The position numbers were made by a program, and so were the translations under genes. 64,000 nt of DNA, taken from the NCBI GenBank assembly GCA_023663635.1, contig JAMPHD010000013.1, positions 1 through 64,000 on the forward strand, read 5' to 3'. The first letter of the stretch is position 1, and the number at the start of each line of letters is the position of its first letter. Positions 1 to 64,000 of the stretch are shown here, one piece after another. Origin of the DNA: Acetatifactor muris (GTDB lineage: Bacteria > Bacillota > Clostridia > Lachnospirales > Lachnospiraceae). The notes beneath the pieces are model-generated. The model worked only from the letters and a program-made list of their open reading frames with translations, was not told where the DNA came from and did no database searches.

Positions 1-318
1 TCATCACGGACATGAGCTGCAACAGTTCGTGGACATGCCGGATTGTTGCAGCCGGGTGTTCAGGAAGATCTTGACCGTTCCGTTGCCCAAGGCCATGTCC
101 GTCTCCGGACAGCGGTTCGCGAAAGTGTAGCGGTACAAGCCTTTCCCGAAGGGATCAAAGGTGCAGATGAAGATAACGTATCCGGGGCTCAACTCCGCGA
201 AGTCCTCACCGGGCAGCGGGGCAGTTGCGTCCAACTCCGCCTGATGAAAGCGGCTGCGATAGGGAAAGCACCGAACAAAAAAGCATTCTTCAGGTTCTCG
301 AATTTATCTTTTGCCATA
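1..318 (-). pseudogene. Decayed PD-(D/E)XK nuclease/transposase-family gene, runs off left edge
   Basis: Reading the minus strand from 318, an ATG after a good ribosome binding site starts MAKDKFENLKNAFLFGA, the usual N-terminus of the Rpn-like PD-(D/E)XK transposase family of Clostridia. The frame is then lost. A second frame continues with RSRFHQAELDA and FAELSPGYVIFICTFDPFG, which in intact members lies past the catalytic centre, so a central block is deleted. A further frame change near position 45 leads into VHELLQLMSVM, which continues off the window. This is a dead gene with an internal deletion and at least two frame changes. The first ~90 bp are nearly repeated at 1229-1323. Family assignment rests on recalled family sequence patterns. 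Confidence 0.7.
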
Positions 319-361
319 AATTCTCCTCGCTGTGAGTATGGCAGGGAAATCCGTCCGTGAA
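271..361. repeat. Direct repeat, copy A (leader and 5' end of PD-(D/E)XK family gene)
   Basis: About 90 bp covering the ribosome binding site, start codon and first ~15 codons of the broken gene at 1-318. It matches 1229-1323 with only a few substitutions and a 6 bp indel. The two copies bracket the hicAB remnant in the same orientation. Confidence 0.75.
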
Positions 362-362
362 T

Positions 363-695
363 CTATCCAACCATATTACCAATAGCTTCTTCAACGGCAG
401 CATTTAAACTTTTTCCATGTTCCATCGCATAAATCGCAATATTTCGATGCAATTCCGGACTGATTCTTACATTAAAAGTTCCTTTATATGGTTGCTCGGG
501 TTCCACATTTTGATGCTTACAGTCCTCTAAATATTCATCGACAACCTGCCTGAAATCCTGTTCTAATTCTTTTACTGAATCCCCTTCATAAGATAACAGC
601 GACCTTATTCCAAGTACCTTTCCGAACAGGCAGTTATCTTCCTTAGAATATTCTACGGTTCCGTTATAATTTTTATAGGATAACAGATTACTCAT
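363..695 (-). CDS. hicB: HicB-family antitoxin
   Basis: The 110-residue protein has the two-part HicB layout. Its N-terminal half is a partial RNase H-like fold (NYNGTVEYSKEDNCLFG, residues 9-25). The C-terminal half is a ribbon-helix-helix DNA-binding segment (FNVRISPELHRNIAIYAMEHG, about 73-93, followed by SLNAAVEEAI). HicB proteins neutralise the HicA mRNA interferase and repress their own promoter. The start codon overlaps the stop of an upstream reading frame by an ATGA junction, the usual hicAB arrangement. Only a stub of hicA remains, so this is probably an orphan antitoxin or regulator. Confidence 0.85.
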   Translation of the reverse strand: MSNLLSYKNYNGTVEYSKEDNCLFGKVLGIRSLLSYEGDSVKELEQDFRQVVDEYLEDCKHQNVEPEQPYKGTFNVRISPELHRNIAIYAMEHGKSLNAAVEEAIGNMVG

Positions 696-799
696 AACAG
701 TCCATCCTTCCTTAATTTCTCTATGATCTGATCCAACACATATCTTTTTAGTATTCCGTTTGGATGAGGCTTGTGAAAATGGATTTTATATATAATATA
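692..799 (-). pseudogene. hicA: Truncated hicA toxin remnant
   Basis: Immediately upstream of hicB, in frame up to the TGA that overlaps the hicB ATG, about 35 codons read KIHFHKPHPNGILKRYV followed by LDQIIEKLRKDGLL. This matches the C-terminal half of HicA proteins, whose signature is an FHKPHP-like strand followed by a final helix. A stop codon lies directly before this piece, and the N-terminal double-stranded RNA-binding-like half with the catalytic histidine is missing. The toxin should therefore be inactive. The piece is too short and lacks a start, so it is easy to miss. Confidence 0.75.
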
Positions 800-1034
800 T
801 CACTTTCGGGCTAAGTGTGCAACTATTTTTAGTTGCCGCAAAACTGTAATACACGAACGGTTCCCTACCGGTTGTGATGGGTGAATGGGTTACCTGTCAG
901 AAATGAATAATGTGAGAACAAAATACGGATGTGTCGTCAGAAAATACCGGACATCCAAGACGGATATCCGAAAAGGGAATAGATCATGAACCGGTCGATA
1001 CAGGCACAGTCAATACAACTGCGTCAGATACAGT
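800..1034. other. Intergenic region without recognisable gene
   Basis: No reading frame with a ribosome binding site or recognisable product is visible here. It separates the hicAB remnant from the second broken PD-(D/E)XK copy. It is probably decayed sequence. Confidence 0.5.
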
Positions 1035-1277
1035 CTACACCTGATACTTCCTATACATCTCATTCCGGAAAGCGGCGTCCGCCGCGTACAGATCCAGTCG
1101 GATGCTGCGGTAGTCGGAATGAAAGAACAGGGCATGTTCCGTGTGTACCGTGACCTCCGTGATCTTGCGGTCCAGAATGACCTCCAACACCATGCGGCAG
1201 ATCTCGGGATCGTCCAAGGAGGCTCCGAACAGAAAAGCATTTTTCAGGTTCAGGTTCTCGAATTTCTCTTTTGCCAT
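1035..1277 (-). pseudogene. Truncated PD-(D/E)XK nuclease/transposase-family gene, second copy
   Basis: An 80-residue reading frame begins MAKEKFENLNLKNAFLFG and continues with ICRMVLEVILDRKITEV and RSIRLDLYAADAA, the N-terminal third of the Rpn-like PD-(D/E)XK transposase family. Intact members run to roughly 280-300 residues and carry the catalytic Asp and Glu-x-Gln motif after this point. Here the text jumps to FRNEMYRKYQV and stops, so the catalytic core is lost. The N-terminus and leader closely match the copy at 1-318. It may still be translated, since the start and Shine-Dalgarno are intact, but it should not be a functional nuclease. Confidence 0.7.
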
Positions 1278-1323
1278 AAATTCTCCTTGCTGTGGGTTTG
1301 GCAGGGAAATCCGTCCGTGGTTC
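1229..1323. repeat. Direct repeat, copy B (leader and 5' end of PD-(D/E)XK family gene)
   Basis: Near-identical to 271-361 in the same orientation. It includes the conserved untranslated leader (TGGCAGGGAAATCCGTCCGT on the plus strand) as well as the first codons, so it looks like a duplicated gene copy and not chance similarity between proteins. Confidence 0.75.
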
Positions 1324-1418
1324 TATTTTACATTCAAAAGGTGACAATGGCAAGGAAAAGTTGCAACAGCGTTGAAAGTTTAACCACCCAAAAATATATC
1401 AACGTCACTACCTATTCA

Positions 1419-2270
1419 TTACATGTATAGAATCATCATTAATACAACAATATAAATACTTCCACATATCAGAATAAACTTATCCTTGAGTATTACTTCT
1501 ATAGGATCCGCATCTGCAGTTCCCTCGACCGCCAAGCTGTATTTCATGGTAATGAGCAGAACCAAGGGCACTGTCCAAATCATCATGGCGTGTGCATTTT
1601 CTATCGCCCACAAAGCATAAAACGCATTAGCCAACCCCATACACATATACATATTTTTATCCAAAAAACTATAGTTATAGTGAGATAAGACTACTCTGGT
1701 ATCATCATCTGCGTATTTTTGCAGCTCATTTCTTCTCTTGCCCAATCCAAGATAAAATGCGCCCGCAATAATTGTTAAGTACAGCCAATTAGAAATAGGA
1801 ATGTTGGAAAGCAATCCGCCATATGCAATCCGGATCACAAATCCGGACACCAGAATTGCCACATCCACCAAAGGAATGTTTTTAAGTTTTCTGCTATACA
1901 ATATATTCAAAATAACGTAAAGCGCCACTATCCAATAATGTTGAAACATCTCTTTGGACAAACTGAAGGCAACTGACAATAACAGGCAAAGAACCGCAAC
2001 AGCCCATGCAACACGAACACTGACTTCACCGCTTGCAATAGGGCGTTTGCATTTTACCGGATGCCTTCGGTCCTTTTCCACGTCACTGATATCATTTACA
2101 ATATAAATAAATGAAGATGCCATACAAAAAGCCAAAAACCCGATGCCCGCACTATACATACGGGATATATCAAAAATTTTTTCTCCAAAGAACAATGGCA
2201 CAAAAATCAGCATATTCTTCAAATAGTGCTTACACCTTATTAAACGCAAAAAACTTTTCAACTTCTTCAT
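1419..2270 (-). CDS. UbiA-family prenyltransferase, decaprenyl-phosphate phosphoribosyltransferase-like
   Basis: This 283-residue polytopic membrane protein has about eight hydrophobic helices. The first Asp-rich motif is NDISDVEKD at residues 59-67, followed by KRPIASG. A second conserved segment is GKRRNEL at 177-183. This combination is typical of the UbiA subfamily that contains mycobacterial decaprenyl-phosphate 5-phosphoribose synthase, which moves phosphoribose from PRPP to a polyprenyl phosphate at the cytoplasmic membrane face. It is the last gene of the polysaccharide operon, next to a GT39 that could use a polyprenyl-linked donor. The family call is secure; the PRPP-dependent reaction is inference. 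Confidence 0.8.
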   Translation of the reverse strand: MKKLKSFLRLIRCKHYLKNMLIFVPLFFGEKIFDISRMYSAGIGFLAFCMASSFIYIVNDISDVEKDRRHPVKCKRPIASGEVSVRVAWAVAVLCLLLSVAFSLSKEMFQHYWIVALYVILNILYSRKLKNIPLVDVAILVSGFVIRIAYGGLLSNIPISNWLYLTIIAGAFYLGLGKRRNELQKYADDDTRVVLSHYNYSFLDKNMYMCMGLANAFYALWAIENAHAMMIWTVPLVLLITMKYSLAVEGTADADPIEVILKDKFILICGSIYIVVLMMILYM

Positions 2271-2299
2271 GATGCACCTCTGATATCCTTTCCGATGTT

Positions 2300-3781
2300 C
2301 TAATATTCGATGATCCTAAACGAATTATAGTCATCACATATATTCAAATCAGACTCCGCATCATACGAATGCCAGAATTTTGAGGAAACCGCTTTTTCAA
2401 ATAAAACCACAATGATCTTATCGGAATCCGCATTTTCTGTCAATGTCCTGTTTAATACGTCCTCATCAATAAGGTTCACACATAGTATCTTTTGTAAATC
2501 GTTTTCTTTACTCCGTGTAACATCATAGTACCCCCCCATATCAAAAGAATCTGCACTAAACAAAATTGTAATGTTTTCCGTCTGTTCCAATTTCTCCGTC
2601 AAATACCCTTGGACCCCCTTATAATCGTCACATACATAATAGTAGTTAAATCGTATATTTGCTGCCGAGAACATAAGACACATGACATATAACGCCGCAA
2701 GAAAACACTTACTTTTTCCGCTTTTGATCAAATAATACAACAGATCCATTACCACCAACACATAAACCGGCAGCACTCCCATACAATGTCTCTCCCACAA
2801 CCCAAACCCAATTGGCAATGAGAACAAAAAGAACACGATAAAATAGGCTATTGCGCCTCCGATCATTTCTTTTCTGTCAATTTTGATCTTTTTTCTGTTA
2901 AACAGCCATATTATGGCAATCGCCATCACAACCGCCACCAGAATCCCCATATAGATTATTTGATCAATACTTATAACATCAAAATTTCCGGCCCGCAAAT
3001 CATTTCTGGATATCCCCAACCCCACAAATCCCAAAAAAGCATAGATGATATACATAATATTTTTAATTCCAAATCCCGTTTTCGTACTCGGCCCAAGATA
3101 AAATAATCCATAACAATCCATTGCAAGTAACGGAATATACAACACACAAAAACATAAAAAGACCAATATATGCTTTTTGAGTTTTATAGGTTTGTTTGCG
3201 AATATTTTGAATATGTACAGAACATAAATAAATCCAAAAATAAAGTGTATAAATACACCCAAAAGAAATATGGAATTTATTTTAATAATGTTTTCAATAC
3301 TGTCGAACCTGTCAACAAAAAACACATAATAAATAAATGCTATAGACAGCGCATATACCATAATATACGGTGTGACCTCGTCCATATAATAGACAAACAT
3401 GGGATGAATAAAGAATAACAAAGCCAAAAAAGCAGGATACTTTTTGCGCTGCATTATTTTATACACATAGTAAAAGGCAACCGCCACAAAGATCAGATTG
3501 CTCGTTCGCATTAAAAACTCGGTCTTGCCCACCAATTTTACCCACACAAACATAAATGACATATACCCGGGTTGCCCATATCCCATGGCGGTTTTCCATG
3601 TATTTGCAAAATTTCCGCTGATCGGATCCATCACTCTGCAGATCTCATCCCCCCACATACTTCCATTTGTTATGGAAAGTACGGAAATAAGCGCCACAAG
3701 AACTGCAGTAATCATCCAACAGATTTGATCTGCGGTTTTGTCAGTGATCTTTTGGGGCTTTGTCAATTCCTTCACTATCAT
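2300..3781 (-). CDS. GT39/ArnT-like membrane glycosyltransferase
   Basis: The 493-residue protein has about eleven hydrophobic segments and an extracytoplasmic C-terminal region. An acidic pair (MWGDE, D45-E46) sits in the first loop after TM1, as in the GT39/ArnT/PMT fold, which uses polyprenyl-phosphate sugars outside the membrane. An upstream in-frame start exists at 3853, but GGAGG lies seven bases before the ATG at 3781, and 3853 would overlap the preceding gene, so 3781 is chosen. A G7 tract at 2531-2537 encodes a Gly-Gly pair in frame. The neighbouring UbiA-type enzyme could supply a lipid-phosphate sugar; the actual sugar is unknown. Confidence 0.75.
   Translation of the reverse strand: MIVKELTKPQKITDKTADQICWMITAVLVALISVLSITNGSMWGDEICRVMDPISGNFANTWKTAMGYGQPGYMSFMFVWVKLVGKTEFLMRTSNLIFVAVAFYYVYKIMQRKKYPAFLALLFFIHPMFVYYMDEVTPYIMVYALSIAFIYYVFFVDRFDSIENIIKINSIFLLGVFIHFIFGFIYVLYIFKIFANKPIKLKKHILVFLCFCVLYIPLLAMDCYGLFYLGPSTKTGFGIKNIMYIIYAFLGFVGLGISRNDLRAGNFDVISIDQIIYMGILVAVVMAIAIIWLFNRKKIKIDRKEMIGGAIAYFIVFFLFSLPIGFGLWERHCMGVLPVYVLVVMDLLYYLIKSGKSKCFLAALYVMCLMFSAANIRFNYYYVCDDYKGVQGYLTEKLEQTENITILFSADSFDMGGYYDVTRSKENDLQKILCVNLIDEDVLNRTLTENADSDKIIVVLFEKAVSSKFWHSYDAESDLNICDDYNSFRIIEY
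2531..2537 (-). repeat. G7 homopolymer inside the GT39 gene (in frame)
   Basis: Seven consecutive C on the plus strand, G in the coding strand, in the codons for MGG of SFDMGGYYD. The gene is in frame with seven. A gain or loss of one base would truncate the C-terminal domain. Confidence 0.8.
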
Positions 3782-3831
3782 AATGTTTCCTCCATTGAAT
3801 ATCGAATTCTTCTTGGTGCCCATTTTCGTTT

Positions 3832-4701
3832 TCATTTTATTCCGACTTTGCAAAGTAACTTATACATCCGATTTCTGATTTTACGGATGTAAACCATTCG
3901 ATAGAAAAACGGAACGGTTGTCTGCCTATTTATATCTACTACTACCAAATCATTATCGTAAGCCAGCGTATGCGTTTTGGTTTTAGGCTCATCAAAACCA
4001 AGAGATTCCGGACATATCTCATAAACTTTTGATTCCGTAAAGGGCTTTATACTCGTCACCCGATTGACAAGCATACTCTCGCCATAACTTCGGATATTAT
4101 TTTGTACCGGCCTGAATATTTGTCCGGTCGGTTGCAAAACAAAATTTCCGGCCGGCCTTTTATCATTACGATCATGCACAATATTCTCTATCTCGGTAAC
4201 CTGCAGCGTATCCGGATTCAGTTCAAAGATATGGGTTATATATTTTCCGCCATTGTCTTCATAAGAAAATAAATATACTTCCCTACCAACCAACAATATA
4301 GTGGAATCAGCATATTTTACTTTATTAAGCAATCTCCCGTGCCTCTTCCATGTATACAGATTTCCCTTAGCTTTCCATATTTCCAATGTCCCATTCTGAG
4401 ATGTTTCCGGAATCATATATACTTTATCTTTGTATTCAAACACACAAGGATATGACATATGATATGGACATTTGATAATTACTTTAGGCTCCGTAAACGC
4501 ACCGTTTGCATAAGAAGATATCGCGATTCGTCCAATCTGAAGTTTCATATCAAATGCTTCCGTAAACAGATATTTCTCTCCTCTATATGTAAACAGCATA
4601 GGGTCTGCATAGAAATACCCCTTCGCGCACTTTAACGATTTCCATTCATTGGAATCTTTTTCTTTGTATTTTACAGTCCAAACACCACATATTCTTCCCA
4701 T
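3832..4701 (-). CDS. Beta-propeller protein resembling the GINT1 N-terminal domain / GH43-like fold
   Basis: The 289-residue soluble protein has no signal peptide. It has repeated blade-like strands each ending in aromatic or acidic motifs: YFYADPMLF, KYLFTEAFD, VYMIPETS, YADSTILL and VYLFSYEDNGG. This resembles the five-bladed propeller at the N-terminus of plant glucosamine inositol-phosphorylceramide transferase, also found next to or fused with sugar-modifying enzymes in bacteria. Its role is unknown; it may bind or trim a glycan intermediate. It sits between the Wzx flippase and GT39 genes. The fold is fairly convincing, the function is not known. Confidence 0.6.
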   Translation of the reverse strand: MGRICGVWTVKYKEKDSNEWKSLKCAKGYFYADPMLFTYRGEKYLFTEAFDMKLQIGRIAISSYANGAFTEPKVIIKCPYHMSYPCVFEYKDKVYMIPETSQNGTLEIWKAKGNLYTWKRHGRLLNKVKYADSTILLVGREVYLFSYEDNGGKYITHIFELNPDTLQVTEIENIVHDRNDKRPAGNFVLQPTGQIFRPVQNNIRSYGESMLVNRVTSIKPFTESKVYEICPESLGFDEPKTKTHTLAYDNDLVVVDINRQTTVPFFYRMVYIRKIRNRMYKLLCKVGIK

Positions 4702-4745
4702 AAATCATTCCCTCGGATCTCTAACATTTACCATCTAAGCATACA

Positions 4746-6287
4746 CTACGGAGTTCCAAACTTTCCTCTTTTCAGCTGCCTTTTTATCAGACCCCAAAAA
4801 TATTTACACTCATTTGTCCTCCAAAACCACAGCATATATATGCCATTAGGCACAATCAGGCATATTAGAATTCGTAATATAAATTCCCCCATTCCTCCAT
4901 CAACAAAGAACAGATTTAAGAAATAACAGAATGCTCCTACCACCACGGTAATGCCTGCATAATATAACTGCTTTAATAAATAGGTTTTCATATTCTTGGC
5001 AAAAAGATGTTTAAATAATACATATCCTTCAACCCAAAAAGCAACACCAAGTGTACTGCCAATTGTACCTAACAACACCCCTGCAACCCCATAACGAATT
5101 GCCAACGGAATAGACAATGCAATATTTATCACACATTCAACCAAAGGTTTATAGCGATCCGGCCAAAACAATCCCGATGCATCCTTAAATGTCACTACGG
5201 TTAATCTCATACCGGTAATATAAAAATTAATGGCAATGACCAACACGGTTCCTTGCGAAAGTAAATAAGATTCCCCTACCCAAAGCTGAATAAAAGGCTG
5301 CACCAAACAAAATAAAGAAATTGCACTAAAACTCCTTATCCAGAAATTTGCAAACAATACCCTGTAAAACACTTCCTCTATATGCTCTTTATCATGTGAT
5401 AGCACGAGGTTTCCTACACTTGCGGTAATTGCACTGAAAATCCTGCTTATGGTCGCACTTATCGCATTAACGATCAGAGTATAATTTGAATACAGCCCAA
5501 CCGGAATTAATCCTACAAATCCGGATATTATAATATTATCTGTAGAAAATACAATCTGGCTGCCTATTTTATGAAACAGAAGCGCAAACACATTTTTCTT
5601 AATATCCGCAATTTCTGACTTAGCTAGCGGTTGTACCCATTTATCTCTTAGAAAGGGGTACAATTTGTTCGCAGCTATCGAAATGAATATGTTTTCAGTT
5701 ATCGTGACCACAATCGCCATGCATAAATAGGAAATGTAGCTGTGGGTGATTTTCAAAATAACTATTTGTGCTACCGACAATATTATTTTAGAAAATGTAT
5801 TTACTATGGAAGTAATGTATGACTTTTGATCGCATACAATGAGAGAACGTTTATAAGCATAAAAATAGGACATTCCCGAATTTAGCGCATATAGCAAATA
5901 GTATATCGAAATATTGGGCATATCTTTCGGCATATCCGAAATAAGATACGGTAACAGCGGTGTCAGACTGCCTCCTATGATCAGGATCGTACAACCTATA
6001 ATCCGATATAACTTCCGATACAGTCTCATGATCGATTTTACAAGTTCATAATCTCCCGTGCTTAATGGTTTGTACAATGCATAATTGATCGCGCTTCCAA
6101 CCCCCAGTTCTGCCAGAGATAAAAAACTCAAGATATTAGAAAACAGACCATTGAGTCCCAAATACTCATCTGTCAATAAGTGAATGAAAATCGTTCTGTT
6201 GACAAATTCCAAAAATAATATCACACCGTAAGACAGCATTGAATATGTTATATTTTTAATGCTGTTCCTGGTTCTGGATTGATTCAT
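4746..6287 (-). CDS. Wzx-type oligosaccharide flippase (MOP superfamily)
   Basis: The 513-residue protein has about 12-14 hydrophobic helices and the N-terminal pattern of polysaccharide exporters (FVNRTIFIHLLTDEYLGLNGLF). It should move undecaprenyl-linked repeat units to the outer membrane face before Wzy polymerisation. The ATG at 6287 follows AGAGGGA by about eight bases. A longer start at 6335 would overlap the upstream gene and has no ribosome binding site. Together with the Wzy, Wzz and priming transferase in this operon it defines a Wzx/Wzy-dependent system. Confidence 0.85.
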   Translation of the reverse strand: MNQSRTRNSIKNITYSMLSYGVILFLEFVNRTIFIHLLTDEYLGLNGLFSNILSFLSLAELGVGSAINYALYKPLSTGDYELVKSIMRLYRKLYRIIGCTILIIGGSLTPLLPYLISDMPKDMPNISIYYLLYALNSGMSYFYAYKRSLIVCDQKSYITSIVNTFSKIILSVAQIVILKITHSYISYLCMAIVVTITENIFISIAANKLYPFLRDKWVQPLAKSEIADIKKNVFALLFHKIGSQIVFSTDNIIISGFVGLIPVGLYSNYTLIVNAISATISRIFSAITASVGNLVLSHDKEHIEEVFYRVLFANFWIRSFSAISLFCLVQPFIQLWVGESYLLSQGTVLVIAINFYITGMRLTVVTFKDASGLFWPDRYKPLVECVINIALSIPLAIRYGVAGVLLGTIGSTLGVAFWVEGYVLFKHLFAKNMKTYLLKQLYYAGITVVVGAFCYFLNLFFVDGGMGEFILRILICLIVPNGIYMLWFWRTNECKYFWGLIKRQLKRGKFGTP

Positions 6288-6327
6288 TCTTTTATCCCTC
6301 TCGCCAAACTTGTTCAGTCCTTTCCGG

Positions 6328-8376
6328 CTATACATACTTTATGACATCCGTCCTCTTCTTTAACATCGCACCCTCGCTATAGGGATATCCCAAAGCAACT
6401 GACGCCCATATAATGTGATTTTCCGGTACCTCAAAATCGTCCAGAACCGTTTTGACCGGTTCCACATCCCGCAGAGTTCTCAAGGGATTCAGCCACACGG
6501 AACCGATGCCATAGGAATATGCCGCAAGCATCATGTTCTCCACAGCGCAAGACGCATCCTGACATCCGTGCGGATTCCGCTTGTCGTTAGATACCAGAAT
6601 GATCGCCTGCGGATTCTCAAACCCATAAAAATTAACCTTTTCGCGCAACGCAGTCTCCCTTGTCCGTTCCCTTAACCTCTGTATGTCCTCCTGCTTTGTC
6701 AATACCGTGAATTTCCAAGACTGCATATTGTGACCGCTTGGAGCATGATAGCCGGTGCGCAGGATCATCTCCAGAATCTCCTTTGGGATCTCCCGATCCG
6801 TAAACCTTCGTATGCTCCTCCTGGACAGCAGCGCCTGAATAACGGGATTCATCAGATCCATACTCCCACGGTTCTCCCAAATTTTCCTCAGTTCCTTACG
6901 GTCGAGTTTCTGCATGGCATTTCTCGGCAGACTCTCCAATTGCATCACTTTTCGGGGCAATTTGTATCGCTCCGCTCTGTCTGAGATAAATTTGATCAGC
7001 TCTTCTTCCGAATATCCGCTCTTTACCACCACGAACAGGACAGGCACCTGTCCCATCACACCGTCCTCGTCTTCCACACCGATACAGGCACATTCCTGTA
7101 TCCCCGGGTATTGGCCTGCTATATTTTCCACCTCTATCGGGGATACCTTCTCCCCACCCACGTTGATGATGTCATCCGCGCGACCCAACATATATATATA
7201 CCCGTCCCGGTCCTCATACGCCATGTCTCCCGTCACAAGCCATCCGTCCACCAAAGCCTCAGCCGTAAGGGAAGGCATGTTCCAGTACCCGGCCATCTGC
7301 ATATCCCCCTGCAGCGTCATCCGCCCCGGATTACTTACATTGGCCTCTATCAGATTGCCGTCCTCGTCCAGAAATTTAACGCAAACCGCTCCCTCCAACG
7401 GTCTCCCTAAGGAGGCCACTTTCACGGGATCCTTCACCACTTCGGAGACATTGCAAAAGATGGCGCCGCCGGATTCCGAACTGCCCCAAGTATTGTAAAT
7501 CGTTGTACCGGGAAGGAGCGATGTGATTTCCTTTCGCTGTTGCACGGATAAGGATCCCGCGCCGAATTCAATATACCGAAACCGACTGCAAACCGGCACA
7601 AAGGCATCCTGCATCTGTCTGCGCATCACCTCATAGGATGCCGGTACGCATGCAAGGGCAGTACAATGCCATGTATTGACATTGTTCTCCACCTCCTTCG
7701 CAAAGGTGAAACCGTTCTGGAATACCACCATAGCCCCCTGATACAGAACTGCCCGCAGGACTCTCAACGCATAGGAGTGGTTCAGCGGCAGAGGGAGCAG
7801 AAGGATCTCATCCTCCCTGATGCCGATTCCCCGAATGGTATTAGCCAGGATATGATACACCGCCTTATAGGTCAGCATGACTCCCTTGGGCTGCCCGGTG
7901 GTTCCGGTCGTAAACAAAAGCTCTGCGACGGCTGACTCGTCCCTCTGTATCCTGTCCGCCACAGTTGCCTCATCCTGAGGCATCCCGTCCGCATCCTTAT
8001 AAGCCTGCCGCAGTGACAGGATCCTGCAACCCGCGGCATGTTCTTTCATCGGCTTATCCGTCAGCAGCAAGGTACTGCCGGCCCTTTCATATACAGCGGC
8101 CATGTTCTCAGGCGTAGCGTTCTTGTCCAAAAATACCACAATTGCTCCACATAATTGAGTGGCCAGATATACCGCCGGCATCTCAGGTCCGGACACGGCC
8201 GAGAAACAGACTCTGTCGCCCTCCGACACACCCTGTTCTCTGAGCAGGACAGCCATACCCTGTATCTTCCCCCACAACTGCCCATAGGTCAGCATTTCTT
8301 TCTTATAGGCTACCGCCGGTCTGTCCGGCTTTGACGCTGCCAATTCCCTGATCCGCTCCACCAATATCTCTGTCAT
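6328..8376 (-). CDS. Fusion: AMP-forming acyl/aminoacyl ligase + nitroreductase-family flavoprotein
   Basis: The 682-residue protein has two domains. Residues 1-505 are a class I adenylate-forming enzyme, with the P-loop TTGTTGQPKG (about 155-164), the YNTWGSSE motif, GDMAYEDRDGY, the GRADDIINVGGEKVSP hinge and the C-terminal catalytic Lys in NAMQKLDRKEL. From about 512 a nitroreductase domain follows: SRRSIRRFTDREIP, HAPSGHNMQSWKF and GIGSVWLNPL, typical of FMN-dependent NAD(P)H oxidoreductases. It is followed downstream by wzx and preceded by genes for an acyl carrier protein, an MBOAT and a DHHW protein, as in a DltABCD-type set. The likely role is activating an acid or amino acid, loading the carrier, and perhaps a redox step. 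The substrate is unknown. Confidence 0.85.
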   Translation of the reverse strand: MTEILVERIRELAASKPDRPAVAYKKEMLTYGQLWGKIQGMAVLLREQGVSEGDRVCFSAVSGPEMPAVYLATQLCGAIVVFLDKNATPENMAAVYERAGSTLLLTDKPMKEHAAGCRILSLRQAYKDADGMPQDEATVADRIQRDESAVAELLFTTGTTGQPKGVMLTYKAVYHILANTIRGIGIREDEILLLPLPLNHSYALRVLRAVLYQGAMVVFQNGFTFAKEVENNVNTWHCTALACVPASYEVMRRQMQDAFVPVCSRFRYIEFGAGSLSVQQRKEITSLLPGTTIYNTWGSSESGGAIFCNVSEVVKDPVKVASLGRPLEGAVCVKFLDEDGNLIEANVSNPGRMTLQGDMQMAGYWNMPSLTAEALVDGWLVTGDMAYEDRDGYIYMLGRADDIINVGGEKVSPIEVENIAGQYPGIQECACIGVEDEDGVMGQVPVLFVVVKSGYSEEELIKFISDRAERYKLPRKVMQLESLPRNAMQKLDRKELRKIWENRGSMDLMNPVIQALLSRRSIRRFTDREIPKEILEMILRTGYHAPSGHNMQSWKFTVLTKQEDIQRLRERTRETALREKVNFYGFENPQAIILVSNDKRNPHGCQDASCAVENMMLAAYSYGIGSVWLNPLRTLRDVEPVKTVLDDFEVPENHIIWASVALGYPYSEGAMLKKRTDVIKYV

Positions 8377-8430
8377 GACCCTACTCCTATCCCCGTGTTC
8401 CGCCGGCGCGCGGCAACTTTCCGTACCTAT

Positions 8431-8658
8431 TTATTTTTGAAGGCGCTTGACCATCGCCGCCATCCCCGCCACGGAATTAAAGTTCTCCTCCACGATCTCC
8501 TCATAAGGAACCGTAATGTCAAACTCCATGGAAAGCGCCGCAATGATCCCCGTGATCGTCAGCGAATCCACAATCCCGTCGTCCACCAACCTGTCGGATG
8601 CCTCAAAATCAATTTCCGGATATTCCTCTGCCAACAATTCCAAAATCTTTTCTTCCAT
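8431..8658 (-). CDS. Acyl carrier protein (DltC-like)
   Basis: The 75-residue acidic four-helix protein contains the phosphopantetheine attachment serine in DGIVDSLT (Ser32). It lacks the strong DSLD motif of fatty-acid ACPs and resembles dedicated carriers such as DltC. It lies between the adenylating fusion enzyme and the MBOAT acyltransferase, so it most likely carries the activated acyl group between them. It needs a phosphopantetheinyl transferase from elsewhere. Confidence 0.9.
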   Translation of the reverse strand: MEEKILELLAEEYPEIDFEASDRLVDDGIVDSLTITGIIAALSMEFDITVPYEEIVEENFNSVAGMAAMVKRLQK

Positions 8659-8684
8659 CGCTTTCTCTCCTTTTCATCCTGCCG

Positions 8685-10145
8685 TTAAAAGTTAAAATAT
8701 ATGAACGGGTTATACCCGCCGCCCACCGCATAACAGATATCCAACGCAAGGAGCGCGCATGCGCCGAGGACCTGAATACCCCCCCACACTTTGCACAAAC
8801 GCCCTTTCTCGCAAAACTTTCCTATCGTCTCCAACACCGGGAATGCCAAAACAAACCCTACCGCTAAAATAATCTTATACTGACCAATCCAGTACAGACC
8901 ATAGGTATCCGCCCACGCATTGCCATTCAAGTGTAGCATGGAACCATAGTATCGGATGGCATGGGACATGGAATCGGCATTGAAGATCACCTTTGTAGCC
9001 AACACCACCAAGAATGTGCCGACAAAGCCGAGCGCTGCGCCCAACTTTTTATTTTTTAAGGGTTTCCGGCGCTGCTCCCAGAAGATGAACACAAATTGGA
9101 TCAACCCCCAGACCACAAAAGTCCAATTGGCCCCGTGCCAGATTCCCGTTGCCATCCACACAGCCAACAAAATGAACGCGGAAGATATCACGGCCGCTCT
9201 TTTCCTGCCAAACCGCTTGGCCGCGGCTTTGCGCACCTTGACCGCCGGCCCCAGGGCCAACGGGTAATACAGATAGTCCCTAAACCATTCCCCCAAGGAG
9301 ATATGCCATCTCCGCCAATATTCCGAGATGGAACGGGATATATACGGATAATTGAAATTCTCAAGAAACTCAAATCCAAACATCTTTCCCAACCCGATAG
9401 CCATGTCGGAATATCCGGAAAAGTCAAAGTAGATCTGGAGCATGAATGCCAATGCCCCTGCCCATGCAAGAGCCACGGACAGTTCGCCCGGCGCTCTCCG
9501 AAATGCCATCTTCGCCAAAACTGCCAAATGGTTCGCCAACAGGAGTTTCTTGGAGAGACCGATCACAAAATGCCATGCACCGGCTGAAAACAGGTCAAAA
9601 CTATGCTGCCGTTCTTTTAACTGTGCCGCAATCGTTCCATAGCGGACGATCGGCCCTGCGATCAGCTGTGGGAAGAAGGCTATGTATAGCCCGACATCCA
9701 AGATATTTTTCTGAGCCTCCTCCTGCCCCCGGTATACATCGATCACATAGGATAACGCCTGAAAGCTGTAAAAAGATATCCCAATCGGCAACGTAAGGGA
9801 TGCCAACGCGCTGCCCTCCGACAACAGATGAAAGCTCTCCAACAGCCATACCAGATATTTGAAAACAAAGAGCATTCCCAAGTTATAGATACAGGCAATA
9901 GCCACGATCCGTTTCCCCTTATCTGACTTTGGGACAGTCGAAACCCGTCTGCCCAGATACCAGTTCACGCAAACGGATGCCATCATCAGCAAAATATACA
10001 CCGGCTCACCCCATGCATAAAAGCCCAGAGATACGATGAGCAGCCAGATATTCCGAACCCGCATCTTCCGGCATAGGGGACTGTAATAGACCAACAGGGT
10101 GATCGGTAAAAATAAAAATAAGAAAACCGCGTTTGAAAAGACCAT
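8685..10145 (-). CDS. MBOAT-family membrane O-acyltransferase (DltB/AlgI-like)
   Basis: The 486-residue protein has about eleven membrane helices. The MBOAT signatures are present: YISRSISEYWRRWHISLGEW (about 268-287) and GIWHGANWTF with the catalytic His337. Such enzymes take an acyl group from an ACP thioester in the cytoplasm and pass it across the membrane to a sugar or to a partner protein. It is flanked by its presumed carrier protein and a DHHW/AlgJ-like protein, as in alginate acetylation and teichoic acid D-alanylation. A G7 tract at 8779-8785 encodes Gly-Gly near the C-terminus, in frame. Confidence 0.92.
   Translation of the reverse strand: MVFSNAVFLFLFLPITLLVYYSPLCRKMRVRNIWLLIVSLGFYAWGEPVYILLMMASVCVNWYLGRRVSTVPKSDKGKRIVAIACIYNLGMLFVFKYLVWLLESFHLLSEGSALASLTLPIGISFYSFQALSYVIDVYRGQEEAQKNILDVGLYIAFFPQLIAGPIVRYGTIAAQLKERQHSFDLFSAGAWHFVIGLSKKLLLANHLAVLAKMAFRRAPGELSVALAWAGALAFMLQIYFDFSGYSDMAIGLGKMFGFEFLENFNYPYISRSISEYWRRWHISLGEWFRDYLYYPLALGPAVKVRKAAAKRFGRKRAAVISSAFILLAVWMATGIWHGANWTFVVWGLIQFVFIFWEQRRKPLKNKKLGAALGFVGTFLVVLATKVIFNADSMSHAIRYYGSMLHLNGNAWADTYGLYWIGQYKIILAVGFVLAFPVLETIGKFCEKGRLCKVWGGIQVLGACALLALDICYAVGGGYNPFIYFNF
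8779..8785 (-). repeat. G7 homopolymer inside the MBOAT gene (in frame)
   Basis: Seven C on the plus strand, coding for Gly-Gly in KVWGGIQVLG near the protein C-terminus. In-frame length is seven. Confidence 0.8.
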
Positions 10146-10160
10146 GATTTACCATCCCTC

Positions 10161-11459
10161 TCAACGAAAGTCAAAAGGTCCTCCCTCTATTTCTTCCTCT
10201 TGAAATGCCCCGATGCCATACACCATGACTACCGTATCAGGATTCGTCTCATCAATATAAGCCTGCAGACTGCCACCAAAATGCCTCAGATCAATGACAT
10301 CCAAATCCTCCACCACTGCTGCCAAATAGGGAATCATACAATTAGCATAAGATTCTTTAATCATCAATATATGGCTGCCATCATCCACTTTACTATTATG
10401 AACTGTAATAAGTGCCCTATCACTATAACCATAGAAACCATAATCGTTTCTAAGATAACAATTGGGCTCATCAAAGACAGATACATCAAACAGCACATTC
10501 TCCATGGAGCCACACACAGTCTCATTTCTATTACTGCCGGATATAAAAACTTCCAAATCTGTATTATATCGGGGCAGTATGATCGGAAAATCCTCCTTTT
10601 CGCAATCATATACCTCTGTTACTTTCTTGCCCAATGATCCCAAGGCCCGTCCTTCCAATACGGTTGTCTCATAATTACTCATCTCAAACACGGATGTATC
10701 AAAATGATAGCCATACCGACCATTCAATTCCTCACACAAAAGGCCGTCCGCCCATATACCCGTGGAGGGGAGCCAATGATGATCTGTCTTGAAAAACAAT
10801 GAGCAAAAATCCAGGCCTTCCTCTTCTATGGCACCCGTCACCCGGAATAAGTCCAAACCATTGGCCTCAAATGCCTGTAACAATTCCGCCTCTTTCTCCG
10901 CTGAATGATTCTGATATATTTCATTTCCCACATATTTCCCGGGAGTTTCAAAAAAGAGGAAATTTCTTCCCTCCGCCTCCATCTGTTTTCCGAATGTGAT
11001 CACATTATCCATTTCCTTGGAAATATCTATATCATCTACAACGCAGCCCAGATATGTGCCCTCATATGTCAGCACGATATCACTAAAATCCGAAATATCA
11101 TTTTCACCTGCCGTAAGGGACGTGGTCATATCCAGTCCAAGCAACTTATCACACATTTTTTTCCTAAATACAAAGGGAATTCGAAAGAAGAAAGTTGTTG
11201 TTACATTTTGTTCAACTTTGGTTTCCATCATTTCAATTTTATCTGAAATACCCTGCCAAACAGTTTGTTTTACGTCACTTTCCTCCCTCACATCCAAAGG
11301 ATAATATACCATTGCATCCCATTCTGTATAATCTTGAGTTTCTCTGCCTTCCATTTTCCTTTGCGCTCCCAAAAGGACCAAAATAATCATAACTGTAAGA
11401 AATACAATAAATATAATGCCAACAATTCTATTTCTTATCTTTGTCATATCACAATTCAT
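10161..11459 (-). CDS. DHHW-motif membrane-anchored protein (AlgJ/DltD-like SGNH fold)
   Basis: The 432-residue protein has one N-terminal membrane helix (about residues 12-33) and an extracytoplasmic domain. The motif KTDHHWLPSTG holds the name-giving DHHW (226-229). A later LMIKESYAN segment (Ser about 370) matches the nucleophile strand of AlgJ/AlgX-like SGNH proteins. Such proteins accept acyl groups from an MBOAT and place them on an exported polysaccharide. The ATG at 11459 has GGAGG eight bases upstream; an in-frame TTG at 11480 overlaps that ribosome binding site and is rejected. Confidence 0.85.
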   Translation of the reverse strand: MNCDMTKIRNRIVGIIFIVFLTVMIILVLLGAQRKMEGRETQDYTEWDAMVYYPLDVREESDVKQTVWQGISDKIEMMETKVEQNVTTTFFFRIPFVFRKKMCDKLLGLDMTTSLTAGENDISDFSDIVLTYEGTYLGCVVDDIDISKEMDNVITFGKQMEAEGRNFLFFETPGKYVGNEIYQNHSAEKEAELLQAFEANGLDLFRVTGAIEEEGLDFCSLFFKTDHHWLPSTGIWADGLLCEELNGRYGYHFDTSVFEMSNYETTVLEGRALGSLGKKVTEVYDCEKEDFPIILPRYNTDLEVFISGSNRNETVCGSMENVLFDVSVFDEPNCYLRNDYGFYGYSDRALITVHNSKVDDGSHILMIKESYANCMIPYLAAVVEDLDVIDLRHFGGSLQAYIDETNPDTVVMVYGIGAFQEEEIEGGPFDFR

Positions 11460-11490
11460 CCAAAATCCCTCCAAAGCCAAATGCTCATAA

Positions 11491-12528
11491 TTAAGATTTT
11501 GACCTTATTCCTTCCTTCACCAACAGAACAAGATGGAGCAGTCTATACATTTTCAAACGAATAAGATATATCACAGCATTAACTTTCAAGGGGCATTTTG
11601 TCCTATCCATTTTCTGCAAGGCCCCTTGAAACGTATTGTCTGAAACAAATTTCTTTAGCTGCTCCTTTTTTTCCTGCCTTGTATATGGCGAATAATATCT
11701 GTATTCATTTAAGCAGGCGGTAATGGCCATACTGGCATAATAACTATTGATTTGCTCCTCCAAATTTCCGTCCCAAAGAGGAACACATACCTCCAACATA
11801 TAGCTGCGCCAATTTTTACACATCTCAAAATAATTTTTCCTATAAGAATGTGTCAAACTTCCCTCTGTAAGCCTATAATGATACGCATCACAATCCTCGT
11901 ACACATAGATTCTATTACAAGCAAGAATGGTCGGGTAGACCACTGCCGCATCTTCTGCCATAATAAATTCCGCTCGAGACTGATTCAACCAGGGCATCAG
12001 ATATTCTCTGCAAAACAATCTCCCCGTCACATTTGCGCCCATACCGCTACCAAAAAAACCTCCATTTGATATTATCTTTGGAAATATCTCCTTTTCCATC
12101 CGTTCTCTGTCATAAAATCCCTCCGAAACGGACCATTTTTCCTCGCAGCTTTGATCACCTGTTTCTTCGGTATAACTATTAAGTAATACCGCATCCGCAT
12201 TGTACTCCTGAATCTTATCATACATATTTTGATATATTAGAGGAGATATCCAATCATCGCTATCAACAAAGCTTATATACTGTCCTGTCGCACATTGTCC
12301 TCCTGATTTCCGGGCAATACTTACCCCCATATTCTTTTGATGGAGTACCCGAAAACGAGTATCTTGTTCCGCATAGAGATCACAAATTTCACCGGAGCGA
12401 TCCGTAGATCCGTCATCTACAAGGATTGCCTCCCAATCCTGAAATATCTGTTCCCTGATACTATCCAAGCAACAATTTAAATATTTTTCGCAATTATATA
12501 TTGGAATAATAATTGATATTTTAACCAT
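11491..12528 (-). CDS. Family 2 glycosyltransferase
   Basis: The 345-residue protein has a GT-A fold N-terminus: KISIIIPIYNCEKYL, LVDDGSTDRSGEI (DDGSTD at 38-43) and the metal-binding SFVDSDDW (89-92). The remainder is a helical C-terminal tail. It should add one sugar to the lipid-linked repeat unit in the cytoplasm; donor and acceptor cannot be read from sequence. Its start overlaps the stop of the upstream wzy-like gene by one base, so they are translationally linked. Confidence 0.9.
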   Translation of the reverse strand: MVKISIIIPIYNCEKYLNCCLDSIREQIFQDWEAILVDDGSTDRSGEICDLYAEQDTRFRVLHQKNMGVSIARKSGGQCATGQYISFVDSDDWISPLIYQNMYDKIQEYNADAVLLNSYTEETGDQSCEEKWSVSEGFYDRERMEKEIFPKIISNGGFFGSGMGANVTGRLFCREYLMPWLNQSRAEFIMAEDAAVVYPTILACNRIYVYEDCDAYHYRLTEGSLTHSYRKNYFEMCKNWRSYMLEVCVPLWDGNLEEQINSYYASMAITACLNEYRYYSPYTRQEKKEQLKKFVSDNTFQGALQKMDRTKCPLKVNAVIYLIRLKMYRLLHLVLLVKEGIRSKS

Positions 12529-13802
12529 TACCTATTTGCCTGCATCCTTCCTATATAATAATTCCTATGCTTTAAACGCGTTTCGGATATAACAGGATGC
12601 AATGCTACCGCATACATCCAAAACCAGTAAGTACAAAGATCCAAGTCCGGACAGGCAATAACCTGACAAACCACGGCAGCCAAAAGCGCCAATCGCACTC
12701 CATCACTCATCATAGAATAAATTGTATGTTCCTTTTTTGATATCATGGGCAGACACACTTTCAAATTCATAAGAATATAAGATATAAGCCCCCATATCCC
12801 CAATTGGCCAAGTAAAGAATAGATAATACTACTGCCTCTGGTCTGTTTATATCCGATGCCAAACCAAGGAGATGTTTCATAAATCTGCAACGCGTATCTG
12901 TCCCAACCATTCCTCACCTGATAAGATCCACTCCCCATCTTTGAAAAAATGACCGTATCCAATAAATCATAGAATCCGAAATACAAGAACAAAAATCCTA
13001 TAGCCGCAACGGCAACTATGGCGATCTTCCATTGAGCACTGATATTGTGTGACATAGCAACAAACACAATTCCGACAAGCAAGAACGCTCCAAACCCTGT
13101 AGAACTTTTTGATAAAAGTAATTCTATAAAAAGTACTGCCAACAAAATCATATTTTCTTTCCACTTAGCGCTGATTGACAGTAAATAATAAATAGCTCCC
13201 ACTACAAACCCGGCAAAATACGAAGGTTCCATAAACGTAGAGTACAATCTTATAGCTGAACCATCAAAAGCAAGATTTTGATTAGTCTCATTATAAATTA
13301 GTGCTTTCAGGATATTACCAAGCGGTAATACTCTCGCAGTTGTCAACCATTGTACGGCTCCCAACACTGCTATAATGATCGTAACATTCCTGATCATATG
13401 ATAAACAGTATCTTTTTCTAAGCCCCCCAAGGTCCTTCCCATGCAAATAAAACATATGATATAAATTGCCAGTTGTATGATGCGTATATAAACCTCCTGA
13501 AGAACATCATTTATATATGAGGAATACAGAATCACCGCCAAAAGCAACAGCAATAAAAAAGTAATATTATCTTCATTTTTCCTCTTACCGATTCGCAATA
13601 CTCCTCCTGTATGCACGATACAATATCCAATAAATACTATAGATGTAAGCAGTTGAGGGCCCACGCCTGCATCGCCCCATACCAAGACATTCGTGCTTTG
13701 AAAACACATAAAAAGCAAAGTTATAAAGGCCATATATTTAACATCTTTTTTGAAAAAGCAGTACGCGGTTATTATCACCCACAGAAAACCAAATGTCGTC
13801 AT
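12528..13802 (-). CDS. Wzy-like O-antigen/capsule polymerase
   Basis: The 424-residue polytopic protein has about eleven hydrophobic segments and a larger external loop. The segment RLYSTFMEPSYFAGFVVGAI (about 174-193) and the later GWDRYALQIYETSPWFGIGYKQT-type region are characteristic of the O-antigen ligase/polymerase family. With Wzx and Wzz in the same operon it is most simply the Wzy polymerase that joins repeat units outside the membrane. Confidence 0.82.
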   Translation of the reverse strand: MTTFGFLWVIITAYCFFKKDVKYMAFITLLFMCFQSTNVLVWGDAGVGPQLLTSIVFIGYCIVHTGGVLRIGKRKNEDNITFLLLLLLAVILYSSYINDVLQEVYIRIIQLAIYIICFICMGRTLGGLEKDTVYHMIRNVTIIIAVLGAVQWLTTARVLPLGNILKALIYNETNQNLAFDGSAIRLYSTFMEPSYFAGFVVGAIYYLLSISAKWKENMILLAVLFIELLLSKSSTGFGAFLLVGIVFVAMSHNISAQWKIAIVAVAAIGFLFLYFGFYDLLDTVIFSKMGSGSYQVRNGWDRYALQIYETSPWFGIGYKQTRGSSIIYSLLGQLGIWGLISYILMNLKVCLPMISKKEHTIYSMMSDGVRLALLAAVVCQVIACPDLDLCTYWFWMYAVALHPVISETRLKHRNYYIGRMQANR

Positions 13803-13868
13803 ATAATCACTCCTTAACAGATAAATGCGTACAATGTCTCACAACTTTTTGGTTGTACAAAGTTTAAT

Positions 13869-14966
13869 TCATTTTCCATACACTTTTCTTAATCCGTTTG
13901 CTTGCTTTCTTATTTCCAAATTTCTGTTTTCTATCTGTCTGATTGCCGCCACAGATCTCTCATGCCGCTCATATAGAGCACATTTCCCTTGAAAACTGCA
14001 AATCTGCTCTATCCAATCCTCCTGATTGTCTAATAATTTACTGACGCACAAATCCGTTGCCATTGCCTCTTCAGTAATATTCTCTGAGCATACTGCATAT
14101 AATCCTGAAGCCTGTGCTTCCAACAGAGCCAAACCAAATCCTTCATAAAGGGAAGGAAATACAAAACAATCCATCGCACACAAAAATTCCGGTACATTCT
14201 CCTGCATACCTGTTAAAATACAGGAATTCTCTATTCCAAGCGTCTTTATCCGTTCTTCTATCTTACTCCGTAATACGCCATCTCCAACCAACATTAATTT
14301 TGCATCGGGAAGTCTGTCCAATACCTTAGAAAATACCTCAACCAAAAAAAGTTGATTTTTGGGTTCATTCATTTTTCCAACTGTTCCAATCACATAAGTG
14401 GAATTAGGTATTCCCCATCTCCTTCTACACCTTAACCTGCTATCTTCACTAAATTGATACTGTACCGTATCAATGGCATTTCGCATAATTTCAAATGCTC
14501 TGTTTCCATACAGATAATGCCCTGCTTCTTTTGATACTGCCAATCTTACATTTGTCAACAGATTCATTGGCGCTTTCATAACAGCATGAGCCAGTCCATA
14601 GTTACCTTTTGTTGTATGTACATGGGTGATCCTCGTTTTGACTCCCAAAAGCCAGGCCGGTAACAGTTCTATCAGCATGGTGGCGCTGTTTCCATGAATA
14701 TGAATCACATCATATCTCTCCTGTTTTAATGTTCTGCTTAAGTCTCTTATATATTGCAACGTATGTCCTTTTCTATCGGAAAGATGTATGTACCGACTGC
14801 CGTTCCTGTCTAATTCATCTATAAGGGATGATACGGCGATATTACATGACGCAAAGTCTATCTGTAGTTCCGTCTTGTCCATGGCGCGGTAATAGTTCAT
14901 CATAACGGTTGTAAGCCCGCCCCATGGGACAAATCCTGTTGTAATAACAACTAATACTTTCCTCAT
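13869..14966 (-). CDS. Family 4 glycosyltransferase (GT-B)
   Basis: The 365-residue GT-B enzyme has the N-terminal VPWGGLTTVMMNYYRAM loop and DVIHIHGNSATM. In the C-terminal half are IGTVGKMNEPKNQ, LMLVGDGVLRSKIE and the E-x7-E motif SLYEGFGLALLEAQASG that binds the nucleotide sugar. It is a retaining glycosyltransferase of the WcaL/CapM type. It begins the AT-richer downstream half of the operon, after a 54-base gap from the trifunctional LicC fusion gene. Confidence 0.9.
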   Translation of the reverse strand: MRKVLVVITTGFVPWGGLTTVMMNYYRAMDKTELQIDFASCNIAVSSLIDELDRNGSRYIHLSDRKGHTLQYIRDLSRTLKQERYDVIHIHGNSATMLIELLPAWLLGVKTRITHVHTTKGNYGLAHAVMKAPMNLLTNVRLAVSKEAGHYLYGNRAFEIMRNAIDTVQYQFSEDSRLRCRRRWGIPNSTYVIGTVGKMNEPKNQLFLVEVFSKVLDRLPDAKLMLVGDGVLRSKIEERIKTLGIENSCILTGMQENVPEFLCAMDCFVFPSLYEGFGLALLEAQASGLYAVCSENITEEAMATDLCVSKLLDNQEDWIEQICSFQGKCALYERHERSVAAIRQIENRNLEIRKQANGLRKVYGK

Positions 14967-15020
14967 GTCTATACCCCTTATATAATCCTTTTCATATCAG
15001 AATGATTTCTATCCTTAACA

Positions 15021-17192
15021 TTACCAATCCGCCGCATTTCCTGTCTGCTGAGCAAAGCAGTCATAACAGACATTTTCAATATCCTCAATTGTTTGTTCAA
15101 AATTTTCATACGGCTGAAAATAAATGCCATCGACTCTAAAATAATCGCTTAAATCCTCTGCCCTGACTTGACAGGATAATAATTCCCTGTCCGGTTGGAT
15201 ATATTGCCCACATTTATTCCTGCAGACAGGAGTCGGTATACAAATGTACACTTTTTGAGCGCCGCATGCTTTTACCATATCACATACCACTTTAAGTGTT
15301 GTTCCGGTAAAAATTGCTTCGTCAACCAATGCGATCTTCCTGCCGGCGATCAACTCCTTGATCGGGAAAATTTTTGAACGGATCATCTGCTTTCTCAACG
15401 CCATATCTGCATTTTGAAACGTCCTGACATTTGTATCCGGCTTAATAAGCGCCTGAAGATAAGGTTTTCCTAACTGTTCAGCAATACCCATTGCATAGAA
15501 TAATCCCGAAGACGGAACGGGTACAACATAATCTACATTGCGGCTCACTTCCAACGGCAGAGAATCACCCATAAGTTTCCCAAGCAGATATCTGTAATTT
15601 CCAACCGTTTTCCCATATATGTGTTCTATAGGACTGCTCTCATAAATCAGCCTAAACACACATCCCTTTTGCTTTCTCAGTATCTGAGTTCCCATACCTA
15701 CATTGGAAACAGCAAAATCTCTGCCCCCCCGGTCAACCTCCAGGCAAACATGGGGAGGACGGTTGGCCAAACTGCTTTGGTCATCTGCCGTGATCAACGT
15801 CTCATCACAGCCAAACTCTTTGGCAATAATCTTTGCCCAACTATATTTAGTCACAGGCATTCGGCTTGTAATGTGAATGATCCCGATTTCTCCAAGCGCC
15901 TCGGAAATAGCAATAGCCACCTCATCAATCAACACCGGATATCTGATCTGCCGATTATCTAACTTTAATTTTTCTCCGCATCTCAACTTATCCAAAACCC
16001 GGATTGGGAATGTCAACTTATCTGTCTCATCATTATATCCATAAATTATGGGAATTCTTATAATCAAACTGTTATCGTAATGTGATACAATATCCTCAGC
16101 CTGACATTTGGTTTCTCCATAATAATTTTTCGGATGCCTTTCCGCATGATGACCATACGGCTCTTCGGATTCACCGTCAAATACATAATCTGTAGAAATA
16201 TAAATTAATTTAATATTCCTCCTTGAACAAACTTCCGTCAAGATCTTTGTAGTAACTACATTTGTTTGCCAAGCTGTTTCTTTATCTTTCTCGCATTGAT
16301 CCGGGTCGGCTATATTAGCCGTATGGATCACAATATTCGGATGTTTCAGCTCCAAATAAGCTTCAACCCTATTAGCGTCACATAGATCAAGTGTTTCCAT
16401 CGGTAGATCCGAATGCGGTCCTTTTACTTCTTCCACTCTATAATTTCGTTTTAAAACATGGCATATCTTTTTCCCCAAAAAACCGGATGCCCCGGTCACC
16501 ATAATTGAAAAATTCTCTATTCCAAAAATCCGTTTCGCCTCAAAATATTCGAAGTATGAGTTGATCCCGCATATTTTTGAGGGACAAAAAATACATTGAA
16601 CATGAACATCCCGTAAAATTTGATTCAACGGCACGGTATACCATGTCTTTTCCATCCCGGAAATACTCAATGCCCTCTTCATATCCGGTAAGTGTTCCCA
16701 ACAGATTTTCATCATACCGGTATATATCACGTCCGAAGAAATATGTTTGCCGATTGCGGTTACATATCCCGATCCTGAGTTCATCTCAATTCCGGTTGCC
16801 CCATACTCTCCCTCACTTTTAATTGCAAGAAGTGTACTCCCTTCGCTTGCCAAAAGAGACTTTACAGCCTCTTTCTCAAATATCAGATCCCCGTCAAGAA
16901 CCAAGACATCCTCTTCTATTTGTTTTAACGCTAAATAAAGACTATAGCTGTTGTCAGTCCCATAATACTTCTCATTATATATAATGTCACACAATCCCAA
17001 TGACTCTATTTTTTCCTTCTTGTAACCTGCCACAATCAAAACGTCTTCCGGTCTGAAACCACAGCATTTTAAAATTCGGAACTGTCTTTCTATAATTAAC
17101 TCATTTCCAAATTCCAACATACATTTGGGTCTGTCCTCCGTTAATTTCCCAAGTCTGGTTCCTTTCCCTGCCGCCAAAATAATTGCCTTCAT
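15021..17192 (-). CDS. Three-domain fusion: LicC-like nucleotidyltransferase + RmlD-like SDR + PurF-like phosphoribosyltransferase
   Basis: The 723-residue protein has three recognisable parts. Residues 1-225 are a LicC-type NTP transferase (AAGKGTRLGKLTEDRPKCM, LDGDLIFE). Residues 228-495 are an extended SDR of the RmlD type (TGASGFLGKK, STDYVFDG, catalytic YGETK at 358-362). Residues 508-715 match the PRTase half of amidophosphoribosyltransferase: CVFRLIYESSP, YVVPVPSSG, LIKPDTNVRTF and the PRPP loop ALVDEAIFTGTT at 621-632. The PurF glutaminase domain is absent. Its start overlaps the preceding licC-like gene by an ATGA junction. It may build a nucleotide-activated modified sugar or phosphoribosyl donor, but the reaction is unknown. 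A G7 tract at 15724 is in frame. Confidence 0.85.
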   Translation of the reverse strand: MKAIILAAGKGTRLGKLTEDRPKCMLEFGNELIIERQFRILKCCGFRPEDVLIVAGYKKEKIESLGLCDIIYNEKYYGTDNSYSLYLALKQIEEDVLVLDGDLIFEKEAVKSLLASEGSTLLAIKSEGEYGATGIEMNSGSGYVTAIGKHISSDVIYTGMMKICWEHLPDMKRALSISGMEKTWYTVPLNQILRDVHVQCIFCPSKICGINSYFEYFEAKRIFGIENFSIMVTGASGFLGKKICHVLKRNYRVEEVKGPHSDLPMETLDLCDANRVEAYLELKHPNIVIHTANIADPDQCEKDKETAWQTNVVTTKILTEVCSRRNIKLIYISTDYVFDGESEEPYGHHAERHPKNYYGETKCQAEDIVSHYDNSLIIRIPIIYGYNDETDKLTFPIRVLDKLRCGEKLKLDNRQIRYPVLIDEVAIAISEALGEIGIIHITSRMPVTKYSWAKIIAKEFGCDETLITADDQSSLANRPPHVCLEVDRGGRDFAVSNVGMGTQILRKQKGCVFRLIYESSPIEHIYGKTVGNYRYLLGKLMGDSLPLEVSRNVDYVVPVPSSGLFYAMGIAEQLGKPYLQALIKPDTNVRTFQNADMALRKQMIRSKIFPIKELIAGRKIALVDEAIFTGTTLKVVCDMVKACGAQKVYICIPTPVCRNKCGQYIQPDRELLSCQVRAEDLSDYFRVDGIYFQPYENFEQTIEDIENVCYDCFAQQTGNAADW
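15724..15730 (-). repeat. G7 homopolymer inside the LicC-SDR-PRTase fusion gene (in frame)
   Basis: Seven C on the plus strand, coding for Gly-Gly in EVDRGGRDF (residues 489-490), right at the border between the SDR and PRTase domains. A one-base change would remove only the PRTase domain. Confidence 0.8.
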
Positions 17193-17878
17193 GCCTCAAC
17201 CTCATTAAACATTTCAAGGGTCTCTTTGTAATCTTCAACAAAGTCAATTTCATGCCACTTTTCCTGTGTGACTAAATTTTTAAATTTGTATTTACCGCAG
17301 ATCTCCGTAATCGCAAGAGTATACCATGTCTTTACGCTATGTTCATTGAGCAATGCCTCCCGAAACGGCAGAATTGTATCCTTTCCAATCTTAAAAATAC
17401 TGATATATACAAATCCGGTATGATGATATTGCTTACCAATGGCTTCCACATATCCGTCACCGTTCATAACGATCCCGGTGCTTTCCACTGAATCATCTGA
17501 TTTTTTACTCAACAAAACATTATCATACGGATATTGCACTATTTCGTCTATCAGTTCTTTCTCAAAGCATAGGTCAGAGTCTAAAATCAATATATCGTCA
17601 TCATACACAGATTGAAGGGCAAGTCCCAAACTATATGCATTATCTTTTTTATCATATTCCGGATTTATGATCAGATTTTCCGTAAATTTTTTCAACATTT
17701 CATGTTTGTATCCACCAACTACATAAATTGCATGTCTTTCAATTCCCGCCTCCTGCAATAGGCGAATCTCCCGTTCCAGAAGACTCTCTTCTCCTATACG
17801 AAGCAGGCACTTAGGCGCCCCTTTTGTATACTCATTTAACCGCTTGCCTGCTCCGGCTGCCAAAATAATTGCTTTCAT
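17189..17878 (-). CDS. LicC-like sugar/choline-phosphate nucleotidyltransferase
   Basis: The 229-residue single-domain nucleotidyltransferase has MKAIILAAGAGKRLNEYTKG, APKCLL and ILDSDLCFE, and is a clear paralogue of the first domain of the downstream fusion protein. LicC enzymes make CDP-choline from CTP and phosphocholine, and relatives activate other small phosphorylated alcohols. The adjacent LicD-family transferase suggests a CDP-linked phospho-alcohol for polysaccharide decoration. Choline itself cannot be assumed: no licA kinase or licB transporter is in the window. Confidence 0.85.
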   Translation of the reverse strand: MKAIILAAGAGKRLNEYTKGAPKCLLRIGEESLLEREIRLLQEAGIERHAIYVVGGYKHEMLKKFTENLIINPEYDKKDNAYSLGLALQSVYDDDILILDSDLCFEKELIDEIVQYPYDNVLLSKKSDDSVESTGIVMNGDGYVEAIGKQYHHTGFVYISIFKIGKDTILPFREALLNEHSVKTWYTLAITEICGKYKFKNLVTQEKWHEIDFVEDYKETLEMFNEVEA

Positions 17879-17895
17879 TATCTCTGTATTCCTCT

Positions 17896-18709
17896 CTATA
17901 CTTCCTCATTCCACCATGCGTCAAGGGTGTGATTTGACTCGCGCTCTTCAATCGGCGGCATTTTCATATAATCTCCATAAAGACCGGATAAATAATCCTC
18001 ATACCGAACCGGAGCCCACAAAGTCGTATCTTCAAAGGGCATTTCTACAATCGTTTCAAATATGCTCTGACGAAAAATTTCTCTTTTCCCATATCTTCCG
18101 GCAGCATTCGCTATATATCGCGACTTATCAAAATCTTTTATCGCAGCAAGGAAATTAAAAAGCTTATTCAAATTATAGGTGCCTATCATTTTGGCTATCA
18201 GCCATGGGATGGCAAATATAATTGTCTTGGGCAGAGTCTCCATGCGAAAATTTCTTTTACTAAGAAAAACCGCTCTTGTAAAAATCTTTAAAGTCCAATA
18301 CCACGCCTTAGCTGTAATGAGAGAATTCCCCATGCCGTCCAAAGGAAAAACATCCAGATACACGGAGGATATTTCTCTCCCGTTCCCTAACTTGTAATCA
18401 ATTAAGGTTGTCCGCGTATCCAGCATTTTCGGGAAAGAATACCCATATGTTCTATCATTATCAAAAAATGAAATTTTGTAATAACCTTCCCTATCCTTTA
18501 AAACATCCCGTAATTTTAAAAAATCTTTTCTCGGCATAGCTAAATCTATATCATCATCCCAAGGAATAAATCCCCCATGCCGAGCCCCCCCCTAAGAGCG
18601 TTCCTCCAACTATGAAATAACGGAGTTCGTTTTCCCGGCAGACTTTATCAAAATATTTAACCATGTCCAATTCTATATTTTTAATCTCTTCTAATCCAAT
18701 CTTCCTCAT
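17896..18709 (-). pseudogene. LicD-family phosphotransferase, frameshifted at a G8 tract (possible phase-off state)
   Basis: Translation from the ATG at 18709 gives MRKIGLEEIKNIELDMVKYF and later FIVGGTLLG, the usual LicD N-terminus. At a run of eight G (18585-18592) the frame shifts and hits a stop within about ten codons. In the +1-corrected frame the text continues RHGGFIPWDDDIDLAMPRKDF, the LicD metal-binding signature, and runs to the normal end at 17896. The total is 814 bases, one more than a multiple of three, so seven G would restore a 270-residue protein. LicD transfers phosphocholine-like groups from a CDP carrier to sugars. It is most likely an off-state, though an assembly error is possible. 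Confidence 0.85.
18585..18592 (-). repeat. G8 homopolymer causing +1 frameshift in licD-like gene
   Basis: Eight C on the plus strand (eight G in the coding strand) within the codons for GGTLLGGARH. Seven would keep the LicD frame. A homopolymer at the exact site of the break fits slipped-strand mispairing. Confidence 0.85.
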
Positions 18710-18774
18710 GTTGCCCACTTTACCTTTCCTTGTAGAAGAAATTACATTAGGGGAATGCGTTGCAATAATATTGT

Positions 18775-19305
18775 CTATATGATCCTTTTGGGAAACATAT
18801 AATAATCTCTAGCCAATCTAAGCACTTTTACCTGCCCGGTCTGCCGGAACCCCAATTTGGTATAGCATCTTATCGCGGATTCATTATCCCTGCGAACATA
18901 TAAGGAAACTCTCATTTCGTCCCTGTCCTTTGGAAAATACTCGCAGATACAGTGCGACATCGCATTTCCCATAACTCCCTTTCCTCGCCATTCCGGAAAA
19001 ACAAATAAATTGTGAAAGCATATGTCACTCCTCTTCACATGAAAAAAAGCTGCCTTCTCTCCTTTCAGGACGATGCCCAGGAAAGCAACCGGTACCCCCC
19101 CGTGCAGAACTCCTATATATCTTCCATTTGCCAATACCGATGCATGTATAAAATCCTGCTTGCAAAACGCTGCTATATTTTCTTGGTCGATCGGGCAATA
19201 CGTAAGATCATATGGATTGCTTTCCTGATACCCCCTCGGCACAATTAATGACATCACACATTCTGTTTTAATATGTTTTTCCAGAAAACTTTTCTGATTA
19301 TGCAT
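18775..19305 (-). CDS. GNAT-family N-acetyltransferase
   Basis: The 176-residue protein has the GNAT acetyl-CoA loop in LFVFPEWRGKGVMGNAM and the C-terminal LYVRRDNESAIRCYTKLGF motif. It likely N-acetylates an amino group on a sugar or amino-alcohol precursor, which fits the adjacent aminotransferase. The ATG at 19305 follows GGGAG by six bases. A longer frame reaches back into the aminotransferase gene and is not used. A G7 tract at 19095-19101 codes for Gly-Gly in frame. Confidence 0.82.
   Translation of the reverse strand: MHNQKSFLEKHIKTECVMSLIVPRGYQESNPYDLTYCPIDQENIAAFCKQDFIHASVLANGRYIGVLHGGVPVAFLGIVLKGEKAAFFHVKRSDICFHNLFVFPEWRGKGVMGNAMSHCICEYFPKDRDEMRVSLYVRRDNESAIRCYTKLGFRQTGQVKVLRLARDYYMFPKRII
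19095..19101 (-). repeat. G7 homopolymer inside the GNAT gene (in frame)
   Basis: Seven C on the plus strand, coding for HGGVP in the middle of the acetyltransferase. In-frame length is seven. Confidence 0.8.
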
Positions 19306-19325
19306 CTGCTCTCCCACTATGCGCC

Positions 19326-20399
19326 CTATAGTAATCCCCGTCTCCGCAAATCCTTCAATGCATCCGCCAATATTGTATTGTCCTCTTTGGTCAACGCACC
19401 AATATGCCCTACCCGAAACATCTTGTCGGACAACTCTCCTCCATTCGGACAAACCCAAATTCCATACTCGTCCTTCAACGTAATAAATATATCATATGCA
19501 GACACATTTAACGGATGGAGCGCCGTCACGGCATTGGACATATTTTCCGAGACAAAAGCGAGCGGTAAACCCTCTATTTTATGTCGAAAATCCTCTGCCA
19601 AATCCGCAACCTTTTGCACTTCATGATCCGGTCCACCCGCTAACTCAATCTCCTTCAGTCTCGCATGTATTTGGCGCAGGACGCTCACTGCAGGCGTAAA
19701 AGGAGTCTGTCCCCGCTCTCCATCCTTTAACGCACGTCTCAAGTCCAGATACATACACTTTGTACCGTGATCTTCCACACGCTTTATTGCTCTGTCTGAA
19801 AGTACAATTACAGAAACACCGGGAGGACAGGCGAGCGCTTTCTGGGAACCGGAAATCATAACATCCGCCCCCAGAGCAGACATATGGAACTCATCCGCCA
19901 GAAAGGAACTGATTGCATCTACCACTAAAAAAATATGGTTTCGCTTGCAAAACCGGCTGATCAGCTCCATATCATAGAGTACTCCCGTGGATGTCTCATT
20001 CATATTCACCAATAAACCGGTATAGCCCTGTCCATCATACTGTAAAAGCTGCTCTTCTTTTAAAGCTTTGCCAACATCAAGGGGGATGACCGTATGAGGT
20101 ACCTGATGAATCTCACACAATTCCACAAAGCGTTGTCCAAAACTGCCGCCATTTATCGCAAGGACCCTGTCGTCATGGTCAAAAACATTCATGATCACGG
20201 CTTCCATTGACGCCGTACCCGAACCCGTGATAAATACTGCTCTTGCATTATCCTCCGCCCCTGCAAACCGTTTCAGCAACCTCTCATTCTCCAACATGAC
20301 AGCAGAAAATTCCGAAGTCCTAAAATAAGGCACTTGCTCCGCACCAATTGCAAGAACCGTCCCACTCCCCATAACCGGTCCGACCGTAAAATTTAACAT
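19326..20399 (-). CDS. Class V PLP-dependent aminotransferase
   Basis: The 357-residue enzyme begins [13 protein letters not shown], a class V signature shared by serine-pyruvate, alanine-glyoxylate and 2-aminoethylphosphonate aminotransferases. It contains [12 protein letters not shown], the cofactor Asp in VVDAISSF, and the Schiff-base Lys in [13 protein letters not shown]. The last motif is closer to alanine-glyoxylate than to 2-aminoethylphosphonate enzymes, and no phosphoenolpyruvate mutase is nearby. The ATG at 20399 has GGAGG six bases upstream. Placed after a TagD-oxidoreductase fusion and before an acetyltransferase, it may aminate a small carbonyl compound that becomes a polysaccharide decoration. 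Confidence 0.85.
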
Positions 20400-20424
20400 G
20401 ATTACCCTCCATTTTGTAAAAAGT

Positions 20425-21744
20425 TCACAAAATAATCGTATCTTTTCTATTATCAAAATCTCCCATAATTTCAGAGATTGCCAAAGTTATATTCTCCGGT
20501 ATGTAAGTCTCAGATTTTCCCTTATTTACAGATCTTAAAAAGCTGACAATCGCATACCGGATGCCTTCTCCTTCAAGTTGATAAAAATATCGCTTATTCC
20601 TTTCCGAATTTTCATATCGCACTTCAAAATAGTCAGTCTTCCACCATGGCGCCGGTACATACACATAACCGTTTGTACCCGTGACCACCAACTCGCCCTC
20701 TGACTTTGCGCCATTAGCGACCTTTACGGATGCCACAGACCTATTATAAACAAACTCCACTTTTGTAAATATATCTTCTCCCGACTCATTGAGTCTCACC
20801 TTTATGGATTTTGAGCGATATTCCGTACCCAATATGGAAAATACCGCCAATAATCCAAACGGTCCCCATGAATACAAGCTGCCTCTTTGATCTCCATCCA
20901 TTTTTCTAAGACTGGTGCAGGTTGCATCCACCGACACCACATCCCCGATATAACCGCTCTTTACAAGCAATTGTAGTCTGGAAAAAGCTAACGCATACGC
21001 CGTTTTAATGGACTCCTGAAGAATACAACTGTGATCACGCGCGATTGCCATCAGCTCTTCAACCTCAGAAGCATTCATGGCCACCGGCGACTCACACAGA
21101 ACATGAATTCCCCTTTCCAATGCCGCCTTGATCTGTTGATAATGTCTGCCCGGATGTGATACCAGATACACCGCATTCACTTCATTCAAAAGCTCTTCAT
21201 ATGTTTCTCTAAATCTGACACTGCCTTTTAATGTATCCGATAAATTGGTCTCGCTGTCTGAGTGAACTGATACAATCTCAACTCCATTCACATAGGTGCT
21301 CTCGCGGGCAAGTTTCTCAAGTTCACTGCTTGAATTACCGACCAACCCAATGCGAAGCGTGTATGCCTTCTCCCGCAACCCGGAACTGGATACCCCTTGT
21401 GTCCGCTCTAAGTAAACGACTTTACAAAACTCTCTTAAGTAATCAAAATGCCCTTCCCAGTCTGATCCCACCGTAAAGATATCCACATCATATCGGCGAA
21501 TATCATCTATCTTTTGACCCTCGTACTCTTCGATAATGATTTCATCTGCCAAGCCCGTAGCCCGAACCGCTTCCACCCGCTCCTCCAAAGACTGTTTTAC
21601 ATTAATTTTCCCCCGCATCCGGTCAAACGAGTCAGAAGTGACACCTACGATCAGATAATCCCCCAATTCTTTTGCCCTCTCCAACAACCTGATGTGACCG
21701 TGATGAAACATATCATAGGTTCCATATGTAATGACCTTAATCAT
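20425..21744 (-). CDS. Fusion: TagD-like cytidylyltransferase + Gfo/Idh/MocA-type oxidoreductase
   Basis: The 439-residue protein starts with a complete TagD-type domain (residues 1-128): [10 protein letters not shown] with the HxGH nucleotidyl-transfer motif, and RTQGVSSS near its end. From residue 131 a Rossmann oxidoreductase follows ([20 protein letters not shown]). The catalytic Lys of the usual Glu-Lys-Pro motif is Ser219 here, so the second domain may be a binding or altered enzyme instead of a normal dehydrogenase. The TagF-like transferase gene just upstream in the operon is a candidate user of the CDP-activated product. Confidence 0.85.
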
Positions 21745-21766
21745 TTTTCCTCCACTGTTTCTACCG

Positions 21767-22927
21767 CTAATGCCGAATATTGCTCAACTCCAACAGACGT
21801 TTACACGCATCGCCATCATCATACTTATGTACAATATTCTTAACCCGTTTCCGCTCCTGCTCATAGGAATCATTCCCCAACGAAAGATCATTTAAGAACT
21901 GATAAAATTCTTCCTGTGTTTTAATCTTATACCCCGGCATATATTCCTCCGGATTATCAAAAACAAATCCTCTTTGTCTGCCGTACTCTTCTATATCAGG
22001 TATGACATATGCACAGGGTTTGTCTAATAACAAGAATTGTAGAGACACTGATGAATAGTCTCCAATCAGAACATCAATCTGCATAAGTAATTGATACAAA
22101 TCATATCCTAGCCTGACAAAATCATCATTTGAGCAAATACTTAAATTAGAAAAATCCGATAAATGATATTCCTCCAATGATTGCGCCCCATGCAGTTTTA
22201 CTATTAGTTTGTAATTGTATTGCTTTAACTTTTCATTCAACAGATTATAATCGTCCGCATCGAAAAGCGGAACCACCCGATTCTCCGGGGAATCGGAATA
22301 TCCCAAGTTCTCTGATCTTCTAAATGTCGGGAGCCACAGCAACAATTTATCATAGTTTCCTAATTGGTATCTCTCTCGCAATGGTCTATAAAAAGCCGAG
22401 GTAGTCGGTTCATTACATACGACCACATTGTCCTCGCTACAGAGATATTCCCGGGCGACGATCGGCACATAATAATCCCCTGATGTAGTCATATAGGTAA
22501 AGAAAAACTCGTCTCCATTATTAATATTTGTCAACGCTCCTGTTGTCTTGTAATCACTTGTTCCATGATTCATATGAATCACAATCTGTTCTTTACTTGG
22601 TTTAATTGGAATCTGGCCGGCCGTATAAAATACATGACCTGCGCGAAAAAAAGTCATAACAGACTTTAACTTTCCTACATATTTTACATTTAGATAATCC
22701 TTTCCTTTATATTTTAAATTTTCTATCCCACATACTATAGTATATTTTTCATTATATCCTTCCTCTACCAAATACTCTAACAGGGGTTTTAAATTATGTC
22801 GCAGTCCCTGACTTGAAATATAGAGTAAAATAATTCTATCATCCTTTACTGTCAATTTGTTTAAACAGGATAACGGTTTAAATATCAGATTCTTTAGTAT
22901 TTTTTTCACTCTAACATTTTTTAACAT
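21767..22927 (-). CDS. CDP-glycerol glycerophosphotransferase family (TagB/TagF-like)
   Basis: The 386-residue GT-B-like enzyme has the conserved His segment IVIHMNHGTSDY and the C-terminal LIGDYSSVSLQFLLLDKP, both typical of TagB/TagF family members. These move glycerol-phosphate or ribitol-phosphate from CDP to a glycan or teichoic chain at the membrane. The N-terminus lacks a long extension, so it is the single-domain type. The cytidylyltransferase fusion next to it probably provides the donor. Confidence 0.88.
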   Translation of the reverse strand: MLKNVRVKKILKNLIFKPLSCLNKLTVKDDRIILLYISSQGLRHNLKPLLEYLVEEGYNEKYTIVCGIENLKYKGKDYLNVKYVGKLKSVMTFFRAGHVFYTAGQIPIKPSKEQIVIHMNHGTSDYKTTGALTNINNGDEFFFTYMTTSGDYYVPIVAREYLCSEDNVVVCNEPTTSAFYRPLRERYQLGNYDKLLLWLPTFRRSENLGYSDSPENRVVPLFDADDYNLLNEKLKQYNYKLIVKLHGAQSLEEYHLSDFSNLSICSNDDFVRLGYDLYQLLMQIDVLIGDYSSVSLQFLLLDKPCAYVIPDIEEYGRQRGFVFDNPEEYMPGYKIKTQEEFYQFLNDLSLGNDSYEQERKRVKNIVHKYDDGDACKRLLELSNIRH

Positions 22928-22985
22928 ATTCTGTCTCCCCGTCCTGTCGTTTATGCAACCCGGAAACTGTTGTCATTAGAGCAGT

Positions 22986-23976
22986 TCATTTCTTTGCGAA
23001 CTTCCTGATCCTAAAAAGATTAATTATGGTTGATGCCATATATGGATTAATCTTAAACAAAATCCCGCGGAATTTTTGTTGTGCGGATACCGGAGCTTTT
23101 AATGCGCACAATGCCTGATCCCGGCAGACCTTTTTCAATGAATTATATAATTCCGGACATCTTTCTTGAGCTCCGCAACCGATCATAACATTAAGGCAGT
23201 CGCAATATGTATGCCAATTGCTAAACTCCCAAGCTTTCATAAGTTGCGGTGTCTTTTGGATAAAAGTATCCCTTATATACTTTTGGGCATTTACACTGCT
23301 GAGGATTGTTTCTTTCTTAAATTTTGAAGCTACGCTTTCAGGATCTCCCACCCTGTAATGATATACCTTCCGATTTCCCACGGCAATCCGTTCGGCATAC
23401 TGATATGCCTGCACAGAAAAGGCAAATCCTTCACCACAAGATAATCGAGGGTTAAAGCACAGATTATTATCAATGATCAAATCTCTGCGGATCATTTTAT
23501 TCCAAGGCGCAATTACTACCTTGTGGTATAACATCTCTATTGCCGCACGCTCCCCCGTCCAGACCTGTACCGTATCGTGAACCGTAAATTCACGCACTTT
23601 GCCAAAAAACTTATCCGCTGCCGGGGTGAGCGCTATTTCCGCATTATTATCTTTACACAAACCATAAAAGTAACTTACATAATCTCTTGAAATAATATCA
23701 TCCGAATCAACAATACAAATATACCCCCCCCGTTGACATATCAATTGCTGTATTTCGCGCGCGGGATACACCTGAATTTGCCTGATGGACTACAATGATC
23801 CTTGAGTCCATATTTGCATATTTATCAATAATCTCACCTGATCTGTCCGTAGACCCATCATCAATCAATATGATCTCAAGGTTTTCATAATCTTGCTCCA
23901 CGACTGACTGAATGCACTCCGCCAAGTATTTTTCTCCATTATATATTGCTATAATGACGGTAATTAATTCCTCCAT
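22986..23976 (-). pseudogene. Family 2 glycosyltransferase, frameshifted at a G8 tract (possible phase-off state)
   Basis: The first frame starts at 23976 with MEELITVIIAIYNGEKYLAE, has LIDDGSTDRSGEI and reaches ARNTAIDMSTGG, then stops shortly after a run of eight G (23724-23731). In the +1-corrected frame the protein continues GYICIVDSDDIISRDYV, the GT2 metal-binding region, and ends normally at 22986. The whole span is 991 bases, one more than a multiple of three, so seven G would restore about 329 residues. The downstream half has no convincing start of its own. As written it should not make an active transferase. Confidence 0.85.
23724..23731 (-). repeat. G8 homopolymer causing +1 frameshift in GT2 gene
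   Basis: Eight C on the plus strand, exactly where the GT2 frame breaks between the STGG and YICIVDSDD codons. Seven would restore the frame. The situation is the same as at 18585. Confidence 0.85.
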
Positions 23977-24010
23977 CCTGATTCATCCCTTTCATAACAT
24001 CGTACACAGT

Positions 24011-25129
24011 TCATTCCTCTATGTCCTTCAAGTATTGATAGGCCTTATCCCGCCATTCTGCCAAACGATCATCCACTTCCAAATATTTAATCTCTCTTTG
24101 AATCTTCTCCTCCAGATCTGCCGGTTTTACCGCCCTTCTCTGTTCCAACCCGAGCATAGACAGCAGACTGATCAGTTTCTCCGCATTGCCATACCCTTGG
24201 CCGCGAATAAACGTAACAAATCTGCGCCGGGCGATCACTGACAGGATCGTGCCATGAAAGGTATCCGTCACCACGTATTCCGCATTTGCAAAATATGAAA
24301 GAACCTCAAGAGGAGAACAATCCACGAAAGTGTTTCGGATATTCTGGATTCCACCCAAGCACACTATTGTCAATTTTCGGTTTACCGCAAATCTTTTAAT
24401 TTCATCACATTCCGCTTTTGAAAACCTTCCCGAATATCCATACACCAAAAGATATTTTTGATGTAAAGGCTTTTCTTCCGGAATATGCCGGCTCCAATCA
24501 TAAATCAATACCGGATCCAGATGTATGGGCGGTTCCTTTCCCAAAATCGCGCGAACAATGTCCTGTGAATTTCTGTCTCTCACGGAAATATAGGCAAGTT
24601 TACTCAAATCTTCCCTCAGGGTCTCTGTAATACCGGATTTTTCGATCTTGTCCAATGTGGTATTTCCAAAAGACGCCGCATATGAAACTACTTTGGCGGC
24701 GCAGTTGCCGTACCCGAACAATTCTCTGGAATATCCGACATTTGCATTGTTCTGAACACAGTTAAATACCTCATCGCTTCCTATCACCAATAAATCCAAT
24801 TGGGGAGAATAATTCATGTGCTCCTTATCAATTCCCAAAAGAGGAAAGTATCGTTTTGCGTAATTTTTCTTATATCGGATAAAGCGGATTTTATCTTTTA
24901 GAGACGCTTTACAGCGCAAAATCTCCCAAACTTTCCGTATTTCACGCTGCAGTCCCTTTGGTTCTCCATTGCCTGTCAGACATTTTCCCGGGTGATAATC
25001 GACAAACTCCACCTGCCCCCCCGTTTCCTCCAACACCTTCTTTAAGGCATATGCCTGCAAAAATGAACCGTAATTTTGGATCCTCTGCATGGAAAGAATC
25101 CCTATCCTTCCCATCCTTATACACCCCAT
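24011..25129 (-). CDS. Polysaccharide pyruvyl transferase family protein
   Basis: The 372-residue protein begins GRIGILSMQRIQNYGSFLQA and later shows YAASFGNTTL and the VVTDTFHGTILSVIARR motif of the pyruvyl transferase family (PF04230; CsaB, WcaK). These add pyruvate ketals from phosphoenolpyruvate to sugars, and some members have other glycan roles. The start is uncertain: the ATG at 25129 overlaps the end of the Alg13-like gene, and an ATG at 25114 gives a more family-like N-terminus. A G7 tract at 25016-25022 lies in frame at ETGGQ. Confidence 0.85.
   Translation of the reverse strand: MGCIRMGRIGILSMQRIQNYGSFLQAYALKKVLEETGGQVEFVDYHPGKCLTGNGEPKGLQREIRKVWEILRCKASLKDKIRFIRYKKNYAKRYFPLLGIDKEHMNYSPQLDLLVIGSDEVFNCVQNNANVGYSRELFGYGNCAAKVVSYAASFGNTTLDKIEKSGITETLREDLSKLAYISVRDRNSQDIVRAILGKEPPIHLDPVLIYDWSRHIPEEKPLHQKYLLVYGYSGRFSKAECDEIKRFAVNRKLTIVCLGGIQNIRNTFVDCSPLEVLSYFANAEYVVTDTFHGTILSVIARRRFVTFIRGQGYGNAEKLISLLSMLGLEQRRAVKPADLEEKIQREIKYLEVDDRLAEWRDKAYQYLKDIEE
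25016..25022 (-). repeat. G7 homopolymer inside the pyruvyl transferase gene (in frame)
   Basis: Seven C on the plus strand near the gene's 5' end, coding for Gly-Gly in LEETGGQVEF. A one-base slip would abolish nearly the whole protein. Confidence 0.8.
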
Positions 25130-25614
25130 TCTCTTACCATCTCTTCCAAGCGTTCGTTGAATGCCCGATTATGGCTCGACATTTCTCCATTGCGTTCCCT
25201 GCAATATTCCTCATATTTGGCGATCACATCCGAGAGTCTTCCGATATCCTCCACCACAATAATATTTCCCATCCGCTCTTCCACCAACCTGCAAAACTCT
25301 AACTGGTGATCATTCACATGTTCACCATACCGTTTCTGTCTCGGGACAACGATGGGAATTTTGCCTGATTGTAATGGCATCAGAAAACTCGCAGGGCCAC
25401 CATGGGTGACTACGATACTTGCTCTCTCAATATTTTCCTTCATCCGATCATAGGGAAATAGCTTTTGCCAACTGCAAAATCTCGGTTCATAATCGCTGAA
25501 ACCTGTCTGCATGATGACCTCTTCCCCGATCAGGCCCTGCTCTTTCAAGCCATCCATCGCCTGAATCAGGCGATCAAACTGTTGCTCGTGCGTACCTACG
25601 GTCACAAATATCAT
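25117..25614 (-). CDS. Alg13/EpsF-like glycosyltransferase catalytic subunit
   Basis: The 165-residue protein begins MIFVTVGTHEQQFDRLIQAM, has VVTHGGPASFL and IPIVVPRQKRYGEHVNDHQ, the UDP-sugar binding half of the MurG-like fold seen in Alg13 and PssE. It pairs with the Alg14/PssD-like product of the upstream gene to form a two-subunit transferase. The ATG at 25614 follows GGAGCC by five bases; longer starts overlap the neighbour. The likely second sugar is added directly after the priming step. Confidence 0.88.
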   Translation of the reverse strand: MIFVTVGTHEQQFDRLIQAMDGLKEQGLIGEEVIMQTGFSDYEPRFCSWQKLFPYDRMKENIERASIVVTHGGPASFLMPLQSGKIPIVVPRQKRYGEHVNDHQLEFCRLVEERMGNIIVVEDIGRLSDVIAKYEEYCRERNGEMSSHNRAFNERLEEMVREWGV

Positions 25615-25634
25615 GATTTGGCTCCTATCGGCTC

Positions 25635-26084
25635 CTAAAAAATACTGCCCAGATTTATCGCCTTGGGATATACCTGTTTCATCTCTTCCCACTGTACGAT
25701 AAATTTATCCGCAATGGGATACACTAAGCGTCCGGTCAGAGTCGGCTTGTTGACGCGATCAAACACTTCAATATAGATCAATTTCTTCCTCATTAATTTA
25801 GCAATGTAAAAAAACGGAACCGCCACTGCCGCTCCGGATGAGATCAGTAGATCCGGTTTTTCCTTTCTCAAAACTTTGACGGCTACCCCCGTGTTGCGGA
25901 TCAGATTTTTAATATTGCGATTTGTGGGATAATAGCAGGAATACACCCTTTCGCCTCTCAGAAGGCTCCGGGCATCCTCTTTGTCAAAAGTCACCCAGAA
26001 TCGCTCCCTGTCCTGCCAAAAGGGCTTTAACATATATAAATGAGTGAGATGACCTCCCGAAGATCCCACCAGACAGATTTTCAC
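25635..26084 (-). CDS. Alg14/EpsE-like glycosyltransferase membrane-anchor subunit
   Basis: The 149-residue protein starts KICLVGSSGGHLTHLYML, the glycine-rich acceptor-binding loop of Alg14/PssD and of the MurG N-terminal half. A short hydrophobic segment AVAVPFFYIAKLM fits the membrane contact. It recruits the Alg13-like subunit encoded immediately downstream. It starts directly after the stop of the priming transferase gene. Confidence 0.88.
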   Translation of the reverse strand: MKICLVGSSGGHLTHLYMLKPFWQDRERFWVTFDKEDARSLLRGERVYSCYYPTNRNIKNLIRNTGVAVKVLRKEKPDLLISSGAAVAVPFFYIAKLMRKKLIYIEVFDRVNKPTLTGRLVYPIADKFIVQWEEMKQVYPKAINLGSIF

Positions 26085-26085
26085 T

Positions 26086-27552
26086 CTACATCGCCCCTTT
26101 TCTCTCCAACACCACTCTCACCGTCTTAAACAGGATCCTGACATCCAGTCCCATGCTCCAGTCCGTGATGTACTGCGCGTCCAGTCTGACCACTTCCTCA
26201 AAGTCCGTGATCTCGCTGCGGCCGCTGACCTGCCACAATCCTGTGATGCCCGGTTTGATGGCCAGACGGGCCCTGTGATGTCTCTGATACTTCTCCCATT
26301 CATCCACGGTGGGCGGTCGGGTGCCCACCAGACTCATGTCCCCCTTCAGCACATTCACAAACTGGGGAAACTCGTCCAAACTGTAGTCCCGGATAAAGTT
26401 GCCCAAACCTTTCTTCACCGTGCCGTCAGGCAATACCTTGGAACCTATGATCCGCGGGTCGCCCTTGAGTTTGAACATCATGCCGTCCTTGAAACCGTTC
26501 TGCTCCATCAGCTCCTTCTTGCGCGCCTCCGCGTCCGGATACATGCTGCGGAATTTGTAGATCTGAAACCGCTTGCCGTTTCTGCCCACCCGCTCCTGTT
26601 TAAAGAAGATGGGACCGGGGGAAGTGATATAGATGGCCGGAGCCAAAAATAGGAACAGAATCCCTGTGATGATCGTTCCCACGATCCCACCCGCGATATC
26701 CAACAGACGTTTCAGAATCTGCTGCAGTGGGGTGGCATAATTAATGGTAGTAGTCATCACCCGATAATTTCCCAGATTTTCTATAAAAGGCTTTTGATTG
26801 GTCCATGTGCCGGTCTCATTGCTGCGAAGAAAGAGCCCCCAGTGTACCACAAGCCCCATCTCCAGGAATCGGTTCACCAGTTCTTCCGGATAGGTCTCGT
26901 TGTGGGGCAGGGCTATAAGCACCTCATCCACCCACACATGGCACACGGCGTCCGCCACATTCTCAGCCTTGGCCACCACCGGCACGCCGCAGATCTTTTG
27001 TCCCTCCATGTCCCGGTCCAATATGGCTATGCCTGTCATGGAAAATTGTTCATAACTCCCCTTGCCGGCGTTTTGTATGACTCCCTCCGCCATGGACGCT
27101 GTGGTCACGATGAGCAGGGAACGCTTGCTGCGCTCCGCAGCCAGGACTTTCTGCAGATGTTTCTTCCAGAGAACCCGGGGAAAATACCCCAGACAGACAT
27201 AAAGCACCGCCATCAGATAAATGACAATTCTGGAATAGGTGATGCTTTTTTGTATGGTAAACAAATATGCAATTAAGATTCCCACCACCAGGCACACATG
27301 CCTGATCGTGGCTGCAAGCTCCTGATAATATCCTCTTTTGAGTACATTTTTAAAACTGTTGAACAGAAAAGAGACCACCCCATCCGCCAGAAGGATCACC
27401 AGACTGATACTGCGATATGTTTCACTCGCGTAGGGATTGAAGGGTCCCATGCGCACCATATAGGCCAATACAAAGGCAAGCTGCAGACACACCATGTCCA
27501 ATATGATAAAATCAAGGTGTTTCAGCCACCCCTGTACTCCTCTCCTGTACAT
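26086..27552 (-). CDS. Undecaprenyl-phosphate sugar phosphotransferase (priming, WbaP/CpsE-like)
   Basis: The 488-residue protein has four or five N-terminal membrane helices, a central Rossmann-like domain, a re-entrant helix near 280-310 and the C-terminal catalytic domain. Signatures are FFKQERVGRNGKRFQIYKFRSM, here split as KQERVGRNGK and YKFRSM, then DEFPQFVNVLKGDMSLVGTRP and GITGLWQVSGR. These enzymes attach the first sugar-1-phosphate to undecaprenyl phosphate and start the repeat unit. It is the first biosynthetic gene after the regulatory and anchoring genes. The C-terminal part and its surroundings are GC-richer than genes further along the operon. Confidence 0.93.
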   Translation of the reverse strand: MYRRGVQGWLKHLDFIILDMVCLQLAFVLAYMVRMGPFNPYASETYRSISLVILLADGVVSFLFNSFKNVLKRGYYQELAATIRHVCLVVGILIAYLFTIQKSITYSRIVIYLMAVLYVCLGYFPRVLWKKHLQKVLAAERSKRSLLIVTTASMAEGVIQNAGKGSYEQFSMTGIAILDRDMEGQKICGVPVVAKAENVADAVCHVWVDEVLIALPHNETYPEELVNRFLEMGLVVHWGLFLRSNETGTWTNQKPFIENLGNYRVMTTTINYATPLQQILKRLLDIAGGIVGTIITGILFLFLAPAIYITSPGPIFFKQERVGRNGKRFQIYKFRSMYPDAEARKKELMEQNGFKDGMMFKLKGDPRIIGSKVLPDGTVKKGLGNFIRDYSLDEFPQFVNVLKGDMSLVGTRPPTVDEWEKYQRHHRARLAIKPGITGLWQVSGRSEITDFEEVVRLDAQYITDWSMGLDVRILFKTVRVVLERKGAM

Positions 27553-27585
27553 AATCGTCTCACCTGTTCTCTGTCTTTATATCCG

Positions 27586-27605
27586 GCTCCCCCCGAAGGG
27601 GGAGC
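27586..27605 (-). promoter_or_regulatory. GC-rich hairpin with UUCG tetraloop between surface-protein and priming-transferase genes
   Basis: On the minus strand eight bases GCTCCCCC pair perfectly with GGGGGAGC around a TTCG loop, one of the most stable RNA tetraloops. No T-run follows, so it is not a normal intrinsic terminator. It may stabilise or process the message. Confidence 0.55.
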
Positions 27606-27663
27606 GCGGACAACCACATGTTGTGAAGATCCAAACGGGTGCCCGAATGAACGGACCTCCCGC

Positions 27664-27687
27664 TAATTAATCATGCATGATTAATTA
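27664..27687. promoter_or_regulatory. 24 bp perfect palindrome
   Basis: TAATTAATCATG followed directly by its reverse complement CATGATTAATTA, with no spacer. It lies 25 bases past the stop of the surface-protein gene and 110 bases before the priming transferase start. It is too AT-rich and lacks a T-run for a terminator, so an operator for a dimeric regulator is possible. Confidence 0.5.
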
Positions 27688-27711
27688 CTTTAGTACAAAA
27701 ATGTGTAGTGC

Positions 27712-28437
27712 TTAGTTGTTGTAACGAACTTTGGTAGCGCAAACTGCAGCGCCGGCAAGAGCGATCATCATCATGATGCCTGCCACGGGCAGGGTCTCAC
27801 CGGTCTTGGGAGCAGCGGGTGCGCCACTCGCGGTCACTGCGGGTGCATCATCGTCATCGTCGTCGCCGGTATCCTCTTTCTCGGTCACATCTGCCTTCAC
27901 AAGCGCAAAAGTAGAGAAATGATTTACTCCGGATATGGTGATGGAGCCGTCAGCATTCACGACAACGGGAAGAAACTCGATGTCAACGCTTTCACCCGCC
28001 ACGAATACATGCATCATCACATACTTGGCGTTCTGCTCCACTCCCTGAACATTCTTCAGGGTGACTTTACCGTCTGCGGGAGCGGTACCGGTCATGTCGA
28101 AAGCGGTCACAACCGTCAGGCTGTTCACTTTCTCCACCTCAATACCCACGCTCTGCATAGCCTCCGCGATCGCCTGATTGTCTTCAGGGGCAATCCCGTC
28201 CTGGTTGACCGCCTTTACGGCACCGGCCACCACGTCATACACAGCCACGTTCGTGCCTGATACCGTGATGCCCGCAGGAGCGCTCTCCTGAATAGCAACA
28301 GCGGTCGCATTCAGAGTGGTCTGGCTGACATTGGAGTCAACGGTACTCACACTGGGGTTCTCAGCAGCGGAAACCGTCATGCCGAAAGTCATGGCAAGAG
28401 CCATGCCCAGTGCTAACATCTTAGAAAACTTTTTCAT
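27712..28437 (-). CDS. Secreted surface protein with PKTG-type C-terminal sorting-like signal
   Basis: The 241-residue protein has a signal peptide (MKKFSKMLALGMALAMTFG, cleavage near AENP). The body of about 170 residues contains beta-rich repeats and ISGVNHFSTFALVKAD, a motif common near the end of Clostridial surface domains. An acidic linker (DTGDDDDDD) and APKTGETLP lead into a hydrophobic helix and the short tail ATKVRYNN. This resembles a sortase signal, though the tail has few positive charges. It lies two genes downstream of a class B sortase in a capsule operon, so it may be a sortase substrate. Its function is not recognised. Confidence 0.75.
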   Translation of the reverse strand: MKKFSKMLALGMALAMTFGMTVSAAENPSVSTVDSNVSQTTLNATAVAIQESAPAGITVSGTNVAVYDVVAGAVKAVNQDGIAPEDNQAIAEAMQSVGIEVEKVNSLTVVTAFDMTGTAPADGKVTLKNVQGVEQNAKYVMMHVFVAGESVDIEFLPVVVNADGSITISGVNHFSTFALVKADVTEKEDTGDDDDDDAPAVTASGAPAAPKTGETLPVAGIMMMIALAGAAVCATKVRYNN

Positions 28438-28500
28438 TGGATTGTTCCTCCTTTCCTCATAATCATGTGGTTATATCAAGCCTTACGGCCTAATACCGAC

Positions 28501-29574
28501 TCAGTTGGACACCGGTTCATAGAACACCTTAAGGATCAGTTCGTAGAGAGCGTCCTCGTCCACATAAAACTCTTCATAAACCTCGCCCTTGACTACCTCG
28601 CCCTGCAGGGAGCAGATGCTGTCCCCGTCAAAGCTGTAATCGGAGACCTGTGTGGCCAGATAGCTGACCTCATCTATCGTGATGTCCGTGACCATATACT
28701 TGCTGATGGTACTGTAGAGGGTCACGGGCAGGGTAATGTCCTTCTTCATGGCGCTCAATGCCGTGGAGGCATAGGCGCTCAGATACTGTTTCTGTCGGTC
28801 CAGACGGCGGAACGCGCTCTCTGCGCTGTTGGTGTCCCGGTTGTGCACATATTGATATGCCTGTTGACCCTGCAGCCGGATCGTCTGTCCCTTTTTGATA
28901 TTGCTGTTGACCACGTCCTCCAAGGCCGTGACTTCCACACCGCCCACCGCGTCATTGATCAGTGATATCGCCCCCATGTTGATGGCGCAGTATCCGTGGA
29001 TGGGCATATCGTACAACAGTTTGGACACGGCTTTTTTGCTGCGCTCGCAGCTGGTCTGCGCGCCATCCCCATATCCGTGCTGCAGCGTGATCTGCGCCGT
29101 GGTGGTCCCCAGGAAATTTCCCCCGGGGCTGTAGACGTCTATCTCCGCCATGGTGTCTCTGGGAATGCCGATGACCGTGGCCTTCTTGCTGTGAGGGTCA
29201 AGCACCAGAAGGAAGATGGCATCCGACTGTCCGCCCTGATCGCCCTCCTCCGTAGCCTTTACCTCCGACATCTTGTCGATGCCCAGGAAGAGAAAGGTGA
29301 GGATATCGCTGTTGTAGCGGTAATGAACGCCCTCATAGCGCACATCCCCCTCCTGCCAGTCGCTCTCTGACGGATTGAAAGCCTCCAACAATTCGCTCCG
29401 GCCCGGGTCGGCGCCGCGGCTCATGTCAGGAACCAGGCCCTTAGTCTCGCCGTAGAGTTTATTTTTGCCGGAAATCTGCATGCCCAGAAAGACAAGGACA
29501 CCGACAAACACCAACGCCACCAACACCAACAGCAGTTTGGCAAGGGCGCGGTAGACCCTCATGCTAATCTTCAT
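28501..29574 (-). CDS. LCP-family (LytR-CpsA-Psr) glycopolymer ligase
   Basis: The 357-residue protein has an N-terminal membrane helix (about 14-32) and the LCP domain: FLFLGIDKMSE, SDAIFLLVLDPHSKKATVIGIPRDTM (here only in part: IPRDTM), AINMGAISLINDAVGGVEV and RDTNSAESAFRRLDRQKQYL. Conserved Arg and Asp residues in these segments bind the polyprenyl pyrophosphate. LCP enzymes attach capsule or teichoic polymers to peptidoglycan, so it is the probable last step of this locus. It overlaps the sortase gene by 11 bases. Confidence 0.92.
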   Translation of the reverse strand: MKISMRVYRALAKLLLVLVALVFVGVLVFLGMQISGKNKLYGETKGLVPDMSRGADPGRSELLEAFNPSESDWQEGDVRYEGVHYRYNSDILTFLFLGIDKMSEVKATEEGDQGGQSDAIFLLVLDPHSKKATVIGIPRDTMAEIDVYSPGGNFLGTTTAQITLQHGYGDGAQTSCERSKKAVSKLLYDMPIHGYCAINMGAISLINDAVGGVEVTALEDVVNSNIKKGQTIRLQGQQAYQYVHNRDTNSAESAFRRLDRQKQYLSAYASTALSAMKKDITLPVTLYSTISKYMVTDITIDEVSYLATQVSDYSFDGDSICSLQGEVVKGEVYEEFYVDEDALYELILKVFYEPVSN

Positions 29575-30418
29575 TCAACAGTACCCCCTGCACCAGATAC
29601 CGGTTGTGCGACTTGTTCTTGACACAAGTGGACAGAGTCAATATCCGGTTCTGCGCGGTCACTTCCACATCTTCGTTAATGTTGCATGTCATGGAACGCA
29701 TATCATATATATCATCCAAAAATTTTTGGAAGACATCCTCACTGGTAAAATCAAAGTTCAGCAAAAGGTGCAGATCGCTGAATTCATAGGCCGCGAAGAT
29801 CTCATACACATACAGTTTCTCGGGAGTGTAGATATACACATAGGGATGCTCCGCAAAGTAATCCGCGTCTTCATATTTATGCAGCCCCGCAAACATGGTG
29901 CCGGCCTTCATGTTGTGTCCGTACAGCACGGTGTTGGGATCCGAGAAATCCTTGGCATTATAATCCTCCGAGTAAATACAGCCCGGATATCCCTTGCTGC
30001 CGTCCAGATTGTGCTCCAGATAATAGAGGTTATCCGTGGGATGCTGCAGCACCGGGTAGTCGATCAGAGAATCAGGTATGTAGATCCACGCGTAGATATC
30101 CGCGTTTACCTCCGCCTGCAACTGTTCAAAATCCACTTCCTTGTCCGGAATGGGCACCCCCATCTCCTCGAGCAATGCCAACGGATCCTTCTCCACGGGT
30201 TCCTCGGGAGTCTCCGAAGATTCCGGCGCGGAGGCGGGCTCCGTCTGCCCGGAAGGATTGGTCAGGTCTGCCAAGTCCCGCATCTGCTGCTCGGCCCGGT
30301 TCTGACCGTACAGATGTACTCCCCAACCGATGCCGGCCGCCAGAGCCGCCACCAGACACAGCGCCAACAGAATCTTCCATATTCGGTTATTGTTTGATCC
30401 GCCGTTTCGGTTATTCAT
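29564..30418 (-). CDS. Class B sortase
   Basis: The 284-residue protein has an N-terminal membrane helix (about 14-36), an acidic/proline linker and a sortase B domain. The catalytic His is in LYGHNMK (about 168), Cys in LTLSTCV (about 265) and Arg in HNRYLVQG (about 273). DYPVLQHPTDNLYYLEHNLDG, seen here as DYPVLQHP and YYLEHNLDG, is the class B signature. Starts at 30418 or 30424 overlap the end of the upstream kinase gene. Longer in-frame starts only read through the kinase repeat and are not used. Its substrate may be the PKTG protein two genes on. Confidence 0.9.
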   Translation of the reverse strand: MNNRNGGSNNNRIWKILLALCLVAALAAGIGWGVHLYGQNRAEQQMRDLADLTNPSGQTEPASAPESSETPEEPVEKDPLALLEEMGVPIPDKEVDFEQLQAEVNADIYAWIYIPDSLIDYPVLQHPTDNLYYLEHNLDGSKGYPGCIYSEDYNAKDFSDPNTVLYGHNMKAGTMFAGLHKYEDADYFAEHPYVYIYTPEKLYVYEIFAAYEFSDLHLLLNFDFTSEDVFQKFLDDIYDMRSMTCNINEDVEVTAQNRILTLSTCVKNKSHNRYLVQGVLLNED

Positions 30419-30490
30419 CGCCATACTTCCCATAATACTTTCCGTAATATTTACCATAATACTTGCCATAATACTTGCCATAGTAGCCCT
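30411..30490 (-). repeat. 12 bp tandem repeats coding for the YYGK tail
   Basis: About six imperfect 12-base units of the type TATTATGGNAAG at the 3' end of the kinase gene, varying at third codon positions. Unit number could change by slippage and alter the tyrosine count. Confidence 0.8.
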
Positions 30491-31121
30491 TGCCGGACAG
30501 ATCCACCTTGTTCAGCACGCAGCCCAATATACGGCATCCCGTGACCTCCAACTGCTCCTTCACCTTGGCCGCGAAACGGTAGCTGATGGCGCCGCACTCG
30601 ATTACGATCATGGCGCCGTCACAGAACTTGGATACCACCGCCGTGTCGATCACGCTCCCCAGAGGAGGCGTGTCAATGATGATCACGTCGTATTTCTGCC
30701 TGGAATCCTCTACGGCCTTCTGAAATCTCCTGCCCCCCAGAAGCTCACTGGGATTGGGAGGCACGGGCCCCGCAAAGACAATGAAGAAATTCGGGATATC
30801 CGTGGCACAGATGCATTCCTCAAAGTCCACTTTGCCGGCCAGACAATTGGTCAGGCCCAGACGGACCCTGCCCTTCTTATGGCGGGCTCTCATCACGGAC
30901 TTGCGCAGATCCGCGTCGATCAGCAAGGTCTTCTTGCCGTTCATGGCAAAGGATCTGGCCAACTCATAGGATATGGAGGACTTTCCCTCATTGGGGGTAC
31001 AGCTGGTCACGCAGACCACCCGGATGTCCTCCCCCGAAAATTCAATATTGGTGCGCAGGGTCTTGAAGGCCTCCTTGGTCCGAAAATCCTGCGGTTCTTT
31101 CTTTAACTCGATCGTCTGCAT
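30411..31121 (-). CDS. BY-type tyrosine kinase CpsD with YYGK-repeat tail
   Basis: The 236-residue protein has Walker A TPNEGKSS (43-49), Walker A' LLIDADLRK (67-74) and Walker B VIIIDTPP (146-152), the layout of Gram-positive CpsD/Wze kinases whose activator is the separate CpsC protein. The tail from about residue 210 is a run of YYGK units, five in all, encoded by 12-base repeats, and provides a dense tyrosine cluster for autophosphorylation. CpsB should dephosphorylate it. The cycle controls chain length and export. Confidence 0.93.
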   Translation of the reverse strand: MQTIELKKEPQDFRTKEAFKTLRTNIEFSGEDIRVVCVTSCTPNEGKSSISYELARSFAMNGKKTLLIDADLRKSVMRARHKKGRVRLGLTNCLAGKVDFEECICATDIPNFFIVFAGPVPPNPSELLGGRRFQKAVEDSRQKYDVIIIDTPPLGSVIDTAVVSKFCDGAMIVIECGAISYRFAAKVKEQLEVTGCRILGCVLNKVDLSGKGYYGKYYGKYYGKYYGKYYGKYGDE

Positions 31122-31157
31122 AATTCACTCTCCGTTTCGCCGGCGCGGATCCGTACA

Positions 31158-32030
31158 TCAGCCTTCCCGCTCGTTGTAATCAATGATCTCCACATCGTCT
31201 TCCTCAACCTGCTCATTCTCCTCATGCCCGGAGGATCCGGAGTGCACCGGCTCGGAAACCGCCTTGGAGGATCCGGACGACTTAAAGGACTTGAATTTAT
31301 ATTTCTTGCTCTTCTCCTCGGTATCAGCGTCCGGAATCAGCGCCAATGTGCTGAGCCCCAAGTATTTCTCGATATCATCGGAGGACTTGATGGTGTCGTC
31401 CAATATAAAGCGCACCAGGACGAGAGCCGCCGCCAACACGATGCCCAAGGCCGTGGCGATCAAAGTCCAGTCCCGCACGGAGGGCTCCGACGGCTCTGTG
31501 GGCAGACTCCCCTCGTCCACCAGATTTACGGCATCCACGTCCATGACATCCACGATCTTCTCCGCGGAGACATTCCGGATGGCATCGGCGATCATCTTGG
31601 CCACCACCGGATTCTCATCTTTGACCGTGATATTGATGATACGCGTGTCCTTGGTATTCTGCACCGACACCTTTTCAGCAAGGCTTGCATAAGTATAGTA
31701 TTCCGTCAGATTCAGCTCTTCCAACACGCGCTCCAACACATGACGGCTGGTGATCAATTGCTCATAGTCCTTAGTCAGCTGCGTGGCCAACTGGGTATCA
31801 CTGACGGTCAGCGAACTGTTGTTGCTCTTACTCAAAATATAGACACTGGTGGTAGACTGGTACTGGGGGACCAGAACGAATTTGCTGATCATGAAACCGA
31901 CCAGTCCCGCCATGATCCCGCAGGTGACGAGCAGCCATGCCCAGTGAAACAGCAGACCGACAATCTCCTGCAGATCGATCTCTATCACGTCGTCTCTTGT
32001 ATTACCGTCCATCTTTACATCCTCTTTCAT
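31158..32030 (-). CDS. Polysaccharide co-polymerase / kinase activator (CpsC/Wzz)
   Basis: The 290-residue protein has the Wzz layout: cytoplasmic start, TM1 near residues 26-50, an external domain with VPQYQSTTSVYIL and LTKDYEQLITSRHVLERVL, and TM2 near 185-208 ahead of a long cytoplasmic tail. The segment PTEPSEPSVRDW before TM2 is the usual proline motif. The tail is Lys/Ser-rich then Glu/Asp-rich and longer than in pneumococcal CpsC, and probably contacts CpsD. Its ATG overlaps the cpsB stop by four bases. Confidence 0.92.
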   Translation of the reverse strand: MKEDVKMDGNTRDDVIEIDLQEIVGLLFHWAWLLVTCGIMAGLVGFMISKFVLVPQYQSTTSVYILSKSNNSSLTVSDTQLATQLTKDYEQLITSRHVLERVLEELNLTEYYTYASLAEKVSVQNTKDTRIINITVKDENPVVAKMIADAIRNVSAEKIVDVMDVDAVNLVDEGSLPTEPSEPSVRDWTLIATALGIVLAAALVLVRFILDDTIKSSDDIEKYLGLSTLALIPDADTEEKSKKYKFKSFKSSGSSKAVSEPVHSGSSGHEENEQVEEDDVEIIDYNEREG

Positions 32031-32764
32031 CTTGTTTCCTGTGCGACAAAATCCCGATATGCGTTGGAGTACAACACACAGTCGGCATATTCACTCCCAA
32101 ACTTCCTGTTTATAAGCTTGGCGCAGTTTTTGATCTTAGGTGCCCGTTTGTCATATCCGTGCGCGTCCGTCCCGATGTAGTCCACCAACCGGTCGCTCAG
32201 AAGCCCATGCGTGAACCGCTTGACCTTCCATCCCAGTTCACCCTCCACACTGGCGGCGTTTACCTGAATGCGGACCCCCATATCCCTGAGCTGCCGCACG
32301 GCATCCCTGTCCTTCAGCATACAGGCATATCGCTCCACATGGGCCAACACCGGGGTATACCCCAGACTCTGCACATGGTCCAACGCGTTCCGAATATATC
32401 CGTATCTGTCCGCCGGCTGAAATTCTACCAACACAAAATCGGATCCATTCATGGTAAAAACAAGATGTTCATCCAACGCATCCTCGATTTCGCTAAAATA
32501 TAGAATTTCATTCCCGAGCCAGATCGACACCTGAATCTCCGCCTCCGCGGCCCGCTGCCTCAGTTCCTGAAGGAGCCGCTGCAGGGTCTGTGGACGGGCA
32601 TTGTGTCTTCCGCCTTTATAATGGGGGGTGGCAATGACATCCGTGATGCCTTCCTTCTCGGCGACAGCCAACATTCGGATACTCTCGTCCATGCTCTGTG
32701 AGCCGTCATCTATGCCCGGAAGAATATGCGTATGTACATCCATGATCTTCTGCCCGGTCTTCAA
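32027..32764 (-). CDS. CpsB/YwqE-type tyrosine-protein phosphatase (PHP family)
   Basis: The 245-residue metallophosphatase has MDVHTHILPGIDDGS, ATPHYKGG and the later metal ligand segments HVERYACML and YIGTDAHGYD. It dephosphorylates the CpsD tyrosine tail. A TTG at 32764 has AAGGATGAGG just upstream and is accepted, while the ATG seven codons on (32743) also fits the family. It is the first gene of the polysaccharide operon. Confidence 0.9.
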   Translation of the reverse strand: MKTGQKIMDVHTHILPGIDDGSQSMDESIRMLAVAEKEGITDVIATPHYKGGRHNARPQTLQRLLQELRQRAAEAEIQVSIWLGNEILYFSEIEDALDEHLVFTMNGSDFVLVEFQPADRYGYIRNALDHVQSLGYTPVLAHVERYACMLKDRDAVRQLRDMGVRIQVNAASVEGELGWKVKRFTHGLLSDRLVDYIGTDAHGYDKRAPKIKNCAKLINRKFGSEYADCVLYSNAYRDFVAQETR

Positions 32765-32865
32765 CGCGCCTCATCCTTTCCGTATGGTCTTACAGATCTC
32801 CTTTGTGCCGGATCGCTTTCAAAGAATAATCACATCAGCGAAAACATGCAACCTAATCCTTATAA

Positions 32866-32894
32866 TATATAGCACAATCGAACCGGATTGTCAA
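32866..32894 (-). promoter_or_regulatory. Sigma-A-type promoter for the polysaccharide operon
   Basis: On the minus strand a perfect TTGACA (32889-32894) is separated by 17 bases from TATATA (32866-32871), with TATATT overlapping it. It points at cpsB about 100 bases downstream. Between 32765 and 33154 no gene is visible, only this promoter and the terminator at 33067. Confidence 0.75.
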
Positions 32895-33066
32895 TAACCG
32901 CATAGGCATTCCCTGTGTTCCTTTCCGTCTGCGCAAGGGGTCAAAAACCGCGTATTTATCCGAAAAACCGCACTTTTTGACCATCTTTATGACCCATAAT
33001 TTGGATGAATGGCATCTTCCGAAAATGCATAGGACGCGGAGCATGCTGCCCTTATGTCAACAATAA

Positions 33067-33094
33067 GACGGTGCCCGGGAAACCGGACACCGTC
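33067..33094 (-). terminator. Hairpin terminator downstream of the PfkB kinase gene
   Basis: A 12-base stem, GACGGTGTCCGG with CCGGGCACCGTC, with one G-U wobble and a TTTC loop on the minus strand, followed by TTATTGTT. It ends the kinase transcript before the cps promoter. Confidence 0.65.
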
Positions 33095-33154
33095 TTTGAT
33101 TTGTTGTTTCCTATTTATATAACTATGTATTGTTGCGTATCACTGTTGTGTATC

Positions 33155-34240
33155 CTACCTCTTGATGTCATAATTCATGTTCATGAGGTTGCGGATCGTC
33201 TTCTCGTCATCCGTGACATTGGCATCGCCGTGGATGGTATGTTTGATGGCGCTGCTGGCCACCGCAAAATTGATCATATCCATGGCTTTGTAGTTGTGCA
33301 TGATGGCGTAGATCAGGCCGGACGCAAAGGCGTCTCCGCCTCCCACCCGATCCAGAATGTTAAAGGTGAACAGCTTACTCTCAAAGGTATGGCCCTCGTA
33401 CCACATATAGGCTTTCAGGCTGTTCTCACTGCCGCTGTGGGCATAGCGCACATGTCTGGCAATGCATTTCAGATTGGGATAGCGCTCCACAAAGGCTTTA
33501 AATATCTCATCCTGCTGCTCGTAGGTGGGCTGCAGGGGCACATTGTCCTTCCAATCGCCCTTGCTGTGGTCATTCTCATCTTTCCAGAGATGATAGGGCT
33601 CAATGCCCATGAGCACATCCACATAGGGCAGACATTTGGTGCAGAAATCCCTCGCCTGTTCCCATGTCCAGAGGAGGCTGCGGAAGTTGCCGTCAAAGCT
33701 CACCGTGAGTCCCTTCTCCTTTGCCTTGCTCAGGCAGTCCAGAACCAGATTTGCGCAACTCGGGCTGAGAGCCGGCGTAATACCGCTCAGATGGATCCAG
33801 TCGAACTCTGACAGCAGCGCGTCCAAGTCCACCTTGGAAAAATCATATTCCGACATGGCGCTGTGTTTGCGGTCATAGGTCACTTTGCTGGCGCGGATGC
33901 CGTAGCCGGTCTCCAGATAATAGGTTCCCAGACGATGGGTGGGCGTCTCCTCGGGAGTACTCAGGATCACGGGCGTGCAGTGTACGTCATTGCTGCGCAG
34001 CATACGAATGGCGCTCTTACCCAGGCTGTTGTTGGGCACCACGGAAAAGAAGGTGCTGTCCACGCCCAGATTGGCCAGGGCCAACGCGATATTGGCCTCG
34101 CTGCCGCCGTAGCTCGCCTCGAAAGTATTGCTCATCCGAATCTTCTCGTAATTGGGAGGCGTCAGGCGCAGCATGATCTCTCCCACCGCCAAAAATTTGG
34201 TGCCTGCATTCTCTGCCAACAAAGGATTCCTATGTTCCAT
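33155..34240 (-). CDS. PfkB-family sugar kinase, 2-keto-3-deoxygluconate kinase-like
   Basis: The 361-residue protein has the ribokinase fold: VGEIMLRLTPP at the start, GGSEANIALALANLG, and the ATP/anion-hole motif VGGGDAFASGLIYAIM near 309-324. The order of motifs and the length fit KdgK-type kinases that phosphorylate 2-keto-3-deoxygluconate, but fructokinase-like substrates cannot be excluded. It sits alone, between the terminator at 33067 and pnp, 14 bases after the pnp stop. Confidence 0.82.
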   Translation of the reverse strand: MEHRNPLLAENAGTKFLAVGEIMLRLTPPNYEKIRMSNTFEASYGGSEANIALALANLGVDSTFFSVVPNNSLGKSAIRMLRSNDVHCTPVILSTPEETPTHRLGTYYLETGYGIRASKVTYDRKHSAMSEYDFSKVDLDALLSEFDWIHLSGITPALSPSCANLVLDCLSKAKEKGLTVSFDGNFRSLLWTWEQARDFCTKCLPYVDVLMGIEPYHLWKDENDHSKGDWKDNVPLQPTYEQQDEIFKAFVERYPNLKCIARHVRYAHSGSENSLKAYMWYEGHTFESKLFTFNILDRVGGGDAFASGLIYAIMHNYKAMDMINFAVASSAIKHTIHGDANVTDDEKTIRNLMNMNYDIKR

Positions 34241-34254
34241 AATCTTCGCCTTTC

Positions 34255-36345
34255 TTATTGTTGTGCTACATCTTTCATCGAGAAACTGATCCGTCCCATC
34301 TTGTCCTTGCCCAGGCAGACCACGGTCACCACATCGCCCAGAGTCAGCACATCCTCCACGCGGTTGATCCGCTCTCTGGCAATCTTGGAGATATGAACCA
34401 TGCCCTCCTTGCCGGGCGCGAACTCGATAAATGCGCCGAACTCTTTGATGCTGACCACCTTGCCCTTGAAGATCTGACCCGCCTCAAATTCGGTGGTGAT
34501 GATCTGAACCATCTCCACGGCTTTGTCCATCATCTCCTTGTCGGTGCCGCAGATGGATACCATGCCGTCGTCGGTGATGTCGATCTTCACGCCGGTGCGG
34601 GCAATGATCTCATTGATGGTCTTGCCTCTCTGACCCACCACATCGCCAATCTTCTCGGGATCGATCTGAATGGAGATGATCTTGGGCGCGTAGGGGCCAA
34701 CCTCGGGTCTGGGAGCCGCAATGGCAGGTTTCATGCAATTATCCATGATGAAGAGTCTGGCCTCGCGGCAGCGGGCGATGGCGCCCTCCACGATGGGTCT
34801 GGTCAGACCGTGGATCTTAATATCCATCTGAATGGCGGTGATGCCCTCGGTGGTGCCGGTCACCTTGAAGTCCATATCGCCGAAAAAATCTTCCAATCCC
34901 TGAATATCCGTCAACAACACAAAATCATCATCCGTGTCCCCGGTCACCAGACCGCAGGAGATACCTGCCACCATCTTCTTGATGGGCACGCCTGCCGCCA
35001 TCAGGGACATGCAGGACGCGCAGGTAGACGCCATGGATGTGGAGCCGTTGGACTCAAAGGTCTCGGATACGCTGCGGATCGCGTAAGGGAACTCCTCCTC
35101 GGAGGGGAGCACGGGGATCAACGCTCTCTCCGCCAACGCGCCGTGTCCGATCTCACGTCTTCCGGGACCACGGGAGGGCTTGGTCTCACCCACGGAGTAG
35201 GAAGGGAAATTGTAGTGGTGCATATAGCGCTTGCTCACCTCATTCTCATCCAGGCCGTCAATCCTCTGTGCCTCGGAGAGGGGCGCCAATGTACACACAT
35301 TACAGATCTGGGTCTGTCCGCGGGTGAACATGGCGGAACCGTGCACGCGGGGGATGATATCCACCTCTGCGGCCAGAGGGCGGATCTGAGTGATCTCGCG
35401 GCCGTCGGGACGCTTGTGATCCTTCAGGATCATCTTGCGCACGGTCTTCTTCTCATACTGGTACACAGCCTCGTCCAAGATGGCGAGCCACTCCTCGTTC
35501 TCCGCGAACGCCTCCTCCAACTTGGCGGTGATCTGGCGGATATTGTCCTCCCGCACCTGTTTCTCGTCGGTGAAGACTGCCTCCTCCATCTCGGCGGGAG
35601 TCACGATCTTCTTCATCTCCTCGAACATCTCGGCGGGAACCGCGCAACTGGTGTACTCATGCTTGGGCTTGCCCACCTCGGAGACGATCTTGTCGATCAG
35701 GGCAATGATCGTCTGGTTGATCTCATGGGCCTTGTAGATGGCCTCGATCATCTTGGCCTCGGGAACCTCGTTGGCTCCCGCCTCGATCATGATCACTTTC
35801 TCTCTGGTGGAGGCAACGGTCAGATTCAGATCTCCCTCCTTCCACTGTTTCTGGGAAGGGTTCACGATGAGCTCCCCGTCGATGAGTCCCATCTGGGTCA
35901 TGGCGCAGGGGCCGTCAAAGGGAATGTCCGAGATGCAGGTCGCGATGGCGGCGCCGATCATGGCCACGATCTCAGGACGGCACTCGGGATCCACGCTCAT
36001 CACCATATTGTTCAAAGTCACGTCATTTCTGTAATCCTTGGGGAAGAGGGGACGCATGGGTCTGTCAATGACACGGCTGGTGAGAACCGCGTTCTCACTG
36101 GCCTTGCCCTCACGCTTATTGAATCCTCCCGGGATCTTGCCCGCGGCATACATCTTCTCCTCATATTCCACGCTGAGCGGGAAAAAGTCGATACCCTCTC
36201 TGGGTTTGGCGGACGCGGTAGCCGTGCAGAGCACGGTGGTGTCTCCATAATGCATGAACGCGCATCCGTTTGCCTGTTTGCCCACGCGATCCACATCCAC
36301 TACCAGCTTGCGTCCGCCGAGCTCCATTTCATAACTTCGGTACAT
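34255..36345 (-). CDS. pnp: Polyribonucleotide nucleotidyltransferase (PNPase)
   Basis: The 696-residue enzyme has two RNase PH domains (FPLSVEYEEKMYAAGKIPGG in part at the start; RGQTQICNVCTLAP and GDMDFKVTGTTEGITA in the second), a KH domain (IGDVVGQRGKTINEI) and an S1 domain (GKVVSIKEFGAFIEFAPGKEG). It degrades RNA 3' to 5' with phosphate and works in the degradosome. The ATG at 36345 has GGAGG five bases upstream. An upstream in-frame extension to 36555 runs through the rpsO-pnp hairpin and is not used. Confidence 0.97.
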   Translation of the reverse strand: MYRSYEMELGGRKLVVDVDRVGKQANGCAFMHYGDTTVLCTATASAKPREGIDFFPLSVEYEEKMYAAGKIPGGFNKREGKASENAVLTSRVIDRPMRPLFPKDYRNDVTLNNMVMSVDPECRPEIVAMIGAAIATCISDIPFDGPCAMTQMGLIDGELIVNPSQKQWKEGDLNLTVASTREKVIMIEAGANEVPEAKMIEAIYKAHEINQTIIALIDKIVSEVGKPKHEYTSCAVPAEMFEEMKKIVTPAEMEEAVFTDEKQVREDNIRQITAKLEEAFAENEEWLAILDEAVYQYEKKTVRKMILKDHKRPDGREITQIRPLAAEVDIIPRVHGSAMFTRGQTQICNVCTLAPLSEAQRIDGLDENEVSKRYMHHYNFPSYSVGETKPSRGPGRREIGHGALAERALIPVLPSEEEFPYAIRSVSETFESNGSTSMASTCASCMSLMAAGVPIKKMVAGISCGLVTGDTDDDFVLLTDIQGLEDFFGDMDFKVTGTTEGITAIQMDIKIHGLTRPIVEGAIARCREARLFIMDNCMKPAIAAPRPEVGPYAPKIISIQIDPEKIGDVVGQRGKTINEIIARTGVKIDITDDGMVSICGTDKEMMDKAVEMVQIITTEFEAGQIFKGKVVSIKEFGAFIEFAPGKEGMVHISKIARERINRVEDVLTLGDVVTVVCLGKDKMGRISFSMKDVAQQ

Positions 36346-36513
36346 AATTTCCTCCATTCCGCCGCCTTCGCGGCACCTGTATTCATGTATTCCAATGTAT
36401 CTTGTCGGAACAGAGAATACCGAAACCACTGAAAAGAGCGTGAAACTCACATTCTTTTCAGTAATCTCGGATGAGATCTCTGTTCCGCAATTACCTGCAC
36501 TAACACTAAAGGA

Positions 36514-36541
36514 AGCGGAGGGCCCGTGGGCCTCCTCCGCT
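36514..36541 (-). terminator. Hairpin between rpsO and pnp
   Basis: A strong GC stem, AGCGGAGG and its partner CCTCCGCT with further GGCCC pairing around ACG, lies just past the rpsO stop and is followed by TCCTTTAG. It is in the position of the known rpsO-pnp attenuator and RNase processing site, so pnp can be partly uncoupled from rpsO. Confidence 0.7.
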
Positions 36542-36554
36542 CCTGCCTGATGCA

Positions 36555-36821
36555 TTATTTTCTTAAGCCCAGTCTCTCAATCAGAGTACGGTATCTGTTG
36601 ATATCTTTCTTCTTCAGATAATCGAGAAGACCACGTCTCTGACCAACCATCTTCAACATACCTCTGCGGGAATGATGATCCTTCGGATTCTCTTTCAGAT
36701 GCTCGGTGAGCTCCTGGATTCTTGCGGTCAGGACTGCCACCTGTACCTCAGGTGAACCGGTATCGCCGGGAGTTCTGGCGTACTCGTTCATGATCGCTGT
36801 TTTCTTTTCTTTGGAAATCAT
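36555..36821 (-). CDS. rpsO: 30S ribosomal protein S15
   Basis: The 88-residue protein is a full-length S15: [44 protein letters not shown] in part, and the end [13 protein letters not shown]. It binds 16S rRNA in the central domain of the small subunit. AGGAGG lies nine bases before the ATG. It is upstream of pnp in the conserved order. Confidence 0.97.
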
Positions 36822-36899
36822 TGTCTCTTCCTCCTTATTCCTGATGACCGCCGGACACTAAGACAGGGTCGGAGTCTCCCACATCTGAGCATCGGCTGA

Positions 36900-36918
36900 C
36901 TACACTACATCAGTGTAG
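36900..36918. promoter_or_regulatory. Inverted repeat between mscS-like gene and rpsO
   Basis: CTACACT, a five-base loop and AGTGTAG form a seven-base stem. There is no T-run on the minus strand, so it is a weak terminator at best. It could be part of the rpsO leader. Confidence 0.35.
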
Positions 36919-36943
36919 CACAAAAATCTTGAGTTGTAAATAG

Positions 36944-38137
36944 TTACTTGTCCTGATTTTCCTTCTGCGCGGATTCCTCAAATTTCTTCAACGTCTTAGC
37001 GGCAAAGTCTTTGCCGCCGATACCGAAAGCGATGGCGAAAGCCACTGCCAATGCCGCGATGATCAGCACGAAAGCGGTGTTGACGATGGAGGACGCGATG
37101 CCCAGCTCATTGAGCACCATGAATCCGCCCACCACATAGATGATGCATTTTACCACTAACGCATAGGTCTTATAACCGCCCTTCAAAAGCGCCTTCTGCA
37201 CGATGGCGTTGCTCACGAAACATGCCACCAAAATCAGCGCAGCCGCCAACACATAAGGCATATAGGCGATGATCGCGCTGCCGATGTCGGTGAGTACCTG
37301 CAGACGCAGAACGCCGAAACTCTCCACGATAAAGAAGATGATCATCACCACATGGATCGTGCGGCCCACCACCTTGGAGAGCACGAAATTCTTGTTCTGA
37401 TTGTCCAAAAGCTTGGAGAGCTTGGCATCCAGTCCGGCGGAGGCGATCAGGTTCTCCACGATATTGCCGGAGAGCTTGGCCACCATGCAGCCGATCACAA
37501 TGATGATCAGGGCCACCAAAATATTGGGAATGAACGCGAAGATGATATCCAACATCCGAATGGCGGGATCAGAGATCGCGCTGATGCTCAACACCTGCAG
37601 AGCGGTGATGATCACGGGGATCAGGATCAGCACATACACGATGTACGCGAGGGTGTTGGACAGCTTGGCGGAGTCGGCCGCCTCAATGCCCGCAATCTCC
37701 TGCAGACGATTGACTTTCAATTTGTTGAATACGGGAACCAACAGCTCACGCACGAGCTTGGCGATAAAGGAACCCACCCAGAGCACGATCACTGCCGCCA
37801 CCACATTGGGCACATAACCCCACATGGAGTTCAGAATGGTCAGGATCGGCGCGGAAATCCCGTTCATGCCCAGACTGGAGAAAATTCCCGGCACAAACAG
37901 CAAAAACACCAACAGATACACCAGTTTGCCCAGAAAATCCACGGCCTTCTGTCCCTCCGCAGCCGAGTCGGACTGCGCGAACAGACTGTTGAGTTTGGTC
38001 TTGGTAAACAATTTTACGACCAGAGATTTCACGATGGTGGCAACCACAAATGCCAACACGAGAATCAGCAGAGCTTTGATCACGGCCCATGTGCCCTGAC
38101 CCAGAACGGAAATGAATTGCGATACTAATACGCTCAT
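36944..38137 (-). CDS. MscS-like mechanosensitive channel family protein with repeated TM segments
   Basis: The 397-residue membrane protein has about ten hydrophobic helices in repeated units: LVYLLVFLLFVPGIFSSLGM, LAYIVYVLILIPVIITALQ and similar. These are the conserved TM-helix repeats of the PF05552 group, related to small-conductance channels. It lacks the large cytoplasmic cage of typical MscS and ends in a short charged tail, so gating activity is inference. GGAGG lies six bases before the ATG at 38137. Confidence 0.75.
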   Translation of the reverse strand: MSVLVSQFISVLGQGTWAVIKALLILVLAFVVATIVKSLVVKLFTKTKLNSLFAQSDSAAEGQKAVDFLGKLVYLLVFLLFVPGIFSSLGMNGISAPILTILNSMWGYVPNVVAAVIVLWVGSFIAKLVRELLVPVFNKLKVNRLQEIAGIEAADSAKLSNTLAYIVYVLILIPVIITALQVLSISAISDPAIRMLDIIFAFIPNILVALIIIVIGCMVAKLSGNIVENLIASAGLDAKLSKLLDNQNKNFVLSKVVGRTIHVVMIIFFIVESFGVLRLQVLTDIGSAIIAYMPYVLAAALILVACFVSNAIVQKALLKGGYKTYALVVKCIIYVVGGFMVLNELGIASSIVNTAFVLIIAALAVAFAIAFGIGGKDFAAKTLKKFEESAQKENQDK

Positions 38138-38166
38138 AACGAACCTCCTTTGTTTTGTTAATTATC

Positions 38167-38195
38167 ATTATAAGGTATATGCCCTGATAAAACAA
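38167..38195 (-). promoter_or_regulatory. Sigma-A-type promoter for the MscS-like gene
   Basis: A perfect TATAAT at 38167-38172 on the minus strand, 17 bases from TTGTTT at 38190-38195. It is about 30 bases before the start codon. Confidence 0.65.
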
Positions 38196-38219
38196 GAAAA
38201 AGTTACCAACGTGTTTTTA

Positions 38220-38248
38220 TCATAAAAAATTTTTTCACGCCCATACTA
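38220..38248 (+). promoter_or_regulatory. SigG-like forespore promoter for the SASP gene
   Basis: CATACTA at 38242-38248 fits the SigG -10 consensus (CATnHTA) fully. TCATA at 38220-38224 matches the -35 (GHATR) at four of five bases, with a 17-base spacer. It faces the divergent spore-protein gene. Confidence 0.6.
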
Positions 38249-38333
38249 ACACCAAGATGAGCGATGATGTATCATTGCCTGTCTTAAATATAGAAGATAA
38301 AACAAGAAAAAACGTATTTGGAGGTGAAAAAGA

Positions 38334-38531
38334 ATGGCAAACAGAAGCAATAGAGTAGAAGTGCCTGAGGCAAAGGCAGCTATGGATCGTTTCAAGACTG
38401 AGGTTGCATCTGAGCTGGGCGTGAACCTGAAGGACGGTTACAACGGTGACCTTACTTCCAAGGAAGCAGGTTCCATCGGCGGTGAGATGGTTCGTCGTAT
38501 GATCAAGAAGCAGGAGGAGAGCATGAAATAA
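38334..38531 (+). CDS. Alpha/beta-type small acid-soluble spore protein
   Basis: The 65-residue protein contains FKTEVASELGVNL with the GPR cleavage site region, then GDLTSKEAGSIGGEMVRRMI, the DNA-binding signature of the family. Such proteins coat and protect DNA in the dormant spore and are made in the forespore under SigG. GGAGG is eight bases before the ATG. It is the clearest sign that the organism forms spores. It stands alone between a divergent channel gene and a terminator. Confidence 0.97.
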   Translation: MANRSNRVEVPEAKAAMDRFKTEVASELGVNLKDGYNGDLTSKEAGSIGGEMVRRMIKKQEESMK

Positions 38532-38584
38532 CAGGCTCCCCGGATCAATAGAGAACGGATTTTGCACAAAACGAATCTCTATTA

Positions 38585-38622
38585 AAAACAGGCAGATCTG
38601 CAAGAGCGGACCTGCCTGTTTT
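38585..38622. terminator. Bidirectional terminator between SASP gene and fdhA-like gene
   Basis: AAAACAGGCAG and CTGCCTGTTTT form an 11-base stem with A-run and T-run on both sides, so it can end both convergent transcripts. Confidence 0.85.
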
Positions 38623-38629
38623 ATTAAAT

Positions 38630-41341
38630 TCAAACGGATTCCTGCGTCTGCTCCATCTTTTCCACTTTGATGGCGCAGACCTTGTACTCCGGGATGCGGG
38701 CGTATTTGTCCAGCGCCGCGTTGGTGAGCACATTGGCGTTGCCGTCGGGGAAGTGGAAAGGCATCCATGTCTCCCCGGGAGACACCTTGTCGCCCACCCT
38801 CGACGTGGACACAATGCTGCCGCGCCTGGAGGAAACCTTTACTTTCTCGCCGTTGGCGATTCCCAGTCTCGCCGCGTCCTCCGTGTTCATCTCGATGAAG
38901 GAATGTCCCTCTCTCTCCATCAGGCCGGGAGTCTTGCCGGTCATGGCTCTGGTGTTGTAGTGGTACAGCACGCGCCCCGTCATCAGGATCAGCGGATATT
39001 CCTCGTCGGGCAGCTCCGCGCCGGGCACATACTCAGCGGGATAGAACCATCCGAGTCCTCTGGAGAATTTGCCCACATGAAGGATCGGCGTGCCGGGATG
39101 ATTCTTGTCCGGGCAGGGCCACTGAATGGATTCGCCCCTGTCGAGTCTTCTGTGGCTGATGCCGCCGAAGATGGGAGTCACGGAGGCGATCTCATCCATG
39201 ATCTCCTCGGATGTCAGATGCGGCTGAGGATAACCCATCCTGTTCATCAGGTCGATAAAGATATCCGTGTCAAGGCGCATCTCGCCCTCAAGCTGCACGG
39301 CCTTGCGCACCCTCTGCACTCTTCTCTCGGTGTTGCTGAAGGTTCCCTCTTTCTCCGCGTAGCTGGTGCCGGGCAGGATCACGTCCGCGTACTGCGCCGT
39401 CTCCGTCATGAACAGATCGGACAGCACCAGAAAGTCCAGACTCTCCAAAGCTTTTTTGATATGATTCTGATCCGCGTCGGTCACCACGGGATCCTCTCCG
39501 AAGATGAAGAGTCCGCGGATCTCCTTGCGGATGGCCGCGCCGAACACGTCCGTGGCATGCACGCCGGGTCTGTTGGAGAGTTTCACTCCCCATGCCCGCT
39601 CAAACTTGGCCACCACCTCAGGATTGGTCACCTTCTGGTAGCCGGGGAAATCTCCGGGCAGCGCGCCCATATCGCAGGCTCCCTGCACATTGTTCTGTCC
39701 GCGGAGAGGATTCACGCCGCAGCCGGACTTGCCGAGCTTACCCACCAACATGGCCATATTGGACATGGACATCACGCCCTCCGTGCCGGTGGAATGCTCC
39801 GTGACACCCAGACAATAGATGATGGGGGCCTTCGCCGCCTTGGCGTACATGAGAGCGGCCTCCCGCAGATGATCCGGATCGATATGGCAGATCTCCGCCA
39901 CTTTCTCCGGCGTATACTCTTTGACGATCTCTTTTAATTCCTCGAAACCTTCCGTTCTGTTGCGGATAAATTCCTCATCGGCGAGGCCTTCATTGATGAT
40001 CACATGCATCATGCCGTTGGCAAAGGCCACATTGGTGCCGGGTTTGATCTTTAAGTGAATGTCCGCCCGCTTGGAGAGCCCGATGTCTCTGGGATCCACC
40101 ACGATCAGTCTGGTGCCTCTGTCCACAGCCTGACGGATCTGCATACCGATGACGGGATGCGCCTCCTCGGGATTGGAACCCACCAACATGATCACGTCCA
40201 CATCGTTGGTGATGTCGCTGATGGGGTTGGTCATGGCGCCGGAGCCCAAAGTCATGGCCAGACCTGCCACCGTGGCGGAATGGCATACGCGGGCGCAGTT
40301 GTCCACATTGTTGGTTCCGAACGCGCAGCGCACCATCTTCTGCAGCATATAGCAGTCCTCGTTGGGAGAACGGGAGCACGCAAATCCCGCCAATGAATCC
40401 GAGCCGTACTGTTTCTTGATCTCATTAAATTTGGACGCGATCAGATCCAACGCCTCATCCCATGTGGCGCGCTCAAATTCACCGGTCTCACGATTTTTGA
40501 TGAGAGGGTATTTGAGCCTCTCGGGGGAATGCACAAAGTTAAAGGAACCGAATCTTCCCTTGACACAGAGGAGATTCTTGTTGGAGGGGCCGTCCGCCGG
40601 CTCCACATCCACGATCTCATTGTCCTTCACCACCAGATAATATTGGCATCCCGTCGCGCAGTGCGGGCAGGTCGTGAGAACCTTCTCCACCTTACCCACC
40701 TGATATTTCTTTCTGTTCTTGGCCACCAGAGCGCCGGTGGGACAGACTCTCGCGCAGTTTCCGCAGGACTCGCAATCCGTCTCCTTCCAGTCCGGGCCGA
40801 AAGGCGCGTCGATCAGCGTTCTCGTGCCGATCTTGCCGTTGTGGAGCACGCCGTTGCCGGCCACCTTGTTACAGGTGCTGACACATCTCTGACAGTTGAT
40901 ACACAGCTCCGGATAGTAGGTCAGGAACGGATTCTCCTTCTTGGCCTCATATCTGGCGGCGCTGCCCTCATAGCAGGACTCGGTGATACCGTACTCATTG
41001 GCCAGATCCTGCAGTCGGCAGTCTCCGGATTTGCCGCAGGAGAAACATCTCACGTCATGGTTGGCAAGCAGCATGTTCAATACCTGTTTGCGGCTGTTTA
41101 TGACTCTCTCCGTATTGGTGTGGACCACCATGCCCTCCGTCACTTTATTGTTGCAGGAAGTGGTCAGGCTGTCCTTGCCCTCCACCTCCACCACACACAT
41201 CTTGCAGGCGCCTACCTCATTCACGTCCTTTAAGTAGCACAGTGTGGGGATCTTAATATCGGCCTCCCGGGCGGCCTCCAGAATGGACAGGCTCTCGTCC
41301 ACGGAAATCTCTTTTCCATCAATCGTCAGTTTGACCATCAT
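38630..41341 (-). CDS. fdhA: Formate dehydrogenase alpha subunit, Cys-type, with NuoG-like N-terminus
   Basis: The 903-residue protein starts with a 2Fe-2S ferredoxin domain (CYLKDVNEVGACKMC), the His-Cys cluster (HDVRCFSCGKSGDC), and two 4Fe-4S motifs (CINCQRCVSTC, CESCGNCARVC). A molybdopterin oxidoreductase core follows with its own cluster (TCPHCATGC). The active-site segment is NCARVCHSATVAG, so the metal ligand is cysteine and not selenocysteine. It oxidises formate or reduces CO2 in the cytoplasm and passes electrons through the Fe-S chain. Its ATG at 41341 overlaps the upstream partner gene's stop by four bases and has GGAGG six bases before it. Confidence 0.92.
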   Translation of the reverse strand: MMVKLTIDGKEISVDESLSILEAAREADIKIPTLCYLKDVNEVGACKMCVVEVEGKDSLTTSCNNKVTEGMVVHTNTERVINSRKQVLNMLLANHDVRCFSCGKSGDCRLQDLANEYGITESCYEGSAARYEAKKENPFLTYYPELCINCQRCVSTCNKVAGNGVLHNGKIGTRTLIDAPFGPDWKETDCESCGNCARVCPTGALVAKNRKKYQVGKVEKVLTTCPHCATGCQYYLVVKDNEIVDVEPADGPSNKNLLCVKGRFGSFNFVHSPERLKYPLIKNRETGEFERATWDEALDLIASKFNEIKKQYGSDSLAGFACSRSPNEDCYMLQKMVRCAFGTNNVDNCARVCHSATVAGLAMTLGSGAMTNPISDITNDVDVIMLVGSNPEEAHPVIGMQIRQAVDRGTRLIVVDPRDIGLSKRADIHLKIKPGTNVAFANGMMHVIINEGLADEEFIRNRTEGFEELKEIVKEYTPEKVAEICHIDPDHLREAALMYAKAAKAPIIYCLGVTEHSTGTEGVMSMSNMAMLVGKLGKSGCGVNPLRGQNNVQGACDMGALPGDFPGYQKVTNPEVVAKFERAWGVKLSNRPGVHATDVFGAAIRKEIRGLFIFGEDPVVTDADQNHIKKALESLDFLVLSDLFMTETAQYADVILPGTSYAEKEGTFSNTERRVQRVRKAVQLEGEMRLDTDIFIDLMNRMGYPQPHLTSEEIMDEIASVTPIFGGISHRRLDRGESIQWPCPDKNHPGTPILHVGKFSRGLGWFYPAEYVPGAELPDEEYPLILMTGRVLYHYNTRAMTGKTPGLMEREGHSFIEMNTEDAARLGIANGEKVKVSSRRGSIVSTSRVGDKVSPGETWMPFHFPDGNANVLTNAALDKYARIPEYKVCAIKVEKMEQTQESV

Positions 41342-43170
41342 ACTCTGCCTCCTTCCACCACGCCACAGCCGAAGTGGTCGCATCTCAAGCACTTGTTGCA
41401 CTCCTGCATCGCCTCGTCATAGGACATGCCGTTCTCAATCGGCTCGAAGTTGTGTTTCCTCTCTCTGGCAGAGCGGTCCGTCAGATGTACGCGGCCGTAA
41501 TGGGTCCTGTCATTCTCCTTGGGCTCGGGAACCTTGATATCGTCCAAATACTTGTGATGATAGCCGAGATACTCGTCAATGTTGAGCGCCGCGATCTTGC
41601 CGGCGCCGATGGCCTTGATCACCGTGGAGGGGCCGAACACACAGTCGCCGCCCGCGAAGATCTTGTCGTAACCCTTCACTCTCGTGGTCGGTTCCGTCTC
41701 AAAGGTCTTTCTTCTGGAATTCACGCTGTATTTCTCGAAGGGAGCCGAGACGATATCCTGTCCGATGGCCAGAAGGACCACCTCGCAGGGCACTTCGATC
41801 TCCTCCTTGTTGGCCTCGGTCACGGAAGGCTTACCCTGTTTGTATACGCTGATGATCTGGGGCTGTGCCACGAAACCGCACACATTCCCCTCCGCGTCCG
41901 CCGTGATCCTTCTCGGCGCGTTTAAGGTGAGCAGCTCCACGCCCTCCTCAATGGCGCCCTGGATCTCCGTGGGCAGCGCGGTCATGTCGATCTGTCTCCT
42001 GCGGTAGATCACCGTCACTTCCTTGGCGTTGCAGCGGATCGCGGAACGGGCGCAGTCCATGGCCACATTGCCGCCGCCTACTACCACCACGCGCTTGCCG
42101 GTGTAATCGGGGATATTGCCCCTGCCGATCTCACCCAACATATCCACCGCGGAGTAGACGCCCTTGCTGTCCACGCCCTCCACGCTGACGGACTTGCCCA
42201 CCTGGGCTCCGATCGCTATGTATACCGCGTTGTATTCTTCCAACAACTGCTCCATGGTGACATCTCTGCCCACGGCCACATTGTATCTCACCTCAATATT
42301 GCCCGTGGAGAGAATGGCGTTGATATCCTCGTCCAAACGGTCCTTGGGAAGACGGTAATTGGGAATGCCGTATCTGAGCATTCCGCCCAGATGATCTCTC
42401 TCCTCGAACACCACCACTTTATGTCCCATCAGAGAGAGGTAATAAGCGGTCGTGAGGCCGGAGGGGCCGCCGCCCACGATGGCGACTCTCTTGCCCGTGG
42501 ACACGTTGCAGTCCGGCACTTTGACCTGATCCGCGGCGATCTGATCCACGGCAAACTTCTTCAGTCCGCGGATATTGACCGGGCTGTCCAACAGGTCGCG
42601 CCGGCATTTCTCCTCACAGGGATGCTCGCAGATAAAGGCGCAGGCCGTGGGGAAGGGATTGTCATGGCGGATCAGATTGATGGCGTCCGCGTATCTGTGC
42701 TCTCCGATCAGGGCGATGTAGCCCGGGATGTCCACGTTGGCGGGACAATGGGAGATACAGGGCACCTTCTGACCGATCTCTTCCTGACATTTGTGCCGGT
42801 TGATATGACTCATGTACTCGTCGTGGAACAAATCCACGCTCTGCAGTACAATGTTGGCGGCCTCATAGCCGATGGCACAGTCCGCGGTGTCCTGGATCAT
42901 CTTGGCCAGGTCCACCATGGCGTTGTAGGTATCCATGTCAGCCTTGCCGTCCAGGATCTTGCGCATCATGTTCTCCACCTGCTCCAAGCCGTCGCGGCAG
43001 GGGACACATTTGCCGCAGGTCTGGCTTCGCGCGCTCTGCAGGAAGGACAACTGCACCGCGATGGGACACACACCCGGAGGGTTCGCCTTGACACGCTTGA
43101 CGAACTTATCCAGGAATTTCATGGTTTTTTCATTCATCTCATTGGTGTGGATCGTATTCTGTGAGTACAT
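41338..43170 (-). CDS. Electron-transfer partner: NuoF-type 4Fe-4S domain fused to GltD-like flavoprotein
   Basis: The 610-residue protein has three parts. Residues 15-95 match the NuoF C-terminal cluster domain (SQTCGKCVPCRDG). Residues 110-200 match the GltD/DPD-type 4Fe-4S domain (ISHCPANVDIPGYI, FICEHPCEEKC). The rest is a two-dinucleotide oxidoreductase (VAIVGGGPSGLTTAYYLS, RVVVVGGGNVAMDCARSA). The C-terminus carries CNKCLRCDHFGC. The FMN/NADH domain of NuoF is absent. It most likely links formate dehydrogenase to NAD(P), possibly NADP as in NfnB/GltD. The first ATG has AAGGAGG eight bases upstream. Confidence 0.85.
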   Translation of the reverse strand: MYSQNTIHTNEMNEKTMKFLDKFVKRVKANPPGVCPIAVQLSFLQSARSQTCGKCVPCRDGLEQVENMMRKILDGKADMDTYNAMVDLAKMIQDTADCAIGYEAANIVLQSVDLFHDEYMSHINRHKCQEEIGQKVPCISHCPANVDIPGYIALIGEHRYADAINLIRHDNPFPTACAFICEHPCEEKCRRDLLDSPVNIRGLKKFAVDQIAADQVKVPDCNVSTGKRVAIVGGGPSGLTTAYYLSLMGHKVVVFEERDHLGGMLRYGIPNYRLPKDRLDEDINAILSTGNIEVRYNVAVGRDVTMEQLLEEYNAVYIAIGAQVGKSVSVEGVDSKGVYSAVDMLGEIGRGNIPDYTGKRVVVVGGGNVAMDCARSAIRCNAKEVTVIYRRRQIDMTALPTEIQGAIEEGVELLTLNAPRRITADAEGNVCGFVAQPQIISVYKQGKPSVTEANKEEIEVPCEVVLLAIGQDIVSAPFEKYSVNSRRKTFETEPTTRVKGYDKIFAGGDCVFGPSTVIKAIGAGKIAALNIDEYLGYHHKYLDDIKVPEPKENDRTHYGRVHLTDRSARERKHNFEPIENGMSYDEAMQECNKCLRCDHFGCGVVEGGRV

Positions 43171-43244
43171 GTAAACCTCCTTCCGGTAAGTAAAATCTTC
43201 TCGTTCACATTATACTATACCGGGTCAAAATATACAAACATATT

Positions 43245-44024
43245 TTATGCCCCCGCCCAGATTTCAAAGCTGTCAGGCCATGCCCTGCAGATCAGGTTCA
43301 GATTGTATTCGCGTGCCATTTGAACCGCCTCCCCGGTGGGAACGGCCTTGGAGATCAACACCGGGATCCCCGCTGCCACCGCCTTGCGCACCATGTCCGT
43401 GGGGACACGCCCCGTGGTAAAGAGCATACATTTTCTCCGATCCGATCCGTGCAGGACGGCATATCCGATCGCCTTGTCCATCGCGTTGTGCCTGCCGATG
43501 TCCTCCGCAGAGTAAACCGTCTGCCCCTCCACAGCCAGCGCGCAGCTGTGCGCGCCCCCGGTACTGCGATGCAGCTTGGAATCCCTCGCGAAATCACTCA
43601 CCATCCGAAAGACCTCCTCCCGCGTCCATGCCGCCGCAGGGAGTGGCTCACAGACGGTTCGGGGGCGCTGCAATAAGATCCAATTGTCCGTGCAGCAGGT
43701 GGACTCCTCCGGGACGGCGGTGCCGAGTAACGGAGCGTTTGGAATATATACCTCAACCCTGCTGCCGTTCTCCCCAACGGAAAGCTGCCCGATCTCGGAA
43801 CAATCCTTTATGATCTGCTCCGTGATCAGTCTCCCCACCGTCAGTTCCTCCAGATCCGTGGGGGTACACACCACTTTTGCCCAGAGCAGCCCGTTGATCT
43901 CTATCTCCATCCGGTGTTCTTTAAGGATCTCTCCCTTCACCTTCTCCGATCCTCCGCCCTCCGCGCGCACCAGCACGGCCTCGCGCTCCGCCGTGGCGCG
44001 CGGGAATTTCACGTCTTCTCTCAT
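43245..44024 (-). CDS. fdhD: Formate dehydrogenase accessory sulfurtransferase
   Basis: The 259-residue protein has VVCTPTDLEELTVGRLITEQ (in part), the Cys pair in EESTCCTD, HRSTGGAHSCAL and YSAEDIGRHNAMDKAIGYA, all FdhD hallmarks. FdhD moves sulfur from IscS to the molybdenum cofactor so that the alpha subunit becomes active. The ATG at 44024 overlaps the MOSC-Mog fusion gene's stop by four bases. A longer frame to 44099 inside that gene is rejected. Confidence 0.95.
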   Translation of the reverse strand: MREDVKFPRATAEREAVLVRAEGGGSEKVKGEILKEHRMEIEINGLLWAKVVCTPTDLEELTVGRLITEQIIKDCSEIGQLSVGENGSRVEVYIPNAPLLGTAVPEESTCCTDNWILLQRPRTVCEPLPAAAWTREEVFRMVSDFARDSKLHRSTGGAHSCALAVEGQTVYSAEDIGRHNAMDKAIGYAVLHGSDRRKCMLFTTGRVPTDMVRKAVAAGIPVLISKAVPTGEAVQMAREYNLNLICRAWPDSFEIWAGA

Positions 44025-44947
44025 CTCGCGCACTCCCCCGCGTCTCCCCGCATGATCTCCAGTCCGTGCTCCAGGGTGGGCAGGATATACGCAAGACATT
44101 CCCGCACGGCCTTGGGACTGCCGGGGAGATTGATGATCAGCGTCCGTCCCCGCATGACGCTCACCGCCCTGCTGAGCATGGCTCTGGGCGTGATGTGAAG
44201 GCTGTAGGCGCGCATGGCCTCCGCGATCCCGGGGACATTGCGGGTGGCTGCCCGCAGTGTGGCCTCCGGGGTGTTGTCCCTCGGAGACAGACCCGTGCCG
44301 CCGCTGCTGAACACCACATCCACCTGCTCCTCATCCGCCAGACGCACAAATTCCCGGTACAGTTCCTCCTCCTCGTCCGGCAGAACGCACTCGCTGCGCA
44401 CATGATATCCCGCCTGTTCTATCAGTTCACGGATGGCGGGACCTGCCGCGTCCTCCCGCTCGCCCCGGCTGCCCTTGTCGCTGGCGATGACGATGCCCGC
44501 CGTAAAGCGATAGGGTTTTACGCCCACCGCCAGCTCATCTCCCACGCTGATGACGCCTCCCTGCAGCACTCTTGCGAAGACGCCCTCTCTGGGCATGATG
44601 CAATCCCCCACCTGATGAAAGATCTCACACTCCGAATGGCATTTTTTGCCGATCTGCGTAATCTCCAACACCACGTCATTGCAGGTAAAGACCGTGCCCA
44701 CGGGGTAAGTCTTGAAATCAAATCCCTCCACCAGGAGATTTTCGCCGAAAGCGCCGTCCGCCACATCGGCTCCTCTTGCGCGGAAACGCTCCACCTCATC
44801 ATGAGACAAAAGGCTCACCTGCCTGTGCCATTTGCCCGCGTGGGCATCCCCCTCCAGTCCGAAATTCTCCACCAGACGGGCCGTGCCCACATTCCGCTTG
44901 GCCGTCCCCTTCTTCTCACTGATACATACCGCAACTATCCGTCCCAT
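44021..44947 (-). CDS. Fusion: MOSC domain + MogA/MoaB-like molybdopterin adenylyltransferase
   Basis: The 308-residue protein has an N-terminal MOSC domain (residues 1-145: GLEGDAHAGKWHRQVSLLS, GAFGENLLVEG, IGKKCHSECEIFHQVGDC in part, with the conserved Cys). A MogA/MoaB-type domain follows (150-300: GIVIASDKGSRGEREDAAG, VVFSSGGTGLSPRDNTPEA, LIINLPGSPKAVRECL). The second domain should adenylate molybdopterin for metal insertion. The MOSC part may handle sulfur or cofactor transfer. Fusions of this kind are known in Clostridia. Confidence 0.9.
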   Translation of the reverse strand: MGRIVAVCISEKKGTAKRNVGTARLVENFGLEGDAHAGKWHRQVSLLSHDEVERFRARGADVADGAFGENLLVEGFDFKTYPVGTVFTCNDVVLEITQIGKKCHSECEIFHQVGDCIMPREGVFARVLQGGVISVGDELAVGVKPYRFTAGIVIASDKGSRGEREDAAGPAIRELIEQAGYHVRSECVLPDEEEELYREFVRLADEEQVDVVFSSGGTGLSPRDNTPEATLRAATRNVPGIAEAMRAYSLHITPRAMLSRAVSVMRGRTLIINLPGSPKAVRECLAYILPTLEHGLEIMRGDAGECAR

Positions 44948-45015
44948 AGCTCCCTCCGTAAACTGAATTGTCCTATATCCGACCCGGCATCCGCGCCGCT
45001 ATCTGTTGATCCGCG

Positions 45016-46035
45016 CTAGCCTCCGATCTGCACCATCCTGCGGCTGTCGGAGTCCGATATATCCCTCTCCGCCGTGTGTTCAAAATCATGCGCCGCCGGT
45101 TTGGCCCGCACCGCGGCCGTGATCGTCGCGCGGATCTCTTCATCCGTCCCGCCTCCCCGCAAAAGCGCTCTCAGATCCACCCCCGCATTATAGTGCAGAC
45201 AGAGTTTCAGCCGCCCCTCCGCCGTGAGCCGGATCCGATTGCAGTCCCCACAGAACTTGTGCGACATGGGACTGATGAAACCGATCCTGCCGATAAATCC
45301 CTCCGGCATGTAATACTTTGCGGGGCCTCCCGTCCCGCTCACGGAAGAGACGGGCCGCATCTCACCATAGGCCTCCTCCAAGAGCCGCAGTACCTCCTCC
45401 GTGGGAACGCCGTGGAACTGTCTGCCGCATCCCACCGGCATCAGCTCGATAAAGCGCACGTCCACCGGAAGACGTCCCGCCAGAGCCGCCACCTCCGCCA
45501 ACTCCCCCGCGTTCCACTCCCTGCAGGGGACACAGTTGACCCGGGTGCGTATGCCCGACGCGGCCGCCCTCTCAATGGCATCCAACACCTTCCCGCACGC
45601 GTCCGTCCCCGTGATCTTGTGAAAAGTCTCCGGGCGCACGCTGTCCAGACTGATGTTCACCGCCGTAAGCCCCGCCCGTGTCAGCGCCGGAAGATTCTCT
45701 GCCAACAGCACGCCGTTGGTGGTGAGGGCAATCTCCTCTATCCCCTCCATCTCATGCACATCCGCCATGAGCTTGACGAGATTTTTGCGCACGAGGGGTT
45801 CCCCGCCCGTGAAACGCACCTTGCGGATCCCGAGCTCCGCCATGATACCCACAAGGCGCGCCAACTCCTCCAGAGTGAGCAGCTCCCCATGGGGGATCTG
45901 CTCCACTCCGGCGGGGGGCATACAGTATTTACATCGCAGATTACATTTGTCCGTCACCGATATCCGCAGATAATCGATGTTCCTTCCCAGATCGTCCCGC
46001 ATTCCATACAACCTTTCCCTGTCCGACGCTGTCAT
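45016..46035 (-). CDS. moaA: GTP 3',8-cyclase
   Basis: The 339-residue radical-SAM enzyme has the N-terminal cluster motif CNLRCKYC (31-38), the SAM-binding VRFTGGEPL, the C-terminal second cluster segment CGDCNRIRLTAEGRLKLCL, and the C-terminal Gly-Gly essential in the family (MVQIGG). It carries out the first step of molybdopterin synthesis with MoaC. The start may be 46035 or the ATG eleven codons later at 46002, which has AAAGG upstream. Confidence 0.96.
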   Translation of the reverse strand: MTASDRERLYGMRDDLGRNIDYLRISVTDKCNLRCKYCMPPAGVEQIPHGELLTLEELARLVGIMAELGIRKVRFTGGEPLVRKNLVKLMADVHEMEGIEEIALTTNGVLLAENLPALTRAGLTAVNISLDSVRPETFHKITGTDACGKVLDAIERAAASGIRTRVNCVPCREWNAGELAEVAALAGRLPVDVRFIELMPVGCGRQFHGVPTEEVLRLLEEAYGEMRPVSSVSGTGGPAKYYMPEGFIGRIGFISPMSHKFCGDCNRIRLTAEGRLKLCLHYNAGVDLRALLRGGGTDEEIRATITAAVRAKPAAHDFEHTAERDISDSDSRRMVQIGG

Positions 46036-46099
46036 TCACATTTTTCCGCTCGGGTTTTCCATTCACATTTTCCATCCGGCTTTCCCTCCCGAACCGACC

Positions 46100-47212
46100 C
46101 TACCGCTCCATCCACATGATCCTGTCCGCGGGAATCCGCATCCAAAGCGGCCGTCCCGCCGAGATGGTCCGGCTCCTGATGCGCTCCCACTCCTCCTTGC
46201 CAAACTCGGCAGTGAGGATCGAATCCTTTGAGGAGGAGTCCATATTTTGATTCCGAAAAAGCACCACCATGGAAAAGGTGTCCTCCACCTCCCGCAGGAT
46301 CCGACATTCTATGCACATTTCGTCCGGGCACGCTCTTTCTGTCGGTTCAAAATAATGCGCCCGCACGGCAGCATACCGGTATGGCGTCCGCTGCCCGGAG
46401 CCGCCATCCGCTCCCCGCTGCCCGGAGCCGTCGCCCGAAACGCCCGGTTCTCCCGTCTTGAGATAAATTCCCCAATCCGACGCGTAAATCCCATCGGGGC
46501 GGTATTCCAATCCGGTCATATTTTTACATCCGGTGAGCAGAGCGGCCGCCAACGACCGCGGCGACTCAAAGAGCTCATGCTTGGGGAGAACGTCCTCCAC
46601 TCTGCCCTGCTCCATAACGGCAATCCGGTCCGTCAGACGATAGACTTCATTGCGGTCGTGGGAGACCAGGATCGCCCGTCTGCCGTAGTCGTCCATGACA
46701 TCCATCAGCTCCCGCTCCATTCCGGCCTTCAGATAATTGTCCAAAGCCGAAAAGGGCTCGTCCAACAAAAGATATTCCGGTTCGGCCGCCAACATTCTCG
46801 CCAACGCCACCCGCTGTTTCTGCCCGCCCGAGAGCTGTCCCGGATACAGATCCTCCTTGCCCTCCGGACAGAATCTCTCCAGATATCTGCGCGCCGTCGC
46901 CCGATCCCGCGCGCCGCACAGAATATTGTCCATCACTGTCATATTGGGAAACAGGGCATAGTCCTGAAACAGATAACCGATCTTTCTCTTGCGGGCCGGC
47001 AGATTGATATGTCTTTCGGAGTCAAAAAGCGTCCTGTCGTCCAGTCGGATAACGCCCTCGTCCGGCCTCTCTATCCCCGCGATGCATTTTAAGGTCATAC
47101 TCTTGCCGCAGCCGGATGCCCCCAAAATGGCAAACACTTCGTTCTCCGTCTCAAATCGCGCCCGCAGTCTGAAATTTCCCAATGTCTTGCGGATGTCCAC
47201 ATACAAAGACAT
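46100..47212 (-). CDS. modC: Molybdate ABC transporter ATP-binding protein
   Basis: The 370-residue ATPase has Walker A GASGCGKSM (residues 32-40), the signature LSGGQKQRVALARML, Walker B YLLLDEPFSALD and the switch His in ILVSHDRNEV. A C-terminal extension of about 130 residues probably contains the MOP/TOBE regulatory domain, though the match is weak. The ATG at 47212 overlaps the modB stop by one base (TGATG). It energises molybdate uptake with ModA and ModB. Confidence 0.92.
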   Translation of the reverse strand: MSLYVDIRKTLGNFRLRARFETENEVFAILGASGCGKSMTLKCIAGIERPDEGVIRLDDRTLFDSERHINLPARKRKIGYLFQDYALFPNMTVMDNILCGARDRATARRYLERFCPEGKEDLYPGQLSGGQKQRVALARMLAAEPEYLLLDEPFSALDNYLKAGMERELMDVMDDYGRRAILVSHDRNEVYRLTDRIAVMEQGRVEDVLPKHELFESPRSLAAALLTGCKNMTGLEYRPDGIYASDWGIYLKTGEPGVSGDGSGQRGADGGSGQRTPYRYAAVRAHYFEPTERACPDEMCIECRILREVEDTFSMVVLFRNQNMDSSSKDSILTAEFGKEEWERIRSRTISAGRPLWMRIPADRIMWMER

Positions 47213-47877
47213 CAGTGACCACCTCCCCTGCCCTTGCGCTCCACCACATAATTCATCAGAAACATGGTGACAAAAGAGATACACAGGATCACGGCCACCC
47301 ATCTGTAGGCCAAATCTCTGTTGCCGCTCTGCATGGCGGTGTACACTGCCACGGACATGGTCCGGGTACTGCCCGGAATATTGCCCGCGATCATGATAGT
47401 GGCTCCGAACTCGCCCAAGGCTCTGGCAAAGGCCAGGATGACCGCCGCAGTGATGCCGGGTCTCGCCACCGGCAGCAGGATCCTGACAAAGATGCCAAGC
47501 TCCGACATGCCGAGCGTCCTCGCCGCCGAGATCAGATTGGGATCCACCTGTTCCAGGGCGCCCCTTGCGGTGCGGTACATGATGGGAAAGGACACCACCA
47601 CCGCCGCGATCACCGCCCCCTGCCAGGTAAAGATCACCGTCGCGCCGAATCTCTCCAAAATTTTCCCGACAAATCCGTTCTTACCAAACAATATCAGCAA
47701 AAAGAAACCCACCACCGTGGGCGGCAGCACCATGGGCAGGGAGAAGAGGCCGTCCAACAGCCCCTTCCATCTGCCCATGTTCATCACCAGCCCGGCGGCG
47801 GACAATCCCAAAATAAAAGTAAAGATCGTGGCAGCCCCCGCCACTTTCAATGAAATCCATAAAGGTGTATAATCCAT
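47212..47877 (-). CDS. modB: Molybdate ABC transporter permease
   Basis: The 221-residue permease has five or six membrane helices and the EAA loop as AARTLGMSELGIFVRILLPVA, here RTLGMSELGIFVRI, for contact with ModC. GEFGATIMIAGNIPGSTRTM is the usual ModB segment. It lies between modA and modC. Confidence 0.94.
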   Translation of the reverse strand: MDYTPLWISLKVAGAATIFTFILGLSAAGLVMNMGRWKGLLDGLFSLPMVLPPTVVGFFLLILFGKNGFVGKILERFGATVIFTWQGAVIAAVVVSFPIMYRTARGALEQVDPNLISAARTLGMSELGIFVRILLPVARPGITAAVILAFARALGEFGATIMIAGNIPGSTRTMSVAVYTAMQSGNRDLAYRWVAVILCISFVTMFLMNYVVERKGRGGGH

Positions 47878-47966
47878 CGCGCCTCAGCCCGTCCTCTCCG
47901 ATTCCGGCCTTTTCCGGTTTTTTCCGGCCTTATTGTATCTTTCCTCCGGCTTTGTTCAGCCCCGGT

Positions 47967-48911
47967 TTATTGCATCCTCGAGAACCCGTAGCTCTCAAAC
48001 AGGGCAAGCGCCTCTTCCGTCTGCAGATATTCCACAAACTCCGCCGCCTCATCCGCATGGGCGCTGTCCTTCACCGCCCCCGCGGGATAGATGACCCGTC
48101 CGCAGGAGCCCTCGGGAGCCTCCACCACGATCTTTACCTTGTCCGTGGTATAAGCGTCCGTGGCATAGACTATGCCGCAGTCCACCTCACCGGTCTCCAC
48201 CCAGGACAGCACGGTGCGCACATCCGAGCCGTAATTGGCCTTTGTCTTCACCTGATCCAAGAGTCCGAGATTTGTGAACACTTCCTCGGAATACTGTCCC
48301 ACAGGCACGCTCTCCGGCTCTCCCAGGCCGATCATCCGGATTTTGTCCGTCACAACCTCCTCAAAGGAGCTCAGATCCGTATCGCTGTCCGCCGGCACCA
48401 CCAACACGATCTTGTTTTCCAAAAGTTCCACGATGGAGTCGGAGTCCATCAGCCCCTCATCGTTCAGGGCATTCATCTGTTTCATCGCCGCGGACAGAAA
48501 CACATCCGCCGGCGCGCCCTCCTCGATCTGGGTCTGCAGGGCGCCGGAGCTCCCAAAGGAAAATTGCAGCGTCACATTTTCATGCTCCGTTTCATATTGC
48601 GCCTTGATCTCTTCGCACACATCCGTCAGGGATGCCGCCGCCAGAACGGTGAGTTCCGCCCGGGTCTCCTTCGCGGCAGCGCCGTCCGCCGCGCTCCCCT
48701 GCGCCGGATTTCCGGCGGCAGCGTCCCCGCCGGACACATTCCCGCCGGACGCGTTCCCGCCGCAGCCGACCAGCATCAGCGCGACGGCGAGCAGAGATGC
48801 CCTCCGCGCCCGTCCCCAAAGGCCTGGCTGCATTCCGCGGCATTTCCCGCGGTTTCCGTTTTGATTCCTATTTGGGTCTTTATTTTGATTTTGATTTTCG
48901 TTATGTCTCAT
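47967..48911 (-). CDS. modA: Molybdate-binding lipoprotein
   Basis: The 314-residue protein has a lipoprotein signal with lipobox LVGC near residue 50, after an unusually long Asn/Gln-rich start, and a Gly/Ala-rich linker after the cysteine. The ligand-binding core shows [39 protein letters not shown] in part, and [11 protein letters not shown], typical of ModA. It binds molybdate or tungstate outside the membrane. A later start such as the Met at residue 27 would shorten the N-terminus. Its coding start overlaps moaC by 11 bases. Confidence 0.93.
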
Positions 48912-49425
48912 CTTCCTCTTCCTCCTTGTGCGGCGCAGACGCGTCCCGCAGGGAGGGATTCACAAAATGTCCGCTCTTGCCGCCGGATTTCTCCAGCAGC
49001 CGGATTTCGGACAATTCCATGCTCCTGTCCATGGCCTTACACATATCATAGATGGTGAGCAGCGCCACGCTGACCCCCGTGAGGGCCTCCATCTCCACTC
49101 CGGTCTTGCCCTTGAGTTTGGCCGTACAGCGACACCGGATCCGCCGGTCCGCCTCCATATCAAAATCAACGGTGACCTTGGTGAGCATCAACGGATGACA
49201 CATGGGGATCAGATCCGAGGTGCGCTTGGCCGCCATGATGCCCGCTATCCGGGCCGTGCCCAACACATCCCCCTTGGCTGCAGTTCTGTTCTTTATCGCG
49301 TCAAACACTTCCTCATCCACGCGGATAGATCCCTCCGCCACTGCTACCCGCTCCGTGTCCTCCTTGGCTGTCACATCCACCATAATGGCGTTACCCTCTC
49401 TGTCAAAATGCGTAAACTCTCCCAT
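48901..49425 (-). CDS. moaC: Cyclic pyranopterin monophosphate synthase
   Basis: The 174-residue protein has the MoaC core: [40 protein letters not shown] (active-site His), [21 protein letters not shown] in part. It turns the MoaA product into cyclic pyranopterin monophosphate. A short acidic tail extends past the usual end and overlaps modA. Confidence 0.95.
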
Positions 49426-49525
49426 GGTTTCCTCCCATTTTCGGACAGTACATCTTATTTTTCAAAACTGCCCCGCATCCGCACCGGTTTTCCGCTAACA
49501 CATCTTATATCCGAATTGCGCCTCC

Positions 49526-50554
49526 CTACTTGCCGAATCCGCAGTTCGGGAAACGACATTCCGGACAGTTCATACACAGTCCGCCCTCCCCGTACACCCG
49601 AATGTCTCCGGGGGTCAGTCTCTCCCCCGCGAGAACTCTGGGCAGGATCAGGTCAAAGATCGTCCTTTTCGCATACATCACACATCCGGGCAGGCCCAGG
49701 ATCGGCACGGTCTTCTCCCCTGTCTCATAATAGGACAGCAGGAACATGGCCCCCGGCAAAACCGGCGCCCCGTAGGATACTATTTCCGCCCCGAAAGCCT
49801 TGATGGCGCCGGGCGTCCGGTCATCCGGATCCACGCTCATGCCTCCCGTGCACAGCACCACATCCGCTCCGCCGTCCACGAAATCCCCGATGGCCCGCAC
49901 GATATCCTCCCTGTTGTCATCCACGATCTTCTGTCCCGCAAGCTCCGTGTCATACTCCGCGAGCTTGGCTCTCACGGCGGGCCCGAAGGCATCCTCGATC
50001 CGTCCCTTGAACACTTCGCTCCCGGTGGTCACGATGCCCACTCTCGCATGAGCGAAAGGCAGGATCTCAAGCAGCGGACGAGCCCCCGCGGCCTGTGCCG
50101 CGCGGTCCATCTTCTCCTCCTCAATGACCAGAGGAATGACCCGGACCGCGGCGATCTTATCGCCCTTTCGCACGGGAAAATTGCCATGTACCGTGGCGAT
50201 CATCATCTCGCCGAGCCCGTTCACCGCGTTCAGTCTACCGGTGTCAATCTTGAGCAGACCGTCCGCCTCCGCCCTGATCTCGATCTTGCCCTCCTTGGGG
50301 GATCCGGCGGACATATTTTCATTGATGCAGATATCCCGCAGGATCGCGGCGGCCTCATCCTCGTGCAGGATCCCTTCTTTTTTCTCCCACACATAGAGAT
50401 GCTCCTTGCCCACGGACAAGAGCACCGGGATGTCCTCCTCGGTCACGATATGCCCTTTTCTGAACACCGCGTCCTTCACCACCCCGGGTATGATCCGGGT
50501 AATGTCATGGCAGAGCACCTGTCCCACCGCGTCCTTTGTCTCTATCAGTTTCAT
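49526..50554 (-). CDS. MoeA-like molybdopterin-binding protein with Cys-rich tail
   Basis: The 342-residue protein contains a molybdopterin-binding (MoCF) domain: RVGIVTTGSEVFKGRIEDAF, VVLCTGGMSVDPDDRTPGAI and the PVLPGAMFLLSYY/GLPGCVMY region. Unlike MoeA it has no full set of domains I-II at the N-terminus. It ends in CMNCPECRFPNCGFGK, a four-cysteine cluster that could bind Zn or Fe-S. Such proteins are common next to molybdoenzymes in Clostridia, and their exact role is unsettled. Confidence 0.82.
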   Translation of the reverse strand: MKLIETKDAVGQVLCHDITRIIPGVVKDAVFRKGHIVTEEDIPVLLSVGKEHLYVWEKKEGILHEDEAAAILRDICINENMSAGSPKEGKIEIRAEADGLLKIDTGRLNAVNGLGEMMIATVHGNFPVRKGDKIAAVRVIPLVIEEEKMDRAAQAAGARPLLEILPFAHARVGIVTTGSEVFKGRIEDAFGPAVRAKLAEYDTELAGQKIVDDNREDIVRAIGDFVDGGADVVLCTGGMSVDPDDRTPGAIKAFGAEIVSYGAPVLPGAMFLLSYYETGEKTVPILGLPGCVMYAKRTIFDLILPRVLAGERLTPGDIRVYGEGGLCMNCPECRFPNCGFGK

Positions 50555-50572
50555 TGTTTGGCCTCCACAGAT

Positions 50573-51637
50573 TCACGGATTGTCTCCGTATGCAAAATAT
50601 TTTTTGACGCACAAAAAAATCCCTTGAATATCGTCCATGCCAAACACCGGGCATTGCACGTCTTCCGGGGATACCACATCGGTCGCTATACAGATCAGAG
50701 AGTCCGGGTCACAGACCGGCACGGAGGATCTCGCCTTTCGCACCACTTCAACCTTGGGATAGGCGGAGTCCTTCATGCCCTCGAGAATCACCACATCCGC
50801 GTCACCGCACCGGGCGATCATTTCCTCCACACTCGCCCTGCCTTTATGATTTACGGAATATTGGGTATCGGAAAAGATCGCGCTGCACACCGCTCCCGCC
50901 TCCCGGAACCGGTATGTGTCCGTGCCCTCGTGATCCATGACATACTCATGACCGTCATGCTTGATGACAGCGACCGAAAGCCCCTCCCCGATAAATTCGT
51001 TGATCAGTTTGATGATAAGCCCCGTCTTGCCGGCATCCTTCACGCCGCTGACGGCGAACACGAGCGGCAGACTAAGCTTAGCATACTCCTCCCTTGTGTT
51101 GACATTTCTCACAATCTTTTTGTCAAAACAGGAAGTCTCCAGACGGATGTATTTGGTGCGGACCGCCCGCAGCACGTTCAAGAGCCTGTAGTGTCCGCTC
51201 TCGATCTGCTTTTCGATCGTCTCAAGCATCGCCTTGGAATAAATGGCGCAGAGGGGATGAATGTGATCCTCGTCCACCAGGCAGTAACAGTCATAGTCCG
51301 AGGAGATGAACTCCGCCATGTACTCCACCAGTTCCTTCTTGATAAAGGGCATATCCGCCGCGCAGATAAAGACATACTCCTCCTCGGCGTGTGAGAGTAT
51401 CTGATAAATCCCCTCCATGGGGCCGATATCCCTGCGCTCATCACAGACCACGGGAAAGCCGAGATCCGCGTGATCGCCTTTTTTCGCAACGGAAATAAGC
51501 ACCTGGGAGAAACCTTTCATCTCTCCGCAGATGCGGTCGATAAATCTCTCGGATTCCCATTGTAGCAGGGCCTTATCCTGCCCCATCCGGGTACTCCTGC
51601 CTCCGGCAAGGATCCCCACGCTCAAACGCACGGACAT
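50573..51637 (-). CDS. MobA-MobB fusion: molybdenum cofactor guanylyltransferase + GTP-binding adaptor
   Basis: The 354-residue protein has an N-terminal MobA half (SVGILAGGRSTRMGQDKALL, FICAADMPFI) up to about 190. The MobB half has its P-loop in FAVSGVKDAGKTGLIIKLI (about 193-211), followed by KHDGHEY and VVILEGMKDS. Together they make the guanine-dinucleotide form of the cofactor that formate dehydrogenases need. The gene lies between moeA and the MoeA-like gene. Confidence 0.92.
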   Translation of the reverse strand: MSVRLSVGILAGGRSTRMGQDKALLQWESERFIDRICGEMKGFSQVLISVAKKGDHADLGFPVVCDERRDIGPMEGIYQILSHAEEEYVFICAADMPFIKKELVEYMAEFISSDYDCYCLVDEDHIHPLCAIYSKAMLETIEKQIESGHYRLLNVLRAVRTKYIRLETSCFDKKIVRNVNTREEYAKLSLPLVFAVSGVKDAGKTGLIIKLINEFIGEGLSVAVIKHDGHEYVMDHEGTDTYRFREAGAVCSAIFSDTQYSVNHKGRASVEEMIARCGDADVVILEGMKDSAYPKVEVVRKARSSVPVCDPDSLICIATDVVSPEDVQCPVFGMDDIQGIFLCVKKYFAYGDNP

Positions 51638-51642
51638 ACTTT

Positions 51643-52869
51643 CTACATCCCCCTGATATATTGAATCCTGACCTCATCTCCCACCCCGACGCGCCCTCCC
51701 GCCGGGATATCCATAAAACAATTACACTGCGTCAGATTGGACACCACGGAGGAGGCATGGGTCTGCGTCGGCAAAAAGACTTTGCCGTCCTTTGCGTATG
51801 CCCTCACAAAGCGCCTCATGCCGTTCACCTTGTCGTACGGGCTCTGCAGGATCGCGCTCCCCTTCACCGTGTCAAAGCTCTCACATCCCATCATCTTGGC
51901 CATGAGAGGCCAGAAATAAATCTCAAAATTGACGAGAGCCGCATAGGGGTTGCCGGACAGACACAGGATCGGTCTGCCGTCCTTCACCGCCGCCGTGGTG
52001 GGCGTCCCCGGTTGAATATGGGCCCTGCGGAACAAGATCTTCGCCCCCAGATCCTCAAGCGTCTTCGGCACAATGTCCTTCCGGCCCACGGAGACGCCCC
52101 CGGTGGTGATCACCAGATCCGCTCTGTCCAGAGCATCCCGCAGACTTTTGAGGAGTGTTTCTTCCTCATCCTCGCAGATCGCGCTCTGTACCACAACAAG
52201 ACCCTCCCGCTCTATGGCGGAGGCCAGAATATGCGAGATGCTGTTATAGATCTTCCCTTTTGTCAAAGGCCGTCCCGCCTCGACAAGCTCCGTCCCCGTA
52301 CAGAGTATGGCAGTCCGCACGGGACGGCGCACCTTCACTTTGGCTTTTCCGATCTCCGCGAGAAGTCCGATATGCACGGGTCCAAGGCGGATGCCCCGCT
52401 CCACCACGGTCTCGCCCCGGCGGATATCCTCCCCCTGTCTGCAATAATTTTGAAAAGGTCTGACGGGCGCATATATCTTGACTTCCTCTTCCCCGTAATC
52501 CGTATCCTCCTGGCGCACCACCGCGTCAAAACCCTGCGGTATGAAAGCCCCGGTCATGATGCGCACCGCCGTATTTGCCCCCGCGGCGATCTCCTCATGA
52601 TCCCCCGCAAAGAGTCTGCCCGCCACGCAGAGTACCACGGGATTCTCCAAAGAGGCCCCCGCCGTATCCTCCGCCCGAACCGCGTAGCCGTCCATGGCCG
52701 CCTTGGGATAGGGCGGCACATCCATATCGGAACACACCGTCTCTCCGAGCGCCATGCCGCAGGCATCATCAATAAATATCTCCTGCAGCGGTTGTTCCGC
52801 CACACCCTCCAAGAGCATGGCCAGACATTCCTCTATCTCAGGCCGATCGTCCTTCCTCTCCCGCGCCAT
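51643..52869 (-). CDS. moeA: Molybdopterin molybdenumtransferase
   Basis: The 408-residue protein has the full MoeA architecture: DVPPYPKAAMDGYAVRAEDT, AAGANTAVRIMTGAFIPQGFDAVVRQE in part, the MoCF domain TAILCTGTELVEAGRPL and VITTGGVSVGRKDIVP, and the C-terminal domain IV (LQSPYDKVNGMRRFVRA). It inserts molybdate into adenylated molybdopterin. It is the first gene of the molybdenum cluster in transcription order, with 95 bases of non-coding sequence before it. Confidence 0.95.
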   Translation of the reverse strand: MARERKDDRPEIEECLAMLLEGVAEQPLQEIFIDDACGMALGETVCSDMDVPPYPKAAMDGYAVRAEDTAGASLENPVVLCVAGRLFAGDHEEIAAGANTAVRIMTGAFIPQGFDAVVRQEDTDYGEEEVKIYAPVRPFQNYCRQGEDIRRGETVVERGIRLGPVHIGLLAEIGKAKVKVRRPVRTAILCTGTELVEAGRPLTKGKIYNSISHILASAIEREGLVVVQSAICEDEEETLLKSLRDALDRADLVITTGGVSVGRKDIVPKTLEDLGAKILFRRAHIQPGTPTTAAVKDGRPILCLSGNPYAALVNFEIYFWPLMAKMMGCESFDTVKGSAILQSPYDKVNGMRRFVRAYAKDGKVFLPTQTHASSVVSNLTQCNCFMDIPAGGRVGVGDEVRIQYIRGM

Positions 52870-52964
52870 ATGTTCTCTCCCTGTCCTCCTGATTCCGATT
52901 CTCCATTCCGGCGTTTCGTCCTAATACCCCATTCCGGGTTTGATCCTGATCTTAGTCTTGACTC

Positions 52965-54509
52965 TTAGTCCTGATATCTGAAATAGTCAAAATCCGCGGG
53001 AATCCTGCTGCCGCATCCGCCGTTGTTGGCGTAGATCCCCACCAATGTGCCCGTGTGGCGCTTGGGATCATCCGGCACGCCCTCGTCGCACAGATAGATA
53101 CAATTCTCCAAGACTCCCACAGGCTCCCAGTCCGTCCCGTCCACGCTGTAGTAAAAGCTGCGGGTCAGGCCCTTTACGATCACTTTCAGCCACACGGGGC
53201 CTTCGGGAACCCGTTCCACCTGCGCGATCAGCTCCTCCCCGTGATTTCTGTTGATCACCAGCCTGATCTTTCTTCCGTCCTCCCAACAGACCGCGCAGCG
53301 GGCATAGGTGGCCGTGCTGTAATAGCAGGTCAGCCCCGCCTGTTCGCCGTCCTTCGCGGGATAAAATTCCACCTTGGTCTCCGCCTCGTAGGACAGCTCC
53401 TGCTCTCTGCGGAGCAGTGTATTCTTGGCGCGTATCTCATGCAGCTGCCCGTCTCTCGTCCAGATGCGAAAATACCCCGGGCGCTCCGTCAGAGACCATG
53501 AGCCGTTGTCCGGATTCCGCACAAATTCCCACTCGTTGTTTAATTGATCGCTGTCAAAATCATCAGATAAATTTCGCTCAAAAACGCATTCCGGCAGATC
53601 CGGAGCAATCTGTTCCGTACTCGGCCCCTTCCCGTTATTGATCGTAAACCACCCGTCCTCCGTCCACCGTACGGGATCCAGCGCCGACTCCCTGCCCACG
53701 GTGGTATATCTGCCCCCGTTGGGTCTGCCGCAGAGATAATAGCACCACCAGTTTCCCTTTTGGTCCTGTACCAACTTGCCATGTCCGGCCCGTTGGATCG
53801 GAGCCTCCGGATCCGTCTGGCGCATCACCGGATTGTAAGGGGAATTTGCATACTCCCCATAGAGTTCACGGCTCCTGGCCACGTTGATCCCATGTCCGTA
53901 ACCCGTGCCACCTTCCGCCACCATGGCGTAATAGTAGCCGTCCTTTCGGAACATATGCGGACCCTCGGAACAGCGCTCCCCCGTGCCGCCCCACGCGGTC
54001 TTCACGGGCCCTGCCACCGCCAGCCCGTCCGCCGTGAGCGGAACCGTCTGCACGGCCTTGGCGATGAGCATGTATCTGCTGCCGTCCTCATCCACAAACA
54101 GGGACGGATCGATATCATCCACCTCCAGACAGACGGGTTTGCCATAAGGTCCCTCCGGCCTGTCGGACACCATCACCAGTTGGCGGCGCATCACATTATT
54201 GTCCCGCTTGCCGTCCGCGTTCAGCCGCAATGTGGCGTAAATATAGAATTTGCCGTCCACATACTCGATGTCCGGCGCCCAGATGCCATGGGAATCCCTG
54301 ATGTCGCTCAGATCCAGCCACTCCGGATTGGTGATCGCGTGTCCCACGATATGCCAATGCACCATATCCCGGGAGTGGGAGATGGGTATGGCCGGAAAAT
54401 ATTGAAAGCTCGAATTGACCATATAAAAATCATCCCCCACCCGGATCACGGAAGGGTCCGGAAAAAAGCCTCTCTGCACCGGATTGGAATAAGTTCTCGC
54501 TGCCGCCAT
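52965..54509 (-). CDS. Glycoside hydrolase family 43 protein (beta-xylosidase/arabinofuranosidase-like)
   Basis: The 514-residue protein begins with YSNPVQRGFFPDPSVIRVGDDFYM (in part), where FFPDPS holds the general-base Asp. GIWAPDIEYVDGKFYIY and the later GPHMFRKDGYYYAMVAEGGTGYGHG region, shown here as SEGPHMF, hold the other acidic residues. The C-terminal 180 residues form a beta-sandwich (DFDSDQLNNEWEFVR, GEQAGLTCYYS) common in GH43 xylosidases. No signal peptide is seen, so it acts on imported xylo- or arabino-oligosaccharides. The ATG at 54509 has GGGAGG upstream. Confidence 0.9.
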   Translation of the reverse strand: MAAARTYSNPVQRGFFPDPSVIRVGDDFYMVNSSFQYFPAIPISHSRDMVHWHIVGHAITNPEWLDLSDIRDSHGIWAPDIEYVDGKFYIYATLRLNADGKRDNNVMRRQLVMVSDRPEGPYGKPVCLEVDDIDPSLFVDEDGSRYMLIAKAVQTVPLTADGLAVAGPVKTAWGGTGERCSEGPHMFRKDGYYYAMVAEGGTGYGHGINVARSRELYGEYANSPYNPVMRQTDPEAPIQRAGHGKLVQDQKGNWWCYYLCGRPNGGRYTTVGRESALDPVRWTEDGWFTINNGKGPSTEQIAPDLPECVFERNLSDDFDSDQLNNEWEFVRNPDNGSWSLTERPGYFRIWTRDGQLHEIRAKNTLLRREQELSYEAETKVEFYPAKDGEQAGLTCYYSTATYARCAVCWEDGRKIRLVINRNHGEELIAQVERVPEGPVWLKVIVKGLTRSFYYSVDGTDWEPVGVLENCIYLCDEGVPDDPKRHTGTLVGIYANNGGCGSRIPADFDYFRYQD

Positions 54510-54566
54510 ACTGCGTCCTCCCATATATTTTCGTTCAACGTGTGAAAATCACGCCCATGCGAGGGC

Positions 54567-54755
54567 TCAATGTCCCCATATCTGAAAAGTATTGGATAAG
54601 ATATCGTCCACAGCCTCCACCGGCACATTTGCGATCTCAGCGATCTCCTGTATGGACAGTCCGGATGTCTCGCAGGAAGTCTTCAGACCCACAACCTTAT
54701 CCACGGCCTCCTCCGAATACTGTTCAAGACCAAACTCTTCTTTGATCGAATCCAT
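54567..54755 (-). CDS. Small helical protein of unknown function, HTH-like
   Basis: The 62-residue protein starts MDSIKEEFGLEQYSEEAVDK and contains ETSGLSIQEIAEIANVPVEA, here read as SIQEIAEIANVPVEAV, which looks like a helix-turn-helix and resembles the C-terminal end of Rpn/PD-(D/E)XK family proteins. AAAGGAG lies seven bases before the ATG at 54755. A longer frame to 54896 has no good start and is not used. It could be a small regulator or a leftover of a transposase-like gene. It is unrecognised. Confidence 0.6.
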   Translation of the reverse strand: MDSIKEEFGLEQYSEEAVDKVVGLKTSCETSGLSIQEIAEIANVPVEAVDDILSNTFQIWGH

Positions 54756-54863
54756 ATGATCTCCTTTCCGGCCAAGGATACCCGGGATCGCCGGACACCC
54801 TGACATATCTGTGCGTATTTTACGGTTATATGACCAGTATAACACAAAGGGCCGGGGATTCAC

Positions 54864-55100
54864 AACAGGTTTTATGATTTGCGGAAACCGCTCCACAGGA
54901 ATCAGTCCTGATCGGCCAATTGACCAGGGATGGCGAATTGCTTTGTTTTTCCAAAGAAACCGGACATTTCATACGTTGGTTTGACGGGAGAATCAATGAT
55001 GAGGATCTATTTATGAAATTCATGAAAAACACCGACGAAAGAGAAAAAAGAAGGAAAATCTGCCATAGAATTTTAAGAATTACGCCAACCGCATAGCCTC
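54864..55100 (+). pseudogene. Possible gene fragment without a start codon
   Basis: Between the small protein and the PD-(D/E)XK gene, one plus-strand frame stays open for about 67 codons after a TGA and reads protein-like text: GQLTRDGELLCFSKETGHF, RWFDGRINDEDLFMKFM, KRRKICHRILRI. It has no ATG near the beginning and no ribosome binding site. It may be the decayed 3' end of an unknown gene; chance is possible. The rest of the 324-base gap holds nothing visible. Confidence 0.25.
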
Positions 55101-55958
55101 GGTTTCAAGTTCCCTGACATCATTCTCGGATAAATCGGGAAAACATTCAGATATTTCATCCACTTTTATTTTCCCCAATTTCAGAAGTCTGCGGGCATTG
55201 TCTTTTGTAGCTCTTTTTGCCGCTTCATTCCTCATATCCTCCATCATTTTACACATGGCGTTTACTCCTTTCTCATCCTGTTTGAAGTACCTCGCCTTTT
55301 GGGCAAGTGCCTCGTAATTCATATCATCCGGGTCAGTGCATGAAAAATCGTGCATTAATTTGCCAACTTCATCATTGCCCCTATATTTACCGTTCACGTA
55401 TAAAATATGCGAACCGTCCCCAAACAATACTTTATTTCCCCTGATTGTGACATATCTCTCTACCGGATATATCGGCTGATTTCCTTTCATCACATCATTT
55501 TCCGTAATGAAAACAACATAACTGTCGGGAATGTCCTCCGTTTTTTCGCCACTCTTTAATATATGCGCGTCCAACAGACTGCTGTTGTGCCTTGCCCGTT
55601 TTGCGCCTGTTCCTGCGTCTTTCCTCTGAATTTCCACGTCAAATTCCTTGTTGTCACTGTCAACCACATGAACATCTAATGTGGCGGAGCGCCCCTGTAA
55701 GTTTTTCAACATCTCCTGTGTTCGAACCGATTTTATTTTTATATCCTTTTTCCCTAAAACAATCTGTAATATCAGTTCCACAGCCTCAAAATTATCCGCA
55801 AGGCAGACGGTCATAAAATCATCGTCCATATATCGGAACGATTTCAGACGCTCTAAATCCAACTGATGCAGATGATCTTGTTGCATCAGTTTCTGATGCA
55901 GATGATCTTGTTGCATCAGTTTCTGATGCAGATGATCTGTCGTATTCAAAAATATCAC
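55080..55958 (-). CDS. PD-(D/E)XK nuclease family transposase (Rpn-like), complete
   Basis: The 292-residue protein has the family core: MDDDFMTVCLADNFEAVELI, TLDVHVVDSDNKEFDVEIQRKD with the catalytic Asp and Glu-x-Gln, shown here in two parts, and HNSSLLDAHILKSGEKTED plus PIYPVERYV. The C-terminal part is charged and helical. Such proteins promote recombination or act as remnants of mobile elements. The start is a GTG at 55958 with only a weak ribosome binding site. The first 33 residues contain a repeated DHLHQKLMQQ unit and are absent from typical members, so true translation may begin later. Confidence 0.8.
   Translation of the reverse strand: MIFLNTTDHLHQKLMQQDHLHQKLMQQDHLHQLDLERLKSFRYMDDDFMTVCLADNFEAVELILQIVLGKKDIKIKSVRTQEMLKNLQGRSATLDVHVVDSDNKEFDVEIQRKDAGTGAKRARHNSSLLDAHILKSGEKTEDIPDSYVVFITENDVMKGNQPIYPVERYVTIRGNKVLFGDGSHILYVNGKYRGNDEVGKLMHDFSCTDPDDMNYEALAQKARYFKQDEKGVNAMCKMMEDMRNEAAKRATKDNARRLLKLGKIKVDEISECFPDLSENDVRELETEAMRLA
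55863..55938. repeat. 30 bp tandem repeat (2.5 units), each with an internal inverted repeat
   Basis: Unit 55863-55892 is repeated exactly at 55893-55922 and partly at 55923-55938. Each full unit begins CTGATGCA and has TGCATCAG near its end, a perfect eight-base inverted repeat. Because 30 is a multiple of three, extra units keep the frame and add the peptide DHLHQKLMQQ. Confidence 0.9.
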
Positions 55959-56099
55959 CTTCTTTCGTTACCTTCATTATACATCGGACAATAATTTTTG
56001 AAAACTGAATTTTTCTGAAAATTCTCTTAAATCCTTTGTTATAGTCAATTAGCCCGGTATAAGCCGGCCCAACTTTGCCTCCTTCATCAAAACGACAAA

Positions 56100-56144
56100 A
56101 AGGCTGCCGTTTCACGGGATCTTATCCTTTCAAACGACAGCCTT
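56100..56144 (-). terminator. Intrinsic terminator of the groESL operon
   Basis: On the minus strand AAGGCTGTCGTTT pairs with AAACGGCAGCCTT (one G-U) across an 19-base loop and is followed by TTTTGTCGTTTT. It lies 45 bases after the groEL stop. Confidence 0.85.
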
Positions 56145-56189
56145 AATAGTCAATCCGGTCTCGGAATATGTCCGCTTATGCCAAGGGGG

Positions 56190-57848
<1,659 letters not shown>

Positions 57849-57927
57849 CTATCTGACTTTTGACATCTTATCTGCCGTCCGCATCCCGCCTCCCAAACGG
57901 CGCGAATACATTTATCTGCGGAAAATA

Positions 57928-58212
57928 TCACTCGATGATCGCCAGAATGTCGTTCTGCTTTACAATGATGAACTCATCCTCATCCATCTTCACTTCCGTT
58001 CCCGAATACTTAGAGAAGATGACTTTGTCGCCGACTTTGACTTCCATCTTCACTTCCTTGCCGTCCACGGTTCCTCCGGGCCCCACCGCGATCACTTCAG
58101 CCTGTTGGGGTTTCTCCTTATTCTGGCCGGGAAGCACGATACCCGACTTGGTGGTCTCCTCTGCCACTAACTGTTTCAATACGACTCTGTCTCCTAAAGG
58201 TACTAATTTCAT
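57928..58212 (-). CDS. groES: 10 kDa co-chaperonin GroES
   Basis: The 94-residue protein has LVPLGDRVVLKQLVAEETTK, the mobile loop SGIVLPGQNKEKPQ, and YSGTEVKMDEDEFIIVKQND near the end (in part). It caps the GroEL ring. AGGAGG is seven bases before the ATG. A CIRCE operator and a sigma-A promoter lie upstream. Confidence 0.97.
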   Translation of the reverse strand: MKLVPLGDRVVLKQLVAEETTKSGIVLPGQNKEKPQQAEVIAVGPGGTVDGKEVKMEVKVGDKVIFSKYSGTEVKMDEDEFIIVKQNDILAIIE

Positions 58213-58264
58213 AATATTGCCTCCTTACATTGATTGTACAGATCATACCCGTTTTTCTTGTTTG

Positions 58265-58291
58265 TTAGCACTCATTCGCATCGAGTGCTAA
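58265..58291. promoter_or_regulatory. CIRCE operator (HrcA binding site)
   Basis: TTAGCACTC, nine bases, GAGTGCTAA: a perfect match to the CIRCE inverted repeat. It sits just past the likely transcription start of groESL, so HrcA would repress the operon without heat stress. Confidence 0.97.
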
Positions 58292-58303
58292 CCGTCAAAA
58301 CAT

Positions 58304-58332
58304 ATATTAGTTTTATATGTGGAGCTTTGCAA
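58304..58332 (-). promoter_or_regulatory. Sigma-A promoter of groESL
   Basis: On the minus strand TTGCAA (58327-58332), 17 bases and TAATAT (58304-58309). The CIRCE begins 12 bases after the -10, the usual placing. Confidence 0.65.
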
Positions 58333-58452
58333 ATAGATTTACATGGATTTAATTTCCGTTTTCTCCTTAAATCTCATGTTTTCTCGATTAATCTTCCGTT
58401 TTCTTTTGCAATGTTGAAATGTGAGATTTTATAATTAGTTTATAATTTTATG

Positions 58453-58502
58453 AAAAGAGCCATTTGGGACATCCCTCGGGACCGTACCCAAATGGCTCTT
58501 TT
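58453..58502. terminator. Bidirectional intrinsic terminator
   Basis: AAAAGAGCCATTTGGG pairs perfectly with CCCAAATGGCTCTTTT across an 18-base loop. It ends the C39-like gene's transcript on the minus strand and insulates the groESL promoter. The gene-free stretch 58213-58576 holds this, the promoter and CIRCE. Confidence 0.85.
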
Positions 58503-58576
58503 CTACACGTCTCAGACTGTCGTGCCACCGCGCGAAAACCCGTTGCGGAAAGCGCGGAGCTCATCGCCGAAAATTC

Positions 58577-59245
58577 TCAGCACTTGATCTCCAGATAGCC
58601 GAGCAGCTTGCTCATATCGTACTCTTCCAACACGCCGAGATTGGAATCATAGAACTTGCCGTCATAATGTACCAGATAGTGGCAGAAACGTCCCATCTTC
58701 TCCATCATGATACAGCACTTGGGCAGAACGGTGTCACGCCCCTCGGTGTAGTTGATGATATCCGTGTGGTCGATGCCGTAGTAGTTCAGAGCGGAGATCA
58801 CGCGTCCCATGGTCGCCTGCCACTCTCTGCAGTCCATGACCGTGATGACCTCGGCGATGGTCACACCCGCCAACATGGCCACACAGGCCTGCCCGCACAG
58901 ACCATCCTCGGGCTGAATGATCACGCTCATGCTGTCGATCTTACGAACGGGATTCTCAAAGCTGTAGGGGCTGTTCTGGTCCATACGGATCAGGGAGCCG
59001 TTCACATGAAGCAGGATCTTATGGGGCACTCCCAACTCCACGCTCACCACATCCGCATCGGGAATATGGATCTCGTAATTACCTTTGTCGTGAGGCAGCA
59101 GCTCGCAGTCAATGATCTTGTTGTCCAGTACCACGTCCGCCTTAATGACCTCTCTCTGCTTGCAGACTTCCCAGATATTAAAGGGAATGGGGATCATATA
59201 CCCCTTGTCTTGTCTTTCGATCTTGGACTCAAAAAAGTATCTCAT
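58577..59245 (-). CDS. C39-like cysteine-protease-fold protein with N-terminal DUF1905-like domain
   Basis: The 222-residue cytoplasmic protein has two parts. The first ~95 residues (MIPIPFNIWEVCKQREVIKA) resemble the small DUF1905 beta-barrel. The second part has QPEDGLCGQACVAMLAGVTI with a catalytic-type Cys, and FCHYLVHYDGKFYDSN with His and Asp/Asn, as in C39-like peptidases. It lacks an ABC transporter or leader-peptide neighbour, so it may be a peptidase-like binding protein. The ATG at 59245 has GGAGG four bases upstream; a longer start to 59296 is less likely. Confidence 0.7.
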   Translation of the reverse strand: MRYFFESKIERQDKGYMIPIPFNIWEVCKQREVIKADVVLDNKIIDCELLPHDKGNYEIHIPDADVVSVELGVPHKILLHVNGSLIRMDQNSPYSFENPVRKIDSMSVIIQPEDGLCGQACVAMLAGVTIAEVITVMDCREWQATMGRVISALNYYGIDHTDIINYTEGRDTVLPKCCIMMEKMGRFCHYLVHYDGKFYDSNLGVLEEYDMSKLLGYLEIKC

Positions 59246-59429
59246 ATTTCCTCCATTTCCGTCCGCCTGTCCGATGACAGCGCGGCTGATTCTCATTATT
59301 ATATAGATTGTATCAAATATTTATCCGCTTGCAAACAGTTTTCTCACAACTTTTTAAAGTTTTTTGCGGATTCGGATAACGGTCCGGGAGTTTGCCCGGC
59401 CTCTTCCGATCCTCTGCCCCGCGGAGCGA

Positions 59430-60302
59430 TTATTTTCCCTTTCGGTACTCCTTGGGAGTGCATCCCAGTCTCTCCCGAAAACATTTGCCGAAATAGCTCG
59501 CCTGTCCGAAACCGGTCATGACCGCGATCTCGCCGATCTGTCTGTCCGTGTTGATCAGAAGATCCACCGCTTTGGAGAGGCGGTAATCCATGATGTATCT
59601 GTAGGGAGTGGTGTCCAGCGTCTGTTTAAAGCACCGCAGACACTCGGATTTGCTCACCCCGGCATCCGCCGCCAACTCCTCCAAAGTGATCTCCTCCCGG
59701 TAATGCTGCTCCACAAAATACAGGAATTTTCCCATGCGAGCGCTCACCGCGTTCCTGCGCCTTGGAGCGGATGGCCTGACGTTTCTCTGTATGGGGGACC
59801 AGACCGATGCCCATAACGTCAAAATTTCATATTGACAGCCCTGATCCCCGGCCGACTCCTCTTGCGCGGAAAGCGTCTCAAGCCCCGCAAGCACTTTCTC
59901 ATGCCAATCCTCGCTGCCGTCGAAGAGCAAAACAGACAATCCCTCATTCCCCAACAACTCCTCTACCTGCCGCTGCGCCGGACTCCCCGGATAAAACTCC
60001 AAAAAATACGCGGGGAACATAAAGCTGACGCAGCGATACTCTCCCTTTTGCTCCAGGGAATGGACCACATTTCTGTTGATAAAAACGCCCTGTCCCGCCC
60101 GCGTTTCCACCGATGTATCCGGAGTGCGCACGACCACGGTTCCCGCCTCCACATAGAGGAAACGCAGATTCTCATGCCTCTGCATCACCCGGACGGCACT
60201 GCCCGAGGGGCGATCCTCCCATGTGAAGATTCTCCTATAATAGGGGAACGATTTTCGTGAAAAATCGTTCCCCTGAAACGATTTCCTGTCCTCCCGATCC
60301 AT
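59430..60302 (-). CDS. AraC-family transcriptional regulator
   Basis: The 290-residue protein has an N-terminal cupin-like sensing domain (HENLRFLYVEAGTVVVRTPD in part; RAGQGVFINRNVVHSLEQKG) and a C-terminal double helix-turn-helix from about 190. There ITLEELAADAGVSKSECLRCF and VDLLINTDRQIGEIAVMTGFGQASYFGKCFRERLG (in part) are the two AraC helices. It probably senses a sugar or small ligand and activates a metabolic gene elsewhere. No obvious target lies beside it; rqcH is divergent. Confidence 0.9.
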   Translation of the reverse strand: MDREDRKSFQGNDFSRKSFPYYRRIFTWEDRPSGSAVRVMQRHENLRFLYVEAGTVVVRTPDTSVETRAGQGVFINRNVVHSLEQKGEYRCVSFMFPAYFLEFYPGSPAQRQVEELLGNEGLSVLLFDGSEDWHEKVLAGLETLSAQEESAGDQGCQYEILTLWASVWSPIQRNVRPSAPRRRNAVSARMGKFLYFVEQHYREEITLEELAADAGVSKSECLRCFKQTLDTTPYRYIMDYRLSKAVDLLINTDRQIGEIAVMTGFGQASYFGKCFRERLGCTPKEYRKGK

Positions 60303-60512
60303 CCCGCTCTCTCATCTCCTTCCACCCGGATATCGTTGGCGATATCTTTTTATTTTTTGCGTGTTTTTAAGTCCAAAAATTCAATATTCTGTGATATGAT
60401 TATATTACGAACCCGCAACACAGTCAAGTCCCTCAAGCCCCATATTGACAGTTTAGCCCCTGCTGCATTAAAATGATTGAACAGAAGTCAACTTGCGGGA
60501 GGGAATGATATT

Positions 60513-62282
60513 ATGGCATTTGACGGCGTGACAATCGCAAATGTAGTGTCCGAATTAAAGCGGGAGCTCATCGGAGGTCGCATCAACAAGATCGCGCAGC
60601 CTGAGGAGGATGAGCTGCTTTTGACCGTCAAGACGGGGGCGGGCTTGAGACGTCTCTTCATCTCCGCGGACGCCTCCCTGCCCCTGATCTATCTCACGGA
60701 GGGCAATAAGCAGGGTCCCATGACCGCGCCAAGCTTTTGCATGCTGCTCAGAAAGCATCTGCAGAACGGCCGCATCATCAATATCTCTCAGCCTGGTCTG
60801 GAGCGCATCGTCCGCATGGAGATTGAACACCTAAACGAGATGGGCGATCTGTGCCGCAAGACTCTGATCGTCGAGATCATGGGCAAACACAGCAACATTA
60901 TCTTCTGTGACGGAGAGGAGCGCGTCATCGACAGCATCAAGCGCGTGTCGGCCGCCGTCAGCAGCGTGCGGGAGGTGCTGCCCGGGAAACCCTATTTTGT
61001 GGTGGAGACACAGGACAAGCTGGATCTTCTCACCGCGGATTATGACGCGTTCCGCAAGGCCGTATCGTCCAAGCCTCAGCCCCTGTTCAAGGCGCTGTAC
61101 GGCAGCTTTACGGGTATCTCCCCCTTGTTGGCGCAGGAGCTGTGTTTCCGCGCCGGACTGGACGGAGAGACTCCCACCGCCGCCTTCACGGAGGCAGAAC
61201 TGCATGCGCTATATCTGCGATCAGAGGAGCTGTCCGCGATCATTCGGGGTGAAAATTTCGCTCCCTGCATCGCCTACAGCGGCAAACGCCCCGTGGAATT
61301 CGCCGCCGTTCCCATCACCATGTATGCGGGAAATTCCGACGAGCATCTCGTCTCCTTTGCGGACATGTCCTCCCTGCTCGAGTCTTACTATCGGGAAAAG
61401 AATGCTCTCACCCGCATCCGCCAGAAATCCGCCGATCTGCGGCGCATCGTGCAGACGGCTCTGGAGCGCAATGTCAAGAAATACGATCTGCAGCTCAAGC
61501 AGATGCAGGACACCGAAAAGCGGGAAAAATACCGCGTTTACGGCGAGTTGTTGAACACATACGGCTATGATGCCAAGCCGGGCGACAGATCCATAGAAGT
61601 CATCAACTACTACGACAATGAACCCCTGACCATTCCTCTGGACGAGACGCTCTCCGCCACGGAGAACGCCAAGGTCTATTTTGAAAAATACAATAAATTA
61701 AAGCGTACCCACGAGGCTCTGTCAGAGTTGACAAAGGAAGTAAAGGCCGAGATCGACCACCTGGAGTCCATCGGCAACGCCCTCGATATCGCCTTGCAGG
61801 AGGAGGATCTTGCGGCCATCCGAGAGGAGCTCGCGGAGAGCGGTTATATCCGTCGCCGTCCCGGTAAGAAGAACGGTTCCAAAGCCGCCTCCAAATCCGG
61901 CGCAAGCACGCCCTTTCATTATCTGAGCAGTGACGGTTTCCATATCTATGTGGGCAAGAACAACTACCAAAACGATGAGCTCACCTTCCGCTTTGCCACG
62001 GGCAATGACTGGTGGTTCCACGCCAAGGGCATGGCCGGCTCCCATGTGGTGGTCAGAACGGAGGGCGCCACGGATCTCCCTGACCGCACTTTTGAGGAGG
62101 CCGCCAGACTGGCCGCCTACTACTCCAAAGGGAGAGGCTCCGACAAAGTGGAGATCGATTATATCCAAAAGAAACATGTGAAAAAACCCGGCGGAGCCAA
62201 ACCGGGCTTTGTGGTCTACTATACGAATTTCTCCATGGTGGTTTCGTCCGACATAGACGGAATAGAGCTTGCCAGTTCATAG
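60513..62282 (+). CDS. rqcH: Ribosome quality control protein RqcH (NFACT family; older name fibronectin-binding protein)
   Basis: The 589-residue protein has an NFACT-N domain (FDGVTIANVVSELKREL, GGRINKIAQPEEDELLLTVK), a central HhH and coiled-coil region (about 290-440), and the NFACT-R domain with WWFHAKGMAGSHVVVRT. RqcH binds stalled 50S subunits and adds alanine tails to the nascent chain. GGGAGGG lies before the ATG at 60513; the extension to 60477 has no ribosome binding site. It converges on the flippase gene with only three bases between the stops, and no terminator is visible. Confidence 0.93.
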   Translation: MAFDGVTIANVVSELKRELIGGRINKIAQPEEDELLLTVKTGAGLRRLFISADASLPLIYLTEGNKQGPMTAPSFCMLLRKHLQNGRIINISQPGLERIVRMEIEHLNEMGDLCRKTLIVEIMGKHSNIIFCDGEERVIDSIKRVSAAVSSVREVLPGKPYFVVETQDKLDLLTADYDAFRKAVSSKPQPLFKALYGSFTGISPLLAQELCFRAGLDGETPTAAFTEAELHALYLRSEELSAIIRGENFAPCIAYSGKRPVEFAAVPITMYAGNSDEHLVSFADMSSLLESYYREKNALTRIRQKSADLRRIVQTALERNVKKYDLQLKQMQDTEKREKYRVYGELLNTYGYDAKPGDRSIEVINYYDNEPLTIPLDETLSATENAKVYFEKYNKLKRTHEALSELTKEVKAEIDHLESIGNALDIALQEEDLAAIREELAESGYIRRRPGKKNGSKAASKSGASTPFHYLSSDGFHIYVGKNNYQNDELTFRFATGNDWWFHAKGMAGSHVVVRTEGATDLPDRTFEEAARLAAYYSKGRGSDKVEIDYIQKKHVKKPGGAKPGFVVYYTNFSMVVSSDIDGIELASS

Positions 62283-62285
62283 AGC

Positions 62286-63974
62286 TCAGTGCAGCAGACC
62301 GCACTTTTGGGCGATACGGACCAACAGATAGCCCTTGGGGAACCCTCTCAGCTCTTCCTCCGTGATCCCGCGCAGCACCAACAGCATCACAAAGTACACT
62401 ATAACGGCCACCAACAGCGCCGGTATCACCGCGATGCGCACGGATTCCGTCAACAGCAGGATGCCCTCATACACCGCGCGGGCGGCTGCTCCCATGAATA
62501 TCGAGGCAAGGAGCGGGATTCCGAAACTTGAGACCAGTTCCTGCCTGTAACCGATGGCTCTGCGCACGGCCCACTGGTTCAGGAGACACATGATCCCGGA
62601 ATAGACCGTGTTGGCGATGGTAAGGCTGTAGAGATCCAGATCGGTGTGCAACAGCAGCCCGAACAACAGCAGCGTCTGCACCGTCAGCGCCACGGCAGCG
62701 TTGACAATGGGGGCGTTCACATGGCCCAGTCCCTGCAGGACGGAGCTGTTTAATGTGGACAGCGCGTAGAACACCACCGACAGAGACAGTGACATCAGAA
62801 GTATGCCCGCAGTCGCCAGCGTCTCGTCCGTCTGAGAGGGAAAGAGCAGCGTGGTCACCGGCTTGGCCAACACCAACAGGCCCACCGCCGATGGGATGGA
62901 GATGACCATGGTGCTCTTGACCGCCACCCGAATCTTGTCCCTGGCGTCCGCCATCTTGCGGGCCGCCACGAAAGCCGCCACCGAGGGGATCATGGCCGAT
63001 GCCATGGCGGAGGCAAAGGCCGTGGGAATATTGGAGATGGTCTGCGCCATCCCCGAAAAGATCCCGTAGTTGTTGTAGGCATCGGTGCTGTCGAGTCCCA
63101 ACATTGACGGGATTACATCCACATAGACTTTGCTGTTTACCACACTGCTCAGATTGTACACGGCCGTACTCAAAATAAAGGGCGTCACTACCATGGTGAT
63201 CGTCCGAATGATATCCCTGTAGGAATCCGTCTCTTTATGCCTGTCGCGCGCAATCCTTCTGTAAATCATCTTGCGGTTCAGCGCGTAGATCCCTGCCATG
63301 AACAACAGCGCCATCAACACGCCGGCCCCTGTGCCGAGCGCGCTTCCCATTGCGCCGTAGGTGGCGCGTTTCACCTGCAGACTCTCCTCCACGGGCACCT
63401 CCATGGTGCCCATGACATTTTGGATGAGCAGCACGGCGGCACCGATACTCACCACCGCGTTGGCGATCTGCTCCAGAATCTGGGACACGGAGGTCTGCAC
63501 CATGCTGCGGTGAGCTTGGAAATATCCCCTGAGCACTCCCAGAATGCCGTAGATAAAGATCGTGGGGGCAAAAGTGCGCAGCACCGGCACCGCCGCCTCG
63601 TCCTTCAGAAACAACCCTGCTCCGAAGAACAGCGCCAGACCGGCGATACCGCCCACCACCAGCACATAGCCCATGGCGCACAGAAAGATCCTGTGGGCGT
63701 TGCGATATTCCTTCACCGCCAGTTTCTGGGCAATGACCTTGGAGATGGCGGAGGGAATGCTGTAGGAGGAGATCAGCAATACAATGGTGTAAAAGCTGTA
63801 AGCCACCTGAAAATAGCCGATCCCGAGAGTTCCCACAACAGCAGTTAAAGGGCTCCTGTATAGGAGCCCTATTATCCTGGTTATAATACCCGCGGCGGCA
63901 AGGATCCCCGCCTGCAGGACAAAATCATTCTCTCTCTTATTCTCTCTCTTCTGTGACGATCTGTTCTGCGACAT
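62286..63974 (-). CDS. SpoVB/MurJ-like polysaccharide flippase
   Basis: The 562-residue protein has 14 hydrophobic helices and the N-terminal MOP pattern LQAGILAAAGIITRIIGLLYR. GTLGIGYFQVAYSFYTIVLL and RGYFQAHRSMVQTSVSQILEQ match Bacillus SpoVB/YtgP-type lipid II or polysaccharide flippases. In a spore former it may act in cortex synthesis or in lipid II export. The ATG at 63974 is used; a TTG at 63986 is 26 bases from the window end, so upstream control elements are not visible. Confidence 0.85.
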   Translation of the reverse strand: MSQNRSSQKRENKRENDFVLQAGILAAAGIITRIIGLLYRSPLTAVVGTLGIGYFQVAYSFYTIVLLISSYSIPSAISKVIAQKLAVKEYRNAHRIFLCAMGYVLVVGGIAGLALFFGAGLFLKDEAAVPVLRTFAPTIFIYGILGVLRGYFQAHRSMVQTSVSQILEQIANAVVSIGAAVLLIQNVMGTMEVPVEESLQVKRATYGAMGSALGTGAGVLMALLFMAGIYALNRKMIYRRIARDRHKETDSYRDIIRTITMVVTPFILSTAVYNLSSVVNSKVYVDVIPSMLGLDSTDAYNNYGIFSGMAQTISNIPTAFASAMASAMIPSVAAFVAARKMADARDKIRVAVKSTMVISIPSAVGLLVLAKPVTTLLFPSQTDETLATAGILLMSLSLSVVFYALSTLNSSVLQGLGHVNAPIVNAAVALTVQTLLLFGLLLHTDLDLYSLTIANTVYSGIMCLLNQWAVRRAIGYRQELVSSFGIPLLASIFMGAAARAVYEGILLLTESVRIAVIPALLVAVIVYFVMLLVLRGITEEELRGFPKGYLLVRIAQKCGLLH

Positions 63975-64000
63975 TCTAATACCCAATCAGCCAGTCATAC

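Follow-up and report, generated by a model that had tools for sequence, protein, structure and literature searches.

Phosphodiester groups on the bacterial surface, phosphocholine and aminoethylphosphonate among them, influence recognition by the host, and the logic of the donor pathways is that a small phospho- or phosphono-compound is made, activated with CTP and then transferred. In CDP-ribitol synthesis (Bcs1, TarI/TarJ), a nucleotidyltransferase (NTase) and a dehydrogenase feed a CDP-alditol to a TagF-type transferase. Activation by an NTase is the described logic of the LicC and PntC pathways (PMC6697681). The stretch of DNA analyzed here (the window, 64,000 nucleotides) encodes a LicC-type NTase next to a second, LicC-like NTase that is fused to an RmlD-type extended SDR and a PurF-type phosphoribosyltransferase (PRTase). 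A CTP-activated donor module is of a known kind; a PRPP-dependent form of it, if our reading is right, would be new.

Domain architecture and distribution of the fusion

The fused gene (15021..17192, minus strand; 723 aa, ATG start) was delimited from its open reading frame and domain scans. Its product begins with the LicC-like NTase domain (residues 1-222; 16527..17192, minus strand), continues with the RmlD-type extended SDR domain (residues 226-495; 15708..16517, minus strand), which was placed by domain scans, alignment and fold match, and ends with the PRTase domain (residues 505-714; 15051..15680, minus strand), placed by PurF profile and PDB matches. Pfam families cover residues 3-131 (NTP_transf_3, 9e-16), 230-487 (RmlD_sub_bind, 2.7e-46) and 550-652 (Pribosyltran, 4e-10), and the NCBIfam PurF model TIGR01134 spans residues 495-714 (2e-25). 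This last alignment has no match before model position 217, so the fusion lacks the glutaminase half, and the NTase-SDR part sits at the N-terminus, where PurF has its N-terminal Cys glutaminase domain. Sequence matches in the PDB are to LicC (1jyk), RmlD/MAT2B and PurF (6lbp/1ao0), and a fold search with an AF2 model of the whole fusion (pLDDT 77.9) recovers the same three folds. With the PRTase modelled by itself (pLDDT 81.8), PurF structures rank top by far (6lbp, 3.5e-16; next family, 3e-6); both models were built from inputs of 8-9 sequences and are of moderate confidence, with the flexible loop and the C-terminus unreliable. The open reading frame, Pfam and PDB results thus agree with the initial annotation, which had proposed LicC-, RmlD- and PurF-like domains without a glutaminase in one polypeptide.

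Seven full-length relatives (L042-L048), each a single open reading frame of 711-730 aa, are 45-64% identical to the window protein; together with it they make up the eight fusions compared below, and a stand-alone PRTase at L049 brings the PRTase family to nine members. Carrier genomes are MAGs and isolates of Clostridia, plus one Fibrimonadales MAG. The relatives came from scanning 84,980 species genomes for two short peptide patterns; eight loci were returned (seven full fusions and the lone PRTase), a count that the use of such patterns makes a lower bound. A search of 299 genomes of the same family gave one other full fusion, at 53% identity, and L044 from the pattern scan shows the same sequence match. 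Besides the window gene, a phylum search with the PRTase profile yielded only PurF-length matches (open frames of 400-512 aa), no relatives were found among viral contigs, and plasmid matches were limited to the RmlD-like SDR. The fusion is a rare but conserved bacterial protein, neither unique nor broken in frame among its relatives, an outcome that the initial annotation had named as one that would speak against its proposal. A seven-G run lies in the SDR-PRTase linker (15724-15730), which could hint at a chance fusion or misassembly; the same fusion recurs in seven other assemblies, in one frame each, and these homologues refute an artefact, which we consider almost certainly wrong and have rejected.

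We did not find the three domains as separate adjacent genes elsewhere, an arrangement that the initial annotation had suggested looking for. The stand-alone PRTase (L049:9977-10621) is flanked by transketolase genes within a cluster resembling those of sugar catabolism, and has Asn at the position equivalent to PurF K349. Transketolase was rejected as a component of the system, being nearby in L043 and L049 only. The combination had also been described as unrecognized from known pathways, and this stands: literature searches, which mostly did not extend to subscription papers, gave nothing relevant on the triple fusion or on a glutaminase-free PurF in glycan synthesis, and no curated family was found that covers the NTase-SDR-PRTase architecture.

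Catalytic residues of the three domains

The Gly-rich NAD(P) loop, the STDYVFDG motif and YGxTK (YxxxK) of the SDR are kept in all eight fusions, bearing out the earlier observation that loop and YxxxK are intact; this conservation suggests that the domain is likely redox-active. The score against the RmlD model TIGR01214 (150.4 bits) falls under the equivalog cut-off (224.05), so we class the domain only as an extended SDR, and dTDP-4-ketorhamnose is an unlikely substrate.

Upstream of the fusion, and overlapping it by 4 bp, lies the stand-alone LicC-type NTase (17189..17878, minus strand; 229 aa), in which every catalytic position is intact, as it is in the paired LicC of each of the eight loci. 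The fused NTase differs. Its second metal-binding Asp is Asn in 8/8 fusions and the partner Glu is Gly in 3/8; at this C-terminal Glu/Asp metal pair, each of the 21 other NTases in the comparison has E and D. The GXG(T/S)RX4-8PK motif retains its R and PK in six of eight, the window copy included (GxGTR..PK), the exceptions being L047, where K23 is Arg (PR), and L048, where the catalytic R13 is lost; DxD is kept throughout (8/8). In PntC, Ala at the equivalent Arg or Lys leaves less than 10% activity. Stand-alone LicC and fused domain fall in one clade (support 100/99) within which the fused copies are monophyletic (97/99), suggesting that the pair arose by tandem duplication. Mean identity is 46% among the fused copies and 56% among the paired LicCs, so the fused copy evolves faster, and we interpret it as altered or partly inactive. 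The stand-alone LicC is the likelier cytidylyltransferase of the two. The initial annotation had assigned LicC chemistry to the fusion itself, which is unsupported given the loss of the metal-binding Asp in 8/8 and the intact LicC next door.

The same residues bear on a different order of events, in which the fused NTase is active in the manner of GlmU and starts the path: an NDP-sugar would be made, modified by the SDR and given a phosphoribosyl unit by the PRTase, with LicC serving another substrate. The Mg ligand of GlmU is Asn, the GIN/GVN of the fused domain resembles GlmU, and RmlD-type enzymes usually use nucleotide sugars; an active domain with Asn as metal ligand would alter the step order we propose below. 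The retained Arg, PK and DxD fit such activity, but the faster evolution of the fused copies and the changes in L047 and L048, at positions where Ala cripples PntC, argue against it, and we regard this order as rather improbable.

In the PRTase, the PRPP loop LVDEAIFTGTTL (residues 622-633; 15294..15329, minus strand) belongs to a LVDEA[IV]FTGTTL motif present in all nine family members by alignment. The initial annotation had called the loop intact; loop and PRPP residues are indeed conserved, but the window reads LVDEAIFTGTT and not the LVDDSIVRGTT of PurF. The equivalents of Y258, R332 and D366 and the loop GTT, which contact PRPP in E. coli PurF, are kept in 9/9, those of K326 and K349 in 8/9, and the D367 equivalent is Glu. 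Thus a PRTase lacking key PRPP residues, which would have spoken against the early proposal, is not what we see. In the flexible-loop equivalent (residues 584-607; 15372..15443, minus strand), the K326, R332 and K349 counterparts of the window protein are kept and those of Y329 and I335 are lost. Across the family, Gln, Asn, Asp or Trp stands in for Ile335, and Thr, Pro, Asn or Gly for Tyr329; neither Ile nor Tyr occurs there in any of nine PRTases, as against 30/30 PurFs for each. E. coli PurF Ile335 forms a wall of the ammonia channel together with glutaminase Tyr74. With PRPP contacts kept and channel residues replaced, the PRPP half of the site is preserved and the acceptor side remodelled.

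Four cysteines are likewise kept in 9/9: by alignment with B. subtilis PurF (1ao0), Cys511 (15660..15662), Cys661 (15210..15212), Cys709 (15066..15068) and Cys712 (15057..15059, all minus strand) correspond to Cys236, Cys382, Cys437 and Cys440, which are the [4Fe-4S] ligands of the Bacillus enzyme. The fusion scores 89.9 bits against TIGR01134 (curated cut-off, 350 bits), and in a tree with 30 clostridial PurFs the fusions and L049 form their own clade (100/100). A PurF paralogue beside purA at L007 (G000 contig 11, ~471.5 kb) was rejected as the ancestor of the fused PRTase, as it clusters with the PurFs, albeit on a long branch; it starts MGGFFG, without the Cys that a working glutaminase has at its N-terminus, and its PRPP loop contains RGTQ.

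Could the domain be a non-catalytic sensor of PRPP or nucleotides that regulates the NTase-SDR part, like PyrR-like or PurR-like regulators? PRTase folds are known to be reused as sensors, and the PRPP-binding loop is conserved with no evident acceptor site. All eight fusions nevertheless keep the acidic dyad and the R332/K349 equivalents, which a sensor need not, and no other domain of the fusion is as well conserved as the PRTase (mean identity 54.6%); we find a regulatory role very unlikely.

The locus and its donor slot

LicC is the gene immediately upstream from the fusion in all eight loci, at a spacing of -4 to about +19 bp. Beyond it, six loci carry a TagF-type transferase, which in L043-L047 is encoded by YidC-TagF, either the gene or just the C-terminal portion of it, and in L048 consists of YidC and TagF as separate genes; the other two, the window and L042, carry LicD. 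The window gene for the LicD-family phosphotransferase (17896..18709, minus strand) is split by a frameshift at an eight-G run (18585-18592), a slippage-prone tract that points to phase variation or sequencing error; the L042 homologue (278 aa) is intact. The window locus further encodes an initiating sugar transferase, glycosyltransferases, a pyruvyltransferase, an O-antigen-ligase-like protein and a TagF-like CDP-glycerol glycerophosphotransferase family protein (21767..22927, minus strand; PF04464, 1.5e-38), which may be another enzyme that uses the donor.

At 19326-21744 of the window (minus strand), a gene for a TagD-like cytidylyltransferase-GFO/IDH oxidoreductase fusion overlaps a PhnW-like class V aminotransferase gene, which together resemble a second donor module. 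An AMP-binding ligase and a nitroreductase domain are fused in a 682-aa protein (6328-8376, minus strand). A choline kinase C-terminal remnant directly follows the fusion gene in L043 (10663-11043), a trace of donor-module exchange. A small membrane protein with the motif Y(I/L)DPS...TYAIQ is conserved near YidC-TagF in L043, L045, L046, L055, L071, L076, L078-L080, L082 and L083; its L045 copy had no Pfam match.

For comparison we took 16 YidC-TagF loci of the same family and class that lack the fusion. In 13 of these an NTase donor gene lies within about six genes of YidC-TagF. Eight of the 13 modules are of phosphonate type (PEP mutase (PepM) with a TagD-like domain, phosphonopyruvate decarboxylase (Ppd), an aminotransferase or Fe-ADH, and an NTase), three are NTase-aminotransferase fusions, one is an NTase-choline kinase fusion with IspD and one a class V aminotransferase with an NTase, calls that were Pfam-confirmed for representatives and made by sequence likeness for the others, several phosphonate ones included. 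The LicC and fusion genes thus occupy the slot of known donor modules. The initial annotation had placed the gene in a glycan setting with a donor-making role, and both the pairing with LicC and a TagF/LicD-type transferase in 8/8 loci and the CDP/CMP-donor modules found in this slot in relatives bear this out. Beside YidC-TagF, L074 (5714-7576), L076 (5884-7689) and L078 (9599-11422) carry fusions of a LicC-type NTase with a class I/II aminotransferase, possibly an undescribed CDP-amino-alcohol donor module. TagF phylogeny was rejected as a guide to donor type, as the TagF nearest to that of L044 adjoins a choline-type module.

The setting also raises the prospect that ribose-5-phosphate passes from PRPP straight to a glycan hydroxyl and is then dephosphorylated, as with CriT of Hib Bcs3 or gPRT. 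In surface glycans, direct donation of ribofuranose by PRPP is established (PMC10299916, PMC11127046), and this is a glycan locus. Yet CriT has its acidic residues on separate loops where the fusion has a vicinal D-E in a PurF-type loop; among the matches listed, sequence and fold searches give PurF and not Bcs3; and a motif scan over limited flanks gave no HAD-motif open reading frame in the window, nor at L043 and L045-L048, five of the seven remaining fusion loci. Direct phosphoribosylation of the glycan would moreover leave the fused SDR, the fused NTase and the LicC pairing unexplained. It has less support than a donor module, and we think it improbable.

A proposed PRPP-fed donor module and its known counterparts

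The fusion probably makes an undescribed cell-surface building block from PRPP. We favour, with about even confidence, a reading in which LicC and the fusion form a PRPP-fed module for a CDP-activated, pentose-phosphate-derived donor, CDP-X, that is used by a TagF/LicD-type transferase. The PRTase would bind PRPP and let a small nucleophile, which may be free ammonia, a different amine or an alcohol, displace pyrophosphate and take up the 5-phosphoribosyl group. The RmlD-type SDR would then reduce or epimerize the pentose-5-phosphate, plausibly trapping an unstable product within the same polypeptide, after which the stand-alone LicC, docked to or aided by its fused paralogue, would add CMP to the 5-phosphate, and a TagF-like or LicD-like transferase would place phospho-X on the glycan. 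We infer these reactions, their order and the identity of X from the domain make-up, the PRPP, redox and Fe-S residues, the strict gene pairing and the slot position. Against this path, two NTases exceed the needs of a simple route, the lost channel residues mean that PurF chemistry cannot be assumed, and TagF phylogeny does not follow donor type.

In a more specific form of this scheme, nearest to the amine idea of the initial annotation, the PRTase would use free NH3 to give 5-phosphoribosylamine, the SDR would reduce the open-chain imine to 1-amino-1-deoxyribitol 5-phosphate, and LicC would produce CDP-aminoribitol. The PurF ancestry of the domain fits, as does the instability of phosphoribosylamine, which would favour fusion to a trapping enzyme, and the pairing of NTase and dehydrogenase, which recalls Bcs1 and TarIJ; the alternative slot modules, too, mostly resemble amine head groups (AEP, choline). 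This has to be set against the missing glutaminase and replaced channel residues, the slot modules that appear non-amine (Fe-ADH in L083), and the fact that RmlD-type enzymes are not known to act as imine reductases. An amine product is possible; with I335 and Y329 lost, phosphoribosylamine cannot simply be carried over from PurF, and we hold the ammonia route as a whole to be doubtful.

If a PRPP-fed module is the right reading, a PurF-derived domain replaces the usual kinase or phosphonate genes, the donor logic reaches into central nucleotide metabolism, and an undescribed surface substituent is predicted. At its most far-reaching, a glutaminase-free, Fe-S-bearing relative of the purine-pathway enzyme PurF would have been recruited to cell-surface chemistry to make, from PRPP, an aminated or otherwise modified pentitol phosphate that is CDP-activated and that TagF/LicD-type transferases polymerize or attach, giving teichoic-acid-like substituents of a new class; this we consider unlikely, if conceivable. 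The fusion is also a natural test of how a PurF PRTase behaves after loss of the glutaminase and ammonia channel.

Among described systems, PurF of the Fe-S (Bacillus) class resembles the fusion PRTase in fold, sequence (~30% identity), PRPP-binding residues and the four Fe-S cysteines, whereas the fusion has no glutaminase, carries the acidic pair D-E, has lost I335/Y329, is joined to an NTase-SDR part and forms a separate clade. By fold and by sequence, the middle domain, whose catalytic motif is intact, matches the RmlD/MAT2B extended SDRs best. CriT/Bcs3 and the gPRT ribofuranosyltransferases share with the fusion a putatively PRPP-dependent PRTase-like domain in a surface-glycan locus, but belong to another PRTase lineage; their linked HAD phosphatase was not found near the window gene, and the CriT acidic pair (D680/E818) is split over two loops, in contrast to the single-loop D624-E625. 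LicC and PntC match the window pair in the stand-alone partner with all catalytic positions, the TagF/LicD neighbours and the donor-module logic; they differ from it in that the window pair includes a fused copy, with Asn in place of the metal-binding Asp, that leads into the SDR and the PRTase. CDP-ribitol synthase relies on an IspD-type NTase and ribulose-5-phosphate, the window module on a LicC-type NTase and, as proposed here, PRPP. PntC-AEPT (Tde1415) and the NTase-choline kinase fusions, like the window fusion, join an NTase to substrate-supplying enzymes; in the window fusion the suppliers are instead an SDR and a putative PRPP-dependent PRTase, and a second, intact NTase adjoins.
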